In this document: positions 1 to 64,000 of the stretch, one piece after another
Layout: the number at the start of each line of letters is the position of its first letter
Numbering within the stretch: the stretch's first letter is position 1
Notes under the pieces: model-generated
Seen by the model: only the letters and a program-made list of their open reading frames with translations
Told to the model about the DNA's origin: nothing
The model's database searches: none
Origin: Kaistella jeonii
GTDB taxonomy: Bacteria > Bacteroidota > Bacteroidia > Flavobacteriales > Weeksellaceae
Reading direction: 5' to 3'
Assembly (NCBI RefSeq): GCF_000812865.1
Contig: NZ_JSYL01000002.1
Coordinates: 372,001-436,000 of the forward strand
DNA length: 64,000 nt
Made by a program: the position numbers and the translations under genes

Positions 1-1188
1 ATTATGTCTTTCGTATTGGCAAGTATGCTTGTGAAAACGGGTGTAGCTAAAAGATTTGCACTTTGGTTTATTCTAAGATTTGGCAAAAATGCATCTTCTA
101 TTTTCCTCAGTTTTATCGTTATTAATGTATTGTTATCCGCATTTATCTCTGCAACCACTGCAAAAGCTGCAATCTTACTTCCGATCTTTATGGTGATCGC
201 CGCAATTTACGGCAGTGGCAGAACAAGTACCGACCGAAATAATTTTGGTAGAAGTATCGTTTTGCAAAATCTATTCTACATCAATATGGGTGCAAGTGGA
301 TTTATGACTGGTTCCGGCGCTAATCTTCTCGCGGTCTCTCTTATTGCAGGTGCAATCGGAAGCAGAATATTTTTTTCAGATTGGTTAATGGCGATGTTTC
401 CCGTTATGTTGGTCATTATGTTTGTAGGATATATTGTCGCAATGAAAATATTTTTCCCTTTGAAAAAAGACGAAAAACTGCCTCAAATAGAAGGTGGTAT
501 GGATCGACTGAAAGAGGAATATTTAAAATTAGGGGAAATTAAAAAAGACGAAATAAAATCGGTCGTTCTTTTTCTTTGTATTTTAATTCTTTGGGCAACA
601 GATAAATATCACGGAATCAGTCCAACTGCGGTTGCATTTTCGGGAGCGATTATCGCACTTTTACCAAAAATTGGAATATTAAAATGGAATGAAGTAGATA
701 TTCCATGGCATTTGATGCTTTTTTCCGCAGGTGCCTATACTTTAGGAGCAGGTTTGGAAGCAACAGATTTACCACAATTAAGTGTAAACGCTTTTTTCTC
801 CCATATCGGCATTGGAAATGAAACTCCTTTTTGGGTCGTTTATCTTATTATTACAGGCGTAATGATGTTTAGCGCAATGATTTTCGAATCGAAAACAATG
901 AGAGCTATGATTTTTATTCCATTGGCTCTTGGAATTGCAAACAGGTTCGGATTTTCTCCAATAAGTTTAGCTTTGCCTGTAGCTTTTTTAATAGAGCACG
1001 TTTATGTATTGCCATTTAACAGCAAACCCGCTGCATTACTCTATGAAACGGGACATTACAGTATAAGTGATAGTTTTAAATACGGAATTACCATGATGCT
1101 GCTTTGTTGGGTTATTAATATTATTGCAGCAGAAACTTGGTTTAGATTTCTTGGTATTACTCCAAACGGAGTATTTAATCTTTTTTAA
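1..1188 (+). CDS. SLC13/DASS-type anion symporter, 5'-truncated by the window
   Basis: The frame is open to the first base of the window, so the apparent Met at position 4 is probably internal; about 395 residues are visible against 450-500 for the family. The protein is almost entirely hydrophobic, with roughly nine to ten membrane segments. A glycine/serine/asparagine-rich loop (GFMTGSGANLLAVSL, near residue 100) and an earlier polar hairpin (SATTAKAAILLP, near residue 50) resemble the substrate/Na+ binding hairpins of divalent anion:Na+ symporters. The family imports dicarboxylates, sulfate or related anions at the inner membrane; substrate cannot be told here. The next gene starts 9 bases after its stop, suggesting cotranscription. 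An ArsB/NhaD-type ion transporter is the main alternative. Confidence 0.7.
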   Translation: MMSFVLASMLVKTGVAKRFALWFILRFGKNASSIFLSFIVINVLLSAFISATTAKAAILLPIFMVIAAIYGSGRTSTDRNNFGRSIVLQNLFYINMGASGFMTGSGANLLAVSLIAGAIGSRIFFSDWLMAMFPVMLVIMFVGYIVAMKIFFPLKKDEKLPQIEGGMDRLKEEYLKLGEIKKDEIKSVVLFLCILILWATDKYHGISPTAVAFSGAIIALLPKIGILKWNEVDIPWHLMLFSAGAYTLGAGLEATDLPQLSVNAFFSHIGIGNETPFWVVYLIITGVMMFSAMIFESKTMRAMIFIPLALGIANRFGFSPISLALPVAFLIEHVYVLPFNSKPAALLYETGHYSISDSFKYGITMMLLCWVINIIAAETWFRFLGITPNGVFNLF

Positions 1189-1197
1189 AAAAATAAT

Positions 1198-2667
1198 ATG
1201 GCAACTGCAGATATAAAAATTCATGATAATTTTACGCTGGAAATAAAACTGCGTTTAACTCCCTTCAGAAAACAAAAAGAAACCTCGTTTTCTATGAACT
1301 CCTGGATTTTTCTGCCCAAAAGTATCGACATTAATGAATATTCTTTTTCTAAAAGAGATTTTTATAAAAATTTAAAGTCAAACATTCGATTAATTACGCC
1401 TATTTTTAATCTTCATGAAATTGTAGATTTTGAAAATTCTCCGCTACAATATCTTGCAAAATCTTTTGATACCGTTGCTCATAATCCTACCAAAAGCTTC
1501 ATCTTAGATTATAAATACAATATTCGAATGTTCCTTGCGATCCTGAAAAGTTCTCTTCGGAATGAAATTATTTTTATAAAAAAAAGCAATAATCAAGAAG
1601 AACGCGATTTTTTAATAGATCGTTATTACAATTCGGTCAACACTATTTTCGAACATTATAGAAACCTGAAAAATATTCTCACCGTACATTCTGTAACAAT
1701 TCACATCTTAAAACCTTTTTATTTCGGAGATGAATTTATGAGTAATCTGGTTGAAAAACAGAATTACAAGTTGCTGCAAACTTTAGTTGTCGGACAAGAA
1801 AAAGATGATTTAGCGGCGCAAAAAATAAAAAATCTAATCAGCAAAGAACTGGAATATAAAAAAGCAGTGAAGTATGCTGTATTTGAAAAAAACAAGTCAA
1901 AACAAAATCGCGATCTACTTTCCAGACTAGGTTTCCTGAAAAAATTTGCAGAAAGTGAATTATATCTTACGACTTTAAAAGAGCGAGACGGAGTTTTTAT
2001 CGAACAAATATCAATGAGCATTGCAGCGGGAATTTCAATGATATTTGCAACAGCAATCGCTTTTGGTTTTCAGCAAAAATTTGGGAATTTAACGATGCCT
2101 TTCTTTGTTGCATTGGTCGTAAGTTACATTCTGAAAGATCGCATCAAAGAATTCGCGAGATATTATTTAGTCCATAAATTATCCAATAAATTTTTCGATC
2201 AGAAGATAAATATCAATATGGATGATAAAGTCATCGGGACCGAAAAAGAATCTTTTGACTACATTGATCCGAAAAAAATCCCCGAAATGGTGATGCGACT
2301 TCGAAAAGAAAATCCAGTTTCTGAGGATATCAATACCTTAAGAAATGATAATCTGATTCTGTATAGAAAAATGATTACGCTGAACCGGGAAAAACTCGAC
2401 GAATTGAGTTTCTATGCAATCCCTGGAATCAATGAAATTATCCGCCTGAATATTTCCAGTTTTGTTTTCAAAATGGATAATGCCTATCTTCCCATTTTCG
2501 TCCCAACTGAAAATAATGCGTATGAAGTTATACAGGCAGAAAAAGTGTACTTTCTAGATATGGTTTTGCAACTAAATAAAAATGAGGTTACAACCTATGC
2601 TTACTATAGAATTACCCTAAATCGCGTAGGAATTTTAAGTGTAGAAAAAATCGCCAGTATAAAATAA
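1198..2667 (+). CDS. Unknown protein with a central membrane hairpin
   Basis: I do not recognise this 489-residue protein. The first ~260 residues are soluble and charged. A hydrophobic stretch around residues 265-310 looks like two closely spaced transmembrane helices, followed by a basic region and a ~150-residue soluble C-terminal part rich in beta-strand-like segments. There is no signal peptide. It follows the transporter gene by 9 bases and ends just before a bidirectional terminator, so the two genes probably form one operon; a role linked to the transporter is only inference. Start chosen as the ATG immediately downstream of an A-rich leader, as is usual in this organism. Confidence 0.6.
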   Translation: MATADIKIHDNFTLEIKLRLTPFRKQKETSFSMNSWIFLPKSIDINEYSFSKRDFYKNLKSNIRLITPIFNLHEIVDFENSPLQYLAKSFDTVAHNPTKSFILDYKYNIRMFLAILKSSLRNEIIFIKKSNNQEERDFLIDRYYNSVNTIFEHYRNLKNILTVHSVTIHILKPFYFGDEFMSNLVEKQNYKLLQTLVVGQEKDDLAAQKIKNLISKELEYKKAVKYAVFEKNKSKQNRDLLSRLGFLKKFAESELYLTTLKERDGVFIEQISMSIAAGISMIFATAIAFGFQQKFGNLTMPFFVALVVSYILKDRIKEFARYYLVHKLSNKFFDQKININMDDKVIGTEKESFDYIDPKKIPEMVMRLRKENPVSEDINTLRNDNLILYRKMITLNREKLDELSFYAIPGINEIIRLNISSFVFKMDNAYLPIFVPTENNAYEVIQAEKVYFLDMVLQLNKNEVTTYAYYRITLNRVGILSVEKIASIK

Positions 2668-2710
2668 AAAATTTGTATTTGGGAATCACAAAGAAAATGT
2701 TCAGATCACA

Positions 2711-2741
2711 AAAAAACGCAACCCTAAAAGTTGCGTTTTTT
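2711..2741. terminator. Bidirectional intrinsic terminator
   Basis: A-run, 7-bp GC-containing stem (cgcaac / gttgcg) with loop CCTAAAA, and T-run. It lies between the convergent ends of the membrane protein gene (+) and the protease gene (-) and is symmetrical enough to serve both. Confidence 0.8.
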
Positions 2742-2762
2742 CTTTAAATAATTTATAGTTTC

Positions 2763-4286
2763 CTAAGGCATTTTAAAACCTCTTGTTGTAATTCTTCCAT
2801 ATTCATCTACATATTTTACCTGTACATTTCCGTTGTAACCCTGTAAGGTTTTCTCTACATCTTTCTGAGAATTTACCGGTTTACCATTCACTTCGATGAC
2901 GATGTAATTATCTACAATTCCAATTTTAGACATTTCGTTGCCATCGACAACATTTTTGGCAATCACACCGCTGGTTAAACCGTAGTCGGTTTTGAATTTA
3001 TCGCTCAATGGCTCGAAATCTGATCCAATTTTTTCAGTTACGGAAAGATCAGCTTTACTTCTTGTGGAGGTGCCATTTTTTTGATCTTTTAGAGTAACAT
3101 TCACTGTATTTTCTTTACCATTTCTGGTATAAGTTACTGCAACTTTATCTCCAGGTCTTTTACTTCCTACCGCAAAAGATAAATCGTAATAGGTAGAAAT
3201 AACTACATTGTCAACTTTAGTAATAACATCGCCACTTCTGAGACCTGCATCTTCAGCACCACCTTTCGCCGCAACATCTATCAAATATACGCCGTCGCTA
3301 GTTTTTATATTGGTTTTTTTCTGTTGGTTATAAGCGGCAATTTGTCTCTGATCAGACAGATCTAAAGGAACTACGCCTAAGAAACCTCGTTGAACCAAAC
3401 CAAACTGTTTGATATCTTCGACTACTTTCCGTGCTAAATTTGAAGGGACCGCAAATCCATATCCTTCATAATATCCTGTTTTAGAAGAAATAGCCGCATT
3501 GATTCCAATAAGTTCTCCATTTGGATTTACCAGAGCACCACCGGAATTTCCGGGATTGATGGCGGCATCGGTTTGAATAAAACTCTCAATTGGAGTTCGG
3601 GATTGCTGACTTAATAAATCGATACTTCTTCCTTTTGCAGAAACAATCCCTGCGGTAACAGTGGAGTTTAAACCCATCGGATTTCCGACGGCTAAAACCC
3701 ATTGACCAACTTCTACATTGTCCGAATTTGCAAAATTTAAATAAGGCAAACCTTTCTCTTCAATTTTCAAAAGAGCAATATCGGTTGTAGGATCGGTTCC
3801 TACCAGATTGGCGATGTAAGATTTCTTGTTAGAAAGCACCACTTCCAGTTTTGTGGCACCAGCGATTACGTGATTGTTAGAAATGATATACCCGTCTGGA
3901 GAAATAATTACACCGGAACCCATTCCAGTAGGTAAATCTTTGGGCGGTTGCTGCTGTTGTTGCTTTGGTTGATTATTTCCGAAAGGGTTTCCGAAAAACA
4001 GATCAAACATATCTTGTTCACTTCTTCCTGCAGTTTTGTTGGAGTAATTTTTTATACTCACTACAGCTGGAACCGTTATTTTTGAAGCTTTCACGAAATC
4101 GTCGCCGACTCCGGTCATATTAAAGGATGCATATTTTGCATCGCTTGTTTTGGGTGCGAAATAAGAAAAATCTGAAATTCCTTTATTTCCATTAAAATAA
4201 TTAATCGCTCCGAAAGTGGTTGCTCCGGAGATTACCCCTACAAAAGCATAAGGTATTAGTTTTTTGAGAGTATTCTTCATCGTCAT
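2763..4286 (-). CDS. htrA: Do/HtrA family periplasmic serine protease
   Basis: ATP-independent protease/chaperone that degrades misfolded envelope proteins. The 507-residue product has an N-terminal hydrophobic segment (about residues 10-28) acting as signal anchor or signal peptide, a trypsin-like domain with catalytic His139 (SNNHVIAGA), Asp169 (DPTTDIALLKI) and Ser248 (NPGNSGGAL), then two PDZ domains (about 285-385 and 410-505). A glutamine/proline-rich loop (107-118) corresponds to the family's LA loop. Length and architecture are normal for Bacteroidota DegP-type proteins. It stands alone between a shared terminator and its own promoter. Confidence 0.95.
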   Translation of the reverse strand: MTMKNTLKKLIPYAFVGVISGATTFGAINYFNGNKGISDFSYFAPKTSDAKYASFNMTGVGDDFVKASKITVPAVVSIKNYSNKTAGRSEQDMFDLFFGNPFGNNQPKQQQQQPPKDLPTGMGSGVIISPDGYIISNNHVIAGATKLEVVLSNKKSYIANLVGTDPTTDIALLKIEEKGLPYLNFANSDNVEVGQWVLAVGNPMGLNSTVTAGIVSAKGRSIDLLSQQSRTPIESFIQTDAAINPGNSGGALVNPNGELIGINAAISSKTGYYEGYGFAVPSNLARKVVEDIKQFGLVQRGFLGVVPLDLSDQRQIAAYNQQKKTNIKTSDGVYLIDVAAKGGAEDAGLRSGDVITKVDNVVISTYYDLSFAVGSKRPGDKVAVTYTRNGKENTVNVTLKDQKNGTSTRSKADLSVTEKIGSDFEPLSDKFKTDYGLTSGVIAKNVVDGNEMSKIGIVDNYIVIEVNGKPVNSQKDVEKTLQGYNGNVQVKYVDEYGRITTRGFKMP

Positions 4287-4319
4287 ATAATTTAAAAAAC
4301 TTTATTAATAGTAGCAGAA

Positions 4320-4327
4320 CAAATTTA
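4320..4327 (-). promoter_or_regulatory. -7 box of the htrA promoter
   Basis: Minus strand reads TAAATTTG, matching the Bacteroidota -7 consensus TAnnTTTG, 34 bases before the htrA start codon. No convincing TTG -33 element was found at the usual spacing, so this is moderate evidence. Confidence 0.45.
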
Positions 4328-4541
4328 ATGCTAGATAGGTATTCGGAAAAAATGCTTTGTTTCAATTTTAACGAAAGATTAACAAGATTTATAATATTTT
4401 AATGATATTGAGCCATTCTTAGGTTTTTATTCACAAAATAAAGAATGGAAAATTGTCATTTTGTCACATTCTATAAATTATCTAACCAGCATAAATTTTT
4501 GTTCATTATTAATAAAATTTTCGCAACTCGATTGCTTTGTT

Positions 4542-4549
4542 TAAATTTG
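4542..4549 (+). promoter_or_regulatory. -7 box of the amidinotransferase-family gene
   Basis: TAAATTTG matches TAnnTTTG and ends 16 bases before the start codon at 4566, giving a very short leader. The -33 region is T-rich without a clear TTG. Confidence 0.45.
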
Positions 4550-4565
4550 ACACAATCACTTATTT

Positions 4566-5480
4566 ATGAATCTCAACATCACTAACGAAACTGGAAAATT
4601 AAGATCTGTCGTACTCGGAATGCCTAATTCAATGGGCCATCCGCATTCTTTAGAAGACAGTTATGACGCAAAAAGTTATCACTCTCTTGCAAATGGGATT
4701 TATCCGACAGAAGAAGGGATCGTTCATGAAATGTCGGAATTCGAAAAAGTATTGCGAAAACATGATGTTGAAGTTTACCGACCAGGTTTAATTAATGATT
4801 ACAACCAGGTTTTTGCGCGCGATGTGGCTTTTGTGATCGATGATAAAATGATTATTTCAAATATCATCCAGGATCGCTATGATGAACAGGACGCTTACCG
4901 GAAAATTTTCGCAAGAGTTGGCTGGAAAAAAATCATCAATCTTCCCGATACTGCTCATATTGAAGGTGGCGACGTTATTGTATGGAATGATTTTCTATTT
5001 ATCGGAACATGTTTTTCTGAAGATTACCGGAATTTTAAAACGGCAAGAACCAACGAATATGCCATCGAAGTTTTAAAAGAATATTTCCCTAAAAAACGAA
5101 TCATCGATCTGGAATTAAAAAAGAACGACTCTGATCCTTTCAAAGGAATTCTTCATTTAGACTGTACTTTTAACCCGATCGGAAAAGATAAATGCATTAT
5201 TTATAAAGACGGTTTTGTAGATGAAAGTGATTACAGATTGCTTCTGGACATTTTCGGCGAAGAAAACTGTTTCCATGTAACGCAGCAGGAAATGTTTGAA
5301 ATGAATCCAAATATTTTTTCTATTTCTCCTGAGATCGTAGTTTCTGATTCTTCTTTTACGCGAATGAATAATCACCTCCGAAATGAATGGGGAATGACCG
5401 TTGAAGAAATTCCGTATCGTGAGATTTCGAAAATGGGTGGTTTGTTGAGATGTTCGACTTTACCTTTGGTGAGAGAGTAA
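4566..5480 (+). CDS. Guanidino-group modifying enzyme (amidinotransferase/arginine deiminase superfamily)
   Basis: A 304-residue member of the guanidino-group modifying superfamily, which uses a Cys nucleophile to attack arginine-like substrates (hydrolases releasing citrulline, or amidinotransferases). Visible signatures: FARD near residue 83, HIEGGD with His131, Glu133 and Asp136, HLDC with catalytic-type His197, and the nucleophile Cys296 in GLLRCSTLP at the C-terminus. Length fits the family. The next but one gene (6367) is a second member of the superfamily, with cutC between. Cytosolic, no signal peptide. Substrate is uncertain: arginine, dimethylarginine or agmatine-like compounds are possible. 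Confidence 0.8.
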   Translation: MNLNITNETGKLRSVVLGMPNSMGHPHSLEDSYDAKSYHSLANGIYPTEEGIVHEMSEFEKVLRKHDVEVYRPGLINDYNQVFARDVAFVIDDKMIISNIIQDRYDEQDAYRKIFARVGWKKIINLPDTAHIEGGDVIVWNDFLFIGTCFSEDYRNFKTARTNEYAIEVLKEYFPKKRIIDLELKKNDSDPFKGILHLDCTFNPIGKDKCIIYKDGFVDESDYRLLLDIFGEENCFHVTQQEMFEMNPNIFSISPEIVVSDSSFTRMNNHLRNEWGMTVEEIPYREISKMGGLLRCSTLPLVRE

Positions 5481-5630
5481 TTTCTTTTCACGCAAAGACG
5501 CAAAAATTACACAACTTCCCTTCAGACAAATTACGGCCGCAAAAGCTTTTCACTCTAAGAAACGAATTTTTAATCGCAACTTTAATTGAAGTTATTGAAT
5601 AGAAAGTCTGGTGTTTAGCAAGATTAGTTT
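5481..5630. repeat. Intergenic remnant with CGCAAAGACGCAAAA motif
   Basis: Just after the stop codon the sequence reads TTTCACGCAAAGACGCAAAA, a phrase I know as a recurrent intergenic motif in Flavobacteriia genomes. Nothing coding is seen in the rest of this stretch. Confidence 0.3.
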
Positions 5631-6293
5631 CTAAGAACAGCCTTGTTTCAATTTTTTAATTTCACCTTCTGTTACAAATGTATCATATTTTAAAATTGCG
5701 GAGGAATGAAAACTGGTTCCGCCCGTAAATTCTTTCAATTCCGAAATATTATCAGAACGAACTCCGCCACCAATCAAAATTTCAATTTGCCCGGAATATT
5801 TCTCAATCAAATTTTTCAGATTTTCTTTTCCTTTCATAGCATCAGATTTTCCACCAGAAGTTAAAACGGTTTTGAAACCCAATTTAATTAAAGTTTTGAT
5901 GGACTTTTCTAGATCTGAAGTTCGGTCAAAAGCACGGTGAAAAGTACATGGAATTTCGCCCGCAAGTTCCAGAAGTTCTAAATTTTTTGCTTCGTCGATT
6001 TCGTTGTGTGAATCTAAAATCCCAAAGACAAATCCATTTGCACCAGCTTCTTTAAAAATGATCATGCTGCTTTTCATCTGAATAAATTCTACAGCAGAAT
6101 AAAAAAATGGACCACCTTTTGGCCGGATCATCACATAAACAGGAGTTTTGGAAGTACGTTTCAAGTGCAAAAACTCATAAAAATCGGGAGTCGTTCCACC
6201 GAGTTCAAAATTATCACAGAACTCTATTCGATCAGCCATTGATTTCATGGCAGTTTCAGCAGAAGTAATTTCAAAACAAGCAATTTCTAACAT
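5631..6293 (-). CDS. cutC: CutC family protein
   Basis: A 220-residue TIM-barrel protein matching CutC throughout: N-terminal LEIACFEITSAETA, the RIEFCDNFELGGTTP segment, VMIRPKGG near residue 55, FGILDSHNEID near 92, CTFHRAFDR near 117, and LTSGG plus IGGGVRSDN. The family is named for copper homeostasis in E. coli, but its biochemical role is unsettled and recent annotation often calls it a PF03932 protein. It is divergent from ctlX (start codons about 70 bases apart) and convergent with the upstream-located amidinotransferase-family gene. Confidence 0.92.
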   Translation of the reverse strand: MLEIACFEITSAETAMKSMADRIEFCDNFELGGTTPDFYEFLHLKRTSKTPVYVMIRPKGGPFFYSAVEFIQMKSSMIIFKEAGANGFVFGILDSHNEIDEAKNLELLELAGEIPCTFHRAFDRTSDLEKSIKTLIKLGFKTVLTSGGKSDAMKGKENLKNLIEKYSGQIEILIGGGVRSDNISELKEFTGGTSFHSSAILKYDTFVTEGEIKKLKQGCS

Positions 6294-6320
6294 CTATTTT
6301 TTATTATCTATAAATTTAAG

Positions 6321-6328
6321 TATTTTTG
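6321..6328 (+). promoter_or_regulatory. -7 box of the ctlX promoter
   Basis: TATTTTTG matches TAnnTTTG, 38 bases before the start at 6367, in the short divergent region shared with cutC. No clear -33 TTG. Confidence 0.35.
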
Positions 6329-6366
6329 TTCAATAGCAACTCAATGCTGATTAAAACTTATATTTC

Positions 6367-7290
6367 ATGCAAACAGCCAGTACCGTTTTGATGGTAGAAC
6401 CGATTGCTTTCGGTTACAATTCCCAAACTGCCGAAAATAACTATTTTCAAAAAGAACAAAAAGAAACTGATATTCAAGAAAAAGCACTTCAGGAATTCAA
6501 CAATTTTGTAGATAAACTCCGCAAAAAAGGCGTTAATGTTATTACTATAAAAGATACTTTGAATCCACATTCTCCCGATTCTATTTTTCCCAATAACTGG
6601 GTGAGTTTTCACGAAGATGGAACGGTCGCTCTCTACCCGATGTTTGCTTTGAACAGAAGAGTTGAACGTCGCCCGGAAATTTTAGAAACCGTAGAAAAAG
6701 GAGGTTTCAAGATTGATGAAGTTGATGATTTCTCCCATTTCGAGCACGAAGAGAAATATCTGGAAGGAACTGGAAGTATGATTTTCGATCACGATTACAA
6801 AATTGCGTACGGCTCAGTTTCGCTTCGTTTAGATGAGGAATTATTTAGAAAATTTTGTGAGAAATTTAATTTCACACCTGTCGTTTTTCATTCTTATCAA
6901 AATGTTGGTGATCAGCGATTACCAATTTATCATACCAATGTGATGATGTGTGTTGCGGAACAGTTTGTGGTAATTTGCCTGGATTGTATCGATGACGAAA
7001 TGGAAAGAGAAAAAATGCAGGAAGTCATTAAATCAACCAATAAAGAATTGATCGAAATTTCTGAAGATCAGCTTCAGCAGTTTGCGGGAAATATGCTGCA
7101 GGTTCAGAATGAAGAGGGAACGCAGTTTTTGGTAATGAGTGAAACCGCTTACAAATCTTTAACTAAAGAACAAGTCGAAAGAATTGAAAATTATTGCGAA
7201 ATTATTTATGCAAATTTAAATACCATTGAAGTAAATGGTGGCGGAAGCGCAAGATGCATGTTGGCGGAAGTTTTCTTACCGAAGAATTAA
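6367..7290 (+). CDS. ctlX: CtlX-like citrulline/arginine-type hydrolase
   Basis: A 307-residue guanidino-group modifying enzyme close to the citrulline utilization hydrolase CtlX described in Francisella and common in Bacteroidota. Signatures: N-terminal TVLMVEPIAFGYN, the FPNNWVSFH block (near residue 75), EGTGSM (near 135), the NVMMCV His/Asn region (near 195), and the C-terminal nucleophile in GGGSARCMLAE (Cys298). It probably acts on citrulline or arginine derivatives in the cytosol. It is separate in sequence from the superfamily member at 4566, so they are unlikely to be recent duplicates. Confidence 0.85.
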   Translation: MQTASTVLMVEPIAFGYNSQTAENNYFQKEQKETDIQEKALQEFNNFVDKLRKKGVNVITIKDTLNPHSPDSIFPNNWVSFHEDGTVALYPMFALNRRVERRPEILETVEKGGFKIDEVDDFSHFEHEEKYLEGTGSMIFDHDYKIAYGSVSLRLDEELFRKFCEKFNFTPVVFHSYQNVGDQRLPIYHTNVMMCVAEQFVVICLDCIDDEMEREKMQEVIKSTNKELIEISEDQLQQFAGNMLQVQNEEGTQFLVMSETAYKSLTKEQVERIENYCEIIYANLNTIEVNGGGSARCMLAEVFLPKN

Positions 7291-7328
7291 AACAGGTATT
7301 TGTAAATTTTTGTAGAAACTAAGGTCTT

Positions 7329-8180
7329 TTATTTAACATATTTATAAATGAAAGACTTCGTTTTGCTAATAATTTCATTTTCGTAATCTCCTCCAATTCC
7401 GTGTCCACCATTGTACAAATAGGATTCATTGGCAACATTTTTTTCCTGTAGCTTTTGATCTAAAATTGTTTTCTGACTTGGAGGAACAAGTTCATCATTG
7501 CTTCCAAAAAACGAAATAGTTGGCGCAGAAGAATTGGTGACCCAAGTTATAGGACTGGCAAATTTTGGCGCAGAATAATTTGGAGGTAATAGACTTGGAT
7601 CAATGATAAACGGAATTGCATCCCAATATTGTGGATACGAAGTGTAATAACTATCTTCAAAATTTGTAGGTCCAACAATGTTTACAACGGCCTTCACTCT
7701 TTTCTGATCGTCATATTTATAGGAGTAAAGCATTGACAAATGTCCTCCCGCGCTAACTCCGCACAATACAAATTCTGGTTTAATTCCATATTCTGAAGAA
7801 TTTTGTCCAAGATTATCAAGAACATATTTAACATCATCCGTAAGATAAGGCAATAGGTAAGTCACCGAACTTCCCACCAACCGATAGTTTATATTTACAA
7901 TCGCAAAATCGGATAAATTCATCTGAAGTTTTGGGATGTAACTGTTAAAATCTACCTTATCTCCACTTGTCCAACCACCACCATGAATCAGAACAAAAAC
8001 TTTAGTTTTGGAATTACTTCTGTTTGGTGGAAGATAAATATCCATTTTTTGTTTCGAATCTGGCCCGTAAGAAACATCCATTAAATTTCTTGCGTTAGTG
8101 TAAACAATATCTGATTCGGAGTCGTTGTTACAGGATGATAAAAAAAATAGTAGTACTACTGCAGAAATTATTACTTTCAT
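7329..8180 (-). CDS. Alpha/beta hydrolase (esterase), lipoprotein
   Basis: Carboxylesterase-type alpha/beta hydrolase. I start it at the ATG at 8180, giving 283 residues, because that Met opens a lipoprotein signal peptide ending in the lipobox LSSC. The open frame continues to 8288, but that extension is charged, would hide the signal peptide and runs into a terminator. Motifs: oxyanion loop HGGGW, nucleophile elbow CGVSAGG, acid in FFGSNDE, and C-terminal His in GGHGIGG. The product should be anchored in the envelope and hydrolyse small esters; substrate unknown. Confidence 0.85.
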   Translation of the reverse strand: MKVIISAVVLLFFLSSCNNDSESDIVYTNARNLMDVSYGPDSKQKMDIYLPPNRSNSKTKVFVLIHGGGWTSGDKVDFNSYIPKLQMNLSDFAIVNINYRLVGSSVTYLLPYLTDDVKYVLDNLGQNSSEYGIKPEFVLCGVSAGGHLSMLYSYKYDDQKRVKAVVNIVGPTNFEDSYYTSYPQYWDAIPFIIDPSLLPPNYSAPKFASPITWVTNSSAPTISFFGSNDELVPPSQKTILDQKLQEKNVANESYLYNGGHGIGGDYENEIISKTKSFIYKYVK

Positions 8181-8286
8181 CTTTTTGTTTTTAAAGTTGT
8201 CTTTAACGTCATCAAATACCTTTCCATTTATTATGTTATGAATAGTTATTTTAAAAGTGTGTTCTTTATCTGCTTTTAATAAAATC

Positions 8287-8320
8287 AAAAATCCACAACC
8301 TAAAGTCGTGGATTTTTTTT
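8287..8320 (-). terminator. Intrinsic terminator of the outer-membrane receptor gene
   Basis: Stem AAAAATCCAC / GTGGATTTTT with an 11-base loop and extended T-run at one end, directly after the stop codon of the minus-strand gene at 8348. Its position argues against the long form of the esterase ORF. Confidence 0.75.
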
Positions 8321-8347
8321 ACAATTTAATATGAAGTATGACTATTT

Positions 8348-10564
8348 TTATCGGGTTCTGTTTTTAATGTCTTTATCTGCACTATCAATATCTCTAACTT
8401 TTTTCACTTTTTGATTTCCAAAGTTGTAAACCATCGTTAATTTTACGCTTCTTGTATATCGGTCTTGAGAAATATTATTGTAGTTTCCGTTTTTTTGATA
8501 ATCTGTAACAGAAATCAATTGAGTATTTAAAACATCATCTAAATCTACTGAGAATGTCCAGTTATTCCATACTTTTTTCACGGTGAAATCTAAACTCATT
8601 ATTTTATCAAGTTCCCCTAGTTCTACCGTTTGTTTATCGATGTAAAAATAATTAATACCTAGAAACCAAGTTTTTTTCTTATCTAACTGAATATTGTTAT
8701 TTGTTTGAACTGTAAAACTAGTAGAATTTCTTTGGTTCTCATAAAGCGGGAAAATATCTCCTGTAATTGGATCCTGATTAAGACTTCCATTATTTCTATT
8801 GTGCTGAATTCCTGCATTAAAATTGGTAGATAAATATCCTTTGAAAAAACTTTTTTGCATTCCTAACATTGCGCTATATTCCTGGTTATTACCAAAATTT
8901 GTTCGGATGTATCTCACCTGATTTACGCCATTAATTACTCCCTGCAAAGGAACTTCTGTAATATTATCTTTCACAAAAGCATGATTTAAAATCAAAAAGT
9001 AAGAGTTTTTATACATGTAAGTAAATTCTTGTTTGTACACTGAAGAAGCTTTTACGAAAGGATTATTCTGCGTGTAATTAAATTCTGTCAATAAAGTTTT
9101 TACCGGATTCAACTCCCAAAAATTTGGTCTTTTGATACGACTGGAAAAAGCGTAAGAAATATTATTGTCTTTATTAATTGCATAATTCACACTTAAATAA
9201 GGCAACAACTGATTGTAATTTCTTTTGATGCTTCTCAACCTTTCATCTTCTGCATTATCAGAATTTCCTTCACTCTGAGTTAATTCATATCGAGCGCCAA
9301 TTTTACCGGAAAATTTTGGAGAAAATGATTTTTCAATCGTTAAATAAGCTCCATAAATATTTTCGTCGTAGAGAAAACGGTTAGGTTTTGACTCAGAAGT
9401 TTGTGTTCGAAAATCGAAAGCATTGTATTGCGTATCGTTATCTGTACTGGTTTTATTAAAATTTCCACCAACCGCAATTGTTAAATCTTTTTTGAATTTC
9501 TGAACATAATCTGCAGTTGCAGAAAAATTATTGATAATTTGAGGTTGAACCTGCATAATTTTCAAAGATTGCGAAATTTGATTTTGGTTGATATCGGAAC
9601 CATAAGTGAAATTAGTTGAAGTTTGAAATCTTCTGAAAAGTAATCCTGCTGCGTTTAAATTTAATTTACTTCCCAAAGAATCCGTTTTTAGTTCATAATT
9701 CAAATTCACAGAATTATTGTAAGAACGAGCATTCTCACTGCTTTTTGTCAAAGAATATTGGGTTTGGTCGGTCAGTAAACTGGTCGTTGTATTAAATAAA
9801 TCGATTGTAGAATCGTAACTTCTATTCGCTCTTGAATTGTAAGTTAAAGCTAAACTACTTTTATCGTTTAACTGGTAATCGATGTTTAAATAACCGCCTA
9901 AATTTTTGTTGGGATCAGACATAGAACCGACAGAACGATTTTCTGCATCTTTATTTCCATTATTTAAAATATAATATTTGTACTCTATATTTTCGTTAGT
10001 GTTTACATTTCCACTAATTCCTAACTTTTCTTTTCGATAATTCAAACTAACTCCAGCTCCGGTTGCATTAAAATAATTTTGCTCATTAACGAATCTCAAG
10101 TTTCCATTTAATCCGTCTGTAGTTTTCTTTTTCAGAATTATATTGATAATCCCGTCTGTAGATTCTACTTTAAATTCGCTTCCAGGCATTGTGATAACTT
10201 CAATTCTCTGAATATTTTCTGCGGGCATATTTTTTAGAAATTGTTCCAGTCCATCTGCATCCATTTGAGTTGGTCTTCCATTGATGTAAATTACGGCGTT
10301 AGATTTTCCGGCAATTTTTAAAGTTTTATCATCCGTTGAAGAAACAAGCGGCGTTTCTTTCAACAGCCCAAAAGCAGTATTTCCTTTTGCTATAGGAGAA
10401 GCTGAAATATCATAAACGAAACGGTCGCTTAACTTCTTGAAAACTTTTTTAGTTAACGTAACTTCTTTAATACTTTGAACTTTTAAAGTGTCGGTTTTTT
10501 GAGTTCCTTGTGCAAAGGCAATAACGCCGGAAAGCAAGGAGGAGATCATAATTATTTTTTTCAT
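8348..10564 (-). CDS. TonB-dependent-receptor-like outer membrane beta-barrel protein
   Basis: 738 residues: signal peptide (1-18, ending in AFA-Q), a plug-like domain (about 30-150, with the typical VIYINGRPTQ, IQRIEVITMPGSEF and GIINIILKKK motifs), then a barrel of alternating aromatic strands to a C-terminus ending in a charged tail. This fits the outer membrane beta-barrel family common in Flavobacteriia (PF14905 type), usually TonB-dependent. Unlike many relatives, no CarboxypepD_reg domain precedes the plug. Substrate unknown. The energising ExbB/ExbD/TonB set is encoded at 23.8-26.8 kb. Confidence 0.88.
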   Translation of the reverse strand: MKKIIMISSLLSGVIAFAQGTQKTDTLKVQSIKEVTLTKKVFKKLSDRFVYDISASPIAKGNTAFGLLKETPLVSSTDDKTLKIAGKSNAVIYINGRPTQMDADGLEQFLKNMPAENIQRIEVITMPGSEFKVESTDGIINIILKKKTTDGLNGNLRFVNEQNYFNATGAGVSLNYRKEKLGISGNVNTNENIEYKYYILNNGNKDAENRSVGSMSDPNKNLGGYLNIDYQLNDKSSLALTYNSRANRSYDSTIDLFNTTTSLLTDQTQYSLTKSSENARSYNNSVNLNYELKTDSLGSKLNLNAAGLLFRRFQTSTNFTYGSDINQNQISQSLKIMQVQPQIINNFSATADYVQKFKKDLTIAVGGNFNKTSTDNDTQYNAFDFRTQTSESKPNRFLYDENIYGAYLTIEKSFSPKFSGKIGARYELTQSEGNSDNAEDERLRSIKRNYNQLLPYLSVNYAINKDNNISYAFSSRIKRPNFWELNPVKTLLTEFNYTQNNPFVKASSVYKQEFTYMYKNSYFLILNHAFVKDNITEVPLQGVINGVNQVRYIRTNFGNNQEYSAMLGMQKSFFKGYLSTNFNAGIQHNRNNGSLNQDPITGDIFPLYENQRNSTSFTVQTNNNIQLDKKKTWFLGINYFYIDKQTVELGELDKIMSLDFTVKKVWNNWTFSVDLDDVLNTQLISVTDYQKNGNYNNISQDRYTRSVKLTMVYNFGNQKVKKVRDIDSADKDIKNRTR

Positions 10565-10848
10565 GGTTGAGGTTTTAAAAAAGAAAAAGAAGGAAGTGCG
10601 GTGATCAGTTTTTGATTGGTTATCATTTTGGTCCTTAGTTTTGCTTCCATCTTTTCTTTGGTTATATTTTTTTTAGTAGTATTACAATGCAAAGATATGT
10701 TAATATATTAGTATCATGCAATACAAAGTAGTAAAGTAATTTACTTTTGTAGATTAACAGACTGATAATCAATACTAAAACTTTTCACAATTTTTAATCT
10801 CTTTCTAATGAGAGACTGAAAACTAGAAAGTATTACATCAAAAACACA

Positions 10849-10882
10849 AAAAAGAGTGGAAAATCTCCACTCTTAAATTTTT
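10849..10882 (-). terminator. Intrinsic terminator after the DUF3817 gene
   Basis: Stem AAGAGTGGA / TCCACTCTT with a short AAATC loop; flanked by A- and T-rich tracts. It is 31 bases beyond the stop codon of the minus-strand gene. Confidence 0.7.
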
Positions 10883-10912
10883 ACTATTAAGATATTTAGA
10901 ACATTTCAGAAA

Positions 10913-11251
10913 TTATTCCCGGTCAAAACGAGCCAGTTTTTTTTCTACCCAAATCGTCGCAAAAGGGAAAAATGCCGAGATTACTGCAAAGACCGTATCT
11001 TCATCGTCCCACTTAAAAATTTTTCTCGCAGGAATTAAAAGTAAAAGATAAAGGCTAAAAAATAAACCATGAATATTTCCTACAATAATAATATAAATAG
11101 TAGGCAAAAGTGCATCTCGATCATAACGAATCCAAACCATCGCACTGAAAAGAAAACACCAGGAAATTGCTTCTGCAAAGCAGATTTGATGAAACCACTT
11201 GGTAAGTTTTTCTTTGGAATATTTTGAAAAGAAATGTTCGATAAAGTGCAT
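10913..11251 (-). CDS. DUF3817 family membrane protein
   Basis: 112 residues with three predicted membrane helices. The sequence FAEAISWCFLF, the loop after it, and GNIHGLFFSLYLLLL match the short DUF3817 family of inner-membrane proteins, whose function is unknown. Genes around it are unrelated (receptor, nadD). Confidence 0.8.
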   Translation of the reverse strand: MHFIEHFFSKYSKEKLTKWFHQICFAEAISWCFLFSAMVWIRYDRDALLPTIYIIIVGNIHGLFFSLYLLLLIPARKIFKWDDEDTVFAVISAFFPFATIWVEKKLARFDRE

Positions 11252-11324
11252 GTAGAATTATTTAACAATTTGTGAGGAGAACGACTGCAAATTTAAGGAT
11301 TTAAAATAGGAGAAACCTAAAGTA

Positions 11325-11909
11325 TTATTTATAGAGACTGCTTCCGTCCAAATATTCAAAAACTTCTGGTGGCAACATTGGTCGCACATTTTTTCCATCT
11401 TTGATCATATTTCGGATTTCGGTAGCAGAAATTTCTACAACCGGCGCATTGATCAGAGAAATATTTTCGTGCTGCAAATAATCGTTATCTTTCTTCTCTC
11501 CTTCAAAGTTTCTGGGATAAACAATGATCTGATTATTTTTAATTAAAGTTTCCGAATTCTTCCATTTAGAAAGTCCATCCAAATTATCTTCACCCATAAT
11601 CAAAGCGAACGAATAATCGGGGTGTTTCTCATGTAGATAAGTTAATGTATCAATCGTGTAACTAGGTTTAGGCAAAGAAAACTCTACATTCGACACCCGC
11701 ATTTTCGGATAATTTTTTACAGCAACTTGCACCATATCTAAACGGTTATGATCTTTGAGTAAAGATTTTTTATTTTTAAAAGGATTTTGAGGACTTACAA
11801 CAAACCAAAGTTCTTCCATATCAGAATTCTCCAGAATATAATTGGCTAAAATTAAATGACCAATATGAATGGGATTAAAACTACCGAAAAACAAGCCTAT
11901 TTTTTTCAT
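11325..11909 (-). CDS. nadD: Nicotinate-nucleotide adenylyltransferase
   Basis: Transfers AMP from ATP to nicotinate mononucleotide in NAD biosynthesis. The 194-residue protein has the nucleotidyltransferase signature GLFFGSFNPIHIGHL (residues 4-18, with the HIGH motif), PSYTIDTL, MGEDNLD and the C-terminal SATEIRNMI, corresponding to the ISSTxIR motif. Length is normal. In many Flavobacteriia it sits near gmk; here the neighbour is a DUF3817 gene. Confidence 0.95.
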   Translation of the reverse strand: MKKIGLFFGSFNPIHIGHLILANYILENSDMEELWFVVSPQNPFKNKKSLLKDHNRLDMVQVAVKNYPKMRVSNVEFSLPKPSYTIDTLTYLHEKHPDYSFALIMGEDNLDGLSKWKNSETLIKNNQIIVYPRNFEGEKKDNDYLQHENISLINAPVVEISATEIRNMIKDGKNVRPMLPPEVFEYLDGSSLYK

Positions 11910-12124
11910 GAATTTTCAAATATAACCTTCCGAAAATTGAAAGGATGAAAGTACTTTTTAATAATGCTTAAAGATAAAAAATTAATCCTGATCTCCAGGA
12001 AATTGCAATTTAAAAATCTATATTTCTTTTAAATTCATCCCAAATTGTATCACACTAAATAAAAAAATAAATTTAAAAATATAATAAACTTGCGTAAATT
12101 GAGTTCCAATTAAGAATCTATTTA

Positions 12125-13729
12125 TTGAAAATCTTTTACGCCATATTTCTGCTGCTCATCTGTGTTTTTTTTAAAGCTCAGCAAAAACAATATCAACTAA
12201 TTGATGTTGAAAATAATCAAAAGATTGCAGTAAAAGATTCACTTTCTGCGGTTAAATTTCTAGACTCTCTCTCCCAAAACAAATACTATTTTATTGAAGT
12301 TAAAAATGTTACAAAAGAGGCAAATGTGACCAACATTTACTTCGATAAAGGCAAAAATTTTAACGAAGCGCAAATTACAATTCTAGCTGAACCTGCAAAA
12401 TTATCCAAATTAAAAACCGAATTCTTTACAAAGAATCTAGACTCTTTAAAAAAAGAAATCAGCGAAAAATACCGCAACCAGGGATTTGCTTTTAACCGTG
12501 TGAAATCGAAATTCACCGGAATGAAAAATAATATTCCGCAAGTTGAGATCACTGTCGTTGAAGGAAATAAAAGGAAAATAGATGCTTTCGTCATTAAAGG
12601 TTATGAAAAAGTCCCTACAAGATTTATCAAAAATTTAGAAAAAGAATTTCAAGGTAAAACTTATGATGACAGAAATTTGGTCGCCATCAATCAATCTCTC
12701 CAAAATCATCCTTTTATATCGCTAGATAAACCACCGCAAACTTTATTTACCAAAGATTCTACGCAAGTATTTTTATTTTTGAGAAAAAAGAGATCTAATA
12801 GTTTTGATGGTGTCATCGGTTTTGGGAACGATAAAACCAATAAATTTACTGTTAATGGAAGTTTGAATGTCAATTTCAGAAATATGTTTAATCGATTTGA
12901 AACTGTAAATGTTTTTTGGCAAAGAAATCCAGATCAAGGACAAACTTTTGATCTTCAAACCGATATTCCTTATCTCTTTAAATCAAATTTCGGAACCAAT
13001 ATCAATGTGAATATTTTCAGGCAAGATTCCACTTATGCAACGGTAAAATTTTTACCGAGTATCTACCTTCATTTAAGTAGCAGACAAAAATTGGGACTTC
13101 GCGGAAGGTTTGAAACTTCGGCAATTATCGATACATTATACACGCAGGGAAAAGATTTTACAAAGCAAGGAATCGGTGTTTGGTATGAGTTTACAGAACC
13201 TTCCGAAGTCGGACTCTTTCTCTATAAAACGCGGATTAGAGGTGAAGCCGACTATATTTCAACGAATTATTCAAAAGAAAATGCTACCGTTACACAAAAT
13301 AATTTCCTCTTTTCCGCTGAACGAAATTTTCATATTTCGGGGAATAATTATTTAAATTTACGAGGTGAAACCGCCCTATTAAATTCGAAAAATGAGTTCG
13401 CAGCAAATGAATTATTGCGTTTTGGAGGTTGGAATTCTTTTCGGGGATTTAATGAGAATTCGCTTTATGCAGATCTATATTATTATGGAACAGCGGAATA
13501 CCGATATCTTGTAGGTGAACAGGCTTTTTTTGATGTTTTCGGACAGTACGGCGAATTCAACAATAAGAGTTTGAACTTAAAACCGAAAATTTACAGTTTT
13601 GGATTGGGTTTCAATTTCGTTCTACCTATTGGACTGATGAGTTTTCAGATTTCAAATGGAAATGAATTCGGTAATCCGATTAAATTTGGCGATACTAAAA
13701 TCCATTGGGGAATTTTGAGTAGGTTTTAG
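12125..13729 (+). CDS. BamA/TamA-family outer membrane protein with POTRA region
   Basis: 534 residues with a signal peptide (KIFYAIFLLLICVFFKAQQ). The only sensible start is TTG at 12125, since there is no upstream in-frame ATG and the signal peptide begins there. Residues about 75-215 look like POTRA domains (for example VEGNKRKIDAFVIKGYEKVPTRF split as VEGNKRKIDAF and GYEKVPTRFIKN); residues about 230-534 are beta-barrel strands, with the RGFNENS turn (near 440) and a C-terminal strand ending in aromatic F as in Omp85 proteins. It likely helps insert or export proteins or lipids at the outer membrane. Confidence 0.82.
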   Translation: MKIFYAIFLLLICVFFKAQQKQYQLIDVENNQKIAVKDSLSAVKFLDSLSQNKYYFIEVKNVTKEANVTNIYFDKGKNFNEAQITILAEPAKLSKLKTEFFTKNLDSLKKEISEKYRNQGFAFNRVKSKFTGMKNNIPQVEITVVEGNKRKIDAFVIKGYEKVPTRFIKNLEKEFQGKTYDDRNLVAINQSLQNHPFISLDKPPQTLFTKDSTQVFLFLRKKRSNSFDGVIGFGNDKTNKFTVNGSLNVNFRNMFNRFETVNVFWQRNPDQGQTFDLQTDIPYLFKSNFGTNINVNIFRQDSTYATVKFLPSIYLHLSSRQKLGLRGRFETSAIIDTLYTQGKDFTKQGIGVWYEFTEPSEVGLFLYKTRIRGEADYISTNYSKENATVTQNNFLFSAERNFHISGNNYLNLRGETALLNSKNEFAANELLRFGGWNSFRGFNENSLYADLYYYGTAEYRYLVGEQAFFDVFGQYGEFNNKSLNLKPKIYSFGLGFNFVLPIGLMSFQISNGNEFGNPIKFGDTKIHWGILSRF

Positions 13730-13769
13730 AATTGTTGGGAGCAAACAGCATTTTTCATATTTCAAACCG

Positions 13770-13865
13770 TAAAACACGCTGTCCACTTTATCTTTTTTGC
13801 TTACAATTTTTCCGATCATAATAAATTAGCACCAGCAAAAAAGGATGCCGCTCCCATCGTGGCTA
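13770..13865 (-). repeat. Hairpin-bearing intergenic element, copy 1 of 3
   Basis: On the minus strand: GATGGGAGCGGCATCC, then TTTTTTGCT, a variable loop, AGCAAAAAA, then GATAAAGTGGACAGCG. The same framework (GATGG-AG-GG-A-TCCTTTTT-hairpin-AAAAAGAT-GGACAGC) occurs at 42435 and 50768. It lies 3' of the BamA-like gene. No coding potential. Confidence 0.65.
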
Positions 13866-14340
13866 GAATAAAAGTTCCTTCTTCTTCCAAACAAATAATG
13901 CTTCCTCGTTTTAGAAAGTTTGCCCTACATGATTCTTTCACCAAAAGTGCATAATTTCAAATTCTAAAGAATAACTAAATTAATAAGTTTTCAAAACGCA
14001 ACAATGAATGTAAAGGAGTCCTTGGTAGTAATATTTACTTTAGGTTTTACATTTATAATAAAAGGTAAATTATTAAAATAGCTTTTTCGCAAATTCAACT
14101 AAGGAACACCAATTTCCCATCCTTTTTATATTGGAGGACCATAAAATTAATCAGATAACCATTGAGATCAAAACGGAATACAGACTTACTTTAATTTATA
14201 GAAAAATTATATCTATAATCACAAACTCAAACAGAACTAACTGCATCAAATAATACGTATATTTAGAATATTCTATTTCCTAAATACTTATAGCTTATTA
14301 TAAACTTTCCATCATAAAATTTGACAATGAAAATCTGTAG
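13866..14340. other. Non-coding AT-rich stretch
   Basis: No ORF with recognisable content on either strand between the repeat element and the hairpin at 14341. Nothing further seen. Confidence 0.5.
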
Positions 14341-14370
14341 AATTTCTAAGTGTTCTTAGAAATTTTTTCC
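14341..14370 (+). terminator. Orphan intrinsic terminator
   Basis: AATTTCTAAG-TGTT-CTTAGAAATT followed by TTTT on the plus strand. The nearest upstream plus-strand gene ends about 610 bases earlier, so it may end an unannotated transcript. Confidence 0.5.
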
Positions 14371-14498
14371 GCGCTCGGATCTTGCGTCTATATCATATCT
14401 TCGTCCTTTGTTTGTGATCAATCATAACTATTCGACTTCACCTTCTCGTCTATAACCTTTCCGTCTTTTCTCTATTATTTTTTTTAAGTTTGCAGCAC

Positions 14499-14537
14499 AA
14501 AAAAACCTCATACAAATAAATGTATGAGGTTTTAAAA
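14499..14537 (-). terminator. Terminator of the rRNA operon
   Basis: Stem AAAACCTCATACA / TGTATGAGGTTTT with T-run on the minus strand, immediately after the 5S gene. Confidence 0.85.
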
Positions 14538-14539
14538 AA

Positions 14540-14647
<108 letters not shown>

Positions 14648-14834
14648 AGTTGGTTTTGTACAAAAGGATGTACAGTATATGTATATTAAATAAGACTAAT
14701 AGATAATAGACAGATAGATAATAGACTTTTAGTCTGGTATCTGGTGTCTTTAAATCTCTTGTCTGATTTAAAAAATCGATAAAAACGTTCACAAAGAGAA
14801 GACCGTATTGCACGATCGAGTGCCTATATTAAGC

Positions 14835-17598
<2,764 letters not shown>

Positions 17599-17711
17599 CT
17601 AATATAAAATTAGTTCAGTATTTTTTGTCTAACACCGTAGTGTTAAACGATATTTTTAAAACTCGGCACTCGAAAGTGCGCGGTTTTCTCTTTGTGATGT
17701 TCTTATCGTTA

Positions 17712-17724
17712 ATGTCAATGATCT
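17712..17724 (-). promoter_or_regulatory. Conserved 13-mer in the 23S leader (boxA-like)
   Basis: ATGTCAATGATCT (plus strand; AGATCATTGACAT in the transcript) is identical to the 13-mer at 19981-19993 in the 16S leader. Its place before each large rRNA suggests an antitermination boxA or processing signal; this is inference. Confidence 0.45.
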
Positions 17725-17945
17725 TATGTCTTTTTGCTCTTCTGATAAACAGATGTGTTTTTGGCTCCATCCGTCACTTTTAAATCAGTCTCGCAAAACT
17801 GTGAATATATAGGTCTCGATCCTATTAAACATTTTGGTTTCCCAATCTGTCTCGCCTCCATTCGGCGTCATTCGTTCTTTTGTAATATAAATATCTTCTG
17901 TTCTTGTTACATCAATGTAACTTGTCACTATATTGCTATAGTTTG

Positions 17946-18019
17946 TGGAGAATAAGGGAGTCGAACCCTTGACCTCCTGCGTGCAAGGCAGGCGCTCTAG
18001 CCAACTGAGCTAATTCCCC
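17946..18019 (-). tRNA. tRNA-Ala (TGC)
   Basis: 74 nt cloverleaf on the minus strand: acceptor GGGGAAT / ATTCTCC with discriminator A, D-arm AGCTCAGTTGG, anticodon loop with TGC, T-arm GGTTCGACT. No encoded CCA. Second tRNA in the 16S-23S spacer. Confidence 0.95.
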
Positions 18020-18119
18020 GCTAGTGTTAGATTTTAGATGATAAATTTTAAATTTTAGATTAAATCCTTTCGAATTGTATCTAACTTCTATTGTCTAACA
18101 TCTAACTTCTATTTATTAG

Positions 18120-18193
18120 TAGTCTCGGGCAGGCTCGAACTGCCGACCTCTACATTATCAGTGTAGCGCTCTAACCAGCTGAGCTACGAGACT
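18120..18193 (-). tRNA. tRNA-Ile (GAT)
   Basis: 74 nt on the minus strand: acceptor AGTCTCG / CGAGACT with discriminator A, anticodon stem CTACA / TGTAG around CTGATAA (GAT), T-loop GTTCGAG. No encoded CCA. First tRNA in the rRNA spacer; the Ile-Ala order is the standard one. Confidence 0.95.
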
Positions 18194-18392
18194 CTTTTAT
18201 GAGTAAAAAGTAATGAGTAATAAATTATATATCCTCTTTCTTCATCCTCAATCTCTTCCCTGATTACTAATCCTAGTGGGTATGTTTTTTATAAATATCA
18301 ACCAAATAAAGAAAAACGTAAGCTAACTTTGAGTAAGACAATGATACTTGCGTATCGTTTTGTTTGTTTATACTCCTCTAACGAAGAGTCTC

Positions 18393-19909
<1,517 letters not shown>

Positions 19910-19980
19910 GTATGTTTGTCTGACTCACTCAAAAGTTATTTACGCTTTAGTTTTTCCTTACTTTTTTGGTTGTTATTTGT

Positions 19981-19993
19981 ATGTCAATGATCT
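19981..19993 (-). promoter_or_regulatory. Conserved 13-mer in the 16S leader (boxA-like)
   Basis: Second copy of ATGTCAATGATCT, identical to 17712-17724; located about 75 bases 5' of mature 16S in the transcript. Confidence 0.45.
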
Positions 19994-20052
19994 CTATTCT
20001 TCTCGCTTTATTTTCGGAAACTCTTTCTGTCGTTGGTTCCGAATTGCGAGTG

Positions 20053-20083
20053 CAAAAGTATAAACTTATTTCTAATTGACCAA
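20053..20083 (-). promoter_or_regulatory. rRNA operon promoter, proximal
   Basis: Minus strand: TTG (20081-20083), 20-base spacer, TACTTTTG (20053-20060), which fits the Bacteroidota TTG-N17-23-TAnnTTTG promoter. Confidence 0.7.
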
Positions 20084-20189
20084 ATGTTTTTGAAGAAATT
20101 TTAAAACTTTTTTCTAAGCCTTAAAAATTACCATCTCTAATCATTCAATCTGCTTCTACTTCGCTTCCCGTTACTCTCGTTTGGGGTTG

Positions 20190-20219
20190 CAAAGATAAGA
20201 AGGTTTTTTTAATCTACAA
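20190..20219 (-). promoter_or_regulatory. rRNA operon promoter, middle
   Basis: Minus strand: TTG (20217-20219), 19-base spacer, TATCTTTG (20190-20197), an ideal match with optimal spacing. Confidence 0.75.
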
Positions 20220-20317
20220 GCTTTTTTGAAAAAAAATTTTAGAAACTTTCGATCCTATTATTTAACATCATATCTACCTGAAACGCTCTACTATGCTACT
20301 TCTTGTTTGAAGTGGTG

Positions 20318-20348
20318 CAAAGATATACCTACACTATTTATCTCGCAA
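20318..20348 (-). promoter_or_regulatory. rRNA operon promoter, distal
   Basis: Minus strand: TTG (20346-20348), 20-base spacer, TATCTTTG (20318-20325). Confidence 0.75.
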
Positions 20349-20885
20349 ATGTTTTTTCATGTTATTTGTAACCGCTCGAAAAAATGCCCTCTAATAAATT
20401 GATTCATAGTCAACTAATACTACATATAAGTTATCCACATTATGTCAAATCATCTTTTTAGGTGGTTTTAATCATCAGAAAACGGCCAGTACAAAGCACC
20501 TTGCATTTTAATAAAGCTTTAAAATGGATACGGAATTGCCAAATAATCAAAAATATCTTACGCTATAAATCAAAAAGTCAACAAAATTTTTTATAAAAAT
20601 TACAAAGCTGTTGACTATACCTATTTTAAATAAGTACTTATTTAAATAATTATAATGCTATAATATTTACTGATGTGATATAATTAGATCGGAAAAATCT
20701 TGAAATGATAAAATCAAACCTCTTTTGTAAAATAAAAATGTATCATCTACATATATATTGCAATAAGAAATATGAAAAAAATTCAAATGCATCGAGATAT
20801 CTGAAATTATCCTCTGAGCCAAAATGGAAAAGAGCTATCCACAAAACAACATCTATGATGCAAAAAAATGAAGAAAACACCAAAA
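20349..20885. other. Non-coding stretch upstream of the rRNA promoters
   Basis: Very AT-rich. A 71-codon frame at 20705-20920 has no recognisable content and runs through the terminator at 20886. Nothing else seen. Confidence 0.5.
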
Positions 20886-20914
20886 AAAATCCCACTTTAA
20901 AAAAGTGGGATTTA
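20886..20914 (-). terminator. Terminator of the TPR-protein gene
   Basis: AAATCCCACTTT / AAAGTGGGATTT hairpin, 16 bases beyond the stop of the minus-strand gene at 20930; marks the end of the envelope cluster. Confidence 0.8.
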
Positions 20915-20929
20915 ATTTAAATAAAAATT

Positions 20930-22594
20930 TTATTTATCGAGTTGTTCTTTTAATTTCACTGCATTTGGTGATGTAGAATCAAACATTACTGATCTATCAA
21001 TGTATTCCTTAGCTTTTACTGGGTCCTTATCCTTTATATAGCTAGCTATGCTATAATATGCATAAGCCAAAGCTTGCTTGTTCGTAGCTTCCTCCGTTGG
21101 CTTAACAACCGAAACATATTTTTCAAAAGCAATATTTCCCAATTCGTAATTTTTTAATTGTTGGTATGCAATTCCCTGGCTATAATAAGCTGGTGCCCAA
21201 TCTGGCAATAATCCGCTCATTTTTTTCCATGCTTGTATTTCACCATTATAATTTTTAGCTGCTTGGTAAGCATTAGCTAATTTAAACAGCGCATTAGTAT
21301 CCTGAGGATTTGCTGCTACTTCTACTTTAGCTGCATCAATTTCAGGGGTTGTTGGACCTTCATCAACAGCGGCTTGAGTAACTCCGCCACCACTTTTTAT
21401 CTTCACAAGTTCCTCGTCCCAGTTTAGGGTTTCATCTTTTGCAGCTTTAGCAATCGCAATTTTTTGTTGAGATTCCAGCATATAAGCTGCTTTTTTTGTT
21501 GCATCTGTTTCTTTTTGTGCTAAACCAGCAGCAATCAATCCTAGCAAACCTTGATCTGCAGGCTGAACTCTACTTTTTTCAGCTTTAGAAATAAACTGAT
21601 CCATATTCATTTTAGCATTGTCATAATCATGATCTGCATATAATAAATAAGATCTCAATTTGTATTTAATAGGATCATTTACCTTATCAAATACTTTGTC
21701 TAAATACATTTTTGAATTTCCATAGTCTTCATTAGTAAAGAATAATTTAGAAATCTCTAATTGAGTATCAGGATCTTCATCTGCATATTTTGCATAATTA
21801 ACCAAATCTTGTGTTGCTAAAGCATTTTGCTGATATTTAATATCATATCCTGCTTTTGCTTTATAAGCCGGCGCATACGTTGAATCTGATGCAATGGCTC
21901 GCTCAATACTTTCTTTTGCTTTTTGCCATTGCTGAGCTTGCATCCAAAGTGTTCCAATTCTGGTATAAACTGAAGCTTTATTTTTGGCAATAGGTAGGGC
22001 TTTGTCATAAGCGGTCATCGCAGAACCTGCAACTTGTGGACTGTTCGTCAATTTTAAACGGTAAGCATCACCCAAAGTGTAATAATAATAGGCAGGAGTT
22101 CCTCCTTTTTGCGATTTATCAATAGCTCTATTTAAATAATCGATTGCAAGGTCTGCATTTTGCGGTCCACCAAAAAGAGTTAAAGCTTCAGCGGCTCTGT
22201 ACAAAACTTCTGCATCTTTATCTCGTGAATCTTTTACAATATTTTGGATTTCGGTAATCGCAGACTTATCTCCTTTTCCTAATTTCGCAGAGGCTAAACC
22301 TATTTTATTAAGATTGCTTTTCTTATCTTCTGCTAATCCTTTGTTAAAATTTTCTTGCGCCATTTCAAAATTTGGCTCAAACTGAGTAAGATATGCGTTT
22401 CCTAGATAGAAAAAATTATCGGCTGTAGGAGATTTTGCAATCATTTCCGTAAAAACTTCTTTTGCTTTTGCGTATTTGTGACTATCTGCATTTGCTACAC
22501 CATCTTGTAAAGTTTGTGCAAAAGCAAAATTCGAAAAAAATCCTACTGCTGCACCGAATGCAATTTTCTTTGATAAATTCATTATATCTTTCAT
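20930..22594 (-). CDS. Secreted tetratricopeptide-repeat protein
   Basis: 554 residues with a signal peptide (ATG at 22594, or four codons later at 22582, both possible) cleaved after FAFA. The rest is TPR-like: repeated helical pairs such as NFFYLGNAYL, AYYYYTLGDAYRL, ASVYTRIGTLWMQAQQWQKAKESIERAIA, APAYYSQGIAYQQLKNYELG (each shown in part). An Ala/Gly linker near residue 410 separates two TPR blocks. It closes the ExbB/ExbD/TonB cluster, an order common in Flavobacteriia, and likely scaffolds periplasmic complexes; exact partner unknown. Confidence 0.82.
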   Translation of the reverse strand: MKDIMNLSKKIAFGAAVGFFSNFAFAQTLQDGVANADSHKYAKAKEVFTEMIAKSPTADNFFYLGNAYLTQFEPNFEMAQENFNKGLAEDKKSNLNKIGLASAKLGKGDKSAITEIQNIVKDSRDKDAEVLYRAAEALTLFGGPQNADLAIDYLNRAIDKSQKGGTPAYYYYTLGDAYRLKLTNSPQVAGSAMTAYDKALPIAKNKASVYTRIGTLWMQAQQWQKAKESIERAIASDSTYAPAYKAKAGYDIKYQQNALATQDLVNYAKYADEDPDTQLEISKLFFTNEDYGNSKMYLDKVFDKVNDPIKYKLRSYLLYADHDYDNAKMNMDQFISKAEKSRVQPADQGLLGLIAAGLAQKETDATKKAAYMLESQQKIAIAKAAKDETLNWDEELVKIKSGGGVTQAAVDEGPTTPEIDAAKVEVAANPQDTNALFKLANAYQAAKNYNGEIQAWKKMSGLLPDWAPAYYSQGIAYQQLKNYELGNIAFEKYVSVVKPTEEATNKQALAYAYYSIASYIKDKDPVKAKEYIDRSVMFDSTSPNAVKLKEQLDK

Positions 22595-22687
22595 TTTTAT
22601 TTGTTTAATGTTTACGAGTAATTTTTAACCCAATTTTTATACCAAAATATTCCAATTTTTTAAATATCGAAATTTTCTTAATAAAAT

Positions 22688-23563
22688 TTAGCGCATTTGC
22701 ACCTCTCTATTAAAAATAGTATAAGGTTGCAAGCCTTCTTTTTCAACTACGATCTGACCTAACTGTTGACAAGAAAAACGGATGAAACCATTTCCTAATC
22801 CATAATAGGGCTCATTGGTAAGAAAATATAAAACTCTGGTAAATGGATAAGTCATCGCTTTGATATTCGTGATGTTAGGCTCAAAGGTTTTATTTTTTGA
22901 AATGACAGGAAGAATTTTGACGGAATTCTTTAGTTCCTCAGACTCCTTATCGTAAGGTCGACTGATCGTATTTAAACTTATTACCCCGATTTTATCTGAA
23001 TACTGACTAATTTCTTTAACTACATTTTTATTTCCACTAATGACCGAAAATTTCAATTGATTAGGAACTTTACCTAATTTTTGGGCTACAAAATTTAAAT
23101 TACTGGAATTGGTTCCATCAAATATAATTCTCTTTTGATCTGAGTTCAATTCGTTTTTAAGCTCCTCCATCGATATGCTTTCTCTGGCAGAATTTTTAGG
23201 AACGATGAAAATTACGGCATCAGCTGCAAATTTTCCTGGCTCCATCTTCATGTCTATCTTTTTTTTGTAAGCTTCTTTTTCCTCAGCGCTCAATTCACGT
23301 GACATCACAATTACGCGCACTTTATTTTCCAGTAAATCCAGGAAGCCTAAATCTTCTTTTTTGATCACCAAATTAATTTTAGTTTTAGGATTTAATGCCA
23401 TATATCTTTCGGTAAGCGCTTCCGAAACACTACGAAATGACTCATCGGCAGATATAGTTATTGTTCCTTGTTGTGGATCATCTGCAATTCGCTCCGATTT
23501 TTTTTTACATGATACTAACACTGTAAGAAAGAACAGTGCTACAAAGAATACTTTATAATTCAT
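22688..23563 (-). CDS. PstS-like substrate-binding lipoprotein
   Basis: 291 residues, lipoprotein signal with lipobox LVSC near residue 18. The body has the periplasmic binding protein fold typical of PstS: TITISADESFRSVSEALTERY, VIVMSRELSAEE, ADAVIFIVPKNS, VYFLTNEP-like C-terminal region. No ABC permease or ATPase genes are adjacent, so a role in phosphate uptake through PstCAB is not supported by context; conserved linkage with ExbBD/TonB suggests a function tied to that system. Overlaps the next upstream gene by 11 bases. Confidence 0.78.
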   Translation of the reverse strand: MNYKVFFVALFFLTVLVSCKKKSERIADDPQQGTITISADESFRSVSEALTERYMALNPKTKINLVIKKEDLGFLDLLENKVRVIVMSRELSAEEKEAYKKKIDMKMEPGKFAADAVIFIVPKNSARESISMEELKNELNSDQKRIIFDGTNSSNLNFVAQKLGKVPNQLKFSVISGNKNVVKEISQYSDKIGVISLNTISRPYDKESEELKNSVKILPVISKNKTFEPNITNIKAMTYPFTRVLYFLTNEPYYGLGNGFIRFSCQQLGQIVVEKEGLQPYTIFNREVQMR

Positions 23564-23750
23564 TTTTGTCTTGTCTAATTTTATAAATAGCTCTACCGAT
23601 TCTAAACATTCCGTACAGGATTAAAAGACCGCCTAAAGGATAAGCGATATTGGGTTCTAAAAAAATAACAAAGAACTTGTAAATTATTACCACAATTCCT
23701 AATACCATATAAAAGAAACCTGTAACTAAAGACAACCAATTAAACATCAT
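23553..23750 (-). CDS. Small two-helix membrane protein
   Basis: 65 residues, two hydrophobic helices (about 5-30 and 36-54) and a basic tail. Its 3' end overlaps the PstS-like gene by 11 bases, so translational coupling is likely. Function unknown; part of the TonB cluster. Confidence 0.7.
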   Translation of the reverse strand: MMFNWLSLVTGFFYMVLGIVVIIYKFFVIFLEPNIAYPLGGLLILYGMFRIGRAIYKIRQDKNEL

Positions 23751-23775
23751 AAAAGCAAAAATACAAAAAAATTAA

Positions 23776-23803
23776 AAAAGAGAAGCTTTCGCTTCTCTTT
23801 GTA
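23776..23803 (-). terminator. Intrinsic terminator after tonB
   Basis: AGAGAAG-CTTTC-GCTTCTCTTT hairpin, about 20 bases beyond the tonB stop. It separates the ExbB-ExbD-ExbD-TonB operon from the downstream genes, at least in part. Confidence 0.7.
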
Positions 23804-23822
23804 GTATAATAAACAGTTTTCG

Positions 23823-24659
23823 TTACTCGAACTGCATTGTTAATGGCATTCTAAATCTGTATCGAACAGATTGACCATTAATTTTCGCAGGAGCCCATTT
23901 GTTCTTAATCGATTTTACAGTTCTTACTGCTTCTGCGTTAAAGTCTTTATTAGGACCATTTGCTTTCACATCAGTAATACTACCATCTCTTTCAACAACG
24001 AAGATCACTTCTGTTTTCACCGTTCCCGCATCACTGTCCATTACCGAGGTATCGAAACTGCCATTAACTTTACTTCTAAAGGAATTGATCCCTCCTGGAA
24101 ATTCTGCTAATTGCTCAACTTCTGTATAAACCTGAGTTTCTGAAACTTGAGGCTTAACCTCTACTGTTGTAGATTTACCTGGACCTGGAGGTGGCGGCGG
24201 TGGTGTATAAGCAGGGGTTTTTACACCTTCCTGATTATTCAAACCTGTTGTAGTTTCCAGCTGCTTTGAAATTGGCGGCGGTGGAGTTTCTACTTTGGGC
24301 GCTTTTACCGGCTCCGGTACCACATTCTGAATAACCTCTTGTTTAGGTTCTTCTTTTGGTGGCGGTGGTGGAGGTGGTTCCTTTTCTTTAGGTTGCTCAA
24401 TGATTACATTGTCTGGAAGAATATCTATCAACTTTGCATTTACCTCAGTAGTATCTTTGGCATTCATCTCCTTGATCTTCATAATTATGAATGGTGTCAA
24501 TACAACAACCACGAATAAAATAGTACCAAGTATGAACGCTTTAGTAAGCACGGAACGATATTGCGTTCTTAGATCAAATGCGCCGTAAGCTTTATTTCTA
24601 TTTTCAAATACAATCTCATCCAAAGTTGGATTCGGATTGTAAGCGTTTTCATCTGCCAT
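23823..24659 (-). CDS. tonB: TonB family energy transducer
   Basis: 278 residues. Cytoplasmic N-terminus with the Bacteroidota signature LDEIVFENRNKAYGAF, one membrane helix (about 40-62), a long proline-rich periplasmic linker with several poly-Pro runs (about 90-165), and a C-terminal TonB domain (about 180-278: FPGGINSFRSKV, VIFVVERDGSITDVK, VKSIKNKWAPAKINGQSV). Couples proton motive force from ExbB/ExbD to outer membrane receptors. Confidence 0.93.
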   Translation of the reverse strand: MADENAYNPNPTLDEIVFENRNKAYGAFDLRTQYRSVLTKAFILGTILFVVVVLTPFIIMKIKEMNAKDTTEVNAKLIDILPDNVIIEQPKEKEPPPPPPPKEEPKQEVIQNVVPEPVKAPKVETPPPPISKQLETTTGLNNQEGVKTPAYTPPPPPPGPGKSTTVEVKPQVSETQVYTEVEQLAEFPGGINSFRSKVNGSFDTSVMDSDAGTVKTEVIFVVERDGSITDVKANGPNKDFNAEAVRTVKSIKNKWAPAKINGQSVRYRFRMPLTMQFE

Positions 24660-24684
24660 TATTCTTTCTTTTAAATATTAAAAG

Positions 24685-25254
24685 TTAATTAGTAGGCGCT
24701 GCTGGAGTTGCTGCTGAACCACCTACTTTTCTTTCGTAAACCAGCTTTTCCCAAGGCTTAATATCGGTAATACCGTATATTTCATTCTTGGTAATCGCCA
24801 TTTGATCTAACATATCTACGAAATTTTTATATACTGCATCGTCCGTTGGCTTGATGATCACCGTAAATTTGGTTTGATCTTTCGCGTTGGCTTTTGCTTG
24901 CTCAATTACTTTTGTAATTCCATTTCTATCAAAAGTTGTTTCCTGCAAAGTTTGATCGTTCAATCCTGCCTGATCTAACTGATGATAAAAAATTCTGTTG
25001 TCTTTTCCAATAATTAATGATATCGAATTCGATAAATCAATTTCTGTATTAGGTGGTTTTACGTTGTCTTTCGGTTTTGCCGGAAGTCCTAAATCCATCA
25101 CATTCGGTTTGTTGAAAGTTGTCACTAACATAAAGAATGTGATCAAAAGGAACGCCAAATCCACCATGGGAGTTAAATCTACGTGAGGTACCGCTTTTTT
25201 CGAGCGTACCTTTCCGCCTTTCCCGCCGTTGTCTTTTACTTGTACTTCTGCCAT
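24685..25254 (-). CDS. exbD: ExbD/TolR family protein (second)
   Basis: 189 residues, N-terminal basic stretch, one membrane helix with the functional Asp in VDLTPMVDLAFLLITFFML (Asp33), then a periplasmic domain. Proton-channel subunit working with ExbB. Seven bases after the first exbD. The periplasmic part carries FTVIIKPTDDAVYKNFVDMLD as in ExbD, here with a C-terminal Ala/Pro tail. Confidence 0.93.
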   Translation of the reverse strand: MAEVQVKDNGGKGGKVRSKKAVPHVDLTPMVDLAFLLITFFMLVTTFNKPNVMDLGLPAKPKDNVKPPNTEIDLSNSISLIIGKDNRIFYHQLDQAGLNDQTLQETTFDRNGITKVIEQAKANAKDQTKFTVIIKPTDDAVYKNFVDMLDQMAITKNEIYGITDIKPWEKLVYERKVGGSAATPAAPTN

Positions 25255-25261
25255 TTCTTAA

Positions 25262-25864
25262 TTATTGTGCCACTTCTTGACTTGTTATTAACCAGAACTT
25301 CAAGAAATCAATATCTCTTAATCCTTCAAATAAAGATTTAACTTTAGGATACTTTGTCTGAACGTCTCCCTTGATCGCTAATTTGTAATCTGGGTTTACA
25401 GTTAAACTTTGCTGTACCCAATCAATTAATTGTTTATTGGTACTATCCATTGGTATTCCGGTCTTGCTTTTATAAGCTTTCCGGTCTTCATCTGAAAGGT
25501 CTAAGTAACCTTTCAACTGATTCATAGGAACTCCTATTGACTGCGCATTAGAAAAAGCTACTTTTTCTTTGTCAGTAAATTTCATACCATACTTCTCTCC
25601 CATTTTATCTAACAGAGCGATTCTTTCGGTTCCGTTCTCAACTGGTGTGAAATAGAATCTCCCGTCCGTTGTGCTCAAAATAGTCATCAAACTCGCATCT
25701 GGAAGAAGCTTTTGAGATATAGAAGATGGCGTGGTAATCGTCTCAACATCAGGTTTTGCAAACTGAGCCGTGAGGATAAAGAATGTAAGGAGTAGAAATG
25801 ATACATCGGTCATGGCCGTCATATCTACCCTTATATTATGTCTTTTTGGTTTGACTCTCGCCAT
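25262..25864 (-). CDS. exbD: ExbD/TolR family protein (first)
   Basis: 200 residues, one membrane helix with the conserved Asp in VDMTAMTDVSFLLLTFFIL (Asp21). It is longer than classical ExbD (about 140) because of an insert in the periplasmic part (about residues 80-145), as usual in the paired ExbD proteins of Flavobacteriia. Expected to form a heteromeric stator with ExbB and the second ExbD. Confidence 0.92.
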   Translation of the reverse strand: MARVKPKRHNIRVDMTAMTDVSFLLLTFFILTAQFAKPDVETITTPSSISQKLLPDASLMTILSTTDGRFYFTPVENGTERIALLDKMGEKYGMKFTDKEKVAFSNAQSIGVPMNQLKGYLDLSDEDRKAYKSKTGIPMDSTNKQLIDWVQQSLTVNPDYKLAIKGDVQTKYPKVKSLFEGLRDIDFLKFWLITSQEVAQ

Positions 25865-25940
25865 TGTAAATTATTTTTTATTAAACTTCTGCTTTTTGAG
25901 ATCCTCTAAAAATCAAAGACCTCCAATCGGTCGAGAATTC

Positions 25941-26810
25941 TTAGTGGAATTCTGCGAAAGACTGCTGAATTGACATTGCGATTTCGTCAATTTTGAACGT
26001 TAATCCGTCAATTTTAGAAGTAAAATAGTTGTAAAGAATAATTGCAACAGCAGATGTACCAATGCCCAAAGCAGTATTTACTAACGCTTCAGAAATACCG
26101 ATAGATAATGCAGCTGAATCTGGAGTACCTCCTCCTGAACCCAATGCGCTAAATGCCTTGATCATCCCGATTACAGTTCCAAGTAGAGCAACCAAAGTCG
26201 CAACAGTACCCAGAGTTGAAAGGATCATCATGTTTTTCTCAAGCATTGGCATCTCCAAAGTTGTAGCTTCTTCGATTGACTTGTTAAGTGCTACCATTTT
26301 TTGCTCTTTATTCATTGATGAGTCGTGAGCTAAAGCTTTGTAAGTTGTTAAACCTTCTTTTACTACATTCCCCACAGAACCTTCTTGATTATCACATTCT
26401 ACGATTGCTTCATCAACTTTATTTTGGTTCAATAATCTTCTTACGTTCAAAACGAAAGTATCAACATTTCCTTTTCCAGCTGCTTTTTTCAATGCTAAAG
26501 CTCTTTCAATAGAAAACACGATTACGATGATCATGAAGGAAATCAAGATTGGAACGATTGGTCCACCCATATAGATAACTCCCATAAAACCACCACCCGG
26601 ATGCAATTCTTTGGTCTCTAAACCTGAAAATGCTACAGATGAAAGACCATTTAGCCTTGGATCAGCCTTGAAATTTCCTGGATTACCCAATACAAATATG
26701 TAAATGGCAATACCTATTAAAATTAGAATAGGAATTATTAATGCGGGATTTAATCCACCTACTTTTTTAGCAACTACTTGCTCCTCGTTGTTTGAAACAT
26801 TCATTTCCAT
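25941..26810 (-). CDS. exbB: MotA/TolQ/ExbB proton channel family protein
   Basis: 289 residues with an N-terminal membrane helix (about 20-43), a second near 85-105, and the paired TolQ/ExbB helices (about 195-225 and 240-262) with the signature LGTVATLVALLGTVIGMIKAF and LSIGISEALVNTALGIGTSAVAIILYN (given in pieces of the protein). First gene of the operon; provides the proton channel powering TonB. Confidence 0.93.
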   Translation of the reverse strand: MEMNVSNNEEQVVAKKVGGLNPALIIPILILIGIAIYIFVLGNPGNFKADPRLNGLSSVAFSGLETKELHPGGGFMGVIYMGGPIVPILISFMIIVIVFSIERALALKKAAGKGNVDTFVLNVRRLLNQNKVDEAIVECDNQEGSVGNVVKEGLTTYKALAHDSSMNKEQKMVALNKSIEEATTLEMPMLEKNMMILSTLGTVATLVALLGTVIGMIKAFSALGSGGGTPDSAALSIGISEALVNTALGIGTSAVAIILYNYFTSKIDGLTFKIDEIAMSIQQSFAEFH

Positions 26811-27065
26811 ACTTAACTAAATTATAATTGTTATTTTTTTAATTTTCGAGTTGTAAAATAAAGTCAAAATATTTAATAATGCAAGTCTTTCAAAACTATT
26901 ACAGTCATTTTTTCTAACGTTAAGATTCATTAACATTACAGAATTTGTAAAATATGAATTGAATTTTGATTATAATTTTGGATTTTAAAAATACTTTTAA
27001 AAATTTGAAAGCATAATAGACTTTATTTTACGATTACTTACAGTAAAATATTTTTTATTATTTGT

Positions 27066-30035
27066 TTAAAAAACAATATTAATGATTTTTTTTGGGACTA
27101 TGATGATTTTTTTAGGATGATTTCCGGCAAGTTGTTGTAAAACACGCTCCTCTTTTAAAGCAATTTCTTCAATTTCGACGGCAGTTAAATCTGAAGGAAG
27201 CGCCAGTTTGAATTTCATCTTCCCATTAAAACTTACCGGATATTGAATTTCATCTTCTACCAAATATTTGCCTTCAAATTCAGGGAATTTCTCAAACTCA
27301 ATCGAAGTGTTGTGTCCCAAATTGCGCCATAACTCTTCACAAATATGAGGCGCGTAAGGAGAAACGACGATTGCCAAAGATTCCAGAATTTTCCTCTTGT
27401 TCGTTTTCAGTTTCTGAAATTCATTCACTGCGATCATAAATGAAGAGACCGAAGTATTAAAGGAGAAATTCGCAATATCGGCAACTACTTTTTTAATTAA
27501 AGTGTGCAGGATTTTATATTCTTCCTTGGTTGGTTCTTCTTCGGAAATTTCTAGAACATCTTCATTATAGTAAAGATTATAAAACTTTTTCAAAAAGCCA
27601 TAAACTCCACTCAAACCTTGCGTATTCCAGGGTTTTGACTGTTCTAGAGGTCCTAAGAACATTTCGTACAAACGCAAACAGTCGGCACCATATTCCTCAC
27701 AAATATCATCCGGATTGACCACATTATATTTTGATTTGGACATTTTTTCAACTTCACGATGTGCTATAAATTTGCCTTCTAAATTTTTAATACAACTTTT
27801 TTCTAAATTGAAAAGTCTGTAATCTGAATTAGTTTTATTAAAATCAATCTCATTTGATAAAGACAGAAATTCAACTGGAATATGTAATTCTAATGGCTGA
27901 AACGCAAAAGCATACAATTCATTTTCACTAAAATTATTTAATCCCATCAAATCCTTTAATTCATCAACTAGATTAATATCTAATTCTGACAACAAATATT
28001 CATGGTCGACTTTTGGAATTAAATCTTTTGATACAAATATATTTTTTGCATTGAATTCATAAAATTTTTCAACATCTAAATTGTGAATTTTTGGAATCGC
28101 GATAATTGGCATCGCGCTCATCCCCAAAATCATTCCTTGATTGATGAGTTTTTTAAATGGTTCTTCATGATTAATGTAACCTCGGTCTTTCATAAACATA
28201 TTCCAGAAACGGGAATACAATAAATGTCCGGTCGCATGTTCACTTCCGCCAATATAGAGATCAACTTGTCCCCAATAATCTGAAAGATTTTTATCGGTGA
28301 AAACTTCTTTGTTATTCGGATCCATATATCTTAGAAAATACCAGGAACTTCCTGCCCAACCAGGCATTGTCGATAATTCTAAAGGGAAAACATTCTCATC
28401 ATCAATTAAGTCTGTGGACACAATTTTTTGATTCGCTTCATCCCAACCAAATGTTTTAGCGTTTCCTAAAGGTGGATCGCCATCTTCAGTCGGCAAATAT
28501 TTTTCAACTTCCGGAAGTTCTAAAGGAAGCGCAGAAATCGGCAAAGAATACGGCATTCCATCCTTATAATAAATAGGAACAGGTTCTCCCCAATATCTTT
28601 GACGGGAAAAAATAGCATCTCTCTGTCTGTAATTTGTTGTGCCGTGACCGATATTTTTCTTTTCTATTTCGGCGATAATTAATGATTTGGCTTCATCATA
28701 TTTTAATCCATTCAAAAATTCTGAATTCACACAAACCGAATCTTTCGAATCAAAAGACTCTTGCTGAATATCATTATCGTTTTCAATAACGTTTACAATA
28801 TTCAAATCGAATTTCTTCGCAAAACGATGATCCCGTTCATCATGCGCAGGAACCGCCATTACCGCTCCAGTTCCATAACCCATCAAAACATAATCGGAAA
28901 TATAAATTGGCATTTCCTGATTGGTAAAGGGATTCAAAGCATAAGTTCCGGTGAAGGCGCCGCTCACGTTTTTCACGTCAGACATACGATCCCGCTCCGT
29001 TTTCTTCGAAGTTTGTTCAATATAATTTTCAACTTCTTCTTTTTGACCTTCAATCGTTAAATTTTCAACTAAAGGATTTTCCGGCGCTAAAACGATAAAG
29101 GTTGCTCCAAAAATGGTGTCCGGACGCGTGGTGAAAACTGAAATTTTTTCTACAGAATCTTCAACATCAAAAGTTACGATCGCTCCCTGAGATTTTCCGA
29201 TCCAGTATTCCTGCGCATCTTTCAAAGGTTGTGGCCAGTCTAAATTTTGTAAACCTTTCAACAATCTTTCAGAGTAAGCAGTAATTCTCATGCTCCACTG
29301 CATCATTTTCTTTTGGAAAACAGGGAAACTTCCTCTTTCAGATTTTCCATCTTTTACCTCATCATTTGCTAAAACAGTTCCCAATCCTGGACACCAGTTC
29401 ACAGTTGTTTCAGCTCGATAAGCCAGACGATAATTTAATAAAATATTTTGTTGATCTAATTCAGAAGCACTCTTCCACTCTTCTGAAGTGAAATTTAACT
29501 GGTCATTTTGAAATGCTAATAAATTTTGACTTCCTTCATTTTCGAAATGTTGCATCAATTCAGAGATCGGTTCCGCTTTATCGGTCGATTTATTATACCA
29601 CGAATCAAAAAGCTGAATGAATATCCATTGCGTCCATTTGTAATAAGAAGCATCGGAAGTTCTCAATTCGCGACTCCAGTCAAATGAAAAACCAATTTTA
29701 CGCATCTGCTGTTCGTAGCGCGCAATATTTTCTTCGGTTGTTACCGCAGGATGTTGACCGGTTTGAATGGCATATTGTTCCGCCGGAAGTCCGAAAGAGT
29801 CATAACCTATCGGGTGCAAAACATTGAATCCTTCATGTCTTTTATAACGTGCATAAATATCTGAGGCAATGTAACCTAATGGATGTCCCACATGCAAACC
29901 TGCTCCTGAAGGATAAGGAAACATATCTAAAACATAGAATTTCGGTTTATCAGTCTTGTCTGTAGTTTTGTAGGTTTGATTTTCTTCCCAGAATTTCTGC
30001 CAGTCTTTTTCTATCTTTTTATGGTCGTAAAACAT
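27066..30035 (-). CDS. leuS: Leucyl-tRNA synthetase, with an enlarged pre-KMSKS insert
   Basis: 989 residues; charges tRNA-Leu. HIGH motif as HVGH (48-51), the CP1 editing domain (about 250-470, with TTRPDTIFGAT and the conserved YGTGAVMAVPAHDERD), WAGSSWYFLRY, and KMSKS (about 764-768). Class Ia anticodon-binding domain and C-terminal domain follow. It is about 100 residues longer than typical E. coli LeuS; much of the excess lies between about 650 and 755, just before KMSKS. Confidence 0.97.
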   Translation of the reverse strand: MFYDHKKIEKDWQKFWEENQTYKTTDKTDKPKFYVLDMFPYPSGAGLHVGHPLGYIASDIYARYKRHEGFNVLHPIGYDSFGLPAEQYAIQTGQHPAVTTEENIARYEQQMRKIGFSFDWSRELRTSDASYYKWTQWIFIQLFDSWYNKSTDKAEPISELMQHFENEGSQNLLAFQNDQLNFTSEEWKSASELDQQNILLNYRLAYRAETTVNWCPGLGTVLANDEVKDGKSERGSFPVFQKKMMQWSMRITAYSERLLKGLQNLDWPQPLKDAQEYWIGKSQGAIVTFDVEDSVEKISVFTTRPDTIFGATFIVLAPENPLVENLTIEGQKEEVENYIEQTSKKTERDRMSDVKNVSGAFTGTYALNPFTNQEMPIYISDYVLMGYGTGAVMAVPAHDERDHRFAKKFDLNIVNVIENDNDIQQESFDSKDSVCVNSEFLNGLKYDEAKSLIIAEIEKKNIGHGTTNYRQRDAIFSRQRYWGEPVPIYYKDGMPYSLPISALPLELPEVEKYLPTEDGDPPLGNAKTFGWDEANQKIVSTDLIDDENVFPLELSTMPGWAGSSWYFLRYMDPNNKEVFTDKNLSDYWGQVDLYIGGSEHATGHLLYSRFWNMFMKDRGYINHEEPFKKLINQGMILGMSAMPIIAIPKIHNLDVEKFYEFNAKNIFVSKDLIPKVDHEYLLSELDINLVDELKDLMGLNNFSENELYAFAFQPLELHIPVEFLSLSNEIDFNKTNSDYRLFNLEKSCIKNLEGKFIAHREVEKMSKSKYNVVNPDDICEEYGADCLRLYEMFLGPLEQSKPWNTQGLSGVYGFLKKFYNLYYNEDVLEISEEEPTKEEYKILHTLIKKVVADIANFSFNTSVSSFMIAVNEFQKLKTNKRKILESLAIVVSPYAPHICEELWRNLGHNTSIEFEKFPEFEGKYLVEDEIQYPVSFNGKMKFKLALPSDLTAVEIEEIALKEERVLQQLAGNHPKKIIIVPKKIINIVF

Positions 30036-30082
30036 TTCTTAAATTTAAATAAGTCACAAATTTAAGGTTTTACAACGAATTT

Positions 30083-30110
30083 TTGAATGTAACTAAATAT
30101 TGTAAATTTG
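30083..30110 (+). promoter_or_regulatory. Promoter of the glycosyltransferase operon
   Basis: TTG (30083-30085), 17-base spacer, TAAATTTG (30103-30110), 22 bases before the start codon at 30133; matches the Bacteroidota consensus. The opposite strand holds TAAATTTG at 30057-30064, a candidate -7 box for leuS. Confidence 0.65.
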
Positions 30111-30132
30111 TGCCACAAAAGACCAATTTAAA

Positions 30133-30885
30133 ATGCCCGAAGTTTCGATCATCACGCCTTGTTATAATTCTGGAAAATTTTTAGATGAGACCATTCAATC
30201 GGTTCTCACTCAAAATTTTACTGATTGGGAATGGCTTATTACCGATGATTGCTCCTCGGATGATTCTGTTGAAATTATTAAGAAAATTAATGATCCAAGA
30301 ATTGTTCTCACCGTCGCAAAAGAAAATGGCGGTGCAGGTCACGCACGGAATTTATCATTAGAAAAAGCTTCAGGAAAATATATTACCTTTTTAGATGCTG
30401 ATGATTTTTGGGAACCGAATTTTTTAAAGGAAATGATCGCATTCATGAAAAAAGAAAAGGCTGAAATCGCCTATTCTAACTATGCGCGATGTGATGAAAA
30501 TTTAAATCCGAAAATTGCAGATTTCAACGCTGATAAAGAGGTGACTTTTAATAATTTATTGAAAACTTGTCGTCTGTCATTATTAAGTTCAATGTACGAT
30601 TCTGAAAGAGTAGGAAAAGAATTTTTTCCAGCCGGAAGCAAAAGAGAAGATCACGTAATGTGGTTGAATTTATTAAAGAAAATTCCCGTCGGAAAACCGC
30701 TTAACAAAACCATGGCAAAATACAGAATGCATTCAAGCAGCATCTCCAGAAAGAAGACCAATATAATGAAAGATCAATATTTAGTTTACAAGGATTACAT
30801 GCATTTTTCTACTTTGAAATCCTGGTATTACACCATAAACTGGGCTTTAAACGGATTTATGAAATATTCTAAAATGTTTAATTAA
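30133..30885 (+). CDS. Family 2 glycosyltransferase
   Basis: 250 residues, GT-A fold. N-terminal VSIITPCYNSGKFLDETI, WLITDDCSSDDS, GGAGHARNLSLEKASGKYITFLDADD (metal-binding DxD in FLDADD near residue 87), and MWLNLLKK acceptor region. Adds a sugar to a surface polysaccharide or lipid; acceptor unknown. Its stop overlaps the next start (TAATG), so the two are coupled. Confidence 0.9.
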   Translation: MPEVSIITPCYNSGKFLDETIQSVLTQNFTDWEWLITDDCSSDDSVEIIKKINDPRIVLTVAKENGGAGHARNLSLEKASGKYITFLDADDFWEPNFLKEMIAFMKKEKAEIAYSNYARCDENLNPKIADFNADKEVTFNNLLKTCRLSLLSSMYDSERVGKEFFPAGSKREDHVMWLNLLKKIPVGKPLNKTMAKYRMHSSSISRKKTNIMKDQYLVYKDYMHFSTLKSWYYTINWALNGFMKYSKMFN

Positions 30886-31496
30886 TGGAGTATTCAAAAG
30901 AATTTAAAGAGGCGATCTCCAATTTTACTTCTGGCGAAAAAGACAAACTGATCATCCGTTTGCTTAAAAAAGACCGGATTTTATCACACCGATTATATTT
31001 CGAATTGATCGACCCAGAAACTGCCGATGATAAACGAAATCAGATGGAGATTTCAATTAAAGAAGAAATTTCTATTGTTGCAAAAAGGTTTGGACGAACT
31101 AAATATTTCCTTCCAGGAATTCGGAAAATTAGCGCTAAAATAACAGAACACGTAAAAATAACAACTGATAAATTTGGTGAAGTTTCTTTAACGCTTTTAT
31201 TGATCAGCGAAACTTTAAAAAACGTACCAAAAACTGGTGATCACTATAAATTGTACATTTATCTCCTCAATAAAATTTTTCGGTCTTTAGTTTTAACCAA
31301 GAAATTAGATCCAGATTACTATTTAGATTTGAGAGAAAATTTTGAAGAAGTTGAAAAACAAATCATCCAGAATAAAAGTCTGGAACAATTAACGCTTCAT
31401 AACGGATTATTTTTAAGCTGGCTCGAACCCGAAAATATTCCTGAAGAAATTGATCAAATTTTAAAAGGAATCAAAGGCGAAGGACTGCTCAGATAA
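30885..31496 (+). CDS. Unknown alpha-helical protein cotranslated with the glycosyltransferase
   Basis: 203 residues, no signal peptide or membrane segment, predicted to be mostly helical with many Lys, Glu and Leu. I recognise no motif. The one-base TAATG overlap with the glycosyltransferase is the only functional hint. Confidence 0.65.
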   Translation: MEYSKEFKEAISNFTSGEKDKLIIRLLKKDRILSHRLYFELIDPETADDKRNQMEISIKEEISIVAKRFGRTKYFLPGIRKISAKITEHVKITTDKFGEVSLTLLLISETLKNVPKTGDHYKLYIYLLNKIFRSLVLTKKLDPDYYLDLRENFEEVEKQIIQNKSLEQLTLHNGLFLSWLEPENIPEEIDQILKGIKGEGLLR

Positions 31497-31503
31497 ATAA
31501 TCT

Positions 31504-32145
31504 TCAAATTGAAGCGATCTTATTCATGACTCTATTCACCATATCATCACAATAAATTAGATTGAATTCGAAAATCTCCTCTTTATTGTAAGATTTTTCG
31601 ATCTCGGCTCTAAGAAAAGTTTTTGCTCGGTTTAGGCGAACTTTCACGTTACTTTCGGTAATTCCTAAAATCTCTGCTGTTTCCGAAACGCTTAATCCAT
31701 TAATTTCGCGCAATGTAAACGTGGTTCTGTAATCCTCCGGAATATGAAGCAAACTTTTTTCGATTATGCTATTAAGTTCTGTGTTCATAACCTTATGAGT
31801 AGTTTCTAGAGTGCCTTTTTTTTCTAAAAGCGTCAGATTATTATCGAGAGATTCTGTATGAGTAGTTTCAAACTTCTTCGATTTTCGGTAACATTCATGA
31901 ACCATAATTTTCGAGAGCCAGGTTTTAAGAGAGGATCTGTTTTCAAACTGACTGAGATGCGTATAAGCCTGAACATACGAATCCTGCATTAAATCCTGCG
32001 TATCTTCGTGACTGAAATGATACATTTTCCCGATCCGATATAAAAAAGGATTATTTCTTCGGATAACTATTTCAAAAAGTCCCGATTCTTTTCCCAAAAT
32101 CTTTTGAATTAATTCCTGATCTGAATATTGTGCTTGAGTTTCCAT
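31504..32145 (-). CDS. ECF-type RNA polymerase sigma factor
   Basis: 213 residues with sigma-70 region 2 (about 25-95: NPFLYRIGKMYHFSHEDTQDLMQDSYVQAY, given as its extremes NPFLYRIG and DLMQDSYVQAY) and region 4 (about 135-190: LSVSETAEILGITESNVKVRL helix-turn-helix). No region 1.1 or 3, so group 4. No anti-sigma gene is visible next to it. Convergent with the preceding gene, with only 7 bases between stops. Confidence 0.9.
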   Translation of the reverse strand: METQAQYSDQELIQKILGKESGLFEIVIRRNNPFLYRIGKMYHFSHEDTQDLMQDSYVQAYTHLSQFENRSSLKTWLSKIMVHECYRKSKKFETTHTESLDNNLTLLEKKGTLETTHKVMNTELNSIIEKSLLHIPEDYRTTFTLREINGLSVSETAEILGITESNVKVRLNRAKTFLRAEIEKSYNKEEIFEFNLIYCDDMVNRVMNKIASI

Positions 32146-32398
32146 CTGGTTTAATCGATTATTAAATTGAACAGATCATTAGAAAGCAGAAATCGCAACT
32201 ATCAAAAAATCAACGCATAAAGTGCAACTTTCCAGCTTATTACCAAAGATAAACAATTATCCTTAGCCAAATTTAAATTACTTATACCCGCATTTTGGCT
32301 TTATGAAAGTCAGTTTAGAATACAAAAGATGTGTTTGATCATCGATTTCTATTGTAATAGAGTCCGATTGAAGCTAAAAGGTTACAAAATTTTTAAAT

Positions 32399-33637
32399 CT
32401 ATAATCTTTTAAGAATCTGATCCAGGATAATTTGAGAAGAAACAGGCTGCTCTTCAATAAAATTTCGGGCATTATTTCCCATCTTCCGTAAAGAAGTTTC
32501 ATCATTTAGCAAACCTAAAATATAAGGCGCCGCAAAAAATTCATCTTCGAAAGATTTTCCACCATTTCGGGCGATCATTTCGTCGGCTTCAGGATTCTTG
32601 GTGTATTGATTTCCGAAGAAAACCGGAATTCCAAATGTTGCTGCTTCCAAAATATTGTGAAGACCTTTTGAATGAAAACCGCCGCCGACAATTGCTAAGT
32701 TTCCGTAAGAATAAATTTTAGAAAGCAATCCGATACAGTCGATAATTAAAACCTGACTGTTCATATATTTCAGTTCCGGAGTATTTTCATGTTGCGAGTA
32801 AAGTATTGCATTCGGGAAAATACTTTGTAAACGTTCGACCCTTTTTAAGTCATGTGGCACAATGATCAATTTTACCTCCTTATTTTTTGAGGCGATAATT
32901 TCTGCAAGTCTCTCTTCAGATTCCCAGGAACTTCCAAAGATCAATGTCGTTTTGTTTTGTTTGAATTCTTCAATATATTTTACCAAATTGTCGCCATCTC
33001 GAAGTTGTTTTACCCTGTCGAAACGCGTATCTCCTGATGTTGAAGAATTCTTTAAGCCAATTCCTTTCGCCAAAGCAGTAGAATGTTTCGTTTGATGAAA
33101 AAACCAGTCCACATTCTTTTTCAGTTGATTGACGAACCAGCTTCCATAAGCTTTAAAGAATATTTGAGTTTCATAAAAAAGGGCAGAAACCACAAATATT
33201 TTTGCACCCTTATTTTTTAAATTTTCTAATAAATGATACCAGTAATCGTATTTTACAGTAAAGAAAATATCTGTTTTAAAGTTGGACGTAAATTCTTTCA
33301 CCCAATCTTCCGTATCAAAAGGCAAAAAACAGATCGCATCTGCAATTGTATTTTTTTTGATGACATTATCATATCCTGACGGTGAAAAAAAAGTGATCAA
33401 TATTTTATGACTTGGGAATTTAATTTTTAGTTTTTCCAGTACAGGAAGTCCCTGTTCATATTCGCCCAAACTTGCTGCATGCATCCAGATCACTTTATCG
33501 TCCGGGGAAATCTTAGATTTTACAATAGCGCAACTTTGTCTTCGTCCCGCTAAACTTTTCTTTAATTTATAATTAAAAATAGCCCCAATTTTCATGGCAG
33601 AAATGAGCAGACGAATAAATAAATTGTAAACAAACAT
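32399..33637 (-). CDS. waaA: 3-deoxy-D-manno-octulosonic acid (Kdo) transferase
   Basis: 412 residues, GT30. N-terminal membrane anchor (FNYKLKKSLAGR follows), then VIWMHAASLGEYEQGLPVLEKLK, the GT-B N-domain, and the C-terminal donor domain with FGSSWESEE, VPHDLKRVE, VGGGFHSKGLHNILEAATFGIPVFFG. It transfers Kdo to lipid A precursor at the inner membrane. Length normal. Confidence 0.93.
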   Translation of the reverse strand: MFVYNLFIRLLISAMKIGAIFNYKLKKSLAGRRQSCAIVKSKISPDDKVIWMHAASLGEYEQGLPVLEKLKIKFPSHKILITFFSPSGYDNVIKKNTIADAICFLPFDTEDWVKEFTSNFKTDIFFTVKYDYWYHLLENLKNKGAKIFVVSALFYETQIFFKAYGSWFVNQLKKNVDWFFHQTKHSTALAKGIGLKNSSTSGDTRFDRVKQLRDGDNLVKYIEEFKQNKTTLIFGSSWESEERLAEIIASKNKEVKLIIVPHDLKRVERLQSIFPNAILYSQHENTPELKYMNSQVLIIDCIGLLSKIYSYGNLAIVGGGFHSKGLHNILEAATFGIPVFFGNQYTKNPEADEMIARNGGKSFEDEFFAAPYILGLLNDETSLRKMGNNARNFIEEQPVSSQIILDQILKRL

Positions 33638-33764
33638 TAATTATAAAAATTTGAAAAAGTTTTTTATAGTTTCAAAAGCAATAGCGCTGAACAAGGCAAT
33701 TTTACTTATATTCGAGATAGTTGGCAAACAACTTATCGTTTTGAGATCGCAACCATTATTCAAT

Positions 33765-34475
33765 TTAAAATAGACTTCTCAAAAACCGAAGTTTATGAGT
33801 ATGCTTATTTAATTCTTTATTGAAAATCCCCGTCGAGTCCAGAGAATCAATACGAACTTTTCCGTAAGCATGAATGATTTCGCTATTACTCAGCATCATT
33901 CCAACATGGGTAATTTGTCCTTCGGAATTTTCAAAAAAAGCTAAATCCCCAGGTTTACTTTCTTCGACAAAACTCAAAACTTCGCCAATTTCTGCTTGCT
34001 GATGAGATTCTCGAGGCAACGAAATTCCGTGAACTTTATAAATTAATTGGGTAAAACCACTGCAATCAATACCGAAAAAGCTTCTTCCGCTCCAGAGATA
34101 AGGAACATTTAGAAATTTTTGGGCAGTTTCTGAAACAGTTTCCACTTTTAAAAAAGAATGCTCCGTTTTTTCAGAATTCACTTCACTTCCTATCGATAAA
34201 AGAATTACACCTTGTGAAGTGTTATAAGTTTGTAAAGTATTCTTGACCAATTCAGTTTTTCTTTCAAGGAAATATTCTTCAGAAATTTCAGCAATCTGTT
34301 GCGCATCCATCCAGCCTTCATAACCATCGAAATGCATTTTTATCCTAATGAATTTCGCTGATTTTTCAAGAATATCTACCGTTTCTCCATACAAAATCTG
34401 TGACGTCATTTCTGACCGATGCGATTGTTCTGCCCGAATTGCAGCAACTGAAACTGTACAAATTCCTTTATCCAT
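33765..34475 (-). CDS. NlpC/P60 cell-wall hydrolase with SH3-like domain
   Basis: 236 residues. N-terminal bacterial SH3-like region (about 1-60: ICTVSVAAIRAEQSHRSEMTSQ in part, WMDAQQIAEI), then NlpC/P60 catalytic domain with Cys in FGIDCSGFTQL (near 135), His in ITHVGMML (near 190) and third residue in IIHAYGKV (near 203). Cleaves peptidoglycan stem peptides. No signal peptide is visible, as is often seen for the Bacteroidota members acting on recycled peptides. Confidence 0.9.
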   Translation of the reverse strand: MDKGICTVSVAAIRAEQSHRSEMTSQILYGETVDILEKSAKFIRIKMHFDGYEGWMDAQQIAEISEEYFLERKTELVKNTLQTYNTSQGVILLSIGSEVNSEKTEHSFLKVETVSETAQKFLNVPYLWSGRSFFGIDCSGFTQLIYKVHGISLPRESHQQAEIGEVLSFVEESKPGDLAFFENSEGQITHVGMMLSNSEIIHAYGKVRIDSLDSTGIFNKELNKHTHKLRFLRSLF

Positions 34476-34491
34476 GCTTGGTTCTAAAGTT

Positions 34492-35139
34492 TTATTTTTT
34501 TTGAATTAAATGAAGACCGTCTCGCAAAGGTAAAATAAGATTTTCAAAATCCTCATCTTTTGAGACCATCTCATTCAATTCCTGTATAATTAACGTAGAT
34601 TTTTGCTTTGAATTTTCTTCCAAAACTTTTCCGTACCATAAAACATTGTCAAAAATTATAACCGCACCACTTTTTATTCTGGCTTTGATGAGTTTAAAAT
34701 ATTCTACATAATTTTCTTTATCCGCATCGATGAAAACAAAATCGAATACTTCACCAGTTTCTTTTAAAAATACTTTTGCATCTTTTAGCTGAAAATCTAT
34801 TTGATTGGAAAATTTACTTTCTAGAAAATATTTTCTGGGTAAATAAGCCAATTCTTCATTTACATCTAAAGTAGTTATTTTACCTTCTTTTGCTAAACCT
34901 TCTGCTAAACATAAGGTGGCATAACCTGTAAAAGTTCCTATCTCCAGAATGTTTGTCGGATTACTCATTTTTGAAAGAATAGCCAGAAATCTTCCTTGCA
35001 AAGATCCGGAGAGCATATGCGGTTGTGTCGTTTTTTGAAAAGTTTCTTTTCGCAATCTTTTCAAAATTTCCGGTTCTGAAGAGGTATGATTTTCCAGATA
35101 GCGATCCATTTCCGGGCATTTTTCTTCAAAAAAACTCAT
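34492..35139 (-). CDS. SAM-dependent O-methyltransferase
   Basis: 215 residues, O-methyltransferase family 3 (PF01596). SAM-binding motif ILEIGTFTGYATLCLAEG (residues 61-78), FDFVFIDADKENY metal/substrate motif (near 130-142) and VIFDNVLWYGKV. Likely a metal-dependent catechol-type methyltransferase; substrate unknown. 17 bases upstream of the NlpC/P60 gene, same strand. Confidence 0.92.
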   Translation of the reverse strand: MSFFEEKCPEMDRYLENHTSSEPEILKRLRKETFQKTTQPHMLSGSLQGRFLAILSKMSNPTNILEIGTFTGYATLCLAEGLAKEGKITTLDVNEELAYLPRKYFLESKFSNQIDFQLKDAKVFLKETGEVFDFVFIDADKENYVEYFKLIKARIKSGAVIIFDNVLWYGKVLEENSKQKSTLIIQELNEMVSKDEDFENLILPLRDGLHLIQKK

Positions 35140-35176
35140 TTAATAATAATTTAATTCAAATTTAAACATTTAAAAT

Positions 35177-35216
35177 AAAAAACGTTGCCAGAACATGAAG
35201 CTCTAACAACGTTTTA
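35177..35216 (-). terminator. Terminator of the OmpA-family gene
   Basis: AAAACGTTG / CAACGTTTT stem with an imperfect loop and T-run on the minus strand, just downstream of the stop codon. Confidence 0.65.
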
Positions 35217-35238
35217 TCAATATCTAAAAGATAATTGC

Positions 35239-36075
35239 TTAGTTTTTCACCGGTGCAATATCCATTAATTTCATGAATTCATCTAACTTAGGCATGATGA
35301 TGATCTCCGTTCTTCTGTTTTCCGCTCTTCCAGAAACCGATGCGTTTGTCGTTTTCGGGTTATATTCACTTCGTCCTCCCGCAGTAATTCTCGCCGGATT
35401 CACGCCAAATTTGGTTTGTAAAATTTTAGCCATTGAAGTTGCTCTCAAAGCTGAAAGATCCCAGTTGTCTTTTGGTAAAGTTGAAGCATTCAAAGGAACA
35501 TTATCAGTATTACCTTCGATCAATACAGAATAAGTGTCATAATCGTTGATCACCTTCGCTACTTTTCCTAAAACATCCTGTGCAGCAGGTAAAACATTGT
35601 AGTCTCCTGTTTTGTACAACATGTTGTCAGACAAAGAGATTAAAACCACTCCTTTCAAAACTTTCACCTGAACATCACCATCTGCGATATTATCCAGCGA
35701 ACGTTTTAGTTTATTGGACAAAGCTAAATTCAAACTGTCGTTCTTTGAATTGGTAGAAATCAACTGTTTGATGTATTTGTTGGAAGAGTTGATCTCTCCA
35801 ATCAATTTATCAATGTTAGCAGAACCTTTTCCACTGTTCGATAAACAAGCATCAAGCGAAGATTTTAATGCATCATTCTGACCTTTCAAAAGTGCATTCT
35901 CACTAGACAATCCAGAGTTAACGCCTTTCAGATCCTGAATCTCACGCTGTCTCTCACCAACATTGGTAATACACGTATTGTAATTTTCATTTAAAGCATC
36001 AAACTTTTTTTGGCTTACACAAGAAGTTAGCATTACTGCAACTCCCAGAATCGCTCCGATTTTTCCTATATTCAT
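35239..36075 (-). CDS. OmpA-family lipoprotein
   Basis: 278 residues. Lipobox LTSC (near residue 19), a coiled-coil region (about 25-105), then an OmpA C-terminal peptidoglycan-binding domain (about 150-265: VLIEGNTDNVPL, WDLSALRATSMAKIL, RITAGGRSEYNP, GRAENRRTEIII). Expected to tie the outer membrane to peptidoglycan. Confidence 0.93.
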   Translation of the reverse strand: MNIGKIGAILGVAVMLTSCVSQKKFDALNENYNTCITNVGERQREIQDLKGVNSGLSSENALLKGQNDALKSSLDACLSNSGKGSANIDKLIGEINSSNKYIKQLISTNSKNDSLNLALSNKLKRSLDNIADGDVQVKVLKGVVLISLSDNMLYKTGDYNVLPAAQDVLGKVAKVINDYDTYSVLIEGNTDNVPLNASTLPKDNWDLSALRATSMAKILQTKFGVNPARITAGGRSEYNPKTTNASVSGRAENRRTEIIIMPKLDEFMKLMDIAPVKN

Positions 36076-36164
36076 AATTTACTATTTAATGATTCAAAAA
36101 TAGAGAAAGCAATTTAGATAGAAGAATTATCTTTGCTAAATATTCCTTAAAAAAACCTTAAAAA

Positions 36165-37472
36165 TTGCTTAATTTAAAGACTTTTCAGCAATCTTTGGAG
36201 AAACTTTTCCCCGATTATCGACAAGCTAAATTTCTACTCGCCGTAAGTGGCGGTGTCGATTCTATGGTTTTGCTGTATCTCTTCGAAAGTGCAGATGTGC
36301 ATTTTGAAGTTACCCATATTAATTACAAATTACGTGGAAGAGATTCTGATGAAGATCGAAGCTTGGTTGAAGACCTTTGTAAAAAAAGTGAAATCCCCTT
36401 TCATCTTTACGAAGTTGCTGAGAAAGATAATCAACCTAAAAATTCAATTCAGGATTGGGCGAGAAGTTTGCGTTATGAGTTTTTTCGAAAAATTCAAGAG
36501 GAAGAAAACATAGATTTTATAGTTACTGCGCATCATTTGAATGATCAACTGGAAACTTTTATCATCAATCTTTCAAAAGCATCTGGAATTAAAGGGTTGA
36601 GCGGAATCCCGGCGAATGATCATAAAATTTTAAGACCGCTTCTTCAATATTCCAAAGTAGAACTCTATGCTTTTGCGAAAGAAAATAATATTGAATTCCG
36701 CGAAGACGTCTCCAATCAAAAAAACGATTATCTCAGGAATAAAATCCGAAATGAAGTTGTGCCGCAGCTCTTGGAAACAAATAAAAACTTCCTGGAAAAT
36801 TTTGGAAAAAGCATTTCTTACTTAAATCAGACGAAAGATTTTGTTCAGGAGCAGGTTTTAAAAATCGAAAAGGAAACTATCTCTGAAAATGATTCGTATC
36901 TCACTATAAATAAATATTCGTTCTTCAAACAAAGCGAATACATTCAGTTTGAGATCCTGCGGAAATACGGTTTTTCAGAAGAAAAAGAAATTAGAAAAAT
37001 CAGAAAAGGAGAAGTTGGAAAAATTTTCATTTCTAATGAATATCAATTGACGATCGACCGCGAAACTTTAATTTTAAGAAAACTCGAAAATGAAGATGAA
37101 GAAGTTGATCCTGAAGAAATTATTTTAGAATTAAATAATGCAAATGAATTGAATTTCCCCGAACCTATAAAGTCAGAAATAAAAAAACTCGGAAGTTTTA
37201 ACTGGAAATTTGATGCGGAAAAAGTTCAGTTTCCTTTAAAATTAAGACCTAAAAAAGAAGGCGATATTCTTTATCCTATTGGAATGATAGGTAAAAAGAA
37301 AATCTCAAAGTTTTTTAAGGATGAAAAAATTCCTATTTTAGCCCAGCAAAAAATCTGGCTTTTGTGCGATGGAAACAACGATGTTTTGGGCATTCTTCCT
37401 TTTCGCCAGGACCGAAGATTTGCTGCAACGAAAGAATCTAAAGAAATTATTAAGGTAAAATTACAGCGATGA
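36165..37472 (+). CDS. tilS: tRNA(Ile)-lysidine synthetase
   Basis: Modifies C34 of the AUA-reading tRNA-Ile to lysidine. 435 residues; starts at TTG (36165), since no in-frame ATG exists before the PP-loop and the N-terminus LNLKTFQQSLEKLF fits. PP-loop ATP motif LLAVSGGVDSM (about 25-34), TAHHLNDQLETFIINL, SNQKNDYLRNKIRNEVVP, and C-terminal domain with KISKFFKDEKIP. Followed after 26 bases by dsbD. Confidence 0.95.
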   Translation: MLNLKTFQQSLEKLFPDYRQAKFLLAVSGGVDSMVLLYLFESADVHFEVTHINYKLRGRDSDEDRSLVEDLCKKSEIPFHLYEVAEKDNQPKNSIQDWARSLRYEFFRKIQEEENIDFIVTAHHLNDQLETFIINLSKASGIKGLSGIPANDHKILRPLLQYSKVELYAFAKENNIEFREDVSNQKNDYLRNKIRNEVVPQLLETNKNFLENFGKSISYLNQTKDFVQEQVLKIEKETISENDSYLTINKYSFFKQSEYIQFEILRKYGFSEEKEIRKIRKGEVGKIFISNEYQLTIDRETLILRKLENEDEEVDPEEIILELNNANELNFPEPIKSEIKKLGSFNWKFDAEKVQFPLKLRPKKEGDILYPIGMIGKKKISKFFKDEKIPILAQQKIWLLCDGNNDVLGILPFRQDRRFAATKESKEIIKVKLQR

Positions 37473-37498
37473 TAAGTCGCTAAAAAGTAAAGTAAAAA

Positions 37499-39592
37499 AT
37501 GAAATTTAAAAATTGGTTTATTCTAATTGTCCTTTTCCTTTTTCAGGGAATTAAGGCACAAATTAAAGATCCCGTCAAATTCAAATACAATATCAATTCG
37601 CTGCCGAACAATGAATACGAAGCAGTCTTAACTGCGACGATCGAACCTAAATGGCACATTTATTCTCAGGATCTACCGGCAGATTCAGGGATTCCGACCC
37701 AAATGAAACTGACTTCCAAAGAGGGAATCGACCTCATCGGAAAAGTTATAGAAGTTGGTAAAAAACACGATGAGTTTTCTGAAGCTTTCGGTGCACAAAT
37801 CGTTTATTATTCAGATTTAGTTCAGTTTAAGCAAAAATTTAAATTGAAGAATGGTGCAAAACCGGCAACTGTTTCTGCAGAAATCACCTATCAAACCTGT
37901 AACGACCGCGTTTGTCTGGCTCCAAATACTTTAGAATTTGATCAGAAAGTCAGTCCGACCGCGACTGCAGCGAAAGAAATTCCAACAGAAGATAAATCTA
38001 ATGATATCAAAAATGAAACTGCAAAAGCAGGAGATTCTTTTTATGTAACAAATTCAGGCAAAACCGGAACCGTTCTAGCTCCTAAATATCCTAAAGTTGA
38101 AACAAAACAGGAAGGTTTGAAAGTAGCTTCCATCAATTTCATGCATCCAGAAACGGATTGCGGAATTGCACAGGAAAAAAATTCTGAGAATTTCTGGACT
38201 TATTTATTATTAGGATTTTTCGGTGGATTGATCGCTTTATTGACTCCATGCGTATTTCCAATGATTCCTTTAACGGTCTCATTCTTTACAAAAGGTTCAA
38301 AAGACAAAGCGAAAGGAAAAAGAGATGCATTTATTTACGGCTTTTTTATCTTCTTAATCTTTGTATTATTAAGCGTTCCATTCCATATTATTGATGGAAT
38401 TGCCGGAAATGTTTTCAATCAAATTTCTACGAGTGTTTGGTTGAATGTTGTCTTCTTCATCATTTTTATATTTTTCGCCGGAAGTTTCTTCGGTTATTAC
38501 GACATCACCTTACCAAGTTCCATTGCGAATAAATCTTCCAAAGCAGAAGATGCAGGTGGAATTATCGGGATCTTTTTTATGGCTTTAACTTTGGTGATCG
38601 TGTCATTTTCATGTACCGGTCCGATTTTAGGGAGTTTATTAGGAAGTTCATTAACAGGTTCCGCAGATATTCCAATGTTATTGACGTTTGCTTTGGCAGG
38701 ATTTGGATTAAGCTGGGCTATCGTTTTCGGATTGTTGGCATTGTTTCCGCAAGCTTTGCAAAGTTTACCGAAATCTGGCGGCTGGATGAATACCGTGAAA
38801 GTTTTCTTAGGTTTTATCGAGCTAGGTTTGGCTTTGAAATTCTTATCAAAAGCAGATCTGGTTTCAAAAACATTCTTCCTTAAAAGAGAATTATTCATCG
38901 CAATATGGATTTTAATTTCTATTGGTTTGGTTCTTTATCTGTTTGGGAAAATTAGATTTCCACATGATGATAAAAAAGCGAAGATCTCTACAACGAGAAA
39001 AGTTATTGGCGTTTTAGGAATCGGATTTATCATTTATCTAATTCAGGGATTATTTCCAGGAGAACGTCCGAAACTGCAATATTTAAGTGGAATTTTGCCT
39101 CCGATTAATGTTAGTTATCTTCACGACGAAAAAGATGGTATTTTAGGAATGCATCCAGAACATGATTATTTCAAAGCAATCGAACTTGCGAAAAAAGAAA
39201 ATAAACCAGTTTTGATTGACTTTACAGGATATGGTTGTGAAAACTGTCGTAAAATGGAAGAATTCGTGTGGAGCGAACCCGATATTTTACCGATTTTACA
39301 GAACGAAATTGTTCTCGCTTCTCTTTATGTTGATGACAAAGAAGCTTTGCCGGAAAGAGAGCAAACGTCAATCGATATGGGAAATGGACAAAAGAAAAAA
39401 GTAAAAACGATTGGTGACAAATGGAGTTTGTTTCAGCAAATTAATTTCAATAATAATTCGCAGCCGCATTATGTTCTGGTAACTCCAGATGGGAAAGTGA
39501 TCAATACGCCGATCTCTGGTTATATGCCGAAAGAGGATTTCAAAAAATTCCTGGAATGCGGGATTGAATATTTCAAGAAAAATAAAAAATAG
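37499..39592 (+). CDS. dsbD: DsbD-type thiol:disulfide interchange protein
   Basis: 697 residues. Signal peptide ending KAQ; N-terminal DsbC-like/alpha domain (about 25-150, with cysteines in QTCNDRVCLAP); a membrane domain with eight helices (about 230-520, Cys in LTPCVFPM and FSCTGPIL); and a C-terminal thioredoxin domain (about 555-697) with CxxC in GYGCENCRKM. Moves electrons from cytosolic thioredoxin to the periplasm. Its TAG stop lies inside a 55-base sequence repeated after the next gene. Confidence 0.93.
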   Translation: MKFKNWFILIVLFLFQGIKAQIKDPVKFKYNINSLPNNEYEAVLTATIEPKWHIYSQDLPADSGIPTQMKLTSKEGIDLIGKVIEVGKKHDEFSEAFGAQIVYYSDLVQFKQKFKLKNGAKPATVSAEITYQTCNDRVCLAPNTLEFDQKVSPTATAAKEIPTEDKSNDIKNETAKAGDSFYVTNSGKTGTVLAPKYPKVETKQEGLKVASINFMHPETDCGIAQEKNSENFWTYLLLGFFGGLIALLTPCVFPMIPLTVSFFTKGSKDKAKGKRDAFIYGFFIFLIFVLLSVPFHIIDGIAGNVFNQISTSVWLNVVFFIIFIFFAGSFFGYYDITLPSSIANKSSKAEDAGGIIGIFFMALTLVIVSFSCTGPILGSLLGSSLTGSADIPMLLTFALAGFGLSWAIVFGLLALFPQALQSLPKSGGWMNTVKVFLGFIELGLALKFLSKADLVSKTFFLKRELFIAIWILISIGLVLYLFGKIRFPHDDKKAKISTTRKVIGVLGIGFIIYLIQGLFPGERPKLQYLSGILPPINVSYLHDEKDGILGMHPEHDYFKAIELAKKENKPVLIDFTGYGCENCRKMEEFVWSEPDILPILQNEIVLASLYVDDKEALPEREQTSIDMGNGQKKKVKTIGDKWSLFQQINFNNNSQPHYVLVTPDGKVINTPISGYMPKEDFKKFLECGIEYFKKNKK

Positions 39593-39644
39593 ACTTCTAG
39601 TCTTGATATAAAAATAACCGGCAGTGATTGTCGGTTATTTTTTT
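39590..39644 (+). terminator. Terminator of dsbD, twin copy A
   Basis: AAAATAACCG-GCAGTGATTGT-CGGTTATTTT stem and T-run. The 55 bases here match 40591-40645 at 51 positions. Confidence 0.85.
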
Positions 39645-39762
39645 GGACAAATCTTACGATTTTCTTAAAAAAAAACGATTCGGAATATAAAAATTACCGT
39701 TGAGTATTATTATTTTTGAGAAATAAAGCAAGCCCTTTACCTTCGCACTATAAATAAACAAA

Positions 39763-40563
39763 ATGAAGACAAAACTATTATTACTTATCTTACTTGTTAC
39801 CAAAGTCATTTTCATCAACGCGCAAATGGATGACAAATTTTATTATCCTGGAAAAGCACTGAAACCGATTGAGTGGACAAACGTTGAAAATGTAAAATTT
39901 GCAGTGGAAAATGATACCATCAATGCGGTCATTTTGAAATCCAATGCGAAACCAAAAGCGACGGTATTTTATTTTCATGGCGCAGGTGGAAATGTAACTT
40001 CTTATGCACCCATCATTACACCTTTGTTGAAAGATAACTTTCAAGTCGTACTAATCGATTTCCGTGGTTATGGAAAATCTACAGGAATACCAACTCATAA
40101 AAACATTGCAGAAGATGGAGAAAAGATCTTCAGCTTTGTGTCAAAAAAAGAAGGAATAAAAGACACGAAGAAAATTATTTACGGAGCTTCTATTGGAACC
40201 CAGATCGCGGCACATTTGGCAAAAACCCATCAAGATGAAATCACTGGATTGGTTTTAGAAGGGACCATCTCTTCATTTGGCGATATTGCTGCAGTTTATG
40301 CACCTGAATACAAAGCTTATTTAGAAAACAGTTTCGTCTCGCCTTATGCTGCGAAGGAAGATATAAAATCTGTCACGAAAATTCCAAAACTTTTCATTCA
40401 CAGTAAAGAAGACAAGGATGTTCCTTTTGCACAGGGAATGGTGGTTTTTTCGAACGCAACTGAACCAAAAGAATTTATAGAATTCAGTGGTGAACATTTA
40501 TATGGCTTGAAATATGAAAGTGCCAAAATCCTGGCGAGTATGAATAAGATGATTGCGAGATAG
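39763..40563 (+). CDS. Secreted alpha/beta hydrolase
   Basis: 266 residues. Signal peptide (about 1-20, ending NAQ). Alpha/beta hydrolase core: FYFHGAGGNVTSY oxyanion region, LIDFRGYGKSTG, nucleophile elbow YGASIGTQ (near residue 145), FIHSKEDKDVPF acid, SGEHLYG His. Resembles the serine aminopeptidase S33/BD-FAE-like hydrolases. Stands between two near-identical terminators. Confidence 0.88.
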   Translation: MKTKLLLLILLVTKVIFINAQMDDKFYYPGKALKPIEWTNVENVKFAVENDTINAVILKSNAKPKATVFYFHGAGGNVTSYAPIITPLLKDNFQVVLIDFRGYGKSTGIPTHKNIAEDGEKIFSFVSKKEGIKDTKKIIYGASIGTQIAAHLAKTHQDEITGLVLEGTISSFGDIAAVYAPEYKAYLENSFVSPYAAKEDIKSVTKIPKLFIHSKEDKDVPFAQGMVVFSNATEPKEFIEFSGEHLYGLKYESAKILASMNKMIAR

Positions 40564-40590
40564 ATGAAAAGAGGATAGACTAATAGAAAA

Positions 40591-40645
40591 TAGACTTACA
40601 ATCTTGATATAATAATAACCGGCAGTGATTGTCGGTTATTTTTTT
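40591..40645 (+). terminator. Terminator of the alpha/beta hydrolase gene, twin copy B
   Basis: Same hairpin as 39590-39644 with only four differences over 55 bases; it also serves the convergent YggS gene poorly because of the T-run orientation. Confidence 0.85.
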
Positions 40646-40665
40646 GTTGAATTAAATAGAATTAA

Positions 40666-41400
40666 TTAGTCCTTGTTCTCGTTCCAATAATAACTGTCGG
40701 GATAAATTCTTTGTCCAAAAATAGCAGTTCCAACTCTTACGATTGTTGAACCTTCTTCGATTGCCGTTTCTAAATCACCACTCATTCCCATCGATAATTC
40801 TTTCATTTCAACATTTGGGATATTGAGAGAAATCGTTTCCTGTTGAATTTTTTTGAGCAATTTGAAACATTTTCGAACTTCTTCTGTTTCCGCGGTAAAT
40901 AAACCAATCGTCATTAATCCTTTTATTTTTAAAGTTTCCAGTTCAGCAACTTGCCGAATGAGTTCGATAGCTTGATCTGGGTATGTACCAAATTTGCTGT
41001 CTTCATTAGAAGTATTGACTTGAATCAGAACTTCCATCGTTTTGTTTTCGTACAATAATCGATTATGAAGTTTTTGTGCCAAATCCAAACGATCGAGTGT
41101 TTGAATGCAGGAAATATCACACTTTAGAAGGTCTTTAATTTTATTGGTTTGAAGATGTCCGATAAAATGGCTTTCGTGCGGAATTAATCTCAACGATTCG
41201 TATTTCTCTTTTGCTTCCTGAACTTTATTTTCTGCAATTAAGGTTTGACCGGCTTCGATTGCAATTTTAATATAATCTGCAGAAACTGTTTTCGTAGCCA
41301 ACAATAAACGAACTTCATTCGGATTACGATTGCTTTGTCGACAAGAATTTTCTATTCTTTTCAGAATTACGGCTAAGTTTTCTAAAATAGATTCTGCCAT
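40666..41400 (-). CDS. yggS: YggS family PLP-binding homeostasis protein
   Basis: 244 residues, alanine-racemase N-terminal fold. VRLLLATKTVSADYI with the PLP Lys (near 33), IAENKVQEAKEKY, HFIGHLQTNK, VLIQVNTSNEDSKFG, LMTIG, ELSMGMSGDLETAIEEGSTIVRVGTAIFG. The family buffers pyridoxal phosphate. Its start overlaps the stop of the AAA ATPase gene by one base (TAATG). Confidence 0.94.
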   Translation of the reverse strand: MAESILENLAVILKRIENSCRQSNRNPNEVRLLLATKTVSADYIKIAIEAGQTLIAENKVQEAKEKYESLRLIPHESHFIGHLQTNKIKDLLKCDISCIQTLDRLDLAQKLHNRLLYENKTMEVLIQVNTSNEDSKFGTYPDQAIELIRQVAELETLKIKGLMTIGLFTAETEEVRKCFKLLKKIQQETISLNIPNVEMKELSMGMSGDLETAIEEGSTIVRVGTAIFGQRIYPDSYYWNENKD

Positions 41401-42146
41401 TATTCTACAGATTTTTCCAGTTTTTCTAATTGATCTAGCTTATCAAGTTGCTCAAATTTATCAATCAATAAAGATTTAATTTTGGTGTAACTGTAATCTT
41501 TGGCCTCGGCAAAAGAAATATTGTACTGCCGTTCAAAGTTTTGCATCTCTGCTGGAAAAGGACGCAAAATCTTGTCATAATACTTATCTAAAACTTCAGC
41601 ATTTGGCATTTCAAAATTGATGCGCAACTGAAAACGTCGTAATAAAGCCTGGTCAATAATTTCAGCATGATTCGTTGCTGCGATGAGCAAAGCGTTTGCT
41701 GGATAATAATCGATAAGCTGAATAATAGTGTTGACCAATCGTCGCATTTCGCCCACATCTTTATCGTCGTTTCCTCTTTCTTTTCCGATCTGGTCGAATT
41801 CATCTAAGAAAAGTACAGCTTTTTCGCGGGCTGCTTTATCAAAAATTTGTTTGAGGTTTTGGCTGGTTTCTCCAATTCTGGAACTTACGATATTACTCAG
41901 ATTTAAAATGAGAATGGGTTTTCCGAGGGAATGTGCGATTGCTTTTGCCGTCTTGGTTTTTCCGCAACCGGAATGTCCCTGCAGGAGAATTTTATTATTG
42001 ACAGGCAAACCGTATTTGGTGAGTTCATCAACATATTGATGTTCTTTGATGAGTTGCTTTATGTTTTGGTGATTGTATTTATTCAAGAAAACATCTTCCA
42101 GAGAAACTACTTCTTTGTCGGTAATGATAAGGTCGAATACATTCAT
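41400..42146 (-). CDS. AAA family ATPase
   Basis: 248 residues. Walker A GHSGCGKTKTAKA (about 58-70), Walker B AVLFLDEFDQIG (about 112-123), sensor 1 LLIAATNHAEI, arginine finger LLRRFQLRI. Resembles the short stand-alone AAA ATPases next to S8 peptidases in other genomes (SpoVK-like); no partner protease is seen here. Coupled to the YggS gene. Confidence 0.88.
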   Translation of the reverse strand: MNVFDLIITDKEVVSLEDVFLNKYNHQNIKQLIKEHQYVDELTKYGLPVNNKILLQGHSGCGKTKTAKAIAHSLGKPILILNLSNIVSSRIGETSQNLKQIFDKAAREKAVLFLDEFDQIGKERGNDDKDVGEMRRLVNTIIQLIDYYPANALLIAATNHAEIIDQALLRRFQLRINFEMPNAEVLDKYYDKILRPFPAEMQNFERQYNISFAEAKDYSYTKIKSLLIDKFEQLDKLDQLEKLEKSVE

Positions 42147-42374
42147 AAGTCAAATTTAGGGAAGATAAGTGAGATTGCCCGATATCGGAGAAATATAAAA
42201 TGCAGAGCGGATTAAATAAGCACTGCTTTTTTTCTCACTGATATCACAGATTTACACAGAGAAATATTTTTTAGTTATTAAACATTAATAAAATGACATT
42301 GAAAACAGTTCTATCAACAGTAAAATATATAAAACTTTCAAAGCAACTATATAAAACCTTCAAAATCTGTTTTT
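42147..42374. other. Intergenic stretch with flavobacterial repeat remnant
   Basis: TCTCACTGATATCACAGATT and ACACAGAG around 42233-42262 resembles a recurrent Bacteroidota intergenic motif. No coding content seen. Confidence 0.3.
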
Positions 42375-42412
42375 AAAAAAATAACCAGCAATAATTACTG
42401 CTGGTTAATTTT
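42375..42412. terminator. Hairpin terminator
   Basis: AATAACCAGCA and TGCTGGTTAATT form an inverted repeat with A- and T-runs on both sides. It resembles the twin terminators at 39.6 and 40.6 kb in layout (ACCNGC...GTTATT). Confidence 0.5.
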
Positions 42413-42434
42413 ATAAGAAAAAATGATCTTTATT

Positions 42435-42515
42435 CTAGCCCGGATGGAAGTGGAAATCCTTTTTGCCTAAGCAAAAAGATTGCAGCGGACAGCCGGAAAC
42501 AATCTTGGAGCCAAA
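42435..42515 (+). repeat. Hairpin-bearing intergenic element, copy 2 of 3
   Basis: GGATGGAAGTGGAAATCC, then CTTTTTGC-CTAA-GCAAAAAG perfect hairpin, then ATTGCAGCGGACAGCCGG. It has the same framework as copies at 13770 (-) and 50768 (+). It lies 3' of the minus-strand lipoprotein gene and 5' of the AAA gene. No coding potential. Confidence 0.7.
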
Positions 42516-42544
42516 TAAATACTGTCTTGCTCCTAAAAAATAAA

Positions 42545-43048
42545 TTATTTTACAGGAACGCTATTGAATCCAATTGACGTTTTTACAGAAACATCAGAGG
42601 TTGGAGATTTTTTCAAAACGTAAACCATTTTTGCCTGCACATTACCAGATTTCATCACTTTATCGAATTTTTGAGAAGAGTTGACATCCAGAGAAAGTGA
42701 ACTTCCTACATTATCGGGAATGGATTCTCTTGAAGCGACTAAAGTCTCGTTGCTTCCACCATTGGAAATATATATTTTAACAGAACTGAACATTCCCATA
42801 CTACTGTTTGAATCTACAGAAACCGTGGCATTTGTCACGCGAATATCTTTCACATTTGCACCGGAATCGGTAATTTGATTAATGCTTTGCGCAACGGAAA
42901 TATTGGACAACTGTACGTTTGCAGAAGAACCTGCAGTCACCAAAACCGTCGCGGTGTAGGGAAAAGTATTCTGTAAAATGGAAGAAACCGTAGAACAACT
43001 CGCTAATGTTGCAGTGGCAACGATCGCAGATAAAAATATATTTTTCAT
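42545..43048 (-). CDS. Unknown lipoprotein
   Basis: 167 residues; lipobox LASC (near residue 17). The mature part is rich in Ser, Val and Asn and is likely all-beta (TATVLVTAGSSANVQLSN, VKIYISNGGSN). I do not recognise the family. Monocistronic, as the next gene upstream starts after a 99-base gap. Confidence 0.65.
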   Translation of the reverse strand: MKNIFLSAIVATATLASCSTVSSILQNTFPYTATVLVTAGSSANVQLSNISVAQSINQITDSGANVKDIRVTNATVSVDSNSSMGMFSSVKIYISNGGSNETLVASRESIPDNVGSSLSLDVNSSQKFDKVMKSGNVQAKMVYVLKKSPTSDVSVKTSIGFNSVPVK

Positions 43049-43147
43049 AATTTTATTATTTAATTAAAGCCTCTTATCCAGAAATCAGACCAATCAAGCC
43101 GTTTAACATAAGATTAACTATTGTGGAACCTTATAAAAGCTCAATTT

Positions 43148-43675
43148 CTATTTTAAACTGACGGAGAATTTACCGGTTGGCTTTCCATCTGCCATTAAAT
43201 TTTTACCGATGATCAACCAGATCTCGCCAGGTTTATCAATTTCTGCCGCAATATCACTACCAAAAGGTCCGTCGAAAGTGCCGTTTGCGAATTTGATCTG
43301 ATTGAAACGAATATTCATATCTGAATTTTTTGAGGTGACTTTTCCAGCGATTTTTTTTCCTTTAAAGTTTTTGATCTTCAAAATGAATTTCTGGTGATCT
43401 GTCGTGAATTCATCGTCGATGGTGAGCGGAATCATGTCGCCATTGATGGTTTTAATGATGCTGTCGCCATCGATTACGCGGAAGGTTTTTGAGATTTCTT
43501 TCGGTTTAATGGTTGTGGGAACATTTACAACTCCGGGCAAAGAATCAGCCGGATCTATTACTTCGTTTTGATTGGTTGTTTTCATGGAATCCTGGTTTGA
43601 TGAGCTGGAAATCAACGCTTCTTTTTTTGTGCAGGACAAAATTAGAAATGGTAATAGAACAAGTACTATTTTCAT
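43148..43675 (-). CDS. Unknown lipoprotein
   Basis: Start placed at ATG 43675 (175 residues): that Met opens a lipoprotein signal (MKIVLVLLPFLILSC) and the codons up to 43699 overlap the preceding gene. Mature part is soluble, with a Thr/Ser/Asn linker (about 20-45) and a C-terminal beta domain ending GKFSVSLK. Function unknown. The start lies one base after the stop of the DUF4153/DUF4173-type membrane protein gene, so the two are in one operon. Confidence 0.68.
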   Translation of the reverse strand: MKIVLVLLPFLILSCTKKEALISSSSNQDSMKTTNQNEVIDPADSLPGVVNVPTTIKPKEISKTFRVIDGDSIIKTINGDMIPLTIDDEFTTDHQKFILKIKNFKGKKIAGKVTSKNSDMNIRFNQIKFANGTFDGPFGSDIAAEIDKPGEIWLIIGKNLMADGKPTGKFSVSLK

Positions 43676-43676
43676 T

Positions 43677-45056
43677 TTATTTCGATGGAGTTGTTTCATA
43701 ATATAAAGTTTTTGAGAGGAAAGAATCTTCGCGTTTAAGTTCTATTTCCAATAAAAGTTGTTTCCGCAATGTTTCATTTTTGGTTTGTTTTGCATAGTTC
43801 AGCAATTGTTTTTCACTGTAATCAATGTTGGTTTGGTGATAATTTAAAGCAAAATCTTTTCTGCCCATATTGTGACCGGTAATAATTCCGCCCCAATTGA
43901 CGAAACTACAAACTAACATTGTACCATAAAAATACCAAAACATTTGGTTGAAAAGAAAGGCATTTGTTTTTCTGAAGTGAATTTTATAAAAAGTAAGAAT
44001 CAAACCGATGAGTGCTAAAATCAAGAACGCATAAACTCCAAGTCTCTTATAGGTTAAACCGAAATTCAGAATGTATTCAGCATTTTTTGTCACTGCAGAA
44101 ATCACTAAAACGGCATTGAGTAGGATCCAGATTTTTGCTAATATTTTTAAAGATTTTGATTCGATATCAAAATTAAAATTTCCTTTAAAATAAAACATGA
44201 TCACGCAAATTGCCAGGATGATCGATAAAATTACTGCGTTTACTCTTTCGTGCGTTTCGGCGGAAAGTTGGTTGGGATTTTTCGAGATCTCTACAAACTG
44301 TTCATAATTAAAGGTTACAATAAAAATTAAAAGCAGCAGATTTAAAGCAATAAATGAAACTACTCCACTTTTTCTTTCGGCATTAAGATCCAAAAAAGAA
44401 TACGTGGGTTTTTGCGTAATATCCTCGTTCACAAAATCATTTTTAAGCTGATGATTAAAGTTGAAAAGCAAATCATAGATTTTGAAATTCCAAACTGTAA
44501 AGGCCAGAAAAAATCCTAAAACAGTAATCCAGAAAAATTCCCAAAGATTAAGATCAAATTCCCACTTAGAAAAAAAGCTGGAAAAATGATCACTTCCCAA
44601 AGAGTAAACTCCGAAGAAAATAGCTATGAAGACGAAAGGAATTACAAAAACTGAAATGATCTTTTGCGTCATTCCAGACGTTTTTTTCCTCGGAAACCAC
44701 TCGTCAAACTTAAAAAATCTACCAATAAAAGTGATGAAATTTGCGAGGAAAAGTGGAATTACAAGAAGCGATTTCAATTCTCGATTTTTTGCTTTTAAAG
44801 CGAATAAAAATAGAGATGTAAAAAGAGCAAGTCCGGAAATAAAATCTCCAAACCAGGCAAAAGCACAACTGGAAAATATGGTGATGACAAAAAGAAGGAG
44901 GAAATTTCGGGACCATTTTTGTTTTGGTGTTTCGACCAGCAGGATAATTGAATAGGAAATTCCTAGAATCCCCAGATTAATTCCGATTGCTGTTTCGCCG
45001 TAGAAAAGCGTGATAAATAATGCGGTAGTGAGCAAAATTAAGTGGTGTTTTTTCAT
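43677..45056 (-). CDS. Polytopic membrane protein (DUF4153/DUF4173-like)
   Basis: 459 residues, with about 11-12 hydrophobic helices over the first ~380 residues and a hydrophilic C-terminal ~75. Motifs such as ERVNAVILSIILAICVI and GITGHNMGRKD (in the ICMN/IITGHN region) resemble DUF4173/DUF4153 proteins, often clustered with a winged-helix regulator as here. Function unknown. Confidence 0.6.
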   Translation of the reverse strand: MKKHHLILLTTALFITLFYGETAIGINLGILGISYSIILLVETPKQKWSRNFLLLFVITIFSSCAFAWFGDFISGLALFTSLFLFALKAKNRELKSLLVIPLFLANFITFIGRFFKFDEWFPRKKTSGMTQKIISVFVIPFVFIAIFFGVYSLGSDHFSSFFSKWEFDLNLWEFFWITVLGFFLAFTVWNFKIYDLLFNFNHQLKNDFVNEDITQKPTYSFLDLNAERKSGVVSFIALNLLLLIFIVTFNYEQFVEISKNPNQLSAETHERVNAVILSIILAICVIMFYFKGNFNFDIESKSLKILAKIWILLNAVLVISAVTKNAEYILNFGLTYKRLGVYAFLILALIGLILTFYKIHFRKTNAFLFNQMFWYFYGTMLVCSFVNWGGIITGHNMGRKDFALNYHQTNIDYSEKQLLNYAKQTKNETLRKQLLLEIELKREDSFLSKTLYYETTPSK

Positions 45057-45131
45057 TATTTTGATTTTAATATTAATTATTTTATTTCAAAGTACTTTGT
45101 TTTTCAAAGTTAAAAGATAAAAAAAAGAGTT

Positions 45132-45422
45132 TTACTTTCCGATGAGTTTTTCTAAGGCGTTCAAATGGTCTTCGAAAGCTTTTCTTCCAGAGTTCGTCAC
45201 ACGATAAGAGGTTCTTGTTTTTTTACCGACGAATTCTTTTTTTATTTCGATATAATTTGATTTTTCTAACGCATTGCTGTGACTGGCTAAATTGCCATCT
45301 GTAATTTCCAGAAGATTTTTCATCTCCGTAAAGTCGATCCAGTCATTCACCATCAAAACCGACATGATGCCTAATCGCACCCGACTTTCGAATTCTTTGT
45401 TAAGTTGGTTAATGTTGATCAT
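45132..45422 (-). CDS. Winged-helix transcriptional regulator
   Basis: 96 residues matching the short DUF-type wHTH family (PF13601): LGIMSVLMVNDWIDFTEMKNLLEITDGNLASHSNALEKSNYIEIKK (in part) with a recognition helix around residues 40-55 and the wing at KTRTSYRV. Likely represses or controls the membrane protein genes around it. Confidence 0.9.
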   Translation of the reverse strand: MININQLNKEFESRVRLGIMSVLMVNDWIDFTEMKNLLEITDGNLASHSNALEKSNYIEIKKEFVGKKTRTSYRVTNSGRKAFEDHLNALEKLIGK

Positions 45423-45455
45423 TACTAAAAAGTTGTGTAGTATTTGAATTAATTA

Positions 45456-45844
45456 TTAAATGCTTTTGACCTTAATTTTTTTTATAGTTTTAGGATATTC
45501 ATTTATCAATTTTGAGATTTCTTCACTAATTGTATTTAAATTTTCATATTTTTCTTCATCATTATATTGAATCTTTTGTAAGAAATATTTTTCTTGCTCT
45601 AATGAACCTTCAGCTATGAAATATAGTTCAGTTAATTTGCTAAAGTCTTTTTTTTAAGACCTTCAGCAGTATTTGCGGCAAGAAAACTACTACTCTTCCT
45701 ATCTGACTTGTTAACGCAAAAACTTCCCCTTTTTGGAAAAATCATAGTGAAGTTATATGTTCCGAAAACTAAAAAATGTATTTTTTGCCAAACAATCAAA
45801 TCTTTAAAAGAAATAATACTTCCCATCAAAATAAATTTATACAA
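45456..45844 (-). pseudogene. Four-helix-bundle protein (IVP family), frameshifted
   Basis: Reading from 45844, SFKDLIVWQKIHFLVFGTY, then AANTAEGLKKK is typical of the 23S-rRNA-intervening-sequence/four-helix-bundle family (DLxVWQK and NIAEG motifs). The frame stops at 45632; the end of the family (DFSKLTELYFIAEGSLEQE) lies in another frame reaching the stop at 45456. The switch coincides with an A8 tract (45649-45656), one base short. It sits between a regulator gene and its membrane partner and appears inserted. Several family positions are changed, suggesting decay. Confidence 0.78.
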
Positions 45845-45880
45845 CTACTTCAAAAACCATTTAACTGAATAACTAACCAA

Positions 45881-46498
45881 TTACTTATACTTCTTATACA
45901 TCACAATTCCATAAATTATATGCAAAATTCCAAATCCAACCGCCCAGAAAACCAATCCCCAACCAAGGAAAAATAAGGAAATCAGTCCTAAAAATATTTC
46001 CAAAAATCCCAAATATTTTACATCGGTCAACGTATATCTTTCTGCGCTCACCAAAGCCAGTCCATAAAAAATTAAAGTTGCAGGTGCAATCAGCACATAC
46101 AATTGATGATAAAGTAATGCTACACAGAAAATTGCACCGACAAATAAGGGAAGTGCAAAATTAGCGAGAAGTCGCTGCGTAGTTTTGTCCCAGATCTTAA
46201 TATTTTTTTCTTTGCTTTTTCTTGCGGTAAAAAAATATCCCGACAAAACTGCAATAACTAAAACTGCGATTCCTACAGCGATCAAATGCCAAATTAGCTC
46301 TGGTTGAAAAATATTTTTTCTTCCTGCAAAATAATCAATTCCGTTTCGTTGAAAAAGAAAATAAACATAAGTTACTCCAATCAAAGCAGCCATTCCGGCG
46401 AAAACTCCAGAAAGTCCACTGAGTGAAATAAATCGGGAACTTCTCTCCATCATCGTTCGGATGTGGGAAAGATCATCATGAAAATTTTTTGACTCCAT
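45881..46498 (-). CDS. Integral membrane protein near the wHTH regulator
   Basis: Start placed at ATG 46498 (MESKNFHDDL), since the frame upstream has only TTG at 46519. About 205 residues with six hydrophobic helices in the first 195 residues and a short basic C-terminus. Family unknown to me, but its linkage with a wHTH gene recurs in Flavobacteriia. The four-helix-bundle remnant lies between. Confidence 0.7.
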   Translation of the reverse strand: MESKNFHDDLSHIRTMMERSSRFISLSGLSGVFAGMAALIGVTYVYFLFQRNGIDYFAGRKNIFQPELIWHLIAVGIAVLVIAVLSGYFFTARKSKEKNIKIWDKTTQRLLANFALPLFVGAIFCVALLYHQLYVLIAPATLIFYGLALVSAERYTLTDVKYLGFLEIFLGLISLFFLGWGLVFWAVGFGILHIIYGIVMYKKYK

Positions 46499-46653
46499 AA
46501 AAAGTACTTTGAACTGCAAAGTTATATTATTTTTTGATAAGTCTGTATTGTTTTTTATAATATTTCAAAAATGTTTTCACTTTAAATTCTGTGTAAGAAA
46601 ACTGTGGACTTTAAAGTTTGAAATTAATTATCTTTGAGTAAATATTTTTAAAA

Positions 46654-46875
46654 ATGTTCAATAATCTTCGACACAACTTAGAAAAACAATGGTTTGGCGT
46701 GCTCACAAGAATGGGTGCAAAACTGGGAATTCCCGTTTCTAAACTTCGTGTATTTTTTATCTACTCTACTTTCGCAACGGCAGGCGTTTTTTTCCTGATC
46801 TATTTGGGACTGGCTTTTACGTTGTGGATCAAAGATATGTTTGTGACGAGAAGACCAAGTGTTTTTGACTTATGA
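46654..46875 (+). CDS. PspC domain protein
   Basis: 73 residues: amphipathic N-terminus, then MGAKLGIPVSKLRVFFIYSTFATAGVFFLIYLGLAF (in pieces), a PspC-type membrane helix. PspC proteins take part in envelope-stress sensing. Its stop overlaps the next start codon by four bases (TTATGATC: ATGA). Confidence 0.85.
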   Translation: MFNNLRHNLEKQWFGVLTRMGAKLGIPVSKLRVFFIYSTFATAGVFFLIYLGLAFTLWIKDMFVTRRPSVFDL

Positions 46876-47384
46876 TCTGGCTCGAAGAATTGCAGACGCG
46901 CAAAAAACTCTCCCGGATCTATTCCGCTTACGAAAAAACTTTTCCTGTAGATGAACGAAGAGATAAAGAACAGTTTTTAGAGCTTATTGAAAATCCTGAC
47001 TGTTTCATCTTTGCGGTAAAAAACTATGATGATTTCGTTGGTTACTTAATTCTCTGGAAATTAGAGGATTTTCATTTTTTAGAACATTTCGAAGTTTTTG
47101 AAGAGTTTCGGAATTTAAAATTAGGTTCTCAGATCTTGGAGGAATTGAAGGAGAAATTTGGCGATATCATTTTAGAATCTGAACCTAAAGATTTAGGTGA
47201 AATGGCGGAACGAAGAATTAATTTCTATGTTCGAAATGGTTTTTCGGTTATTTCTGAAAATTATGTGCAACCAAGTTATGGCGAGGGAAAAGATCCTATG
47301 AATTTATTTTTGATGAGTAATTTTTTTGTGGAAGAAGTGAAAGGAATTATTAACGAACTATATCTTAAAGTTTATCAGTCATAA
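46872..47384 (+). CDS. GNAT family N-acetyltransferase
   Basis: 170 residues. The acetyl-CoA site is FRNLKLGSQILEELKEKFG (Q/RxxGxG/A-like, about 76-95). N-terminal YSAYEKTFPVDERRDKEQF and C-terminal FYVRNGFSVISENYVQPSYG are typical of the family in Bacteroidota. Start overlaps pspC stop; convergent with the yoeB gene by 10 bases. Confidence 0.88.
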   Translation: MIWLEELQTRKKLSRIYSAYEKTFPVDERRDKEQFLELIENPDCFIFAVKNYDDFVGYLILWKLEDFHFLEHFEVFEEFRNLKLGSQILEELKEKFGDIILESEPKDLGEMAERRINFYVRNGFSVISENYVQPSYGEGKDPMNLFLMSNFFVEEVKGIINELYLKVYQS

Positions 47385-47632
47385 TGAAATCTGCACTTCG
47401 CAATTAAAATTTGATCTTCTTCATACTTATAAATTAATCGATGTTCATCATCAATTCTTCTAGACCAAAATCCAGAATATTTATGCTTTAAAGGTTCTGG
47501 CTTTCCAATACCATCGAAAGGATTTCTTGAAATATCTTTTAGCAAATCGTTGATTCGTTTGAGTTTCTTTTTATCGTTTTTCTGCCAGTACAAGTAATCT
47601 TCCCAGGATTCATCTACAAAAACATATTTCAT
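47375..47632 (-). CDS. yoeB: YoeB family toxin (mRNA interferase)
   Basis: 85 residues: SWEDYLYWQKNDKKKLKRINDLLKDI, IGKPEPLKHKYSGFWSRRIDDEHRLIYKY and CRFHYD C-terminus carry the RelE/YoeB catalytic residues (Glu46, Arg59/65-type and His83). Cleaves mRNA at the ribosome when freed from YefM. One base after the antitoxin gene. Confidence 0.94.
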   Translation of the reverse strand: MKYVFVDESWEDYLYWQKNDKKKLKRINDLLKDISRNPFDGIGKPEPLKHKYSGFWSRRIDDEHRLIYKYEEDQILIAKCRFHYD

Positions 47633-47633
47633 T

Positions 47634-47888
47634 TTACTCTTCTATTAAATTTTTAGAAAATGATTTCCCACTTTTTAGTTTTCCAATGGCTGCATCTAAT
47701 CTCAGCTCATTTTTTCGGGAAGATAATTCGTGATTAGTAATCATCAATGAATTATATTCTTCAAGTGACATCACTACAATACCATCCTCTTTTCCACGAT
47801 TAATAATTAGAGTTTCAAAATTCTTTGCAACCCTGTCCAAATAAGATTTTATATCTTTTCTAAAGTCTGAAACGCTTGCAATTATCAT
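47634..47888 (-). CDS. yefM: YefM/Phd family antitoxin
   Basis: Start at ATG 47888 (84 residues), as the frame upstream to 47933 contains no likely N-terminus. MIIASVSDFRKDIKSYLDRV is the YefM dimer/DNA-binding domain; the C-terminal tail (about 60-84) binds the toxin. Autoregulates the operon, whose mini-palindromic upstream sequence (TGTACAAATATATGTACA at 47905-47922) is a candidate operator. Confidence 0.9.
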   Translation of the reverse strand: MIIASVSDFRKDIKSYLDRVAKNFETLIINRGKEDGIVVMSLEEYNSLMITNHELSSRKNELRLDAAIGKLKSGKSFSKNLIEE

Positions 47889-47904
47889 GATTCTGTATTT
47901 TATG

Positions 47905-47922
47905 TTGTACAAATATATGTAC
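47905..47922. promoter_or_regulatory. Candidate operator of yefM-yoeB
   Basis: Inverted repeat TGTAC-AAATATAT-GTACA located 17 bases before the yefM start; YefM-type antitoxins bind TGTACA-like palindromes in other species. Confidence 0.6.
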
Positions 47923-47997
47923 AATATAATCAAAAAGCAAATTTGAGATCGAATAAGAAATCTTGTAAATGATTTTTAACTTTAACAAAGTGACTTT

Positions 47998-48729
47998 TTA
48001 ATTCACCTCATATTCCAATTTAATCGTAATACTCGCTTCTTTGTCTTTGGATGAAGTATTAAATGTTCCGCCGTAGGAGTATTCTTCTGTGGAATTTGGT
48101 GCAGTAATCTGTGTAACACCCATCGTTGCTTTTTTAAGATTCCCCAATTTTGCACCGGAGTTTTCTGCAATTTTTTCAGCGCGTTGTTTTGCATCTTTCG
48201 TAGCATCGGCAATCATTTGCTGTTTTACACTTCCGAGTTTGGTGTAGAAATAATTGGGTGGTGAAGAAGTAAACTCAATTCCAAGATTGATGATCTCTGT
48301 AATATTTCTTGAAAGGTTTTCGACTTTTGCAACGTCTTTGCTGTCGATAGAAACTTTTTGGGAAAGCTGATAACCTGCAAAAGTTTGAGTGCTTCTTCCG
48401 TTTGCGTCTGTTCCGTAATTAATTTGTTTCTGAATATCTACGGCAGAAAAAACCATCTGATCTTTTGCAATTCCTTTGGAAACCAAATAATTTTCAATGA
48501 CTTTTTTATCATTCGCCAATTCGTCATACGCGGATTTGAGTTCAAAACTATTGCGGGAAAAATTTCCACTCCAGGCAATAAGATCGGATGTGAATTTATT
48601 GGAACCCAAACCAGTAACCGAAATGGTATTGTCTGCTTTGTTTCTATTTTTGATCGCGTTTCCTAAAAAGGCAAGTCCGATGATGAACCCAACTGCGGCA
48701 ATTGCGATTCCAATGATGTTTCTGTTCAT
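47998..48729 (-). CDS. SIMPL domain protein, membrane-anchored
   Basis: 243 residues. One N-terminal membrane helix (about 5-26), then a SIMPL domain (about 33-240; DUF541): ISVTGLGSNKFTSDLIAW, VFSAVDIQKQI, GYQLSQKVSI, ATKDAKQRAEKIAENSGAKLGNLKKA. The family's function is unclear (envelope, stress). Confidence 0.88.
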   Translation of the reverse strand: MNRNIIGIAIAAVGFIIGLAFLGNAIKNRNKADNTISVTGLGSNKFTSDLIAWSGNFSRNSFELKSAYDELANDKKVIENYLVSKGIAKDQMVFSAVDIQKQINYGTDANGRSTQTFAGYQLSQKVSIDSKDVAKVENLSRNITEIINLGIEFTSSPPNYFYTKLGSVKQQMIADATKDAKQRAEKIAENSGAKLGNLKKATMGVTQITAPNSTEEYSYGGTFNTSSKDKEASITIKLEYEVN

Positions 48730-48803
48730 GAAGGTGTGTTTTTTACGTTAATAATAGACATTAAAGATAGTGAAAAAATTGAGTAAAACATAAAGTCTTC
48801 CAA

Positions 48804-49568
48804 TTAACGATGAAGATATTTCGGTAAAGTTTCTTCTAAATCAAAAAGAACTCTGGACAGATTTTTAGCTCTGATCCACCGATTGATGTCTGGTTTTAAA
48901 CCCATTGAAAACTGAAGAAATTCGGAAATTTTATCTGGCGGAATTTCCATCTTTATGAAGTAATCATCACCCACTCTTTCTCTGATCCACGCAATGTTAT
49001 CCTGAAGATCTTCATATTTGTATGAAGACCGCATTCTTCGACCATCACCAGAAATATTTTTATATAAAGTGTTGAAATTTAAATTACTCAATGCGTATTT
49101 GATTATACCAGCTTTTGCTAAAGTCGGAGGTGGAGTTTCCCGAGGTTTTTCGGGTGGTCCTGGAACGCCGACTGCTTGCTGAACCTGCGCAGACCGATCA
49201 ATTCTGGTTAGATTCCTGGAGTCCGTATTCAGATCGCCGGTTAATCTGACTTTCGAAACTTGCACTTCTTCGATCTCTTGAGCCGTTCTTACAATTGAAA
49301 TCGTGAAAGGTCTCGTAAAATCTCCCTCATTAATAATTTTTGTATTTCGATCAAAACCCTGCCTGATAAATCTGAGTTCGTTATTCGCAGAAGCTTCAAT
49401 GGTAAATTCACCATTGAGATTCGTGTAAGATTTCTTTTCTGTTTGCAGATTAAAAACCATCACCGCAGCAAGCGGATTCTGATCTTCGTCGGTTACGACA
49501 CCAGAAATTCTTTGCGCAAAAGTCGTTGTCGAAATACAAAATAGCAATACTATAAAAACTCTAAACAT
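48804..49568 (-). CDS. Secreted CarboxypepD_reg-like protein B
   Basis: Start placed at ATG 49568; the TTG three bases upstream is less likely. About 254 residues: signal peptide ending TFAQ, then a carboxypeptidase regulatory-like Ig domain (about 20-95: ISGVVTDEDQNPLAAVMVFN, GEFTIEASANNELRFIRQGF) and a C-terminal helical part (HYKYEDLQDNIAWIRERVG-like). Coupled to the upstream paralogue by TGATG. Function unknown. Confidence 0.8.
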   Translation of the reverse strand: MFRVFIVLLFCISTTTFAQRISGVVTDEDQNPLAAVMVFNLQTEKKSYTNLNGEFTIEASANNELRFIRQGFDRNTKIINEGDFTRPFTISIVRTAQEIEEVQVSKVRLTGDLNTDSRNLTRIDRSAQVQQAVGVPGPPEKPRETPPPTLAKAGIIKYALSNLNFNTLYKNISGDGRRMRSSYKYEDLQDNIAWIRERVGDDYFIKMEIPPDKISEFLQFSMGLKPDINRWIRAKNLSRVLFDLEETLPKYLHR

Positions 49569-50365
49569 CAAGAACCAATTTTATGGGTTTTTATATATTG
49601 AATATAAGCCATTTTCATATCTGAACTGATGGCAGAAACATCTAAAGTTTTGCGGTATTTTTTGGCTAAAGAATAAGATGCATCAGCATAAATTAAAAAA
49701 CGGTCAATGTCTTCTTCGTCAAAACCTCGAGCGGTGTAAAAACTTAAATCTAAAGTATTTTTTATCCAGCGATAAAAATCCTGGGTTTCTGCATAAGACG
49801 CGGTCGTAGGCGCAGGATTTTTCGCTTTGCCCAATAACCCTGATAACGCAGAAGCAATTCCTAAAATATTGACTTGTCCTGCACTATAATTCGGTGCCGC
49901 AAATGCTGATGGTGTAGAAAGTTTGGGGAAAACATCGGTTAACGGACTTTTCATATAAGATCTCATATCCGAATTTAGAGCAACTACTCTTTTTGGAAGT
50001 TCTAAATTTTTGATATCTTTTCTCAAATTTCCTGTCGCATGGAAAGCGAGCTCTACTTCCGGGATGAGATAAGGAGTTTTCAAAAGCGATATATTGAGTG
50101 GTTGAGAATAATTTTGCGAAGAAACTTTCACTGAATTTCTATCGTAACCACTTTTTACAAAGCGCAATTCATCGAAAGACTTCGCAGCGATCATGTAATT
50201 TCCATGCTTGTCGGTGAAGGCTTTTTCGTCGGATCTTACATTGAGAATAGTGACTTCCTGTAAATCATTCCCAAACTCAGAAGAAACTTTTCCGAAAATA
50301 TATTCCTGCGAAAAGGCGGAAATTGAAATTACAAAAAAGAAGAGAAAGAGTAGTTTTGTTTTCAT
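49568..50365 (-). CDS. Secreted CarboxypepD_reg-like protein A
   Basis: 265 residues, signal peptide ending AFSQ, then a CarboxypepD_reg-like domain (about 20-95: IFGKVSSEFGNDLQEVTILNV, NYMIAAKSFDELRFVKSGYDRNSVKV) and a helical C-terminal region. It aligns along its length with the next gene, so they are paralogues. Function unknown. Confidence 0.8.
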   Translation of the reverse strand: MKTKLLFLFFFVISISAFSQEYIFGKVSSEFGNDLQEVTILNVRSDEKAFTDKHGNYMIAAKSFDELRFVKSGYDRNSVKVSSQNYSQPLNISLLKTPYLIPEVELAFHATGNLRKDIKNLELPKRVVALNSDMRSYMKSPLTDVFPKLSTPSAFAAPNYSAGQVNILGIASALSGLLGKAKNPAPTTASYAETQDFYRWIKNTLDLSFYTARGFDEEDIDRFLIYADASYSLAKKYRKTLDVSAISSDMKMAYIQYIKTHKIGS

Positions 50366-50649
50366 GCAGTTTTATTTGACGTAAAAGTAATTTTATAAAA
50401 CACTTGTTTAATGATTTGCGAATTATTGGTATTAATTTTAACCGGTTTTAAGGGGTTTTATGATTTTTTTTGAATTTTAGATTTTGTTTTTTGTTAAGGT
50501 TTTTAATGATTGCGTTTTACGGGGTTGCTTCTTGGGTAGATTTTTTTTAATCTCCTCTTAAGTACGAGACAAAGATTTCCTTATCACGCTATTTAGGAAT
50601 GACTAAAAGACATTTGACTTATGAAATGAAAAGCGATGAAAATCGGATC

Positions 50650-50682
50650 AACGCTGTCACGGTTTGAAACCGTGACAGCGTT
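50650..50682. repeat. 33-bp perfect palindrome
   Basis: AACGCTGTCACGGTTT, single G, AAACCGTGACAGCGTT. Both arms are 16 bp, perfect. It lies in a non-coding gap with no adjacent plus-strand or minus-strand end, so a terminator role is not obvious. Confidence 0.75.
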
Positions 50683-50767
50683 CTAGGTAGGAAAGAGTTA
50701 GTTTGAAACGATTTTGGGAACGAATTTCTTTATTAATTTTTTTAAATTTCTATAAAAAACTGAGTCT

Positions 50768-50867
50768 TGCGTAAGGGATGGCAGTGGAAATCCTTTTTTG
50801 GGGAATTGGGCGCGAGCGAAGCGAGCGCTCAGTTCCCCAAAAAAGATTGCAACGTACAGCCCGACCT
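50768..50867 (+). repeat. Hairpin-bearing intergenic element, copy 3 of 3
   Basis: GGGATGGCAGTGGAAATCC, then a long hairpin (TTTTTTGGGGAA...TTCCCCAAAAAA with GC-rich GCGAGCGAAGCGAGCGC tip), then GATTGCAACGTACAGCCCGA. Shares its framework with copies 1 and 2. A 78-codon minus-strand frame covering it (50698-50934) is an artefact of this element. Confidence 0.7.
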
Positions 50868-50987
50868 GAATTCCGCTGGAAAGGTCCTCTGCTTTGAAGA
50901 ATAATTTAGGGTGCGGAATGAAGGTTACGCCCAAACTTCAACTCCACTCAGTTTGAAAATGAATTTTATTTCTGAAAATTATTTGTT

Positions 50988-50995
50988 TATCTTTG
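50988..50995 (+). promoter_or_regulatory. -7 box of the ssrA promoter
   Basis: TATCTTTG matches TAnnTTTG, 15 bases before the tmRNA 5' end. No clear TTG at -33. Confidence 0.5.
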
Positions 50996-51010
50996 TGGTC
51001 TTACAAAATT

Positions 51011-51406
51011 GGGGTTGACTGGTTTCGACAGCAAGATCAATGGGTAAGATTGCATGCAGAGAACCGTGACGCGATCTCTTTAATCCCTTGTCACAAAATT
51101 TTAACTGGCGACCAAGAGTTTGCTCTTGCAGCTTAATCCGAATTACAGTAGGATTCAGCGCTCTCCCGAAGATAGTAAGGAGGTAAGATATCCCACAGAA
51201 GTTCTGTTTCGCGACGTCTGATCCTGGGGTATAGCAATGCGGAAATAAGGTTTTAGTTACTTCGGCTAATTCACGAAAACTTCAGAAGATAAGTTGTAAG
51301 TTGGGTGTCTGTACTCTGTTTGCAATCGAAAATTAACTGCAGAATAAGCATGTAGAAGTCTTATGTGTTGCTTGTTTGGACGAGGGTTCGAATCCCTCCA
51401 ACTCCA
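51011..51406 (+). ncRNA. ssrA: Transfer-messenger RNA (tmRNA)
   Basis: 5' GGGGUUG pairs with 3' CAACUCC plus discriminator A; 3' T-arm GAGGGTTCGAATCCCTC. The tag reading frame is at 51107-51136: GGC GAC CAA GAG TTT GCT CTT GCA GCT TAA, encoding (A)GDQEFALAA. About 396 nt. Rescues stalled ribosomes with SmpB. Confidence 0.96.
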
Positions 51407-51416
51407 CATTTTAATT

Positions 51417-51452
51417 AAATAACCCGCTGTTTTTCAGTGGGTTATTTTTATT
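51417..51452 (+). terminator. Terminator of ssrA
   Basis: AATAACCC-...-GGGTTATT stem (with GCTG/CAGT inner pairs) and T-rich tail, 11 bases after the tmRNA end. Confidence 0.75.
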
Positions 51453-51866
51453 TAAACAAATCTTTCTCCACCAGTTCTCCACATCGAAAACTTTATTAAA
51501 AAAAGTTTGATATTTTTGATTCTTTACCCTCATTTAAGTTTGATAGATTTACTAGGGGGTATGCTTAAAAATCAAAATATGATACGGGGATGCCATGTAT
51601 ATGGATAGGGTATATTTACATATTCGAAAAATGATATACCAAAACTAATTAGTATAATTATAAATTTTTCGACCTTAATCCTACTAAAAAATTGAATTAA
51701 ATGTAATATTCATTAATTCCATATATTTGTGTAAATCAAATTATTGAAAATGATAACGTAAATCTAAACAAGTGGAAATTTGATAAACGGGGCTTTAGCT
51801 GACTTAAAATTCTACGGACAATACAAACTAGGGACATATTGCAAACTTTTAATAAAAACATAATAA
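51453..51866 (+). other. Non-coding gap before the T9SS protein
   Basis: AT-rich; TATATTTG at 51723-51730 is a candidate -7 box for the downstream gene but lacks a well-spaced TTG. No coding content seen. Confidence 0.35.
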
Positions 51867-54188
51867 ATGAAAAAAACACTTTACATTTTAACGCTGTTGA
51901 TTGCAACGGTTTCCTACTCTCAAAATTTGTGGCAACCTCTTGGACCTGATGATTTCAATCAACCTTCCTATGGAGTTGCTGATTACTCAAAACTTAAGCA
52001 TGATAACAATAACGTACCTTATGTTGCATTTTCTGACGGATTGATGAACAAAAAAATAACAGTTAGAAGATTTATAAATAACAAATGGGAAACTGTTGGT
52101 ATACCAGGATTTTCAGGTGCAGCCGTTACCTTTATCTCGTTGGAATTTGACAGCAACAATAATCCTTATGTCTCTTACAAAGACAACACAATTATTGTCA
52201 AAAAATTTGATGGAGTTGATTGGATTACAGTGGGAAACACATCCTCTTACACAAGTTATCCCTTCGATTTAAAAATCAAGAGTAACATACCATATATCGC
52301 ATTTCTTAATTCAACAAATGGCAATAAGACTTCCCTAAAAAAATATAGCGGCTCCAATTGGGAACAGTTAGGTAATGATGGTTTTTCAGAAGGTTCTGCG
52401 AGTTCAATTAGTCTTGACTTCGACAATGCAAATACACCATTTGTTGGGTATACCGATGGTTTGTATAGTAATAAAGGTAGCGTTAAAAGCTTTGATGGTT
52501 CTTCATGGAACTATTTAGGGAATCGGAGCTTTACAAATGGAATAGCATCTTCTGTGAAAATTAAATTCAACAAAAACAACGAATTATGTTTTCTATATAA
52601 AGATGGGGCTGTTAATAATAAAGCTACTTTATTAAAGTTTTCAGCAGGTAACTGGAATACTATTGGCAATCAAGGCTTTTCTGATTCGGAGTCTGACGAT
52701 TTTGATATTGCTTTCGATTCAAATAATAATATTTACATTGTTTGTAAAACTACTTATGACTTTACTTCAGTATACAGATACTCCACAGAATGGTCTAAGA
52801 TAGGCTACATGAACTTTGATGACCTACCAACCAACTACAGGTCCTTATCTATTGACTCAAATAACAACGTCTTAATAGCATACAAAGATGATGTATCTAA
52901 CGGAAAAATGCTTACTGTGAAAAAATTAAGCAATAATAATTGGTTAGTAGTAGGTGAAGAACCAATTACAGATAATAATGCGAAAGGTTTAGATAATATG
53001 GGCACAGCAATTAGTGATAAGCAAAACAATATTTATTTGCCATATATAGAATATCACTACCTATCGAATGACACCACTCAAAACAATAGTTTACGAATTA
53101 AAAAATACTTCAATGGACAATGGACAGACTTTGGTGGAGTTATTAATGACAATCTATGGGCGACAGATAAAGAAGCTATATCTCTAATTTCGGATGCTGC
53201 TGACCAACTATACATCGCATATGTTGAACGTGATTCTTCTTTTCCAAATCATAGGATAAAAGTAAAAAAATTTGAAAATAATTCATGGATAGATATTGTT
53301 TCACCTCATTCTTTAATTTCATCACCGTACAGGACAGTTCTTTCTTTAGATTACAACTCATCAAACGAATTAATTATAGCTTATACAGCTCCTAATAATA
53401 GTGGAGACTTTCAGCTTTTTATAAAAAAATATGACGGAACTAGCTGGAAAAACGTTACCTATAGCGAACATTTCGGTGGACTCTCAAATAATTTGTCCAT
53501 GAAGGTCGAAAGAAATATAAATCCAAACATCATATATGTTGCATTAGATTCAGATATAACAAGGCTGTCTACTCCAACTTCTTCTTGGGAGCTCATTGGA
53601 ACTGGAAAATCACTTGAAATTATGAATGGTATTCTATATTCGCACAGAGATAATAATTTGATAAAGTTTAATGGTCAGAATTGGCAAAATGTAGGAACTA
53701 GCTTTGTCTCAACTTTCAATACCCAACTCAGAACCATCGGAAATAAATTGTTTATAGTTAATTTAACAAATGATAAATTATCGGTTTTAAATTATGATGG
53801 AAATAATATGAGTACCGTAGGAAATACAAATTTCAATGCAGGAAAAGGAAATTATCCTTCATTAGTACTCTCAAATAATAATAAATTGGTTACTGTATAT
53901 AATAATTCACGAGGAGCCTACGCAAAATACATTAATATAGAAAATCTTGCAACAAACGAAAGTAATAATAAAAGAAATATTGTTTCATATCCTAATCCAG
54001 TTAAGGATATAATTTATTTTACAGGAGAAGGGGATATTACACTTTATAATATTTCTGGTCAAAAAGTAGCTTCACAAAAAAAAGTATCTCATATCAACAT
54101 TGTAAAACTACCTAAAGGTTTTTATTTTATTGTCTTTAAGGATAAAGATGGTAGAGAAATAAAAATGAGTAAAATTATTAAAGAATAA
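51867..54188 (+). CDS. T9SS type A sorting domain-containing repeat protein
   Basis: 773 residues. Signal peptide ending SYSQ. Residues about 20-690 consist of ~50-residue repeats (W..VG..GF...SxSLDFDxxNxPYVxYxD and variants), suggesting a beta-propeller. The C-terminal ~70 residues (YPNPVKDIIYF...ITLYNISGQKVAS...LPKGFYFIVF...MSKIIKE) match the type A sorting domain of the type IX secretion system, so the protein is secreted to or through the cell surface. Function unknown. It is the first plus-strand gene past ssrA. Confidence 0.9.
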   Translation: MKKTLYILTLLIATVSYSQNLWQPLGPDDFNQPSYGVADYSKLKHDNNNVPYVAFSDGLMNKKITVRRFINNKWETVGIPGFSGAAVTFISLEFDSNNNPYVSYKDNTIIVKKFDGVDWITVGNTSSYTSYPFDLKIKSNIPYIAFLNSTNGNKTSLKKYSGSNWEQLGNDGFSEGSASSISLDFDNANTPFVGYTDGLYSNKGSVKSFDGSSWNYLGNRSFTNGIASSVKIKFNKNNELCFLYKDGAVNNKATLLKFSAGNWNTIGNQGFSDSESDDFDIAFDSNNNIYIVCKTTYDFTSVYRYSTEWSKIGYMNFDDLPTNYRSLSIDSNNNVLIAYKDDVSNGKMLTVKKLSNNNWLVVGEEPITDNNAKGLDNMGTAISDKQNNIYLPYIEYHYLSNDTTQNNSLRIKKYFNGQWTDFGGVINDNLWATDKEAISLISDAADQLYIAYVERDSSFPNHRIKVKKFENNSWIDIVSPHSLISSPYRTVLSLDYNSSNELIIAYTAPNNSGDFQLFIKKYDGTSWKNVTYSEHFGGLSNNLSMKVERNINPNIIYVALDSDITRLSTPTSSWELIGTGKSLEIMNGILYSHRDNNLIKFNGQNWQNVGTSFVSTFNTQLRTIGNKLFIVNLTNDKLSVLNYDGNNMSTVGNTNFNAGKGNYPSLVLSNNNKLVTVYNNSRGAYAKYINIENLATNESNNKRNIVSYPNPVKDIIYFTGEGDITLYNISGQKVASQKKVSHINIVKLPKGFYFIVFKDKDGREIKMSKIIKE

Positions 54189-54255
54189 ATCACATCATAT
54201 TATTATTTCCGCCAAGGGGAACAAAAGTTAACGCCACAACCACCCTTTTCTAATT

Positions 54256-54645
54256 ATGAGTAAAAGAAAAATTAGAACTGCATTAATATTTTCCAGACAA
54301 AACCAAAGATTTAGAGCTCTTCAAAAAAAGAAAGTTAAAAAAGAAAATGTTCTTTTAATCATTGCTCGGAATGCAAAAAAAACAAATGTCATTAATCCTA
54401 AACCAACCAAAAAAAAGTTGTCTCCTCATGACATGCAACTAAAGGAGAAAGGATGGAGTGAAATGCTTGATATATTTGAAATAAAATCATCGGAAGTTTC
54501 ATATGAGACATACAAAAAAAGATTTAATAAAATCCCTAAATACACGCAGGTCTTAGATTTAATAAAAAATGCGAAAAAATTTATTGAACTTAAAAAATTG
54601 AACAAAGAGCCATACAGAATGGAAGAATTCTTTAAGAAGTTTTGA
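54256..54645 (+). CDS. Unknown basic protein
   Basis: 129 residues, very Lys/Arg-rich (N-terminal third especially: SKRKIRTALIFSRQNQRF). No signal peptide or membrane segment; mainly helical. I do not recognise it. Its codon usage looks ordinary for the region. The ATG follows the T9SS gene by 67 bases. Confidence 0.5.
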   Translation: MSKRKIRTALIFSRQNQRFRALQKKKVKKENVLLIIARNAKKTNVINPKPTKKKLSPHDMQLKEKGWSEMLDIFEIKSSEVSYETYKKRFNKIPKYTQVLDLIKNAKKFIELKKLNKEPYRMEEFFKKF

Positions 54646-54959
54646 TATTTAGAGAAAACAAATTAGATAAATAATAATATTAGATTTCAAAAATTTAATA
54701 TCTGTAATCCCTCTTAATAAAAAGATAAAACAAGTCTATCTTAAAAGTTTTTGTACAATAATTATTTAAGTAAAAATATTGATATTTCTTTTTAGGAACA
54801 TATAGTATGATTGTATCGAGACTTACAATTTATAAGGATTTATCATATATTTACTGCATAGATGACCTAGGAATTTGTTACTATCCATCTAATAATAGTA
54901 CAATCACTATATTGCTAATACAAATTATAGCATGAATTTAACCTAATTAAACAACTTTT
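54646..54959. other. Non-coding AT-rich gap
   Basis: About 310 bases with no ORF or hairpin that I can support. Confidence 0.5.
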
Positions 54960-55379
54960 ATGAGAGCTTATATTATTGTTTGCATACTATCGATATCTGC
55001 ACAATTTTACGCACAGAAAACTTTACAATTGTATGGTGGTAAAAACGAAGCTGTTTACTTAGGTTGCTTAAATTGCAACAATGTTAGTTCTAATTCTATA
55101 TGGAACGAAGTAGGAAATTATGGCTCTCCAGTTAGTTCAACTTCAATTTGGAATGAAGTAGGAACTTATGGCGGTCCAGTAAGTTCCTATTCTCCTTTTA
55201 ATCCAGTGGGAAATAATCCACCTAAAATCATTGATTCAGACGGCAACTTCTATGGTTATCTAACTGCAAATCCCGTTAAATCAAATCGAGCTACATTCAA
55301 ACTAGCATTGACTATATGTGAAAATTGGGAGTACATAAAAAAAGATGTCGGCAATTGGTATTATAAAATTTTTAGGTAA
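54960..55379 (+). CDS. Small secreted SIWN-repeat protein
   Basis: 139 residues, signal peptide ending FYAQ. LYGGKNEAVYLGCLNCN, followed by tandem SIWNEVGxYGxPVSS repeats (residues ~45-75), a SPFNPVGNNPP variant, and DSDGNFYGYLTANP. This family is widespread in bacteria as a hypothetical secreted/lipoprotein; its function is unknown to me. The two cysteines in CLNCN may bind metal or form a disulfide. Confidence 0.75.
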   Translation: MRAYIIVCILSISAQFYAQKTLQLYGGKNEAVYLGCLNCNNVSSNSIWNEVGNYGSPVSSTSIWNEVGTYGGPVSSYSPFNPVGNNPPKIIDSDGNFYGYLTANPVKSNRATFKLALTICENWEYIKKDVGNWYYKIFR

Positions 55380-55433
55380 GATGTACAAAATTATTTTGAA
55401 ATTATTTTAAAAAGGAGCAAAACCTATCAGACA

Positions 55434-56441
55434 ATGAAACACAAATTATTACTGTTAAGCATTATACTATCTACCTTTACTTTTGCACAACAACTAACGA
55501 TTGATGAAACAATCAATTACATTAACACTAATTTACAGGACCAGTTTAAATTGAAAATTACTTCTGAAAGAAATTTTAAAGTTTCCCAAGATAAGAGTAG
55601 CAATCAGTATTGGGTCGATTTTAATAGTGAGCTTAATAAATTTTTTCCTGATTCTAGTAAAAATGGTAATTCATATGGTACTGAATGGGCTTATTCAGGT
55701 AAAATTGACAAAATTAATATAAGTAAAAGTATAGATTATAATAATGAGTTTTTGATAAATTTTAAGTGCAACGACAGTTCGCCATGTTATTATGTTATAG
55801 GAAAGAGGTACTCAGTAAGTTTCAAAAATAATGTTGTAGATAGTAAGACAGCTTATCTAATTGCTGGAACTGCTGAGAATAAATATCAATTTAAATTATC
55901 TTTCGTAAATGAGAATAAAAGAGATAAGATATTTAACGCATTTAAATATTTGATTGAATCAATAAAAGTTAGTCCTGAGTTTCAAAATCAAGATTCTGAC
56001 CCATTTTCAGTAGAAAATTTCAGTGCCTTATATTCGGTAATTATCGGAAATAAGATAAAAGATGAAGTCAAACTAAATTCGGATAGAGGGACATACAGCA
56101 TTTCTGTAAGCGTTAATGGTTTAACAAAACAATTTGTATTAGATTCAGGAGCAAGTGAAATTTCTCTGTCAACAAATTTTGAGAGAGATTTAATTTCACA
56201 AGGACTAATTAAAAAGGAAGACTATCTTGAATCAGGACTTTACAAAATTGCTGACGGCTCAATAGTTACTCAAAGAAGGATAAATCTAAAAGAAGTAAAA
56301 GTTGGAGCTTTCACTGTTAAGAACGTCACTGCTTCTGTAGGAAATGGAAATATCCCATTACTACTTGGGAAAAGTTTTTTAGATAAATTTAGCAAATGGT
56401 CAATTGACAACAGCTCAGAAAAATTAATACTAGAAAAATAA
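55434..56441 (+). CDS. Secreted retropepsin-like aspartyl protease
   Basis: 335 residues. Signal peptide ending TFAQQ. N-terminal ~180 residues unknown; C-terminal domain (about 205-335) has the aspartyl protease motif QFVLDSGASEISLS (Asp in DSGA, near residue 238), GSIVTQRRINLKEVKVGAFTV, and PLLLGKSFLDKFSKWSIDN, matching single-domain retroviral-type aspartyl proteases. Possibly proteolysis in the periplasm or outside the cell. The frame remains open for 42 codons after the stop. Confidence 0.82.
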   Translation: MKHKLLLLSIILSTFTFAQQLTIDETINYINTNLQDQFKLKITSERNFKVSQDKSSNQYWVDFNSELNKFFPDSSKNGNSYGTEWAYSGKIDKINISKSIDYNNEFLINFKCNDSSPCYYVIGKRYSVSFKNNVVDSKTAYLIAGTAENKYQFKLSFVNENKRDKIFNAFKYLIESIKVSPEFQNQDSDPFSVENFSALYSVIIGNKIKDEVKLNSDRGTYSISVSVNGLTKQFVLDSGASEISLSTNFERDLISQGLIKKEDYLESGLYKIADGSIVTQRRINLKEVKVGAFTVKNVTASVGNGNIPLLLGKSFLDKFSKWSIDNSSEKLILEK

Positions 56442-56570
56442 AACCCTCGACTTAATTTAGGATTTACACACGGTGACCAGATTGTAAAATTTCTCTATCA
56501 AGATAAACAAATTTTTAACGTCAATTTGCATGTATTGAAACGTGAAACTGAGAAAAACCCCCAATGGTAA
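56442..56570 (+). pseudogene. In-frame coding remnant after the protease stop
   Basis: After TAA at 56439-56441 the same frame reads 42 codons (LNLGFTHGDQIVKFLYQDK, then IFNVNLHVLKRETEKNPQW) to TAA at 56568. The composition is protein-like. Could be the tail of an ancestral longer protein or of another lost gene; not provable here. Confidence 0.35.
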
Positions 56571-56745
56571 ATTAGTAACATCTTGAAATACAATTCGCTT
56601 ACAATCAATTACTTAATCATCTTAAGTGGGGTTTTTGAATGCTATATCCTTTTTTGTAGAATAATAATCACATTATAAAGTCTTCAAAACGGTTATCAGA
56701 ATAATGTAGAAGAAAGCTTACAGCAGTTTTTCTATGCATGTTTAA
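56571..56745. other. Intergenic gap with distant inverted repeat
   Basis: AAAAACCCC (56553) and GGGGTTTTT (56627) are complementary, 70 bases apart; could be a weak structure. No gene seen. Confidence 0.3.
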
Positions 56746-56955
56746 TTATCCTGCATTCACATTATACTTCTCAGCTTTAATTTCGAGAATCTTATCCAAA
56801 TTTTCAAGTATATAACTTTTCCTGAAACCTGTGAATTTCGAAAGCATCGTCAATGCTTCGTCTGCAACTAATTTATCTTCAGATTGTAAAGCTTCTTGAA
56901 GTCCGTAATATTTGCTAAAAGTTTCTTGTAGTATTATAATAATATAGGCTTGCAT
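56746..56955 (-). CDS. Small unknown protein, last gene of the polymerase operon
   Basis: 69 residues, helical (YGLQEALQSEDKLVADEALTMLSKFTGFRKSYILENLDKILEIKA in part), no signal peptide. Begins 2 bases after the stop of the upstream gene. Function unknown; context suggests it works with the polymerase-like protein. Confidence 0.6.
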   Translation of the reverse strand: MQAYIIIILQETFSKYYGLQEALQSEDKLVADEALTMLSKFTGFRKSYILENLDKILEIKAEKYNVNAG

Positions 56956-56957
56956 GA

Positions 56958-57755
56958 TTAACGTTTTTTATACTCCAAAAAAAATTTGGTAAGTAGTGGA
57001 TTATACATAAAGAGTTCTTTGTTAGTATTGCAGACAACAAAGAGCTCTAATTTCTTATCTTCTGTAAAGGTGTTAAATCTATCCTCGAAGTACTGAACAT
57101 ATTGAAATGGGTTTTTATCAGTATCCAATCTAGGTGAAGAATAATAGCAAATTAACATCTCTTGAAGCAACTTTTCCTCTGGGAAGCAACCTACGCCTAA
57201 TTCAATTATTTTCGACACCTCCGTACCAGCATAGATATCATCGTGAAAGTGAATGGAAATCACTTTCTTGATGTTTTGTTCCAAAACCAGGTTCATACAA
57301 TTTTCAACTATCTTAGCATCATCATCCATCTTAAAGACATTATTAAATGGATATGTTTGGGTAAGAAAATAATTGATGTGCATTTCAGTAAAGTTGGTTT
57401 CAGTAATTTGTGAAAAGTAATGGAATCTTGTATGGTTATAATTTACTGAAATAAACTTCTCAGCTAGTCGTTTTAGTTCGTCAACTTCATCAGATTCACG
57501 GTTTTCTTCGATGTATTTGCTAAATGGCTCAATACTCCTGGTAAAGCTGTCGTAAGCCTCCATAACTGACGAGACAAACATTTTGATTTCTGGAATACTA
57601 GAATCATCTAAAAAGTTTTCCACTTCACAAAAGTAATCCCCAATAATTCCTTTCAATGGATACACGCTCTCAAATTCTATGTAATTTTTAGTGTGAATCG
57701 TTACTTTGATAATATAGAAATCAAAGCGACAGAATGTTATTAAAATAAGCTCCAT
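56958..57755 (-). CDS. Unknown protein with an N-terminal domain shared with its upstream neighbour
   Basis: 265 residues. The first ~45 residues (LITFCRFDFYIIKVTIHTK, then EFESVYPLKGI) align with those of the gene before it (RVTFGETNYFTKVLKYSPK, then EIITLFPVEGI). The rest is helical and acidic. No known motif. Seven bases after the 57763 gene; same operon. Confidence 0.6.
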   Translation of the reverse strand: MELILITFCRFDFYIIKVTIHTKNYIEFESVYPLKGIIGDYFCEVENFLDDSSIPEIKMFVSSVMEAYDSFTRSIEPFSKYIEENRESDEVDELKRLAEKFISVNYNHTRFHYFSQITETNFTEMHINYFLTQTYPFNNVFKMDDDAKIVENCMNLVLEQNIKKVISIHFHDDIYAGTEVSKIIELGVGCFPEEKLLQEMLICYYSSPRLDTDKNPFQYVQYFEDRFNTFTEDKKLELFVVCNTNKELFMYNPLLTKFFLEYKKR

Positions 57756-57762
57756 AAATTGG

Positions 57763-58284
57763 TCATTTGTTGTTAGTTATACAGTGAATTGTCTTTTTGT
57801 CGAAGCTTTCTAAAAAGAGCTCTTCTGAGCCAGCAATGACATGTTTGCCTTGAGTCATATCCTCTTTCCTAAATTCAAGATATTCTAAGAGATAATTGAC
57901 CATGGCATCGGTAAATTCAAAGAATGGAAAGTTATCCTTAAAAAAGGATTCACCAAAAATTCTTCTAATCCTTTGTTGTTTTTCAGAGGATTGTTCATCA
58001 TCCAGGAAAATACTTAATGAAAATTCCAGCTCTCTCAGTTTTTGCTTAATTACTTGCAGATTGCGAACTATTTCAATTTCGAAAATGAGCTTTTCTTTGT
58101 AGGCTTTCAAGACTCTTTCCTCAAAGTAACTCACTATCTCAAAGTTTTCTGATGAGGTTTCAGTGTATTTTATTCCCTCGACAGGGAAAAGTGTGATTAT
58201 CTCAAACCCTTTTGGGCTATATTTTAAAACTTTGGTGAAGTAATTGGTTTCTCCAAAAGTTACTCGAAGTATTTGATTTTCCAT
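57763..58284 (-). CDS. Unknown protein in the polymerase operon
   Basis: 173 residues; N-terminal beta-rich part similar to the next gene's (see there), then a long helical region (EERVLKAYKEKLIFEIEIVRN in part) and a tail near EELFLESFDKKTIHC. No recognised family. Starts one base after the stop of the polymerase-like gene, so translation is probably coupled. Confidence 0.6.
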   Translation of the reverse strand: MENQILRVTFGETNYFTKVLKYSPKGFEIITLFPVEGIKYTETSSENFEIVSYFEERVLKAYKEKLIFEIEIVRNLQVIKQKLRELEFSLSIFLDDEQSSEKQQRIRRIFGESFFKDNFPFFEFTDAMVNYLLEYLEFRKEDMTQGKHVIAGSEELFLESFDKKTIHCITNNK

Positions 58285-58285
58285 T

Positions 58286-59809
58286 CTAATTATTTTTTAA
58301 GCAGTTTAAACAAAAATGCTCTTCTTCAACCATCGGAGGAACATTGGTAAATTCTTCAATTAAGGTGCATATGATTGATTTAAGATTTACATTCTCACTC
58401 CAGGATTCAGTGGTTGCAATAGAATCGTGGATAGTAAACAAGGGCATGTCAGGGTATCGTTTTGCTATTTCTTTCGTAACAAAGTCGATAACACATGTGG
58501 ATTCTATTTGCTGCAATAAAATTGGAAAATCTGTCTTATCATTTTTTTTCATTATTAAAAGAAATTCGCAGAAGGCTGGAAAGTGTTTTTGAAAATCTTT
58601 GAATTCTCTACCAGGATTTTTTTCACCACCATAAAATATGCTAAAGACGGACTCTTTTATCATACCTTTTTCTTCCTCAATGTTGTTTACTTCATAAAAT
58701 TTTGAAATAGTTATAGTAACATCTTTTCCATTCACATCTTTACCTATTACTTTTGGAACTCTTCTTTCCCATCGTCCAGTATATGGTTTAACAGGATAAA
58801 GTATCTTCATCATTTCACTGTAAAATTTACCATCTAAAATCCAGTTTTTGAGTATTTCATAATCCTTTTGAAAGGCTGACGAACAAAGGACTAAAGGTAG
58901 GTTCTGCCAGATTAAAGATTTATCTTTAATCTTATTATCTATAATTCTACTTAAATTTATATTACTATTTCTACCTCTATCACTACACTCAATCTCTCCT
59001 AAAACGCTCTCAGTAGAATTTTTTTGCAATAGAAATTCAACCAGAGCTACCATAAAATACGGTTGGCTGGATTTTATGTCATAATTCACAAGAGTTTCAC
59101 CGTCATATCGGAGAAAAGGTCTTAAAATTTTTGGTAAATTTGTTAAGTTGCTATGAATTCTATTATCTGTCTTTGTGTTTCGTGAAGCAAAAATATTATT
59201 AGCATTTAAATTTTCGATGGCTGCCAAATATGAGATTTTTTGATATTTTGAGAATTCTTTGCCTTCCATTACAAGCTCTTTAGCATCAGCATAGTCAATG
59301 GTAAGTTTATTATTTAGCCACTTTGCCAGGTGCCGTGCGCTATGCTTGACTATATCTGCTATTATATGTTGTTCAATGACTGTATTCCGAGTTTTAACAT
59401 CAGTCATATCTACCATCACTATTTTAAACTGGGTATCTAGTTCTATTAACTGCCGAATCTTTGCTGAAAACCGATATTGGGCACATCTTGGCGGTTGACC
59501 AGGAAAATTCTTGTGATTAAGTTTATCTAAAATTTTATTCTCTACAAAATAGTCGAAGTACTTATTGTAATTGGATGAGTAATCGTCAAGAATCTCCGAA
59601 CATAACGAGCTGTAAGTTTCGAATGTTTCATTCTCCCAATCTGAAGTTACTTTTCTGAAAAGAACGTGGAAGTAGAACTTTGCAATTTTTTCATTCATCC
59701 AAAATTTCGGTGGATTTTCGTTAAGTTTAGTAGTAAAAAACTTTAGAATAGTTTCGGGAAGGAAAATTGATTTTGGGATTCTAGCCCACTTTTTTTTGAA
59801 ATTTGACAT
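58286..59809 (-). CDS. PolA-type (family A) DNA polymerase-like protein, exonuclease-less
   Basis: 507 residues. Pre-motif-A block NRIHSNLTNLPKILR (216-230) resembles the GRLSS...PNLQNIP segment of PolA. Motif A: VNYDIKSSQPYF with Asp244. O-helix (motif B): K381, K385, F389, Y393, G394 with the exact PolA spacing (E. coli R754, K758, F762, Y766, G767). LLQQ (431-434) parallels the Gln before motif C. Motif C: IHDS (His461, Asp462). No N-terminal 3'-5' or 5'-3' exonuclease domain is seen (first 200 residues unfamiliar), and a C-terminal CxxC is present. Likely copies DNA or primes for the integrative element; inference. First gene of a four-gene operon. Confidence 0.72.
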   Translation of the reverse strand: MSNFKKKWARIPKSIFLPETILKFFTTKLNENPPKFWMNEKIAKFYFHVLFRKVTSDWENETFETYSSLCSEILDDYSSNYNKYFDYFVENKILDKLNHKNFPGQPPRCAQYRFSAKIRQLIELDTQFKIVMVDMTDVKTRNTVIEQHIIADIVKHSARHLAKWLNNKLTIDYADAKELVMEGKEFSKYQKISYLAAIENLNANNIFASRNTKTDNRIHSNLTNLPKILRPFLRYDGETLVNYDIKSSQPYFMVALVEFLLQKNSTESVLGEIECSDRGRNSNINLSRIIDNKIKDKSLIWQNLPLVLCSSAFQKDYEILKNWILDGKFYSEMMKILYPVKPYTGRWERRVPKVIGKDVNGKDVTITISKFYEVNNIEEEKGMIKESVFSIFYGGEKNPGREFKDFQKHFPAFCEFLLIMKKNDKTDFPILLQQIESTCVIDFVTKEIAKRYPDMPLFTIHDSIATTESWSENVNLKSIICTLIEEFTNVPPMVEEEHFCLNCLKNN

Positions 59810-60039
59810 TTAAATTCTATTTTTTTAATTAATAAATAGAGGACTCCATTTCAATGGAAAAATCCTCTGAAAAAAACATTTAGGTTGATAGAATTAAGAT
59901 TCATGCTTCAGAACGAAGCTGGAGAATTGTTGTTCTATCATTTTATTTGAGCCCGAAGACTCCGAATCATTTTCCCACCGCTTAAAATGACAGACAACAC
60001 GGTTGGACACTGATTTAACAGTTCTCTTGATTCTAAAAA
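59810..60039. other. Intergenic gap in the element
   Basis: About 230 bases between the operon and the HTH gene; TTCCCACCGCTTAAAATGAC near 59971 and GGTTGG near 60001 have no clear meaning. No gene seen. Confidence 0.35.
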
Positions 60040-60336
60040 TTAATTTACTGGCTTCATTGCTTTTTTTATATCGGACATATAGAGAAGTGGCTTATCACCG
60101 ATTTTGTGACCGACAAGGTTTCCATTTTTTATCCAATTATCATAAGTTGAAGAACTTATTCCTAGCATTTTTATCGCTTCATTTTTTGTAACGATTTTAT
60201 CTTGTTGCTGACTCAACTCCTCAAACCTGCGTTCAAGTCTTGAGATTTGTTTCCAGACAGTATCATTAATCATTTGTTGAAGTTTGTCTACTTTCACCAC
60301 AACTGTATCGTTGTCTAAAATTGTTATTCCGTTCAT
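60040..60336 (-). CDS. Helix-turn-helix (excisionase-like) protein
   Basis: 98 residues. N-terminal coiled-coil segment (WKQISRLERRFEELSQQQDK in part), then a MerR/Xis-type HTH: TKNEAIKMLGISSSTYDNWIKNG and HKIGDKPLLYMSDIKKAM. Such proteins bind DNA next to att sites in Bacteroidota elements. Its start overlaps the integrase stop by one base (TAATG). Confidence 0.85.
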   Translation of the reverse strand: MNGITILDNDTVVVKVDKLQQMINDTVWKQISRLERRFEELSQQQDKIVTKNEAIKMLGISSSTYDNWIKNGNLVGHKIGDKPLLYMSDIKKAMKPVN

Positions 60337-61679
60337 TATTTTAAATTTATTGTGTTAATTAAGTTGAGTTCTCTTGCAAAATTTTCAGCTTGCTTTCTAT
60401 CCACATCTTGGATATATTCTCGTAGCTGCTTTTCGTTGGTGTGACCTGAAGCTGTCATCAAAGCAGTAGTGCTTATTAAACCATAGAAATTGGTACAAAA
60501 ACTCCTGCGACACAAATGCGAAGTGATTAGCTTCCACTTAGGATAAGTACCAAAAACTTTTCGTATTTTTTTTGTTTTTTCATCTACAACCATTGAAATT
60601 CCACCTTCACAAGGCTCTGTTATACCTCCCAGTTCTGCAACTTCTTTGATATATTCGTTAAATCTTTGGGAAGAAATACTGCCAGGAAACTGCCAATTTC
60701 TTTTATTTAATATCTTGACAATTTTTTCATGCAGAGCAAGCCTTAAATGTTTTTCCGTTTTTTGCTGGGTAAAACAGATGAAAAACGTCTCTTTTCCATC
60801 AACTAATTCAGTCTCAATCATTGAAGTATTAAATTTTAGAAAATCAGAACAGCGTTGACCACAAAAAGCACCTACTATAAGCCAATCTCTGGCATTTTCT
60901 AAGTAAGGTTTTTGATAATTATGATTTTCGAGTAGTTCCAACTCTTCAAATGATAAAGTTGGATATACCGTTCTACTTAGTTGAATTTTCAGATGTCTTA
61001 TTCCAGGATTGATTTGATATCCATTAGCTGAGGCATGAAAACATATGGTCTTGATAGCCTTAAAGGTTCTATTGCTATAACTATTCATATATCCTTCCAC
61101 CTCTATGCAATAATCATCATAACATCGCTGAAAATTCCTGTCAATCTCAGTCATCATAGGTGCAGCAGTATCTTCATATCTGAAAAATCGTTTTAAAATT
61201 TCAATGATACACTTTGTCTTTGTCAGCGTAGCTTCTTTTCTTTTACCTCTTTCAAATTCTTTAGTTTTCTCTTCTAGGTAAATACTTGCGTATTCTAAGA
61301 GATTTGGGTCTGTTTTCTCCTCGATTTTAAATCGTTCAGGATATATAATTCTCCTTAACCACTCTTTACTAATGTTGGATTTGTCGGATTTTTTATATTC
61401 ATCTTCAATAAGTTCCGACAACTTAATGAGATTACGATTTACCTGAACGTTAGTTGACAGTCTATTTCTTGTTTCAGCAGAACGGCTCGAAACCATCTTT
61501 CCATTTTTTAACTCTTCGATTGAGGAGAGACAACAGCCATTTTTAGCGTCCCAATCCTCCAGATTAACATACTCATCGGTGGCAGATGTGAAATCAAACC
61601 TACGACCATCACGAATCCTAACCAGGATTGTGTTTTTCAACTCTTTTGGAGATTTTAAATAGTATTTTACACTTATCAT
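60336..61679 (-). CDS. Tyrosine recombinase/integrase
   Basis: 447 residues. N-terminal arm-type DNA binding (about 1-60), SAM-like core-binding domain (about 120-225), and a catalytic domain with Arg276 (GQRCSDF), the Lys near 307 (QQKTEK), His388-x2-Arg391 (SHLCRRS), His413 (SGHTN) and nucleophile Tyr422 (REYI). All catalytic residues are present, so it should be active. Overlap with the HTH gene suggests a mobile element. att sites not identified. Confidence 0.93.
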   Translation of the reverse strand: MISVKYYLKSPKELKNTILVRIRDGRRFDFTSATDEYVNLEDWDAKNGCCLSSIEELKNGKMVSSRSAETRNRLSTNVQVNRNLIKLSELIEDEYKKSDKSNISKEWLRRIIYPERFKIEEKTDPNLLEYASIYLEEKTKEFERGKRKEATLTKTKCIIEILKRFFRYEDTAAPMMTEIDRNFQRCYDDYCIEVEGYMNSYSNRTFKAIKTICFHASANGYQINPGIRHLKIQLSRTVYPTLSFEELELLENHNYQKPYLENARDWLIVGAFCGQRCSDFLKFNTSMIETELVDGKETFFICFTQQKTEKHLRLALHEKIVKILNKRNWQFPGSISSQRFNEYIKEVAELGGITEPCEGGISMVVDEKTKKIRKVFGTYPKWKLITSHLCRRSFCTNFYGLISTTALMTASGHTNEKQLREYIQDVDRKQAENFARELNLINTINLK

Positions 61680-62134
61680 GTTTTATATTTTTATTTAATT
61701 ATTTAATATGAAAACAGTAAGAATCTTGTCATTTCAGACAATGCAAAAACCCTGGAAATCATCGACTACCAGATATAAATAAAGTGTAAAGGAATACATG
61801 AAAGTATTATTTGAGAAAAGAAATCTCAAAGCTTTAATTTTTGCTGTGTATAGCCGAATCTATTCCAATAAAGGAATTACACCACCTTCCCAGTAATTGC
61901 TCTGGAGGTTGGCTGCGGAGATTATTTCTAACCCCACATTCTAAAGATTCTAAATGTCAAAAAACGTCTACTCTTAATAACTCTACAAACATAATAAAAT
62001 TAAATTTTATAAACAAAACTTTAACTTACTTTAACACAAATATTATTCTATTTTTATTTAAATTCCTGCGCACACACGTGAGGACTTTGCAGACTGCCCT
62101 AAATTCAGTACATTTAAAACTTTATTTTTTACAT

Positions 62135-63823
62135 ATGTCAGAGGAACAAAAACGATTACTAGAGCAGAAATTATGGGATATTGCCAATGCTCTACGAGGC
62201 AAAATTGATGCAGATGCTTATCGAGATTATATATTAGGATTTATCTTTTACAAATACCTTTCTGAGAAACTATATCTGAAAGCCAATTCCCTTCTGAAAG
62301 GAGAAGAAGTGGAGGATTATTATTTAGTTAAAGACGAAGAAACGCTGGAAGCCATCAAAGAGGAAACATTAGAATCTCTCGGCTATTTCCTAGAGCCAGA
62401 AGAACTATTTGACTTTCTAGTTGTTAGAGGGCAAAGAGTTAACAATGCCACCACAGCGATTAGAGGTTATTCAAATATTTTAATTCGTGTGAATGGAAAC
62501 ACCAAAGCACTTGGTTCCGTAAAAACTAAAGTTAACGAAGAAGACTTTGAAATTGAATTAATTGACAGACCAAGTAGTCACATCATAGAAGATTTAGAAG
62601 CCGTCTTAAGAAAGATTGAGCAAAGCACGATGGGTACAGAATCCCAGGAAGACTTCGATGCTCTATTTGAAGATATTGATTTGGCTTCAACAAAACTTGG
62701 TAGAACTCCAGACAAAAGAAATGAAATCGTTGTTGAGATAATTACCAAACTATCGGAGATTGACTTTAAGCTGGAGGATATTAATTCTGATGTATTAGGT
62801 GATGCCTACGAATACCTGATTGCAAAGTTTGCCTCTACGGCTGGAAAGTCGGCAGGTGAATTTTACACCCCCCAACAAATCTCGAAAATCCTTGCTAAAA
62901 TCGTTACTGACAAGAAACAACGACTGAAAAACGTCTATGACCCCACTTGTGGTTCAGGCTCCCTCCTACTTCGAGTTGCCAAAGAAACTGATGTAACCGA
63001 ATTCTTTGGACAGGAAATGAACAGAACTACTTTCAACCTTGCAAGGATGAATATGCTTTTACATGACGTTCATTACAGCAGATTTGATATCGAGAATGAT
63101 GACACTTTAGAGGAACCAAAACACCTCGAACAAAGATTTGAGGCTATTGTTGCCAACCCACCTTTTTCAGCACATTGGAAAGCCGACAACAACCCTCTCC
63201 ATAATACAGATGAAAGATTTAGCCAGTTTGGAAAGTTAGCTCCAAAGACTAAAGCTGATTTTGCATTTCTTCAACATATGTATTATCAGTTGAGTGACAA
63301 TGGAACTCTAGCATCTGTTTTTCCTCACGGAATCCTTTTTAGAGGTTCTAGTGAAGGACTTATAAGAAAGTATTTTATTGATAAATTAAATGCAATAGAT
63401 GCTGTAATAGGATTACCAGGAAATCTTTTTTATGGAACCTCTATTCCAGCTTGTATTATCGTACTGAAAAAATGTAGAAAAGTTGATGATAACATCGTAT
63501 TCATTGATGCAAGTGCGGTAGGAAACTACGTTAAAATAGGAAATCAAAATGAACTTAGAGACGAAGATGTAGAACGTATCGTTAATGCTTATTACGAGAG
63601 AGAACATATTGATAAGTTTTGTGCGATTGTAAGTTTTGCAGACATTAAAAAGAATGACTATAATCTCAATGTACCCAGATACGTAGATGTTTTTGAAATC
63701 GAAGAAAGAATTGATATCGAAGAAATTGCCCAAAAACTTAAAGCTCTTGAAAAAGAAATAATTGCAAACGATTCAGAACTTTCGAAGTACTGCACAGAGT
63801 TAGGAATATCAACACCGTTTTAA
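62135..63823 (+). CDS. hsdM: Type I restriction-modification system, methyltransferase subunit
   Basis: Start at ATG 62135 (562 residues). The open frame upstream to 61841 is not protein-like and lacks homology to the family's N-terminus. N-terminal HsdM domain (SEEQKRLLEQKLWDIANALRGKI in part), then N6-adenine MTase: GEFYTPQQISKIL, AdoMet motif DPTCGSGS (about 269-276), catalytic NPPF (341-344). Methylates adenine in the sequence specified by HsdS. Confidence 0.95.
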   Translation: MSEEQKRLLEQKLWDIANALRGKIDADAYRDYILGFIFYKYLSEKLYLKANSLLKGEEVEDYYLVKDEETLEAIKEETLESLGYFLEPEELFDFLVVRGQRVNNATTAIRGYSNILIRVNGNTKALGSVKTKVNEEDFEIELIDRPSSHIIEDLEAVLRKIEQSTMGTESQEDFDALFEDIDLASTKLGRTPDKRNEIVVEIITKLSEIDFKLEDINSDVLGDAYEYLIAKFASTAGKSAGEFYTPQQISKILAKIVTDKKQRLKNVYDPTCGSGSLLLRVAKETDVTEFFGQEMNRTTFNLARMNMLLHDVHYSRFDIENDDTLEEPKHLEQRFEAIVANPPFSAHWKADNNPLHNTDERFSQFGKLAPKTKADFAFLQHMYYQLSDNGTLASVFPHGILFRGSSEGLIRKYFIDKLNAIDAVIGLPGNLFYGTSIPACIIVLKKCRKVDDNIVFIDASAVGNYVKIGNQNELRDEDVERIVNAYYEREHIDKFCAIVSFADIKKNDYNLNVPRYVDVFEIEERIDIEEIAQKLKALEKEIIANDSELSKYCTELGISTPF

Positions 63824-63824
63824 A

Positions 63825-64000
63825 ATGAAAGAACCAAAACTAAGGTTTCCTGAATTTCAAAGTAAACCTACCAAGTTAAAACTGGTAGAAGATTGTTTCT
63901 TTTTTTCAGGAGGAACTCCGTTAACATCCAATACAAAGTATTTTAAAGGTAATATCCCGTTCATAAGGTCAGGGGAAATATCAAAAAATAAAACTGCACA
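63825..64000 (+). CDS. hsdS: Type I restriction-modification system, specificity subunit (5' part)
   Basis: Starts 1 base after the hsdM stop; 58 codons visible, running off the window. KEPKLRFPEFQ and FSGGTPLTSNTKYF, then NIPFIRSGEI, match the beginning of an HsdS target recognition domain. It selects the DNA site for the complex. hsdR would be expected further on. Confidence 0.88.
   Translation, partial: MKEPKLRFPEFQSKPTKLKLVEDCFFFSGGTPLTSNTKYFKGNIPFIRSGEISKNKTA

Follow-up and report, generated by a model that had tools for sequence, protein, structure and literature searches.

Several polymerases with a family A fold have been described from mobile elements. The TV-Pols (PMC2579912) are stand-alone proteins of 400–600 residues with no nuclease and, in a subset, an extra N-terminal domain that was predicted to be all-helical. 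Motif A is preceded by a hairpin with an absolutely conserved Arg, the palm has a pair of catalytic Asp residues, and the fingers carry an (R/K)xxxK motif. Their genes are linked to a D5 helicase or, in mobile elements, to an integrase, resolvase or transposase; a lambda-type integrase is found in their neighbourhood. The authors predicted both primase and polymerase activity and already listed Bacteroidetes sequences; the alignment legend includes Polaribacter dokdonensis and Psychroflexus torquis. According to the sections consulted of PMC11348598, divPolA2 also has no exonuclease, has an N-terminal domain unlike any known thumb, and is borne by phages, not by islands. A third case is CcPol-MP/PolA-SSB, in which an A-family polymerase resides on a recombinase-driven SCC island and primase activity was reported for CcPol-MP. 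In the sections consulted of PMC10061031, CcPol has a sequence near that of PolI, which sets it apart from the protein studied here, and works with an OB-fold partner, a part that one of the two ORFs following the gene here may or may not play; this comparison uses the published description of CcPol.

We analysed a window of 64,000 nucleotides from Kaistella jeonii (contig NZ_JSYL01000002.1), in which the original prediction had placed a compact, hidden PolA-type polymerase within an integrative element. The 507-residue frame has the strand, coordinates and length that were claimed for it (Table 1), and the gene is indeed unannotated. Its kind was not hidden, having been described in 2008 (PMC2579912), with a phage version in 2024 in the part of PMC11348598 that we used. 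The protein is probably a TV-Pol-type polymerase of a mobile element, a kind that is thinly studied but known, and not a new one.

Table 1. Features of the island at ssrA (window positions; entries marked as beyond the window continue the same numbering)
Feature	Position	Strand	Remarks
Left attachment repeat, 59 bp	51395..51453	+	3' end of ssrA and terminator
Cargo left of the core	51867..56441	+	T9SS-type 773-aa, aspartyl-protease-like 335-aa and two others; named by reading the sequence
orf265, conserved element ORF, 265 aa	56958..57755	-	best match E 0.0088, unknown function
orf173, conserved element ORF, 173 aa	57763..58284	-	best match E 0.018, phage family of unknown function
TV-Pol-like family A polymerase (putative)	58286..59809	-	507 aa; N-terminal winged-helix-like domain ~14-134, palm/fingers ~158-504
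Candidate origin/operator block, 37 bp	59934..59970	.	in the gap before the polymerase gene; identity to G029 92%
Small HTH protein, 98 aa, excisionase-like	60040..60336	-	TIGR01764 E 2.8e-5, HTH_17 E 8e-4, both below cut-offs
Tyrosine recombinase (integrase), 447 aa	60336..61679	-	Phage_int_SAM_5 E 3e-4, just below cut-off
HsdM-like type I restriction cargo	61841..63823	+	named by reading the sequence
Specificity- and restriction-like ORFs	64059-68698, beyond window		type I restriction-like set 61841-68698; named by reading the sequence
Second repeat copy	68931-68989 (window-extended), beyond window		exact; G000:C2:440931-440989, locus L229

All of the motif residues that had been cited were present, namely R217, H219, T223, D244, Q249, K381, K385, F389, Y393, G394, LLQ at 431–433, H461, D462 and S463, and the O-helix spacing equals that of R754/K758/F762/Y766/G767 in E. 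coli PolA, as read off the K-12 gene. We aligned the protein with its relatives: 135 non-redundant ORFs were reduced by length and strength to 115, of which 12 were dropped as near-duplicate, cut or weak, so that the 104 aligned sequences (103 and the window protein) leave out partial, weak, near-duplicate or very diverged members of the 135. R217, D244, Y330, K385, E436 and D462 were invariant in all 104, and R230, S248, Q249, P250, P411, L432, Q433, H461 and S463 were conserved in at least 90%. Since the motif set is conserved across 104 sequences, the others being 17–33% identical to the window protein, it goes beyond chance. The consensus of motif A is mostly D-[ILV]-x-[NS]-S-Q-P and that of motif C mostly T-[IV]-H-D-S. 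R217 matches the hairpin Arg of the TV-Pols, and D244 and D462 would correspond by motif to the metal-binding Asp pair of the palm. The TV-Pol fingers feature RxxxK is present, with K385 preceded at position 381 by Arg (89/104) or Lys (11/104); K381 of the window protein is the minority letter, giving KxxxK. The conserved fingers Asp of the TV-Pols could be placed only tentatively: of the 104 sequences, 21 have Asp at column 328 and 80 have Gly at column 327. E436 follows the conserved LLQ Gln at a distance of three residues; at the matching motif position E. coli PolA has Ala (A852). E436 might thereby add a third acidic side chain to the surroundings of the metals.

DNA polymerase I (PF00476) resembles the protein in fold and O-helix spacing and differs from it in having E710 and E883 where, by motif position, the window protein would have Gln and Ser; no exonuclease domain was recognised in the latter. 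Gln occupies the D+5 position of motif A, called the steric gate, in 102 of the 104 sequences. An altered sugar selectivity via Q249 is a guess, because its assignment to the E710 position depends on motif order and because Gln is about the size of Glu.

The predicted structure agreed with the proposed palm and fingers. Among the 50 structural matches listed, DNA polymerases were found throughout; the top match spans model residues 158–504 across the palm, and the model has the PF00476 palm/fingers fold. This palm-wide match speaks against D244 and D462 lying far apart in the model. The claimed lack of an exonuclease was likewise borne out, as none was recognisable and the N-terminal domain, when modelled by itself, came out similar to winged helices with modest Z scores. 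The winged-helix-like alpha/beta model of this domain differs from the all-helical prediction for TV-Pols. Weak winged-helix Pfam matches (one or two members each, E 0.007–0.045) were not counted as evidence. As candidates for the two-helix antiparallel thumb of the TV-Pols, the model has helices 173–182 and 188–202 ahead of the palm. The protein could also be an element-specific T7-type RNA polymerase, transcribing the element genes from its own promoters. We consider this unlikely, as only DNA polymerases appear among the best 50 structural matches and the hhalign comparison with T7 RNAP gave E 0.16.

Single-sequence scans of Pfam, PHROGs, PADLOC and NCBIfam assigned the polymerase to no family beyond chance matches, Pfam giving no family at E 1. 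A chorismate mutase match (E 0.011) was rejected, and a PDB search with the sequence returned nothing convincing (best E 0.27). For the 104 members, PF00476 was absent from the best 25 of 42 families at E 0.1. The family profile aligned by hhalign to 21 PolA proteins with E 0.098, about the level of shuffled alignments (minimum 0.13 of 20), and direct kinship by profile to PolA, T7 DNAP (E 0.41) or T7 RNAP was rejected as evidence. Five TV-Pols and nine divPolA2-type phage proteins did match clearly, so the gene is not simply a truncated PolA, as its reading as a compact PolA-type enzyme would suggest.

With the five TV-Pols, hhalign gave E values of 9.1e-8 (Polaromonas W9N as master), 1.6e-7 (MAP_030) and 4.2e-7 (Calothrix), against 0.43–0.74 for the reversed family and a minimum of 0.27 in 40 column shuffles of the first alignment. 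The best alignment covers residues 16–504; of the three, two start at residue 16 and one at 5 (ends 504, 440 and 259), and they therefore take in the N-terminal domain. The set comprises MAP_030 of Ma-LMM01 and four plasmid relatives found from it, the Calothrix one cut by the record end; MAP_030 was chosen by genome context and motifs, as the gene is not named in the main text of PMC2579912. The match leans on a small set, since with four proteins E was only 0.0025. Motif A of the Calothrix and Synechocystis plasmid TV-Pols (D-L-x-S-S-Q) is close to D-I-K-S-S-Q of the window protein. We filed the protein under TV-Pols because of this profile match and because PMC2579912 includes Bacteroidetes members and the primase/polymerase prediction. 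A search of Ma-LMM01 with the family profile found nothing. TV-Pol searches returned one weak match in 199 related genomes and, in the viral contigs, solely near-copies of MAP_030, with none from the Polaromonas protein. On the 7.2-kb Polaromonas plasmid NZ_MG869627.1, the TV-Pol gene (L216:37-2497) lies directly before the annotated repA, and parA is also aboard.

The nine divPolA2-type proteins, of which AUR84708 (Vibrio phage 1.063.O) was taken from the consulted part of PMC11348598 and the others found from it by tblastn, aligned to residues 213–497, that is, palm and fingers, with E 1.1e-12 (reversed 0.58 and 0.65; minimum of 40 column shuffles 0.046). This local alignment does not reach the N-terminal halves. 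The divPolA2 representative differs by its Glu at D+5 and by a motif C that reads FDE, several others having HDS. Proteins resembling this representative (phrog_4756) are annotated as hypothetical in Vibrio phage ICP1 (e.g. hit H13) and in other Vibrio phages.

The gene resides, as had been claimed, in an integrative element. An island of about 17.5 kb at ssrA, the tmRNA gene, is bounded by exact direct repeats (59/59 bases). In a congener (G006) the site is empty, with contiguous flanks and one shared site copy (55/59 bases) at the end of the tmRNA gene. The core reads int - HTH - polymerase - orf173 - orf265 on the minus strand, from 61679 down to 56958. As for TV-Pols (PMC2579912), an integrase is nearby, here with att sites; no D5 helicase was recognised in the core of the island. 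Neither orf173 nor orf265 matched a curated family in the Pfam, PHROGs, PADLOC and NCBIfam scans, and orf265 was matched in 7 of 199 related genomes (own included). The gap upstream of the polymerase gene (59810–60039) folds as single-stranded DNA with z -3.07, and the block at 59934–59970 within it could be an origin or operator. The search for iterons in this region found one 8-mer twice and no more. This block is strongly conserved in G029 although the adjoining polymerase genes differ strongly.

Two related loci have the same setting with a different enzyme. In G027 the order is int - HTH - 408-aa protein - orf194 - orf263, and the four genes flanking the 408-aa protein are 36% (integrase), 31% (HTH), 59% (orf173 homologue) and 53% identical to those of the window; the 408-aa protein matches BT4734-like_N (PF08800) with E 9.1e-9. 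In G005, an integrase (59%) and HTH gene (54%) are followed by a 229-aa ORF, a BT4734-type primase (E 1.2e-7) and an orf265 homologue (27%); no orf173 match was found at this locus. Both primases carry a [hydrophobic]-D-[hydrophobic]-D motif, and the consulted part of PMC5862659 counts BT4734-like proteins as a family of archaeo-eukaryotic primases. An archaeo-eukaryotic primase thus stands in the slot of the polymerase in two related loci, downstream of int and the small HTH gene, as read from gene order. TV-Pols were first proposed as primases by the same kind of replacement argument; here the replacement is seen within one element type. In G029, the same two downstream ORFs (64%, orf173 homologue, and 63% identical) accompany a very diverged 722-aa polymerase relative (L239:7596-9764), in which IDVKNC and HDC replace DIKNSQP and HDS, LLQ is missing, and a long insertion separates motif A from the fingers.

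The replacement fits priming better than transcription by an RNA polymerase. Another reading is that the enzyme needs a primer and serves in repair or gap filling, mending the island once it has been excised, integrated or brought in by conjugation. The family A fold, the position near the integrase and the AAA_24 ATPase neighbours of some relatives would suit such a role. The host has its own PolA, and one would hardly expect a gap-filling enzyme to be exchanged for a primase family, which makes this explanation rather unlikely.

The polymerase is probably an initiator-like primase/polymerase of the TV-Pol kind for the excised island, its activity being predicted. Int would cut the island out as a circle, and the small HTH protein would act as its directionality factor. 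An origin, which may be the conserved block directly before the polymerase gene, would be bound by the N-terminal domain of the polymerase, and the palm would make a primer de novo or extend a short one, which the host replisome would then extend. Priming might keep the circle from loss at division or amplify it for transfer. A wider proposal is possible but doubtful: that one polypeptide would be both initiator and primase-polymerase, joining an origin-reading winged helix to a thumb-poor family A palm with a primer-free start and a sugar choice relaxed via the conserved SQP motif A, and that this arrangement would be common to Bacteroidota islands, plasmids and very large phages and freely swapped with archaeo-eukaryotic primases.

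What is new is the 17.5-kb ssrA island with its 59-bp repeats, the empty congener site and the primase swap. Among the open-access papers listed for the polymerase family and for tmRNA islands, no description of such an island type appeared. In the passages covered, neither the polymerase family nor the island type is described in a jumbo-phage review (PMC7824862), and a paper on a Riemerella island inserted by an Arg-tRNA gene (PMC6764341) does not describe the island type of the window. More than 100 ORFs without a curated model are brought into a common frame with TV-Pols and divPolA2. With a delimited element and a natural primase swap, it can be tested directly if family A enzymes prime the replication of Bacteroidota islands, and if de novo initiation by a family A fold is common outside SCC elements.

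Family alignments, unlike single-protein patterns, which found no relatives in the genome or viral contigs, recovered relatives in both. Of 199 related genomes, 17 encode such a protein, as do 19 of 395 genomes sampled from the whole phylum, both counts including the genome of the window. There are 45 loci in the genome contigs and, from two alignment-based searches, 24 and 33 in the viral contigs. Very large phages contributed three records, or six when a phage member served as the query, and a Hymenobacter plasmid carries a further relative. For the neighbourhood tally, 41 of the 45 genome loci were used, the rest being redundant or below the selection cut. An integrase-cluster gene lay within 6 kb in 32/41, an HTH gene no more than 1.6 kb upstream, on the same strand, in 25/41, both in 23/41 and neither in 7/41; one of these seven, L087 (4.4 kb), was left out of the neighbour comparison, which took loci above 9 kb. 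Among all loci surveyed, 22 have int, HTH and polymerase genes in this order on a single strand. Only 3 of 51 IMG/VR loci had the integrase cluster, the one recombinase type counted, nearby; phage members, like divPolA2, are therefore found in different surroundings.

The polymerase thus adjoins int and HTH genes in many loci, which argues against a defence or regulatory protein with a repurposed polymerase fold, carried as cargo and not as a core gene; PADLOC, moreover, gave no match. Despite the type I restriction-like system on the island and a plasmid relative near a CAP12/Pycsar TIR gene, we regard such a role as very improbable. On the Hymenobacter plasmid NZ_CP060788.1, some 1.6 kb separate that TIR effector gene (L031:20499-21272, E 1.5e-24) from the polymerase relative. 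Beside another branch of the family, an AAA_24 ATPase is encoded at L012:2590-3456 (E 1.1e-18), and look-alike ORFs, judged by eye, occur in L009, L014, L015, L025 and L028. In the family scan, NUMOD1 matched two members and GIY-YIG one, the rows not being named. A 686-aa family member (L007:532-2592) is much extended at its C-terminus, and the added stretch looks, from its sequence, like part of a GIY-YIG/NUMOD1 homing endonuclease.
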